A stretch of 31,642 nucleotides of DNA from Saccoglossus kowalevskii (Eukaryota > Hemichordata > Enteropneusta > Harrimaniidae). Below the pieces are notes generated by a model. It was not told the DNA's origin. It did no database searches and saw only the letters and a list, made by a program, of their open reading frames with translations. The stretch's first letter is position 1; the number at the start of each line of letters is the position of its first letter. Position numbers and translations under genes: made by a program. Shown in pieces: positions 1 to 31,642 of the stretch. The stretch is from NCBI RefSeq assembly GCF_000003605.2, contig NW_003149269.1:256023-287664 (forward strand), written 5' to 3'.

Positions 1-57
1 GAGAGTCGCTCAGTTAAACACTTTTATATGGGTGCATATCATCTATCACCATAGCAA

Positions 58-180
<123 letters not shown>

Positions 181-366
181 CTTCGAATGGCAATGACTTG
201 TATTCAATGACTTTTGAATAAATCCACACACACTGTTGTTATCAAGACTTGGAGTTAATGGGAAATTAGATTAGTTTGGTCAAAAACTAACAAAGAAATA
301 CATAAAAATATGCTGGTTGAATAATTTCGACTAAAACTTAAGAAGGTGGTCGTCGCGCTACGCGTG
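181..366. other. AT-rich flank, no gene seen
   Basis: Positions 264-302 resemble 27648-27686 (about 82% over 39 bases by eye), possibly an old dispersed repeat fragment. Nothing else is recognisable. Confidence 0.5.
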
Positions 367-453
367 TTTTCATTTTACACGTGTTGTGTACGTCGCTGTG
401 GGTTACATAGTATCGAACAGGGCGCTGCGAGGCGATCACAACCCTTTAATGTA
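367..453 (+). repeat. Dispersed repeat family B, copy 1
   Basis: It shares a consensus with 27085-27172 and 30242-30328: a T-rich start, TACGTC(A/G)CT, then (T)CGAACAG, a GC-rich run and CCCTTTAAT or a close variant at the end. This is the most diverged of the three copies. No coding potential or terminal repeats are visible; it may be a short non-autonomous element. Confidence 0.6.
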
Positions 454-820
454 GCCGGTATGTGTATGATGACATAAGCGAGGTGTGTAATTGCTTGGAA
501 GTATAGCGATGCAATGACAAGACATTCTCCGCTGAATACAACGTATTTGTCGCCAAGTATCGAATGTCTGGGAAACTATTTTAACGAGTCCATAGGAATA
601 TGCGGTTTTCGTATGCATCAAGTCGTGTCTATAGAATTCCAGAGCAAAGCACATATTTTATCCCCCCACAGAGACCTCGCCCTCGCTTAGTGTAATCGCC
701 ACTTTGTTTGTCAGTGGCCGGCCACTCGTGTTGATATCTGCATATAGGGTTTCTTTGGTAAAACACCTAAGTTACTAAGTTGGAAGTCTGGCACGGATGC
801 AATAGAGTGTATGCATACCC

Positions 821-1000
821 CCCCTAAGGTCATACATCCTGGTACTTATGCATGAACCCTAAAAGGTCACACATCCTGGCACTTTCTGGGGTACAAATTC
901 ACTCTTACTGGTAAAAGCCAACACTATGCCAGAAAGTACCAGGATGTGTGACCTTTAAGGTCATGCACAAGTACCAGGATCTGTGACCTTTAGGCGGTCA
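821..1000. mobile_element. MITE-like inverted-repeat element A1
   Basis: Arms of about 67 bp (824-890 and 928-994) face each other around a loop of about 40 bp. Each arm holds two tandem units built on AGGTCA-x-ACATCCTGGTACTT, so the element has four units in head-head-tail-tail order. A diverged relative lies at 14731-15000. There is no open frame, so it would be non-autonomous. Target-site duplications could not be defined by eye. Confidence 0.7.
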
Positions 1001-4000
1001 TCCCAAATTGCGCACTAAAACGAAATTGAAAACAAACTATCGCAGTAAAATTACAGCCCTTTTTATTCATTCAATAATTTCTCCCCCGTTTTATGGGATA
1101 TTTTTGCATTGACCTGAGCTTTTTGTGTCATTTAGAGTTGACCATTAGAATAAATGCTTGTGGTAGAAAAACAACTACCGCAGTTATTCGTATAGTTTTC
1201 CTTGAATTCAACATTACAGCACATTGGCCCACCTTCTGTTCGAATGGTCAACCCTTGTACAATTTCGTCTGGTGCTTAGAAAAATTCCGAAGTGTAATAC
1301 CACCACTGACTAACCCACGTGACCAATCCATGTGGCCCACCCTGATTAGTGCGATGTGTATATTGGATGTTGACTTTCACACAGGTGAGGTTGGATTAGA
1401 GCTGTTTAACAGGAAGTCGTCTCTCCTTCTCCCCTCGTCGCTACTATCCCCGGTTTCCTGTCAGATAGTGATGCGGTTACTCGCGCACTAATAACTGGTG
1501 CCCCTCCCCACTTATGCTCCTCTCAAATTTTGGGCCAGACGATGGTTTCAGACATTGAATGTAATTGATTCCCCTAACTTTTTGTATTGCGATTACAGTT
1601 ACTAACCGGCCCGAGCATAAGCACCTGTTGATCTGGTCTAGCTGTAGTCCATAGTTTTACTTGTGTCTAGTCTCGCGAGTTGTTGCCCCTTTTTGCGAGA
1701 TTTGGGGCTTTTCATGACTTATTTTTCAGATCATGATTTTTCAATCAAACAATAAAAAAACAAAAAACAACATTCAGAAAAAGTTAGCTCAAATATGAAT
1801 GAAAATAAATAATTTGAACAGGTTTTTCCCTACTATCTCGTAGTTTCAAGCTCGAACCATCGCCAAATTGTATGCTATTTTTCTCGTATTTTGTCTGACT
1901 TTTCGTGAATTCTGTCGCTAATTCGAAATTTTATCCACGGTCAGGGGACATCTTCGCAAATGTGTCAAGTCTCTGGGGAGGACTACTCGTTAAAGATAAG
2001 TGACAGAATACGAGACGAATACATCGTGGTAGTTGACTGTCAGTCACCGGCGTGGTGGTGGTGAACCACACACCGGAAATATACGTACGCAAAGAAAACT
2101 AATAACGGAAGACGGTCATTCCAGTTTTACCAGATGTCAATAAACACAAATTTGTTGATCGGAAATTTAACTTGGGCGTTCCCGAATTCCAATTCCCCGA
2201 ATTTGTTTTTGATAACGTGCGAAACAGTCTCACAAATTAACTTTTAACTACCGCTACTGTACAACTTAATTAGAGAGCTTGCTGTTGTAATGCCCACTGT
2301 ATTACATGTATAATGGTGGAAGGGGCGTTAAAATTCACGTTTAGAAAGTCCCAGTTCCCATATCACTACTCGCGTAAGGTGACGCGATTGGCAGCTGTGT
2401 ACGTGAGGCTCTCGTTCCCCATTATGACTCTAATTACTTTAATTAGCAAATAATTAACCGAATTGTGCATTTAATAAACGATTTACACAGACACAAGTTC
2501 CTTTGTAATCGCTAAGTGCGTGTCATTCTCCTTTTCGCGGACTGGTTTTAATTAAAAAGTCAAGTTCTTTATTGCTTCTTTAACGCCTAAGTCTCGTTGC
2601 CCCTGGTGAAGGCCCATGGAAAGGTCGACTAAACAAATAACCCTCTTTTGATAATGAAGTATGTGAACAAAAAACAACACATTGCTTTCAGAATTAAGAT
2701 GTTTCACAGTCGTGCAGTTTTCTTCTGATTGGGGCTTAGAATAGGCGGTGTAGCGAGCCTCAGATCATAGAGGAACAAGTCGACCGCTCCACCAGACCGC
2801 GAAAAGACCATCCTGAGCCCGCTCGAGAGAAGCGCCCTTCTCAGAGAACCGACGAGGAACGCCCCAACAAAACATGACTGGGCCCCAAGGACTTTCAAAC
2901 ACTGGGTGTCGTTGGCATATTTCAACAAAACCAGACATGACGATAACACTTTACCTATATAATACAGTAAACATAGTGCCCATAGAGAGAGTGTAGGGTT
3001 GGGGACATTTGCTTTGTTCCCTGTTTAGCTGTTTAACTAAGTCAGTGCGTTTACTTTTTACCGAAGTCACAATGGAATCAAGTCGAGCACATGTGAGTCT
3101 ACGCTTTTCTTATTCAGGTGTATCGCAATAAGATATGCCCATGGCGGTTCTTGAGCAAGCATCACCATTTGCGGGTTTCTGACGCGCGAAATAATAGTAT
3201 ATTCTATCCGATTCCTCAGACAACTTGTATTCTCGCTCAAAATTGGTCCAAAAAGCGCGTGATCAATTTCTCGTACATGTATATAAAAACAATTTAGTTT
3301 TTTAGGATTTCGTTTCAAATCAAACATTTACCTGTCAGGCAGAAGTGTGATAGATATATATTTTGAGGACGATTTTAATGATTACTGTCGAACGAGACTG
3401 TAGTTTCTATGATGACGTACATTGACAAAAATACCAGGCATATTGAAACGTACAAGTTCTGATTGAATGCTAAGTTCCGGTTATATGTCTCTGTGTTCGG
3501 GTGCCTTTGAGGAGACGATGGCAGTTTCGATTTAAAAAAAATCTGTTCTGAAAACTCGCACCGATCGATCTACCGACCCCATGTCAAGTTGTACCCCGCC
3601 CAAATAAATATAGCTTCACATAAGACAAAGCAAAACCTTCGATGTTTGGGACTTTTCTTTTCTTGTTCTTTCAGTCTCAAGTGCCGGATAGCGCCAGGAT
3701 CTGAAACAACGGCAATGGTTCTACCGGAGGCGTCCCACGTCCCCGCTGTTAGTTCGGAACTCACGTACGACATTAAATTCAGCACTGGTGCCAGAAAAAC
3801 GTGAGAATTGGGGAGAACACTGCCACTTGTATCCAGTGAATAAAAGCCACGCGAGGTGTATCAAAACGTGTGGCTGAATGCGTCGCCTTTAAGTGGATTT
3901 GACAGTCTGACCACGGGGTGACTCCTGAATCGATCCATAGTCCCTAAAGAATGAGAGATAATAGAGAAGCCTCGAAAGGGGATGTCTTATTGTGACGCGG

Positions 4001-5989
4001 TGACAATGGTCTAAACCACTGCTTTTGATGTATTGTATTATTAGCACCTCTCCCGTGAAATCCTCTAATTGCGCGATAAATTGTACAAGTGATGCCCGCG
4101 GCGCTCCAAACTGTCTTTCAATTTCACTCAAACTCTGTACTTTAGAATAACTTGTCTTCTTTAGACAGTAATCACTCAGCGACTTCCCAGAGGCGAGGAC
4201 CGATTCTCAGGCCCGCTAAATTGAAAACAATGCCTGTGGGGGGAGTGAGTATTTTCTTTAAAAAAAAACTATATATCGAATTAAAGTTTTAAAAATGTCG
4301 AGTTAAGTATTTGGAATGTTTTTATTCTGAAAGAGGCAGGGAAAACATCTTCGATAATCCAGCCTGTGAGCGAGGAATACTTAAAACGATACTTACTACG
4401 GCTAGGCAAACATGCATGCCGACAGACAAGCCAATAACAACACCAATTTAAACGGAACGATTAGGCAAAAGAATGTCAGACCCCTTGCGGGTTTGCAATG
4501 GTGGGAACTCAATTCACGAGTAAATAAGAAAAAAACAATATATTTGTTGTCGGTATCTTTGCTCTAGTATATTATGGATGATTACTTGATGGGTACTAAA
4601 AAGCGGGTCATGTCGACGGGCCGGCGCGTTTTATCTGAGATATGTGTTCTATTGTGGGCTACGGATTTGCAGAAGACAGCAACCTTGCGCTGTTGGCATA
4701 TTTGTGTTGCCGAAAAGGAACGTTTATTAGCGTTTCGCAAAATTCAGTCGGTGTTGGCCCATAATATGGAGTTATAGTCGTGGATGGGAACATGATTAAG
4801 GATCGTAGTCCAAAATAGAATAAAAAAATCAATAAAAATTCGGAAATTGCAAAAAACGTTGGTCGCGCGAACGACAAGTTTAGTTTGTATCGTCTTGTGC
4901 GTCGGGTTGTGCAACCGACGATAATGGAATGTCACACGTCCCCGCGAGTGTCGCGGGGTGTTTAATTTCTTTGCTAATCCGTGTGTTGTTATCAATTTTC
5001 TGATTAAGAGAACCAATTACAAAAACGTGATACAACAAACCCGCCTATCCGATGACAGGTCGACGCGCCCAGTAACAGGTCCATTACCGACATTTATCTT
5101 CTACGCGGACAGTGTAAACTTCACCGGTATATGCGAACTATTTTGTTTAACGCTCATTAATTTTAGTTTGTTTTTCCCACCCTTACTATCAGTGTACGCG
5201 GTGGTTACGTAACTAAATAAATGATGTGAGGAGATCCACGCCCGAAGCGTTGAAAACAAGAAACTCGACGTAAGAAGCTTTGCTCCAAAGTCATGTTGCC
5301 ACAGTCGAAGTTTTAATGGGCCGTCGCGGATAACACGTTTTCAATAATTATCTCATCAGTGCAATTCTCCACAGAGAACAATTCGGAAATCGGTGACGTC
5401 ACGCGTTGTCAGTCTATTATTCCATGGGATCATCACAGTGTACAGAAATCGGTCATTTTAAACAATATCAGTCTAATTATACTGGCATAGAAGAAAAGTA
5501 TCGACAAATCATAGCCATGGACAAGAAATATTAACGATGTGCCCAGCGTACAACTCAAATGCAAGAAAAGTGTTCTGCGAGGACCGATATTATACAAATA
5601 CAAATTCCGCATAACGCAGAATGGGCTGGGAACAAGGTTAATAGCCCGTCGACATTCAAACGGAAGCATTTCTCTTTGTTTAGGGTGTATTTCGGTAATA
5701 CTTGGGTTTAATTACTTGCTTTGAGTGACTAACTTAACGGGTGCTTTGCGTCTAATTGCAACCAAATACAGACAGGTAAAAACGTCTCTCGAATTAGGGT
5801 GTGTCGAGTACGTGCTTAAACCCCATCAAAAAGCTGACTTATCCAGCATGCATTTGGAAAATGTGCCCCGCCCTCTCCTGTCCACCAGACGTCGTAATAT
5901 GAATCGAGTAATTGTCACATATTGTTACATAATCAGTATCCACGTGGAGTTTACTCCCCTTACTGTAAAATCAGTTCATTTACCGTTAC

Positions 5990-5990
<1 letters not shown>
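1001..5990. other. 5' flanking DNA, no gene recognised
   Basis: AT-rich and apparently single-copy. Several open frames of 60-130 codons occur here on both strands, but none shows a known domain, repeat-free composition typical of protein, or splice context that I can support. A full CRE palindrome (TGACGTCA) lies at 5394-5401 and a near-match to TCTCGCGAGA at 1671-1680. Confidence 0.6.

Positions 5991-6065
<75 letters not shown>
5991..6065. repeat. (TTA)25 microsatellite
   Basis: Seventy-five bases of perfect TTA repeats, bordered on both sides by GTTACG or TACG-type sequence that also recurs in the adjoining tandem repeat. It may have expanded inside the first unit of that repeat. Confidence 0.97.
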
Positions 6066-6066
<1 letters not shown>

Positions 6067-6625
6067 GTTTGTTACGTTTTTTGTTCTCGGCCACACTCAA
6101 TAATGTGTAATTTCCAAATAACAAAAGCTTTATATTTATCGAGCTACATCTCAAGTAAATATGTCGTTACTGTATTACGTTCGTTACGTTTTTTTGCTCT
6201 CGATTCTACATAGTAATTTGTAATTTCCAAGTGACAGACGCTTCACATTTATTGAGCTGCATCTTGAGTAAATATGTCGTTACTGTATTACGTTCGTTAC
6301 GTTTTTTGCTCTCGATTATACTTGGTAATTTGTAATCTCCAAATAACAGACGCTTCACCTTTATCGAGCTGAATTATGGGTAAATATGTCGTTACTGTAT
6401 TACGTTACACTCAAAACTTTGTAATATGTAAGTAACCTACACACCTAAGTTCATCGTTTAGCCAGCTTCATCTCGAGAATGAATAAGACGTAACATTATT
6501 GTACGTATTCGTTACGTTACCGATTACATTTCATTACTTGTAATATACAAAACAGTTCGTCAAGCCGCATCTCCTACGAATACACAGTTACGTCATTACG
6601 TTACGTGTTCACGTTACAGGTTTTT
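6066..6625 (+). repeat. 112-bp tandem repeat, about five decaying copies
   Basis: The phrase TAAATATGTCGTTACTG recurs at 6156, 6269 and 6381 (spacing 113 and 112 bp) within units containing CGTTACGTTTTTTG, TAATTTGTAATTTCC and a CGAGCT(A/G)CATCT block. Units after about 6404 keep only parts of the pattern (CATCTCGAGAATGAATA, CATCTCCTACGAATACA). Identity falls steadily from left to right. Confidence 0.8.
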
Positions 6626-7697
6626 ACAATTTGTAAAAAAAAAAATGTCATTGAATGTTGAAACTGATCCAGGTTTAAACTCCAGGTTTAATACTGGTAC
6701 CCACAGGTCTTTTCTGACATCATCTTGCCAGATTAAGTTTTATTGTCCCCTTCAAAAAAGACGTGAAACATGGACAATATTGACATAATATTTTACCACT
6801 GTGAGCAAACCGCCACAGTCGACGTTCGAAATTAATTTACGTAAATAGTATATTTTACGCGCCCTTGTATCGAACCGACATGGAACACGACACAGAGCGA
6901 AGTATATAGCGGTTTAAATTAGCATTGTATCACTGTGAAAAATATTGTTGTTCTCGCAATTTGTCGACCGCCCCTTACTATACACCGGGCGAAGTAAGTG
7001 CGCTACCACCTTAACAACTCATTCTTTTGGGGGAACCTCCTTAATCACACTCAGGTTTGACCAGGTGATAGATCTCTGTCGACTGTGGCGTACAGTAGAC
7101 GACCAACAGCACACTCACATTGCCAGTATGAATGTTCCAGTAATCAACGAGGAAATAGTACGTTTTACACGTTGGAAAAATCGGGCTCTTTGCGCAGCAA
7201 TTCACAGTGTTGAGGTCTAACGTTAAAACGTACGCTCTGAAATGAACACCGGTGATTTTAAACGATTCGGGGTATAGTTCGGGGGTATTGCGCGTCGCGG
7301 CGATAGGGCTAGGCGATATCGAGATATAGCTGGGATAATTGATAGGTCAATTAATTTTTTTTTTGGATTTCGGACTTGAGATACCGGTAACATAAATTTA
7401 ATCTGATGTGCAAACGTAGAGGTCCTTGTGTCTATGGTAACGACAAACACTACTGCTGATACGAGATCGAGTATTACGTAACCGCGAAAAACAGCGTTGT
7501 GAACATTTTCGAGGTCTTTTAGTTCACGGACTCCGTAATGAATAAAAAATAAAATCGCTTTCAGTGAACTCGGACGAATAAAGTACAGCAGTGGTGTTAA
7601 AAAGAAAATTTCTTTTCCGCAAAAAATCTAATTTGTGTTATTCTTTGTGGAGCAGAAAAGTGAGTTATCGTCTCACAGTGAATGTAATGAGACGTTT

Positions 7698-7704
7698 GAT
7701 TGGG
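7698..7704 (-). promoter_or_regulatory. Inverted CCAAT box (TGATTGG)
   Basis: TGATTGG followed directly by GCGAGTGGG, about 500 bp upstream of the proposed hh transcription start. It is a plausible NF-Y site by sequence alone. Confidence 0.25.
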
Positions 7705-7966
7705 CGAGTGGGATGGAGGGCGGTGATCAAGTCAGATCAGGTGCTGTCAGTGAATAAACGTGACTGAGGTCTGCGAACTGTCGTGTGGGCAGTTTTGTAT
7801 TCAGCTCTGTGTTCGTCTCAAAATTGCTGAGTGATCATGTCTACTAATCGTCGGGTTTCAACACAAACATACTTTACACACTTGCACACAAATTGATGGA
7901 GCTCTTTGCGAAGAGTTGACTGGGCGCCTCTCACGCTCTTGAAATCTGACAGTTATCACCCACCGA

Positions 7967-7973
7967 CCAATCA
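7967..7973 (+). promoter_or_regulatory. CCAAT box (CCAATCA)
   Basis: CCAATCA fits the NF-Y consensus and sits about 240 bp upstream of the proposed transcription start. An inverted CCAAT (TGATTGG) lies at 7698-7704 beside a GGGCG stretch. Both are single motif matches and are weak evidence on their own. Confidence 0.3.
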
Positions 7974-8176
7974 AACGTCGTGGCTGTGCACACAACCGAG
8001 TGCTGATTCGTGTGTGTGGATTTGCTTCTACACCAGTCGCTCGCTAAGCAGAGTACAAGAAGGCAAGGATATTTTGCAAGTGACTGTCACAGTACGTAGC
8101 GCAGCAAGTAAACCACGGGATGCCATCGTTATTGTCCTCCGCAGCTAGCAGGAGTTTTATTCACTAGTCCCGTGCG

Positions 8177-8184
8177 TATTTAAG
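8177..8184 (+). promoter_or_regulatory. hh: Candidate TATA box of hh (TATTTAAG)
   Basis: TATTTAAG lies about 200 bp upstream of the start codon. A purine-rich GGGGATA follows, and an initiator-like CCAGTGCATTCT sits about 30-35 bp downstream (8209-8220), which would place transcription start near 8207-8211. This assignment rests on spacing and sequence only; a transcript end would settle it. Confidence 0.45.
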
Positions 8185-8230
8185 GGGATACCTGTCCAGT
8201 TATCGCTGCCAGTGCATTCTCCTCAACCGG

Positions 8231-8257
8231 ATGATCGTGGCTGTGTTCAACGCGTAG
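8231..8257 (+). promoter_or_regulatory. Upstream ORF 1 in the hh leader (8 codons)
   Basis: ATG at 8231 opens a complete frame of eight codons (MIVAVFNA) ending in TAG, all before the hh start codon. If transcription starts near 8208 as the TATA spacing suggests, this is the first AUG ribosomes would meet, and it could lower hh translation. Whether it is in the mRNA is unproven. Confidence 0.4.
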
Positions 8258-8295
8258 TCTTACTTTAAAATTAACTGACGTCCACCCAGCCAACT

Positions 8296-8310
8296 ATGAG
8301 CAGGAATTAG
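8296..8310 (+). promoter_or_regulatory. Upstream ORF 2 in the hh leader (4 codons)
   Basis: ATG AGC AGG AAT TAG, a four-codon frame located 75 bp before the hh AUG. With the eight-codon frame upstream it gives two minimal uORFs in about 180 bp of leader, each terminating well before the main start so that reinitiation is possible. Confidence 0.35.
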
Positions 8311-8328
8311 CCGCAATAATCACCTGGT

Positions 8329-8360
8329 GAAGAGAGAGAGAGAAAGAGAGAGAGAAAAAA
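8329..8360 (+). repeat. GA-rich tract in the hh 5' leader
   Basis: Purine-only (GA)n tract with a few AAA interruptions, ending 25 bp before the hh start codon. It could be a simple repeat or a GAGA-type element in a 5' leader; the sequence alone does not separate these. Confidence 0.85.
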
Positions 8361-8385
8361 CGTGGGACCGCAACTGAGTTGAAAC

Positions 8386-8685
8386 ATGAATTACCACAAT
8401 ATTGTTTTCACAGCGACATTTCTGTTGTGCCTTCTGACAAGTGGGTGCTGGTCGTGCGGTCCTGGGAGGGGCGGTGGACGGAGGAGACCATCGAGGGAAC
8501 TAACGCCACTGCTGTATAAGCAGTGTATCCCCAATGTATCCGAGAATACCCTCGGCGCGAGTGGACCGAACGAGAAAAAAATCACGCGGGAGGACGATGA
8601 ATTCAAAGACTTACAGACGGTGTACAACGCCGATATTATGTTCAAAGACGAAGAGGGGACCGGAGCGGACCGATTAATGACACAG
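8386..8685 (+). CDS. hh: Hedgehog ligand, exon 1 (codons 1-100: signal peptide and start of HhN domain)
   Basis: Secreted hedgehog morphogen, first coding exon. Hedgehog precursors are exported, self-cleaved and doubly lipidated, and bind Patched on receiving cells. The hydrophobic signal segment spans about residues 6-21, with cleavage expected before Cys24 of the CGPGRG motif, the residue palmitoylated in the family. Residues 31-38 (GRRRPSRE) fit the XBBBXXBX heparin-binding pattern. [12 protein letters not shown] (49-60) and [15 protein letters not shown] (86-100) are hallmark blocks; E89, E90 and D95 match calcium-binding residues of Sonic hedgehog. The start is firm: an in-frame TGA lies at 8380-8382 and A is at -3. 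The exon ends CAG|GTAAGG, a phase 0 donor after codon 100, the same length and phase as human SHH exon 1. Oddities are Cys47, where Phe/Tyr/His is usual, and NAD instead of NPD at 81-83. The open frame continues past the donor to 8754, but that part is intronic. Confidence 0.97.
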
Positions 8686-10770
8686 GTAAGGTTTTTTTAT
8701 CATGTATTTTGTCGAAACGATCTGAAAACTGTGTCACACGTGTTTGATGCATAACAACGTTGTTAATATATCAGCTATGTGTGCACTCGGCAAGTCCCAC
8801 GGCGATGACAGTTTGCTCCGCTGTGATTTGACTGTCCTTTGCAAGAGACAAAACCCCGAATCCATCAGTATTCAACCTCCGCGTCCGCGCCTCCAATCAA
8901 CGATAACGTTTCAGTTAATGACAACCTCAAGTTCCGTGCGTTGAATTTGACGGCAGTACAAGGGAATTGCGACGGGTCGTCTGCTTTAACTGAAGCGATT
9001 TAATCGTATCACTGCTATCGAGTTTATGTACGACAGGTCAGATTGTTTAACTTACCTTACCTTAGCTACGCGACGAGTGCCAATGTACCAGCCAGCGCGG
9101 TTTCGGATGTGGGGTTAAATCCCGCAGTCGTTAAAATACTAAATGGGGCTGTTGACAAAATGACTAAAAAGGGGGATTTTTAATTTGGTCCGATGTATTT
9201 CTGACGCATCGAAATGTGTTCAAAATTGAGTTATTTTTGGAGCTTCATATTTGTAAGCCTCGACTGGCTCGTAAAACTTGAAAATGGTAATCCCCCTAGT
9301 TAAATTAAGCCAAATAAAATCCGTACGTCAGATGCGTTAGCATTTTTTCGACTATTTTGTATTTTTAAAAATTGTAATTCTCGGTAAAGTAGGCAAATGC
9401 GCTTGTTTGAGTTTTGTTTTGTGTTGGTGCTGTTGTCGGACGGGGTAAGCCTATCGTGGTTGGGCAAATAACCTGTTTTCGGTGTTTATTAGTTATAATA
9501 CGTCGCTTATCGGAGTGTCTACATTTACGAGTATTTCAAATGCTAACAAAGACGCGATCTTTGTACTGTAGTTCGTTGTGGGCTATTACCGATTGACTCC
9601 AGCGTTAGAGTCGTTGTCGCACTCAATTTGTACCCCGATCAACAAACAGCTTCGGTAAACGAACACTTATAGCCAGACTGTGGCTAATGTCCCCCATTAC
9701 CTGTACGTAGCTCGCTGTATTTTAATTAAAAATATCAGAAAAAAATAAAAAAAATGTATATGTTTTCCTTCCGTTTTTTGGCACACCCTGGTTAAACGTT
9801 TTTTTTTTTATTCACCAGGATGGGATAGCGGCCGAGTAATACCGTATTTGCTTGTGAGATTATATTCGCCCCAAATTAAGGATAACGTCAAAACATGGCG
9901 CATTTCGGGCTATCAGCGCGATATTAATAACCGCATTTGTTTTTCACTGGCGCAAATTAACTCGAATTCACACGATGAGTGATGGTCCCCACGTCATAAT
10001 GATGCCTTTTAACTATATGATTTGTAAAAATAAAAATTAAAAATTAAAAAAAATCCCCTATATACGAATTATCCCCGATTTGACCTAGTCGTCAAGCTCG
10101 GCAAGTCTCGTAACACGGCGATCATCGCCGAGGAGGAAACTTGTCAGACTATACTATAGCAATATATAACTCGAAAAACCTGAATTGTAAAATCTAACTT
10201 GATGTTACAACCCGATAAAAAGATTAGCCAATTGATAACACAGACGTAGCAAGGGACTCCAAGATATCTCTTCGATTAGAGGCAAGGATACACGGCTGCG
10301 ATAACGACCCAGACAAGGAATTCTTCCGCGTCGGTCATTTATCACTAGAGCCAAATAAATGTTCTCCATTAAAAAAAATCTCATTTAATCTTTCATGATT
10401 CCTTTTTTCAGGCTTGAAAGTCGACGACGGGCCTGTCGTGGTTCTGTCGCCAATGCAATTCACGGTATGCGTCACGAGACTACGTTTCAGCGGCGGCAAA
10501 GCTTACTTTTCGTCCCCCAGCCGACATGGGGGTGATAACTTTCTCGAAAATCATCACGCCCAAATAGCATGCGCGAATTTTAACCCGAAAACTTAAAACA
10601 ATTCTTGTTTTAGCGTGCATTTTTGGTCGCAATAATATTTTACGCAGAACAGCCATGTTAAAAAAAAAAACTGTTATCGGCCCACAGACCTAAGCAATAT
10701 CTTCAAAAGCCGCCTAATATAATTTTTAAATTTTTTTTTTGAAAGTCATCTAGCGGCAAAACATTTGAAT
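8686..10770. other. Intron 1 segment, nothing specific seen
   Basis: AT-rich sequence with poly-A/T runs (for example 9735-9752 and 10021-10052). No gene, array or inverted repeat is supported. Confidence 0.5.
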
Positions 10771-11141
10771 TCAATAGGTGATTTTCCGAACAATTGCGAG
10801 ATCTCGCGAGATGCATGAAAGACGCGCGTCGAACGTCTGCTGCAAAAATCGAACGATTTGATTTTGAACTAGAATTTCTTTATTTCGCAGCTTACATTGA
10901 CCGGCCGATCTTCGACAGAGGAATATTGCTTCCGACTACCCTTACTTAATCGAAATTGCCTATCATCAAATGTGGACAGCACATTATTAAGCATGGAAAT
11001 GTCCCCGAAATACTTTCGCGTTTGTCGAATCCCACGCGATGTTTGACGCGACTACGACGCTATGACCTTTGTTTGTCCTGTTTTTACGTTCGATTTCACG
11101 CATAACGCGTGATTCTCGCAGTGTACCGGAAAATGGTCTAT
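10771..11141 (+). repeat. Duplicated intronic segment, copy 1 (371 bp)
   Basis: It matches 25072-25441 in direct orientation with 13 substitutions and one deleted base counted by eye (about 96% identity). Both copies break abruptly after GTCTAT on the right and before TCAATAGGTG on the left. It contains the palindrome TCTCGCGAGA (10802-10811). There are no terminal inverted repeats or poly-A tail. It is not coding: the frame open on the minus strand of copy 2 has a TAG here. Confidence 0.97.
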
Positions 11142-14100
11142 TTTAAACCTGTACTCTGCGGTGCCGGTATTTATTGAACGGAGCACAATGTCATCGATTT
11201 ATGTCGAGCGCGTGAAATGACGCGAGTGTGTGCAGTCGCTCGCCGACATTGTCTAACATCACAAAACATAAACTCATTCCACTTACAATTGCATATATTC
11301 AATTATTTCGCACTGTGATTATTATGACGCCGATATTAATGAGAACAAATGACGATGTTTAATTTGCCATTATCCACCGTATTATGGCGTGTGTTCAGTA
11401 GAAGTCGAGTCAAGTAGCCGTTTTATACCATTACTGACTTGTACTGGGTCACGTGACTTGTTCATCTCTTGACCGTCTCACGTCGGTACAGTGCGATATC
11501 TGGGCAGAACCTCGACTCATTGGTGACGTCACACCGGGTGGAGAAAGTGCATTCTTAGACCTCGGCGTTTAAACGATTTCTGTTCGGTGTTTGACAGATT
11601 TCGCTTCGTTTCTTTGAAAATATGTTATATATGTAAGTGACTGACTGATTCTTTAAAGAAACGTTGACTTTTTTCATCCTCTGAAAAGCAGGTTGTCGAC
11701 TTTTGATAAATTCCATTGAACGCACTGCACTGGGAGTAGCGTTAATCCCTTTCTGTTTTGTTTACGTGGTCTTTATTATAAGTTAAAATAGAACGATAAT
11801 CTTTGATTGGTGTATGTTTTTACAACGACTTTATTCGTACGCATTTTTTTTTTTAAAAAAAGGTAACGCAATCTTACCGTCGGGGTGTTTTCTCAATTAA
11901 ATTGTTTTACTGTGACTGCATTTTCTTTTATCCGTCAAATGTTGTACTTTTTGTTAATTTATAAATGTGATACGGTGTTCGCCTTTGTCCGTTCTGAAAG
12001 GAATTCCGTGCGTGTTTGCTTAAACGCTTATGGGCTGCCTATATGAGCCTGTACCGGACTCTGAGAAAAACAAACCCAAAATGGCCGCTGAAGTCAAACA
12101 ATGAATATCCTTGTCGGTTTGTGTGTGAGCTAGGGAGTCAGGCTGAAGTGCCCTTTTTTCAGTGGCCGTGTTAAAAGCCTAGGCGAAGTGGTTTGCGTTC
12201 AATCGGAAAACAAGCTATAAAACGACTGTAAAATGGCTCTGTTTGAAAACACGCAGAAAAGAATAATAGTCGCAACCGAACGGAGTACACGAAACCACTT
12301 GTAGTCTGTTATAAACCACTACTTTTGAAATTATTTCAAACTGACCTAACCGAAACAACTAAAAAGTAACTCATGGCGCTTCCGTATATTAGCCATATCC
12401 GGGCCTAAATTTTTAAACGAGATAATTTTTCCCGCCAAAAGAATACTGCTATATTTTGTATTTTTTTTACGCGTTTGTCAATGATGTCATCGTTAACTGT
12501 GTACCGCGTAGGCATGATTTACTATTGCATATATGTCTTGTTCAAAATTTGAAAGAAAACAAATATTGAAAAATAACATTGACCTTTGTTTTCAAAAGGC
12601 CTAATACATGTTACAAATCCAACTTCGAGCACGAGATTTCAGAACGAAAGTTACCAGACGTATTTACGCTCCAATCTACAATACCCGCTAACTAAGCAAG
12701 CACTAATGTTTTATTTTTTTCACGGAACTGTTTTTACTGTCGGTTAGCTGTGTTTTGGGTAAACTAACCAAAGTGTTGTTGTATATTATTTTGACACACA
12801 CCACAACAATAAGCTGGTGTTGAGGTGTCCCAATTTGTTTTCGTGACAGAGCCTTTCACTTGTCTCCTCCCGTGTATGTACCCTGCGTATAACATTACCG
12901 CTATTACAATGAGGCGCCTACTTCAGGGCTTACCAAGGTGAACTAACTCATAATTACCGGAAACCAGAGCTCCTAGTCAACCTGATTCCCATAGTAGAAC
13001 TCTTAAGAACACTTCTCAGTCACTGCAATCTCTGCTCTCTTATTAAACGATAGCCTAGAATCCATGCAGCGTTCCATGCACTCGCCCTGAGCAACTCCGC
13101 CAGCGCCTAGCTGCAATACTAGTAATATCACTTGTATTCCACACGCAACTGAATCTCCGCTCGTTACGCTATTCAAAATAGATTTGATTGGTCGAATAAA
13201 TAGGTCTAACTCTGACGTCATCGTGAGTGTTGCGTTCAGATGTGTAGCTAGACCATGGTGGTCATCGGACACGAGCGACACCCCAGTGAGGAATCCAGCA
13301 AAAAAAGTTGTCGCAGATTTTGATTACAAACTTTAAAACTTTAAACAGTGTTATTTTCATTCACGCACTAGCATGTCAAAGATTATTCTGTTATCAGCAG
13401 CACGTGCTACGCTAATAACATCAGTGCATTTGTGAATCTTTGCGAACTTATCATAAGATTATGACGTGGTAGATCGTCGAAAAAACGCGAGACGTGTCAG
13501 CTACTCGTAATACCGTGAAACGTTGAACCTCAGTGGTGACGCTAAAGAATCGGTTGCCTGTCGCGTGACGTGAGGCGGGTCCCGATAACAGAAAGCCGTG
13601 GAAACTATCGAAACTGATTTTAATGTCACCTCCATAACAATGGAACAACTATTCTTACTTCCAGAAGGAAATAACGGATTATTTATTGATGAGCAAATTT
13701 AAAGTAACGCTGTGGCCCGGTTAGACGCGCTCATCTCGTTCACATCGTGACCACGATATTTACCAAAATTTCAAATACCTCAAATTTGAAGTACACATTG
13801 AATACAACCCCTAAATCAATGTCACTGTGCTTGTTTAAAGTGGCATTAGTTTTCATAAAGAAGCACCGCGAAAACAAATAACCACTTGCTGAAGATGCAA
13901 AGGTGCAAAGCTCAATGACGGAAGCCCGTATGGCCGAGGTGAAGGCGAAACATCTCAACTCTGTAAATTTCAAGCGCCGTCGCAGCGCGCGTGTTCAAAT
14001 TTCGTGTAAAAATGCAATGCATTATGGGTCGGCGCGGGCCCGAATACCTAGGATTCTGTTTTTTTTTAAACTAAGTACGGTAAGCCAGCAAATCATATTT

Positions 14101-14730
14101 ATTTCAAAAATCTCGAAAATCAAAACAAACGAGAATTATGAAGTAGCAGATTCGTTATATTTGATGTGAAGCAATTGATATTTCTTGACAAAACAAGCAT
14201 AACGTAGACGACCGTCCATTAACACAGTGCCGTTTGTCATCGGTTCCGTATGAGTTGTGTCGGTGTGTGATCGAAATAACAAACGATAACATGTTCGATA
14301 TTCTGGAACACGACTGTAGAAAAAACAAAATAACACAGACGATATATTTTGTTAATGAAAATAATTTGTTGTATATTTCCAGACGATATTGCGTCGTCAT
14401 TCCAAACGAGCGACGCTGGCGCGTGTCTTACATGATATTAGATATGTCACGTTGCTGTATGCAAATCGGCCATTTTGGAAAATTCATTCCCGTCCTCTTT
14501 CGCGAGCACGAATCCCCAGAGCAAGTCAAGTTGCGATCAGTGACATCTCGTGCATGCCACTCTCTTTAGGAAACGTAGGAGGTTATGAATGTGAATGTGA
14601 ACCGGGACTCCCTAGCAACACTACATCATGATTCATACCATAACTCACGAGATCTCGCGATATTTCGGTCTATAATACGAAAGTCGAGGGAGAATCATAA
14701 TATGCTGGGAAAACATTTATACGCTGTAGG
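11142..14730. other. Intron 1 segment with palindromic motifs, no gene
   Basis: It holds a perfect GTCACGTGAC at 11448-11457 and TGACGTCA palindromes at 11524-11531 and 13213-13220. Small open frames between 13000 and 14630 show no recognisable protein. Confidence 0.5.
11448..11457. promoter_or_regulatory. Palindromic E-box GTCACGTGAC
   Basis: Perfect match to the extended CACGTG site bound by USF and MiT/TFE-type bHLH-zip proteins in animals. A second perfect copy is at 28161-28170. Function here is untested. Confidence 0.35.
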
Positions 14731-15000
14731 CCTTAAAGTTCTCACATCCTGGCACTTGCGTGACCCATAAAGATCACACATCCCGGTACTTGCCGGAGTG
14801 ATTCATTATCAACAGTAGTTTTGATTTCTGAAATAATACAACAAAATGTCAAAAAAAGTTTAAAACAAAAAAAACTGTTGAATTTAACAGAAATAGGTGC
14901 ATAAAGTTAGAAGGATTAAATTAGAAATGTGCTAGAACAATACCCAGTGCCATGTGTGACCTATAGGGTCATGAGTAAGGCGTAACATCGGGTCCTTTGG
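14731..15000. mobile_element. MITE-like inverted-repeat element A2 (diverged)
   Basis: The left side has two units with CACATCCTGGCACTT (14742-14756) and CACACATCCCGGTACTT (14775-14791). The right side has the inverted forms CCCAGTGCCATGTGTGACC (14943-14961) and AACATCGGGTCCTTT. The architecture matches element A1 near position 900, but the loop is longer (about 150 bp) and the arms are more decayed, suggesting an older insertion. Confidence 0.6.
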
Positions 15001-17469
15001 TGGCATTCCATGAATTTTGAAATTACACATCAAGAGACAAGGAATATGTAATATATAATAACAGCGATGCCAACAACGCCGACCTCAGGTTGCTATGCTC
15101 TCACATAAAGTCGTCGACGATGACGAGTGTTCATAAAAAAACATTGATATCTATATTTTTGATAAGATGAGAAGTTGTTTGTTTGTTTGTTTTAACTTTC
15201 ATGCCTCGTGTATATCGTCCCGTTTCAAAGACCCCGCCGCACCTTCGTATCGCCCAGACACCGGACGATGAGGATGATGCTTGTCAACGCATCGAACGAG
15301 TGTTCTTTCTTATCGGCGATACGATCCGACCTATAATGTTGAACCCCATGTACCGGTATGTTGATTATCTCTCGCATAGCGTGGGAACCTGGAGACGGTA
15401 CAGCCATCTCACCTGGCATACATGTGGTCAGTCGGTAGGTTATCATTTAATGCGTACACCTTTGCGGCGAATAGATCGGCACTGATCGAGCCCAGAGTCA
15501 AAACACTCACAACGTTCAATGGGAAGAAGAAAAAAAAACGACACGCGTCGATAGAATGATAATATTCGTGCTGTCATTAACATATTTGCTAATAAATGGC
15601 TAAATAAAGAAGAAAAAAACATGTTGTTTTTTAGTCCGATTACATCGTTATCACTGATTCGGCGCCGACTACCGCAGACGATAAAATGAATAGATATTTT
15701 GCGAGGCCATGTCGTCTAGAAAAAAAACGAAGAACGTCGGCCTTATTTCAGTACCCTAACTAGAACAGCAAATTATGTATTTTAAGGACGGTGTTGCCTT
15801 TATTTATTTAGTGGCTATTTTTTTTTTCTTGGGGTTCACAAATAGAATGGACAATCTGTCAAAATGGCGTCCTTGACGTCACACGATCTGTGTGGGTCTG
15901 CACTGTCTGAAAATGAAGACATTCGTGGCCAGATGTCCTAGATGTGATCAATTGTATCACTAAATCAGTCAACACGGAACTTGAACCCGCTCAATAGTTA
16001 TTATATTTACCAATAGTCTGTGATTTATAGATTGGTCTAGAATCTTCATTTGTTGCACATTTTAATTTTTTTAATGCATTTTTTCGTAATTTCTTTGTCA
16101 GTTGTACACATAATTTCACATTGACTCGATGACTTGATCCATATTTTCTCCAAAATATAGAACAAATTATGCAAATTAGTTAAAATTGTCTTTATTATCA
16201 ATGAAATACTCGGAGCTTAAAAGACGGAGTACATTTATTTGATGTGATCTTCTCACAGTTTTTTTTCGCCAACTATTGAATATACGGTCAGTTTCCATTC
16301 ATTACAAGCTAGGAACGAGGCTGAATTAGATGGACGTTTTCATGACGTACACGGACAACCATACCACGTGACCCCTCAAATCGGCAATTATACATGCGTA
16401 GAAAAGTTCTGGGAAGCTAAAGTTAGATGGTGTGCTCCGTCTTGAACGGTGGAGAAGACGTCGGTATCACGTCGTGCGATTTAGGAATTGGCCTTCGTCC
16501 AACATTTCTATAATTTATAGATTTTTATGAAAATATCGTAAATATGACTGGTGACAATTTACGATGCAGATGGCAGGTAACCAGGCACTGAGAGGTACGG
16601 AGTCGGAATTATCATTCCACCGCACCTGCACTGAACTCATATTTGGTTGTTTTTCCAAAGTCGTCTGCAACTTTTATAACTTGATTGTGGGGCTGGTTGC
16701 TAGCACGGCAAAGACGGTAAAGACAGCGTTGCTAGGAATCCCCATATCGTCATCTCTTATTAAAACTAATTAACTATGGAGTCACGTGGTTCCTAACGGT
16801 GCGATTGTCTCTCATGTTGGATTAGATCGATAGATTTTTTGTCGCCGCACGTCTCTCCAAATTTGGCGCGTTGTGAACTATTTTTCTCTTTTAGTTCAGA
16901 ACATTTACGACTGATGTACTATCGCGACCACAAACCCATTCTCTTGAATTTTATCAATATTCATGAACTTTAATTTCAACCGACATGCCAGTTAATGAGC
17001 ATTGTGCGCAATTGCGTCATTTGAAAACGTTTCAGTGTTATTCCAAACGGCTAATAACAAGATCTTGTTTCGTATGGATATTTATAAAAAATCAAATGAG
17101 GTTTGTGGTCAAAATAATACGACATAAATACTAGTTATTGGTAGAAACATTATATATGCATTCGTGTTATAGCTCCCAGCTGAGGAAATAAGTCAGAACA
17201 AACAAACAGTGACGACGTTCCAAAATGTCTCCGTAATAACTTCATATGCAATACTTGTGAAACTCCCTTCAGTTTATGTCAGATCTCGATATCTTTAAAT
17301 GCATGTTTACACAACGGGAGGGACATCTTGATATAAGACTAATCTCATTGCAAATGTACTCACTGGATTAACATTATAAAAAGAAAACACATGTCAGATT
17401 ACTCCTATAAACAATCGTGTTTCATGATTGTATTGTACAATCACAGGGATTGACAACCCCTTAATGGGG
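15001..17469. other. Intron 1 segment, no gene seen
   Basis: A short (GTTT)n run lies at 15177-15192 and a TGACGTCA palindrome at 15874-15881. Open frames such as 15183-15485 have no recognisable features. Confidence 0.5.
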
Positions 17470-17650
17470 AAATGGCCGCCGAGATCTCGTTAAGAGCAAG
17501 AGAGCCGCGTGACTTGTTTCTGTCCCCAAATTAGCGTCCACTGTTACGCTGACCTATGCAACTATGGTGTTTGGAAAAGTGCACGCGATTTTGAGGTCAA
17601 AACAAGTCGCGTGACTGTCTCGCTCTTAACGAGATCTCGGCGGTCATTTT
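17470..17650. mobile_element. Inverted-repeat element D (MITE-like, about 180 bp)
   Basis: The left arm 17470-17519 and right arm 17600-17650 are reverse complements over about 50 bp with few mismatches. Shared blocks are GCCGAGATCTCGTTAAGAGC and its complement, and CGCGTGACTTGTTT and its complement. The spacer is 80 bp and weak pairing continues inward. The arms contain the GAGATCTC palindrome. There is no coding capacity. It could be a MITE or a structured cis-element. Confidence 0.75.
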
Positions 17651-19415
17651 GTGAATAAATAATAGAATAAAACCAAGTATCGCGCGACGCACACAACGCG
17701 TGTGAAAAAAATTGTTTGTTTGTTGACACGGAATTTAAACGCGCGCGTCATGAAAATCTGTACTCTATAAGGCCCACAATTCAAATACCTCCACCCTCAC
17801 CTCATCTCATCTCCGACTCTTCAAACAACGACCAAACTGTTTTGAAACGGCTGTCTTTCATCAGAAGTCTATATGTTACACGAATTTCCCTCGCACCAAA
17901 TTCTCCATCGTTCAGTACAATAGTCTGAACGACACACGTCCACTTGATGACGACACCATCGTATTGTCACCATGACAACACGTGCCCGACTGCATAATTG
18001 ACGTTTTAAAAAGTCGCCTCCTCAATCTACATGTCGTCAACACTCACTCGTTTGTTTTCACAACTTTTCAACAAATTCCTTTGTACACCTTTAAGAAGTT
18101 AGAATAACAAACTGTTCTGACATACCCAGTTTTGAGAGGATCGTATCAAGACGTGTGTGGTTAATACGGTTAGTACTTAATTGACCGTTATATCAGCAGT
18201 TTAATAATTTGGTGACTACCTTGAACTTTCAGTAATGGTACTGTCAACTTCTCAAGTTGTGGACAAATCTTATCAATGGATTTTATGAACGCATTTCTGA
18301 ATGACTGTATAAAACAAGCTCCCGCGCCATGTTGCCATAGAACCGTCGAAACGGACATCTTTGATAATTAAAACTCTCGTGCTTTTTATGCAATAAACAC
18401 ACAATTTTATCCTCAGTGACGTCACATGGTGGATCAAGGAGAAAGAAAAGTAGTACTTATTAATGTTATTACAATCCCATTTATATAATCGCTGTTTTAT
18501 GTCAGTGGCAAACGGTTAAAATTTGTATCTTGATTTACGCATGCGCACAAGCTACGCTAAGATATTGTGCCAATAATTGAAAATACAAACCATGATGTAT
18601 GCAAAATTATGATTGACAATCTGTAGACAAAAATAGTTTATGAAAAAAATAATTGTGTTTAGCCATTCGAGTTTAACTCATGGATAGTTTTTATAACTGT
18701 TGTCTGATATGTTTACCAATACTTGTGTTGTATATATTCATCATTCTGATTGGTCGAGTAGGGTGCACAGAGTAACACGCGCAGTGATTGGCTGGAAGTC
18801 CCACTTCCGGTATACCGACGCCAGTAGTTGGTAGACCCTACGACTCAGTTCGAAATACAAGCGTTTATACGTCGTTTAGACGTATGTCAGTTGTCGAACG
18901 AGATCTCGCGAGATACTAGAACGTGGTGGTGAAGATTTCACCGCGAATTACTAGTAAATTATAGGTACAGGACAAACTTATTTAATATAAATTGCGTATA
19001 ACACGGCTGAACTTTTTAAAATTGTCTTTTCATCTCACTCGAAAAACCTTATTGCAACGTGAAAACTTCATATTGCACATATTGCATACTGTACATCACA
19101 TGGCGCTTATTTTCGCATTGTCATCTCGTTGATTTGATGGATCTGTTTCTATTTCCTGAGCTCTCCTATTTGCTCAATCTGTAGTAATAAAACATGGTAT
19201 TGGCAATGAGTCGAGAAATCCCTCGCCATAAAATACCCATTAACGGTAGCTCTTCGCATGACCTTTGTATATCGAAAGCTTCTCGTTCTGTGTGACGTAT
19301 TTGTTTTATCATCGTGTGTATTATTGTATGCCAAGTTGGGAAAATGTATTTTTTACCCGAATTTGTGATATATTTTTTAATTTATTCATAATTTTGAGCC
19401 CACGTGCTCAGTTTT
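17651..19415. other. Intron 1 segment, no gene seen
   Basis: It contains a TGACGTCA palindrome at 18417-18424 and a perfect TCTCGCGAGA at 18904-18913. It is otherwise unremarkable AT-rich sequence. Confidence 0.5.
18904..18913. promoter_or_regulatory. TCTCGCGAGA palindrome
   Basis: Perfect ten-base palindrome, embedded in GAGATCTCGCGAGAT exactly as in the two duplicated intronic segments, although the surrounding sequence differs. In vertebrates this motif marks some promoters and is bound by ZBTB33/Kaiso-type factors; its role here is unknown. Confidence 0.35.
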
Positions 19416-19465
19416 NNNNNNNNNNNNNNNNNNNNNNNNNNNNNNNNNNNNNNNNNNNNNNNNNN
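19416..19465. other. Assembly gap of 50 N
   Basis: Exactly fifty Ns, probably a placeholder length. The left flank ends CAGTTTT and the right flank begins CAGTTTT, so the flanks could overlap with no real sequence missing, or a repeat may have collapsed here. Confidence 0.95.
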
Positions 19466-20719
19466 CAGTTTTTAGTCCTGATCCTAATCATTGTAGAAAA
19501 TAATATTGACCAAATTGGTCGAAATATGTCTGAAATAATGTGTAGTTACATAAAAATAACTCAAAACTGACTTCGAATATAGAAAATAATATCGAAATGA
19601 TAAATAAATCCCCATCTAGCATTTTTGCGAGAGGATAATTTGGCTGTGAAAGGGTTAATTTGACTATTTTATAGATTTCAAATAAAAACAAATGACTTTT
19701 TATAGAGTGGTTTCGAAATATTATTCCCCTGGAAACGAGTATCATGAACAGTTTTTTTATTTAACAATACAGCAAAACGCTTTCTGCTTTATTTTAAAAT
19801 ATAAAGACTGTTCCATGATTCGCCATTTTTATTACAGCCTCGTTCACAGCGAAAAGGAAATAGCCGAGTAATTATTCTCTTATTGTTTTCTCCGTCGTAA
19901 ATCTTATGTTGATCATTATAAAAGCGTGTTAAATTTATGACAAGGACATTTGTGAACTTGACCTAGTACGGATAACAATCCGGCCGTTTTTCACACGATA
20001 CCAGCCGAGCGCAAAACATTATGGGCCTGTAAACAGGGGGATATTTATTTTTAAAACAATCCTATGTTGAAAAGTGAGTTTGTGGTTTACTTTTTATTTC
20101 CCTGGATAATTGATGACTATGGCAACAGCAAACAAAAACAACGCCACCGCCACAACATCTTACAATACTATTTGAAAGCAAGCGAAATTGAATCCAGTTG
20201 TATTGTAGCTTGAACAAACAGTTTCTATAAAGTTGCTTTAACACACGCTAGGGGAAGGTCACGTGCCTTTGCCGCGAGACCTATGTTGATTCTGCTCCTC
20301 GTGAAATAATGCGCTCGAAAACAAATTTCAACTTTGATCTTAAACCACCCGGAAATATACAATATACAGCGCGCCGGCTTTCTTTGATTATCGTCTGCTT
20401 TCGACGTAGACAAAATACAGACGTCATTCATTTACAAATCTCGCGAGACAAGAATGATGTACATTTATCAAACCACACAAAGAGTATTGTGTGTTTTCTC
20501 TAATCGCTAACGCGACATCGTGGTTTGCATCTGATGTCCTGCCTCGGTGCCAAATCAAAGTTTATCGTTCACGACACAATTTCATTGTTTTCCGAATAGG
20601 TGGCTGGTGCACTAGTTGTCCTGAAATGTTGGCTCGTATCAGACGTCGGGTTTTAAAAAATACGATCACCAAATTTTTTTTATCATGTATCCATGGCGGT
20701 ATCTATTTTACTTCCATGA
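19466..20719. other. Intron 1 segment, no gene seen
   Basis: AT-rich, with a perfect TCTCGCGAGA at 20439-20448. Open frames of 60-94 codons (for example 20491-20775) are not recognisable. Confidence 0.5.
20439..20448. promoter_or_regulatory. TCTCGCGAGA palindrome
   Basis: Fourth perfect instance of the palindrome in hh intron 1, here flanked by AAA and CAAG rather than the GAGA context of the others. Confidence 0.3.
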
Positions 20720-20840
20720 TATATCTTAGCCTCGTAACATGGATTGGCCACCTGACTGACTTAGACCAATCATGAATCATGGATATTAGCCTCGTTCCAG
20801 AGTATGGCAATCTGACTAATTTGAACTAACCATACTTAAG
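20720..20840 (+). repeat. 60-bp tandem repeat, two diverged copies
   Basis: ATAT-CTTAGCCTCGTAACATGG at about 20721 is followed 60 bp later by ATATTAGCCTCGTTCCAGAG. Both continue into TGG-CAnnCTGACT(A/G)A and an AAC/ACCA(A/T) block. Similarity is moderate. Confidence 0.55.
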
Positions 20841-21865
20841 CTAAACAGAAACTAGCAACTAACTTATTGGAAATATAGATAAATATATATTTTAAAATTT
20901 TGTGTTAATGGCAATATGTAGGGCCTAGCATGTTTTCGACAGCAACCAGTGGACCAGTTAACCATATCCACTGTTTCAGATATTATAGCTGCACGGGTCA
21001 GGGGAGCAGTGAACGGGAGAGATTGGAACACTAAATGAGGAGTTAGAACAAGTTAGAACGTGACCCTGGCGGCTATTTACGTCTAAGGTCAGTTAGAGTT
21101 TACACACTCTCGGACATTTCCTCATCCATGATTTCAATTTTCTATAACACCCCCCTCAAACAAAAAAAATAGCAGGTAGTATCACCCACCACCCCTGGAT
21201 TGACATGTAGTACCACCCAGCCTCGTTCAGACATTATTATATAAACCAAAAGCAAAGCCTTGATAAGTACCTAATCCTCAGCACGCGCGAAGGAATGTAG
21301 CATTTTTGCACAAAATAAATGAATATAGTCACATAAGGTCATTACTATTTGTTCGACAAGTGAAAATCCAAAAACAAATCAGTAGTAGACAGCAATAAAG
21401 GAAAGTAACAACAAAACTGTGTTCTCCTTAACCCAAAATTAACCTTTCGTAAAATAATTCTATCCAAGTTTTTTTTTTCTTCAAAAATTGTGATTAAAAT
21501 CTCTTGCCAGTGGGAAATTTATTTAATCCCAAATTAGCAAAATAAAACAAATGTAGAAAAATACATAAAAAACGAGGAATAAGTTGCGTAGTATTTTTGG
21601 TGTGAAAAAATATGGCGCCCAAAGTGTTAACACAAAAAAAATCACGAGATGAGATTTTGAGAACACCTGCGTACTGAGTCGTTCCTCCTCGTCGTACGTG
21701 TGCGTAAATTACTGACAGAGATTCATGGCAAACTATAAGGGCAGCGAGTCATATTTGCCAAGTGTAGTATTTGTATTAATACACAAGACGTGAACTTTTC
21801 AGTCGTCTCTGTGTCCTCTACGCGCCACGATCTCGACACCTGCCATACTAACGTACACAACCCTT
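20841..21865. other. Intron 1 segment, no gene seen
   Basis: It includes C-rich CACCCACCACCCC and TACCACCCA (21211-21219), the latter one base from the GLI/Ci consensus GACCACCCA. No coding signal is supported. Confidence 0.4.
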
Positions 21866-22385
21866 CGACGCGTTCCACTCAAACCGTCTGCACTTCAAAC
21901 AAGGGAAAAGGGATGGGTCATTTTTTCTATAGGGAGGGCGGACGTTCCACACAAATCGTCTGCACTTCAAACAAGAGAAAAGGGGTGGGACATTATTCCT
22001 TTAGGGAGGGCAGGGGTTCCACTCAAATCGTCTGCACTTCAGACTAAATATAAGGGGTCGGTCATTATTTCTATAGGAAGGGGGGGTCCACTCAAATCGT
22101 CTGCACTTCAGACTAAAGATAAGGGGTGGGTCATTATTTCTATAGGGAGGGGTGTCCACTCAAATCGTCTGCACTTCAGACTAAAGATAGGGGTGGGCCA
22201 TTATTTCTATGGGGAGGGGCGTCCACTCAATTCGTCGGCAATTCAGATTACTAGTATAGATAAGGGGTGGGTCATTATTTCTGCAGGAATAAGAAGTCTA
22301 CACAATTCATTGATACATTCGTCGACACTCTAGACTAGAGATAAGGGGCGTGTCATTATTTCTACGGGCGAGGGTTTCTGGTCAA
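21866..22385 (+). repeat. 67-72-bp minisatellite, about seven copies
   Basis: Units contain TCCACTCAAATCGTCTGC, ACTTCAGACTAAAGATAAGG, GGTGGGTCATTATTTC and TATAGGGAGG. The landmark CACTTC falls at 21891, 21963, 22035, 22104 and 22172, with degenerate forms at 22239 and 22326. Spacing shrinks from 72 to 67 bp before the last, interrupted unit. The central copies are most alike. Confidence 0.9.
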
Positions 22386-22644
22386 TATGCTACTTATGGT
22401 CTTTGACTGCGGTGCACAAAATTCAGTAAAAATATTCCATGTCAAAATCTGTCTAAAATCTGTCAGCAGTATGCAGGTCACTTTTATTTGCTTTTATGTG
22501 AATTTTGAGAACTAATGTCAACTAACATGAATCATGATAATCTTTTAATGAAAACACATTCTGTCATTAAAACTCACCAATCAAATGTTTATACATCTTG
22601 ACGTCAAGTACCTTGTACAAATACACCATTACCGCATTGGCGTG
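22386..22644. other. Spacer between two arrays
   Basis: Unique AT-rich sequence with one TGACGTCA palindrome at 22599-22606 inside CTTGACGTCAAG. Confidence 0.5.
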
Positions 22645-23350
22645 TTTGTAACTACATAGCATGTTTTTTGTAACTACATAGCATGTTCATGTAACTACAT
22701 AGTATCTTTTTGTAACTACATAATATGTTCTCGTAACTACATAGTATGTTTTTGTAACTACATAGCATGTTCATGTAACTACATAGTATCTTTTTGTAAC
22801 TACATAATATGTTCTCGTAACTACATAGTATGTTGATGTAACTGCATAGCATGTTCTTGTAACTACATAGTATGTTCATGTAACTACATAATATGTTCTT
22901 GTAACTACATAGTATGTTTTTTCTAACTACATATTATTTTTAACTACATATTTTTTGTAGCAAAACATTATTTTTGTAACTACATATTATGTTCTTGCAA
23001 CTACATATTATGTTCTCGTAACTACATAGTATGTTTTTGTAACTACATAGCATGTTCATGTAACTACATAGTATCTTTTTGTAACTACATAATATGTTCT
23101 CGTAACTACATAGTATGTTGATGTAACTGCATAGCATGTTCTTGTAACTACATAGTATGTTCATGTAACTACATAATATGTTCTTGTAACTACATAGTAT
23201 GTTTTTTCTAACTACATATTATTTTTAACTACATATTTTTTGTAGCAAAACATTATTTTTGTAACTACATATTATGTTCTTGCAACTACATATTATGTTC
23301 TTGTAACTACATAGTATGTTTATGTAACTACATAGTATTTTCGCTGTAAC
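22645..23350. repeat. 21-bp minisatellite with 285-bp higher-order duplication
   Basis: Roughly thirty units of about 21 bp, each with GTAACTACATA followed by GTATGTT or a variant. The block 22741-23025 is repeated almost exactly at 23026-23310, including an aberrant section with TTTTTGTAGCAAAACATT. Many units contain ATGTAACTACAT, with 5-bp inverted arms. Minus-strand frames encoding repeated CSYKN-like peptides follow the repeat period and are not credible genes. Confidence 0.95.
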
Positions 23351-23783
23351 AACACATAATGTTTTCTTCACTACACATTATTTTTCGACTGCAGATTATA
23401 ATTGTTCTCCGTTTCGTCTTGCCCCCCGGTACAAACATTTTTCGTCCCTGATTACCAAATAGGAAAGAGATTACAAAATAGTTTACTGTCTGTCTCGTTC
23501 TATTTCGAGAATTGGTTGTCATGGAAACCAAGTATTGCTATATCTGAAAGTAAACACCGGGCGCAGAATTGCAATATATAGCACAGGAAAGTCAATAAAA
23601 TAACGTTTACTCACCCAAACTCGATGGTAATAATTTAAACAGTGTAAACATATCATATCCACGAAGAACAAATCTCGTGATATTTTATTATAAAGCAGAG
23701 GTGATTCATTACTCTCCTTTTTATGAAAAAAAAATATTCGGTTTTATGTGATATATTTGTACGTTATCACATCTTAAAGATAT
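23351..23783. other. Intron 1 segment, no gene seen
   Basis: The first tens of bases are decayed minisatellite (AACAACACATAATG, CACTACACATTA). The rest is unremarkable AT-rich DNA. Confidence 0.5.
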
Positions 23784-24235
23784 CCGCCATGTTGTTCATA
23801 CAAGTTCACAGAAAGCTATAATGTAATGACCAAAATGTATTCAGAAAGGGCGTCATCGTCTGATTACATCATCGCATCGTGACATATCCAGCGTATTGCT
23901 CGTCTTAGTTAGTACTGATTGAAAGTTTTAATGTGATGACTATCTTCTTTTTAGCAAGGGGTTCACCGACAGAGTACGTCATCAATCCCGCCATTTTGTC
24001 CATACAAGTTTGCTGAAAAGTGTAATGTAATGGCTAACATTTTTTTAGACAGGGCGCCGCCGTTCGACTATGTCGTAGCCTAGTGGTGATATCCGCCATC
24101 ATTCTCCTTCCCAGAGTTCCTTGCGGTTAGATCACCAAAAGTATATATATATATATATATGCCTGGGAGATCTTACGAAGCTATAATATATTACATTTAT
24201 GTAGCCAGGGTGTTACAGTCACATTAATGAAATCT
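23784..24235 (+). repeat. About 103-bp tandem repeat carrying CCGCCAT motifs
   Basis: Unit starts fall at 23784 (CCGCCATGTTG), 23888 (CCAGCGTATTG), 23988 (CCGCCATTTTG) and 24093 (CCGCCATCATT), spaced 104, 100 and 105 bp. Each unit continues with ACAAGTT-type sequence, TAATGTAATGAC or similar, then an (A)GGGCG or AGGGG block and a TACGTCATC-like end. The fourth unit is interrupted by an (AT)n run at 24142-24160 and is degenerate. Confidence 0.75.
24142..24160. repeat. (AT)n microsatellite
   Basis: Nineteen bases of alternating TA within the last degenerate unit of the 103-bp array. Confidence 0.95.
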
Positions 24236-25071
24236 ATTTATTCAAAATTCCATTTAAATTTCAGATCACGAGCATTTTTTTCTTCTGTGAAACTTTAGTA
24301 GTCGTCTGAACCTTTGTAGTCGTCTGGTGTAAAGTGGGATACGCACAAGCTGGTCAATTGACAAATTGAGGCATCACGTGACGCGACCCCTTTTGAACAC
24401 TATTTTATTCCCGCTTAAAACATTTGTCACATTTTTGTGTATTTTTCCAAAAATTTTGGCCAAATTGACAAAATTTATCATTGGCTGCCGATCTTGATCA
24501 AAATTTGTAAAAAAATACGTAAAATAAATATGCAAATCTATATATTGTGAAAGATGGTAAAAGTTTCTACCGAATATGACCCACTACGATACATTTTCGC
24601 GCGCAATGCACAGCTACATCATAACAGTTTGAAACTGGACTGTGCGATTTCCATGAATCTCGTGGCAGTGACACGTGACTAAAAGTAAAAGTAAAGTAGA
24701 ACGCGGATATGATGTAGACGAGTGGTATTCAATTTACTGATAAATGTATCGCGGGCATTCACCGGATACCCACAATACACTGCGACAGCATGGGACTCCG
24801 TGTCTTCCGGAGTGAAGTTTAAAGTAGTTCATTTGTGAATAAAACTGCACTACACTTTTTCACACACAAAATCTGACCGGTATATACATAGTATAATGCA
24901 AATTTAAAGTCTGGTACAAGTAAGTGTTTCCATGACGACACGAACTATGGCGGCCATTTTAAATAAGAAAATTGCATAAACTAGGCCGGTAGTTTGAAAT
25001 TTACATTAATTGTTCATGTAGATGTTCATGAATTACCCTGTAGTCAAACAAACTTTGAAATTCGTGTTTCG
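24236..25071. other. Intron 1 segment, no gene seen
   Basis: It contains ATCACGTGAC (24373-24382), one base from the palindromic E-box, and TATGGCGGCCATTTT near 24945, a double YY1-like motif. Nothing else stands out. Confidence 0.45.
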
Positions 25072-25441
25072 TCAATAGGTGATTTTCCGTACAATTGCGA
25101 GATCTCGCGAGATGCATGAAAGACGCGCGACGAACGTCTGCCGCAAAAATCGAACGATTTGATTTTGAACTGGAATTTCCTTATTTCGTAGCTCACACCG
25201 ACCGGCCGATCTTCGACAGAGGAATATTGCTTCCGAATACCCTTACTTAATCGAAATTGCCTATCATCAAATGTATACAGCACATTATTAAGCATGGAAA
25301 TGTCCCCAAAATACTTTCGCGTTTGTCGAATCCCACGCGATGTTTGACGCGACTACGACGCTATGACCTTTGTTTGTCCTGTTTTTACGTTCGATTTCAC
25401 GCATAACGCGTGATTCTCGCAGTGTACGGAAAATGGTCTAT
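25072..25441 (+). repeat. Duplicated intronic segment, copy 2 (370 bp)
   Basis: Direct repeat of 10771-11141, lying 14.3 kb further into the same hh intron. Differences are mostly single transitions clustered around 25155-25200; the 60 bp around TTTGACGCGACTACGACGC are unchanged. It carries TCTCGCGAGA at 25103-25112. Flanking bases are unrelated to those of copy 1, so the duplication is sharply bounded. Confidence 0.97.
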
Positions 25442-26879
25442 ATATTCGTGTCCGATGTCATTGACTGGCAGAAGAAGAAAAAATAGTTAAGACAGGTGTG
25501 TTAGAAAGATGTCAGGCACTTTTCAAGGTCATTTGTAAGTTGTAACATTTTGAGTTGAGTAACGCCGATGAAAATTCATTTTATTAAAATGACGTGAATT
25601 TCTTCGAACAACCATTGATAAAAAAAAGTTAATAATCTGTCACGTTGTTTCCGTAAATCGTGTAGAATATTACCTTAGTGGACAGTGCGTACGTGAGTAA
25701 GCCCAGTAGAGGTATCCATTTCAAAGGATTTAAACTAAGTGGCGACCGAATGTAGTTCTTTACTGTCGGACACTGTGGGGGTAATAACGGTTAATTCATC
25801 TATTTCTAATTCATAGACTATGTCCGCTCTCAAAGAAAACACGTCTCGCCCTTATTAAAGAATAAAAGGCGGACACATAAACGTTGGCGAATCAAATTAG
25901 AAGGCTTCCATTGAGAACGACAGGGGGTATGGAACGTTTTACACTGATCGTACGACGCAACCAAGCGCCGAGAATGGCCGTAAAGGCGTTTTTATAATAA
26001 CCTTATTAAAGTCACTATAGATGTCTGAATTAACACGTGATGTCGGGTATAATTGCTACCACTGACAAAGTACCGACACCATCAAGACAGCGTCCCCGAC
26101 AATCGCGGAAGGCCACTTCTGGTCAACGAAACGTAAATTAAATTATACTTGCATGCATGCGATGGCTAGGTGTACTGTCGATTTTACATTACGTTTGTCA
26201 CTTGCACGTTTGCATGAACGTATCTGCATTTGTGTGTTTAAATGACAATACATTACCGCGTCGATAATTGTAAACAAAACACCAGACTTATTTAATTATC
26301 AGATGTCACTCGTTTTATTCCCACGTGGCGAAAAAGCGTCACTTGTATTACATTTTTTTTATTTTCGTTTTTATCAATGTATTTATGCGGTTTTAATATA
26401 AATACGTCTGAGGGGTGTGTCCCGATGGCGAGCTTATATGAATTCCCGTCTAGTCGCTCGTCGGCGAGTTCTGTGATGCAAGCAAAGCGACAATGCGTGC
26501 CGGTGAACTCCACTCATTGACGGCGCCTCTCGCGAAGACGCCATTTTGAACTCCAAGATGAAGTAGAGCCCGGGTGATTAAAGTTGCACTCCGTGATCAT
26601 TCATGTAGCTTTATTGGGGTCTTGGAACTATCATGAGACACATTTGGCGATAGCAATATGCGTAAATTGAGGGAATATTTAAAGATTCGCCCGAATTCGC
26701 CGCTGTATAGAATTACTGCCGGCACAGAAGCAAATCTTCGCGAATCCATGCGTATCAAAGCACTATTCCAAAGCGTTAGTAACTGATTTCCAGCATATAA
26801 TCTAAATGATCGCCAATATTTGGTCGCGTTGAAAATGGAACGTTTAAGTCTGGCAATTCAAATTCTTCACCACTGAGCG
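25442..26879. other. Intron 1 segment, no gene seen
   Basis: Apparently unique, AT-rich. The open frame 26292-26513 on the minus strand lacks recognisable features. Confidence 0.5.
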
Positions 26880-26986
26880 TGTTACTACACATATACGCAA
26901 TGCATTATGGGAGAGAACTTCCGATTTTGCGTTACTTGCATGTTACTGCGTATATATGCAATGCATTATGGGAGATGAACTTTCCA
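26880..26986 (+). repeat. 61-bp tandem duplication with GCAATGCATTATGGG
   Basis: TGTTACT(A/G)C(A/G)(C/T)ATATA followed by GCAATGCATTATGGGAGA(T)GAAC occurs at 26880 and again at 26941. ATGCAATGCATTATGGG also appears once at 14011-14027, so the core is not confined to this pair. Confidence 0.8.
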
Positions 26987-27084
26987 TTGTATATAATGGA
27001 AAATATTATCATACTTGATGCAATATTAGGATTCATATCAATAATAATAAATAGCGAAGGCGGTGATCATGTTACACTTAAACA

Positions 27085-27172
27085 GTGTATTTTATGCGCG
27101 TGCTGTGTAACGTCACTGCGGGTCCAATAGTCGAACAGAACGCAGCGCGACGACCGCCGCCATTTAACGCAT
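27085..27172 (+). repeat. Dispersed repeat family B, copy 2
   Basis: GTGTATTTTATGCGCGTG, then ACGTCACTGCGGGTCC, TCGAACAGAACGC, GCGACGACCGCCGCC and ATTTAACGCAT. It aligns over its full length with copy 3 in intron 2 and more weakly with copy 1 near position 400. A TATAAAAGGG lies about 100 bp downstream here and about 60 bp downstream of copy 3. Confidence 0.75.
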
Positions 27173-28579
27173 AGAAAGGAAATGGGATAGAGGGCCCAGG
27201 CGGTACTTGAAACTTTTGAATTAACGTGAAACTGTGGAAATGCAAACCTCGGGTGTATATTTCAGTATCTGATATAAAAGGGTTGCACTTATATGTCGGA
27301 TTAGGTCTAAATGGGTTGGGCGCTGAATAATCGCTTCTGAAATAGCTGTAGTTTGAAATGCTATACTTTAATATTGTTTTTTACATTCCTCACACATCCT
27401 TACAAACTCGGATTTTCAAGAGCCCAATCAAATACACAACTTAACTGATTTTAAAAAACAAGGTATTTAGATATAAAATATTGAGTTCGCACTGGTCTAC
27501 ATGGGTTGGAAGAGGTTGCATATTGGGGTGGTACATTCCATTTTGTCCGAACCACTCAATGGTGTTGGTCACGTACTGTTTATTCCCTTGGGTTCCAAAG
27601 TTAACTGTTGCCATAGAAACCTGAATGATTGTTACCTGTAGAAATTTGGAAATTAAGTTCATTTGGTCCAAAATAAACAAAGAAATTGTAGTTAACACGG
27701 GGAAGCCGTCACCTATCCATGTGACAGACGGCCATGGCGTGTCGTTGTTTACAAACAAACGTTTACTGATAAGCCTTTGCGTTTTAGCGTGCGTTGTTAT
27801 CGTCGCTTGGGACTCAATTCCCTCGCGTGCGCAGGTGACGACCCCCTCCGATTTAAATGAACGAAAAATAAAAAAAAGATAAATGTTGCCCCAGAATTAT
27901 CGCGGAAAACATTGTCGCATTCAAACTGTTAATATATTGACAAAAAAACATTTGAATACTAATGAATTCACTTCACCACAAGAATTGTATTTTCATAGCG
28001 CAAACTGCCGTGTTTGTGACAGGCAACTACTTACGCCCTTGACATACATTTTGAATGAAATTGCACGTGAGTGTCAACTCATCGAGTTTTATCAGCTTTT
28101 TTTCCTTTTGATGTGAATGTACATGAATGCAACCTCAAAAGCGTGAAACGGTGTGTCAATGTCACGTGACAGTTTGTCTGAGTATATCATCAAATGCGCC
28201 ATCTTGTTCGTAACCAGTCGTGATAAAATCACTTATATATACCTCCATGTGTACGGTGAACCAACTTCGAAGCAGTCTGCGTAAATTGGGAATATATACA
28301 TTATGTCAGCAAATCAGACAACACAATTTAACCTTCAAACACTTGTTTTGACCTTTCTAAAAAGAACAATTAAACGAGTAATTGGTGATAATGTTGATAA
28401 CTATCTTTCAACGGGTTTACATTGAACGAAAGGAAAGCCTTGAAGTCCATGGTTATAACGGAATGTTGACTTTTGTAATCAATTTGTCGTTAAGAGTATG
28501 TACATATTGAAAACAAATACCTTCCGGGGATCACAGCGGAAAGTTAAAACAAATCGCTATATTTGAAGTTGTCCGTACA
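27173..28579. other. Intron 1 segment, no gene seen
   Basis: The overlapping opposite-strand open frames at 27441-27882 have no recognisable domain. A perfect GTCACGTGAC lies at 28161-28170. Confidence 0.5.
28161..28170. promoter_or_regulatory. Palindromic E-box GTCACGTGAC
   Basis: Second perfect copy of the extended E-box in this intron, about 1.3 kb before exon 2. Confidence 0.35.
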
Positions 28580-28611
28580 ACCATGGAGCTTTTAGCTTTT
28601 AGCTCCATGGT
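28580..28611. other. Perfect 11-bp hairpin (ACCATGGAGCT / AGCTCCATGGT)
   Basis: Two perfectly complementary 11-base arms around a 10-base loop (TTTAGCTTTT). It is too short for a microRNA precursor and has no U-tract function in a eukaryote. It may be a cruciform or a small palindromic scar. Confidence 0.8.
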
Positions 28612-29471
28612 GCAACCAACCTTCTAACCGCCATTTCCAACTTTCGTCTTCCTCCCCAAAGCAGTTGCTATTAAATATTGTATTGTATCTATAGCAACTT
28701 CATGATCAAAAGCTGTTGGTTATTAGAAGTTAGATTAGCCCAGAATTAGCATTGAAATTAGCGAAGATTTCACCCGTGTAAACGATGTCAGATTTTGTCT
28801 GATTGTTCCAAAATTAACATTTAAAAAAATATATTCAACATTTCGGGCTAAAACCTGTTATGTGTGGTTACCCCTAAAATAATACTAAAATTGTAAACAA
28901 AACTCAATATTGGTAAAATCAAAACTAAGAATGATTTGTTATTGTTAGTTTAACCTAGTTATTTTAGTAAATAACTATAATAATGATTAGTGAGGGTAGT
29001 ATTTCATTGCCAGCCGCTACTGCTGTACTTCCTGACTTTCCCGTGTACTGACTGCAAACGACAGTGCAACTTGCCACAGAATGTGACGTCTCAGTTTCCA
29101 GTGACAGTGCAAAGGTCATAGCGACGTGATTGGTAACTCTTATCTGCACTAATAATCGATGGTTTTAATAAGTTGATATCTCGCTATGTAAATCAAAACA
29201 AGCACTTTGAGTCGCTCTGATGATTTGCCGCCTTCTCTCCCGTAAATGCTTTGTACCACGCCCACCTGCACACATGGCCACATCAATATACCACCCGAGT
29301 ACTTGTTGAGTGTTTTGTTTGCCTTCCCATGGTTCAATATAATAACTACAGGTATATTTCACTGGCCGCATGCTCCACTTCAAACATTACACGCAGTGGC
29401 ATTTCGTTAATTAACTATTTTGAATTTTTTTATATAATTAATAATAAATGTATTTTTTTCTTCACTCTTAG
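28612..29471. other. Intron 1 end, AT-rich, with acceptor tract
   Basis: No gene seen. The last 60 bases are T-rich (ATGTATTTTTTTCTTCAC then TCTTAG), giving a strong polypyrimidine tract and AG acceptor for exon 2. Confidence 0.6.
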
Positions 29472-29733
29472 AGGTGCAAAGACAGATTGAATTCACTTGC
29501 GATATCAGTGATGAACCAGTGGCCTGGAGTCAAACTTCGTGTTACCGAGGGCTGGGACGAGGATGGACACCACGCGCCCAACTCTTTACATTACGAAGGA
29601 CGCGCCGTGGATATAACGACCAATGACAGGGATCGTACCAAATATGGCATGCTTGCGAGGTTAGCCGTGGAGGCAGGTTTTGACTGGGTGTTTTACCAGT
29701 CTCGCGCGCATGTGCACTGTTCTGTTAAAGCAG
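29472..29733 (+). CDS. hh: Hedgehog ligand, exon 2 (codons 101-187 + 1 base; core of HhN signalling domain)
   Basis: Second coding exon, joining in frame to exon 1 as [16 protein letters not shown]. It is 262 bp long, as in vertebrate SHH, and ends GCA G|GTGAGT in phase 1. The acceptor is a T-rich tract ending CTTAG just before 29472. Zinc ligands H140 (LHYEGRAVD), D147 (VDITT) and H182 (HVHCS) are present; E126, D129 and D131 (TEGWDED) complete the calcium site used in co-receptor binding. Residues [17 protein letters not shown] (157-173) are the most conserved block. Position 176, a zinc-site glutamate in Sonic hedgehog (YES), is Gln here (YQS). Residues 135-137 are APN rather than the usual SEE-like residues. 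The rest of the gene, including the GCF autocleavage site and Hint domain, lies beyond the window and is not visible. Confidence 0.98.
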
Positions 29734-29962
29734 GTGAGTCAAAGCGTCCCTTAGCTATTCTAGTTAGTCACGGTGATTTGTAGGTCACGCGTGATTGGCT
29801 AGTTCCAGTGATAAAAACTCATCACGTCTGTATATACTAAACGGAGAAAAATTACTTTGATGTTTTCAAATGATGACAACTACAATTTATCACTGACTAA
29901 TGCTTTTATCATGTGACTTAGCAAATCACTGAATCAGTCAATCATGACTGTTTCAATCACGT

Positions 29963-30240
29963 GCTTGTTGCGCATTGCGTCATGTCATTGCGGCATATAG
30001 ACGGTGTTGCGCATTGCGTCACGTCACTACACACGTCATTGCGTCATGTTTCGATGTGCGTCACGTCGCTCTACACGTGATTGCGTCAAATAGACGTTGT
30101 TGCGCATTGCGTTACGTCACTATACACGTCATTGCGTCATGTTTCGATGTACGTCACGTCGCTCTACACGTGATTGCGTCATATAGACGTTGTTGCGCAT
30201 TGTGTCACGTCGCTCTACACGTATTTGCGCCACATAGACA
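29963..30240 (+). repeat. 93-bp tandem repeat rich in CGTCA
   Basis: GTTGCGCATTG(C/T)GT recurs at 29967, 30005, 30099 and 30192, the last three spaced 94 and 93 bp. Units include CACGTCACTACACACGTCATT, CGTCATGTTTCGATGT and GTCGCTCTACACGTGATTGC-like text. More than ten CGTCA half-sites fall within 280 bp. The long open frame over it (29975-30274) repeats with the array and is not a gene. Confidence 0.9.
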
Positions 30241-30241
30241 A

Positions 30242-30328
30242 TGTATTTTATACGCGTTGAATACGTCACTATGAGTCCCATATCCAACAGAACACGGTGC
30301 GATGACCACCGCCCTTTAATATTAATGA
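30242..30328 (+). repeat. Dispersed repeat family B, copy 3
   Basis: TGTATTTTATACGCGTTG, TACGTCACTATGAGTCCCAT, CCAACAGAACACGGTGCGA and GACCACCGCCCTTTAAT. It directly abuts the 93-bp array, so the array may have arisen from amplification of its upstream edge. Confidence 0.75.
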
Positions 30329-31603
30329 AACGTTTATGGGGCAATGCATAGTTAAACGGATTTTTCAGTTTCCAAAACAGACTGCTGTATAAAAGGGTCA
30401 ATTGGTTAAAGGTCAATCAAGTTTATCCACTCTTTCTTAACACCGACTGGAAGTTTATCGTTTCCTCACTTGTGTTGACAGTGGTGTGGTCACGTGTGGT
30501 CTCCAAATTATTAATAGTGAAATATACTTTTTTATCCATTTATTCCTCAACTTATTTGTTTTTCATTTTATAAAAATATTCAATGTTTATTCTTTTTTTT
30601 TTCACTGGGATTCTAAAATAACCACTTGTTGTTTTCATAAACTTTCTTCACATGAAATGAACTCAATGGAAAACACATCATACTTAGGGGATCTGATTTT
30701 GATATTTCACCCAGTAAGACCACCTAACTTTCATTACATTTGCATCAATACTTGTTGGCGTGGTAGAGGAACCGCATTTTTTCTGTAAATGGGGTACGAA
30801 CCGCGGTCACTGTGGTCACTGGAGCAAAATGGTTGCACGTCATCAACCGAACAAACATACCCAGAAACCGTGACGATGACCTACCCATAAAGCACCGGGA
30901 GAATAAACACCTGCCATGCCAGTACATGCCCACTGTTTTTGTGAAAACAGAAAACTGGTTCGAACCACTTCACCGATTCATTTGGAGTAGACCAGTGTGT
31001 TTATTTTCTGGAGGGGGAGGGGCTAGGTTAGAATAAGAAAAATCAGAGAACTCGTTTTCGCGATAGTGTAGACACTACAGTTACACACAAGTCTGCACGC
31101 GAAACCAACATGACTTGATCATCAGGAAACAAACATACTGATCAATCCATAGATTAACCTAACCCCTTCCCAATGAAAATAATGGCCAACCCTTAATTTG
31201 GTATAAGGACCAATATACGATTCGCGCAGTACATTGTCTGGTGTTTTGGCACAATTTAGTAGGAACGATCGAAATGTGCGAGTCGATATTCATACTCTTA
31301 ATATCCTGAGCAGGAACGTGATGCCCACACTGTCAATTCGTTTTCTTGAAGCATCGTCTTTTTTATTGCGGAAACTCTAAGAGTATTGGATTTTTCAGTG
31401 ATTGGTGAGAAACACGTGTAACTGTGTTTATTGTTTAATTTGCTGTTTGCTTTAGATGGATCATTTGATTTAATAGGATGTGGAAGAGAATTGATGAAAT
31501 AACCAGAACACAAATCAAACCATTATCGGACAGTAAGCAAATAACACCGAATAAACGGCAAGGTAAAGACTATGTCTAATTATAGTAAATACGTACTGCG
31601 TGC

Positions 31604-31642
31604 GTGACTCGAACCGGCGCTCGCGTACGGCACCTAATCGCC
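31604..31642 (-). other. Possible tRNA-derived SINE or tRNA-like fragment (cut by window)
   Basis: Read on the minus strand, the sequence GCGCCGGTTCGAGTCACGC resembles a tRNA B-box (GGTTCGANTCC), with GTGCCGTACGCGAGC before it. The T-stem does not pair well, and any A-box would lie at or beyond the edge. A degenerate tRNA-derived SINE is more likely than a functional tRNA. Confidence 0.25.

What the first reader, a model, noticed from the sequence alone, without database searches (positions are those of the whole stretch)
10771..25441. A 371-bp sequence occurs twice in hh intron 1, 14.3 kb apart
10771-11141 and 25072-25441 are direct repeats with about 14 differences (about 96% identical by eye). 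Their ends are sharp and there are no TIRs, poly-A or clear target-site duplications. Both sit inside one developmental gene's intron. Either this is a young mobile element family, or a local duplication of a cis-element that has produced a redundant (shadow-enhancer-like) pair. The longest unchanged run surrounds TTTGACGCGACTACGACGC and TCTCGCGAGA is intact in both, while a minus-strand frame is broken in copy 1, arguing for non-coding function or simple youth.
Basis: partly seen in the sequence, partly recalled or inferred. Interest (0 to 1): 0.75.

Follow-up and report, generated by a model that had tools for sequence, protein, structure and literature searches.

The report
High-copy MITE inserted twice in hedgehog
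The two near-identical sequences in the hedgehog intron are separate insertions of a short, recently active, high-copy jumping-DNA family with no recognisable gene of its own, so the finding is ordinary and gives no evidence for a duplicated enhancer.

Summary
The repeat is real: 10771-11141 and 25072-25441, 357/371 identical, both between two exons of a hedgehog signalling domain. It is not a two-copy element. The window's own 572-Mb genome gives about 2,000 first-look candidates and 1,309 exact hits of its 16-base terminal motif, against 1 for the reversed control. Two insertions into another repeat (L025, L024), set against nine uninterrupted copies of it, seven reading AATT, show insertion at AATT with an extra AT. 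A|AT|T is the published target of ISL2EU DNA transposons (PMC4482050). No Pfam domain was found in the frame tested, so this looks like a MITE moved by another element's transposase. The window copies are independent insertions: 15 differences from each other, 4 from copies elsewhere, unrelated flanks. No autonomous partner was linked to it; the DDE transposase search did not complete. Ordinary: a new member of a known kind.

The parts
10776..11139 (+). Copy 1 of the MITE, excluding the AT target-site duplications (AGG...TCT, 364 bp); the same unit with AAT/ATT ends is 10773-11142
   Evidence: 4 differences from the 369-bp consensus; ends from 69 copies and empty sites
10774..10775 (.). Left AT target-site duplication of copy 1, within A-AT
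   Evidence: position inferred from the empty sites of L025 and L024
11140..11141 (.). Right AT target-site duplication of copy 1, within AT-T
   Evidence: position inferred from the empty sites of L025 and L024
10776..10830 (+). 5' terminal inverted repeat of copy 1 (imperfect, inner limit approximate)
   Evidence: consensus termini aligned to each other
11085..11139 (-). 3' terminal inverted repeat of copy 1 (imperfect, inner limit approximate)
   Evidence: terminal 16-mer at 11127-11142
25077..25439 (+). Copy 2 of the MITE, excluding the AT duplications (363 bp); with AAT/ATA ends 25074-25442
   Evidence: 13 differences from the consensus including the last base; terminal 16-mers at 25074-25089 and, with 1 mismatch, 25427-25442
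25075..25076 (.). Left AT target-site duplication of copy 2
   Evidence: inferred as for copy 1
25440..25441 (.). Right AT target-site duplication of copy 2 (followed by A, where 64 of 69 copies end ATT)
8386..8691 (+). hh coding exon upstream of both copies (splice site not tested)
   Evidence: Pfam HH_signal E=4.6e-29, profile 1-77
29472..29740 (+). hh coding exon downstream of both copies (both ends approximate)
   Evidence: Pfam HH_signal E=8.1e-48, profile 78-161
27704..27859 (-). A copy of the unrelated repeat that carries this MITE in L024 and L025; here its AATT site is empty

Best explanation
Both copies are independent insertions of one young, high-copy, non-autonomous DNA transposon family (a MITE of about 363 bp) with imperfect inverted repeats of about 50 bp at its ends. 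Shown: the high copy number, the common ends, the inverted repeats, and insertion at AATT with an extra AT. Inferred: a DDE transposase of the ISL2EU group, encoded by another element, binds the inverted repeats, cuts the element out and inserts it at A|AT|T; the copies in the hh intron are passive passengers.
For: Copy number: 2,022 and 2,067 first-look candidates; the 40 scored in each search were essentially full length at 97-100%. 1,309 exact terminal 16-mers against 1 reversed-control hit. Ends: of 69 full-length copies, 67 begin AAT, 64 end ATT, 62 have both. TIR alignment. In the first 100 of 1,309 listed motif places, 26 converging pairs of neighbouring opposite-type motifs, 284-371 bp long, 16 of them exactly 369. 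Empty sites: L025 and L024 lie in opposite orientation at the same site of another repeat; nine other copies of that repeat were printed across the site, seven reading AATT (window 27704-27859 among them), one AGTT (L035) and one GATT (L055). Flank preference C at -1 in 34 of 69 (p=2e-9), G at +1 in 26 of 69 (p=8e-5). Published ISL2EU features: A|AT|T target, TIR 6-259 bp, the 14 host species all animals (PMC4482050, passages). Independence of the window copies: 15 differences between them; copy 2 is 4 from L049, copy 1 is 4 from L009 and others; flanks no more alike than shuffled. Youth: 3 of 69 copies identical to the consensus, median 5 differences.
Against: No autonomous element with these ends was found: of 10 terminal motifs with a non-MITE inner sequence none pairs with another (all on different contigs), and one is merely an end of a 284-bp derivative; that filter would miss a parent which keeps the MITE's inner sequence. 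12 YqaJ hits exist in the genome but none was tied to this family; the DDE_Tnp_4 search did not complete (10 tries, last). TIRs begin AG, whereas ISL2EU TIRs 'usually' begin GG and Pangu TIRs usually AG or GG. From sequence, a 2-bp AT duplication cannot be told from a duplication-free insertion of TAGG...TCTA between AA and TT. Only two filled sites were compared with empty ones, and both have blemishes: L024's repeat lacks a stretch on one side, and L025 has a second MITE beside the insertion. The 69 copies are biased to the best matches. Copy 2 has A instead of the final T.
Confidence: 0.85

Rival explanations
1. The MITE belongs to another DDE group (Spy-like insertion without duplication, Pangu, or an undescribed PHIS/IS5-like group) rather than ISL2EU.
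For: A zero-duplication insertion of TAGG...TCTA between AA and TT gives the same sequence; TIRs begin AG, which the survey gives for Pangu rather than ISL2EU; no autonomous partner was found.
Against: Spy's AAATTT target is not met: A at -1 in only 6 of 69, C in 34 of 69. Pangu's ANT duplication would give the same three bases on both sides, here AAT and ATT differ. A|AT|T is the published ISL2EU target.
Confidence: 0.13
2. The second copy arose by local duplication of the first inside the hh intron.
For: Same orientation, 96% identical, 14.3 kb apart.
Against: The copies differ by 15 changes while each has relatives elsewhere at 4; they share one derived change, which 40 of 69 copies carry; 500-bp flanks show no similarity above shuffled; both end at the transposon ends.
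Confidence: 0.01
3. A redundant, shadow-enhancer-like pair of regulatory elements of hh.
For: Location in a developmental gene's intron only.
Against: Over a thousand terminal motifs genome-wide. The long unchanged runs are what any two young copies of the family show. No chromatin or expression data were available, so activity itself was not tested.
Confidence: 0.02

Closest known systems
ISL2EU group of the PHIS (PIF/Harbinger-ISL2EU-Spy) DNA transposon superfamily (PMC4482050, passages seen)
   Same: AT target-site duplication within A|AT|T, TIR length in range, animal host
   Different: No coding domain found; TIRs begin AG instead of the usual GG; autonomous partner not identified
MITEs in general (short high-copy derivatives of cut-and-paste transposons; definition recalled)
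   Same: A few hundred bp, TIRs, no coding domain found, homogeneous length (59 of 69 copies exactly 369 bp including the three bases at each end)
   Different: Nothing notable
Spy group (PMC4482050, passages seen)
   Same: AT-rich palindromic target, same superfamily in the survey
   Different: Target here is AATT mostly flanked by C or T, not AAATTT
Pangu group (PMC4482050, passages seen)
   Same: TIRs often begin AG
   Different: ANT 3-bp duplication not seen; flanks are AAT on the left and ATT on the right

Membership tests
MITE (non-autonomous TIR DNA transposon) | Many copies with the same ends | tested here: met
MITE (non-autonomous TIR DNA transposon) | Terminal inverted repeats | tested here: met
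   about 50 bp, imperfect; 16-mers at both ends of both window copies, one with 1 mismatch
MITE (non-autonomous TIR DNA transposon) | Short and without a transposase gene | tested here: met
   369 bp; the minus-strand frames of both copies match 0 Pfam families at E up to 1; other frames not scanned, but none of 60 codons or more lies mainly inside the element in the six-frame list
ISL2EU | 5'-AT-3' duplication within A|AT|T target | tested here: met
   62 of 69 copies have AAT...ATT; two filled sites against empty AATT. A zero-duplication reading is formally possible
ISL2EU | TIR of 6-259 bp | tested here: met
   about 50 bp; range from PMC4482050
ISL2EU | TIR usually begins GG | tested here: inconclusive
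   AGG and AGA at the two ends; the published rule is only 'usually'
ISL2EU | Autonomous partner with THAP/DDE transposase plus YqaJ protein | tested here: inconclusive
   12 YqaJ hits in the genome but no link to these TIRs; DDE_Tnp_4 search not answered (last try); none of 10 non-MITE motif contexts pair with each other
Spy | Insertion within AAATTT, no duplication | tested here: not met
   A at -1 in 6 of 69, C in 34 of 69
Pangu | ANT 3-bp duplication | tested here: not met
   AAT left and ATT right in 62 of 69; only 2 of 69 have AAT on both sides; rule from PMC4482050
PIF/Harbinger | TWA 3-bp duplication | tested here: not met
   empty site AATT; rule from PMC4482050
Tc1/mariner | TA target duplication (recalled) | tested here: not met
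   empty site is AATT, without TA
Duplicated cis-element (shadow-enhancer pair) | Locus-specific pair rather than a dispersed repeat | tested here: not met

The most novel reading that the evidence does not exclude
One or both MITE copies have been co-opted as regulatory sequence of hh in this animal, so that a mobile element delivered two similar modules to one developmental intron.
Probability: 0.03. Interest if true: 0.5.

Novelty: new member of a known kind. Interest (0 to 1): 0.08.

Why it matters
It removes a candidate enhancer pair from consideration and describes a MITE family with a target-site signature like that of ISL2EU elements. Three of 69 copies are identical to the consensus, so the family moved recently. 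Beyond annotation of this genome it matters little. Whether the family is already named in Repbase or Dfam could not be checked here.

Tried and rejected
Non-coding RNA: 0 Rfam matches at gathering threshold and 0 tRNA genes in the window. Phage collection: one weak match to query bases 9-36, E=0.4; plasmids: none. Viral contigs: none for an exact 35-base core. Target-site duplications outside the ends: 2-11 bp tested at many offsets; nothing stood out except matches that lie inside the element's ends themselves (42 copies, 69 copies). A larger element with the same 16-base ends but a different interior: 10 hits on 10 contigs, no pairs among them. Rough copy number from paired and single terminal motifs in the first 100 listed places: about 1,260, an estimate that assumes the two ends are lost independently. 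Rows dropped before the 69-copy count: L001-L008, L048, L058 and L072 as repeats of copies already held, and three partial matches (two in L011, one in L064). Papers: PMC4482050 and PMC9179366 were seen as passages; all others only in search listings.

Full report
Observation. The two stretches exist as described: 10771-11141 and 25072-25441 align over 371 columns with 357 identities and one gap, in the same orientation. They lie between window 8386-8691 and 29472 onward, which encode successive halves of the hedgehog signalling domain (Pfam PF01085 profile positions 1-77 and 78-161). The gene is therefore hh and both copies are in one of its introns. The exact splice sites, and whether it is the first intron, were not tested.

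Copy number. The genome in which the window lies (572 Mb, 4,830 contigs, unnamed) was searched with each copy. Copy 1 gave 2,022 first-look candidates and copy 2 gave 2,067; only the best 40 are scored each time, and these were essentially full length at 97-100% identity. The terminal motif AATAGRYSATTTTCCG occurs 1,309 times exactly, against 1 time for the reversed control. Among the first 100 listed places, 26 pairs of neighbouring, converging, opposite-type motifs span 284-371 bp, 16 of them exactly 369; pairing statistics suggest roughly 1,260 copies with recognisable ends (a rough estimate from 100 of 1,309 places).

Anatomy. Flanks of 42 copies and then 69 copies, the two window copies included in both, fix the ends: AATAGG at the left in 67 of 69 and TCTATT at the right in 62 of 69. 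The consensus is 369 bp (built from 42 copies; the script added the last T to each, which 40 of 42 copies in fact have). Its two ends are inverted repeats, AATAGGTGATTTTCCG... and AATAGACCATTTTCCG..., with similarity continuing to about 50 bp. Neither minus-strand frame has a Pfam match. Three of 69 copies are identical to the consensus, the median has 5 differences and the largest 16; 59 of 69 are exactly 369 bp. These 69 are the best matches, so older copies are under-represented.

Target site. No duplication is seen outside the ends. Two copies, L025 and L024, sit inside another repeat. Nine copies of that repeat were printed uninterrupted across the site: seven read CTC-AATT-CC (L017, a second copy in L024, L062, L013, the window at 27704-27859, L054, L046), one AGTT (L035) and one GATT (L055). 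With the insertion the site reads ACTC-AAT[element]ATT-CCCGC, and L024 and L025 are in opposite orientations. The evidence has blemishes: the L024 repeat lacks a stretch beside the insertion on one side, and in L025 a second MITE-like element lies 4 bp from the insertion, flanked on both sides by ACTCAATAG, so L025's left flank must be read past it. The target is therefore AATT and the insertion adds AT. Flanking bases prefer C before and G after (34 and 26 of 69; p=2e-9 and 8e-5), a partly palindromic preference.

Identity. The 2015 survey of PHIS transposons gives for ISL2EU an AT duplication in an A|AT|T target, TIRs of 6-259 bp usually starting GG, 14 host species that are all animals, and autonomous elements with a THAP/DDE transposase and a YqaJ protein (PMC4482050, passages). 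Target, TIR length and animal host match here; the first base does not match the usual GG, and AG is given for the Pangu group, whose ANT duplication is however not seen. A non-duplicating insertion of TAGG...TCTA between AA and TT would look the same, but the Spy target AAATTT is not met. Motif hits whose inner sequence differs from the MITE number 10, on 10 contigs; one of them (C254) is an end of a 284-bp derivative seen. That filter would miss a parent element that keeps the MITE's inner sequence. So: a MITE with high confidence; ISL2EU-mobilised with fair confidence.

The two window copies. They differ from each other by 15 changes, while copy 1 is 4 changes from several copies elsewhere and copy 2 is 4 changes from L049. 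They share one derived change, which 40 of 69 copies carry, and their 500-bp flanks are no more alike than shuffled sequence. They are separate insertions from different source copies, not a local duplication.

Verdict. With roughly 1,260 copies in 572 Mb the average is one per about 450 kb, so two in 20 kb is unusual for a random spread, but insertions need not be random and one such pair somewhere in the genome is no surprise (inference, not tested).

Noticed in passing
22646-23354: A 21-bp minisatellite of about 34 units with a 285-bp higher-order repeat (22690-22974 and 22975-23259, 98% alike) in the hh intron.
   Followed up: no
29981-30259: A 93-bp tandem repeat (about 3 copies) rich in TGCGTCA/CGTCA motifs just downstream of the second hh exon; a CRE-like resemblance is recalled only.
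   Followed up: no
21872-22282: A tandem array of 69-72-bp units.
   Followed up: no
59-167 and 5991-6065: Long pure (ATA)36 and (TTA)25 tracts; the second abuts a 112-bp x3 tandem repeat at 6061-6406.
   Followed up: no
27704-27859: Copy of another dispersed repeat, matched in up to 11 fetched loci; the empty-site host repeat used here.
   Followed up: partly
30234-30319: A stretch matched in up to 4 other fetched loci, so probably another dispersed repeat.
   Followed up: no
L025, L029, L044, L011: A second MITE-like family with GCTGGTTCCCG ends; in L025 it is flanked by ACTCAATAG on both sides, suggesting a duplication of about 9 bp.
   Followed up: partly
L011 2373-2451 and 2782-2817; L064 3034-3212: Older relatives of the MITE (about 82% identical over 85 and 181 columns; a 36-base piece identical), so the family has an older layer; in L011 the second MITE appears nested inside it.
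   Followed up: partly
19416-19465: A 50-base run of N, presumably an assembly gap.
   Followed up: no
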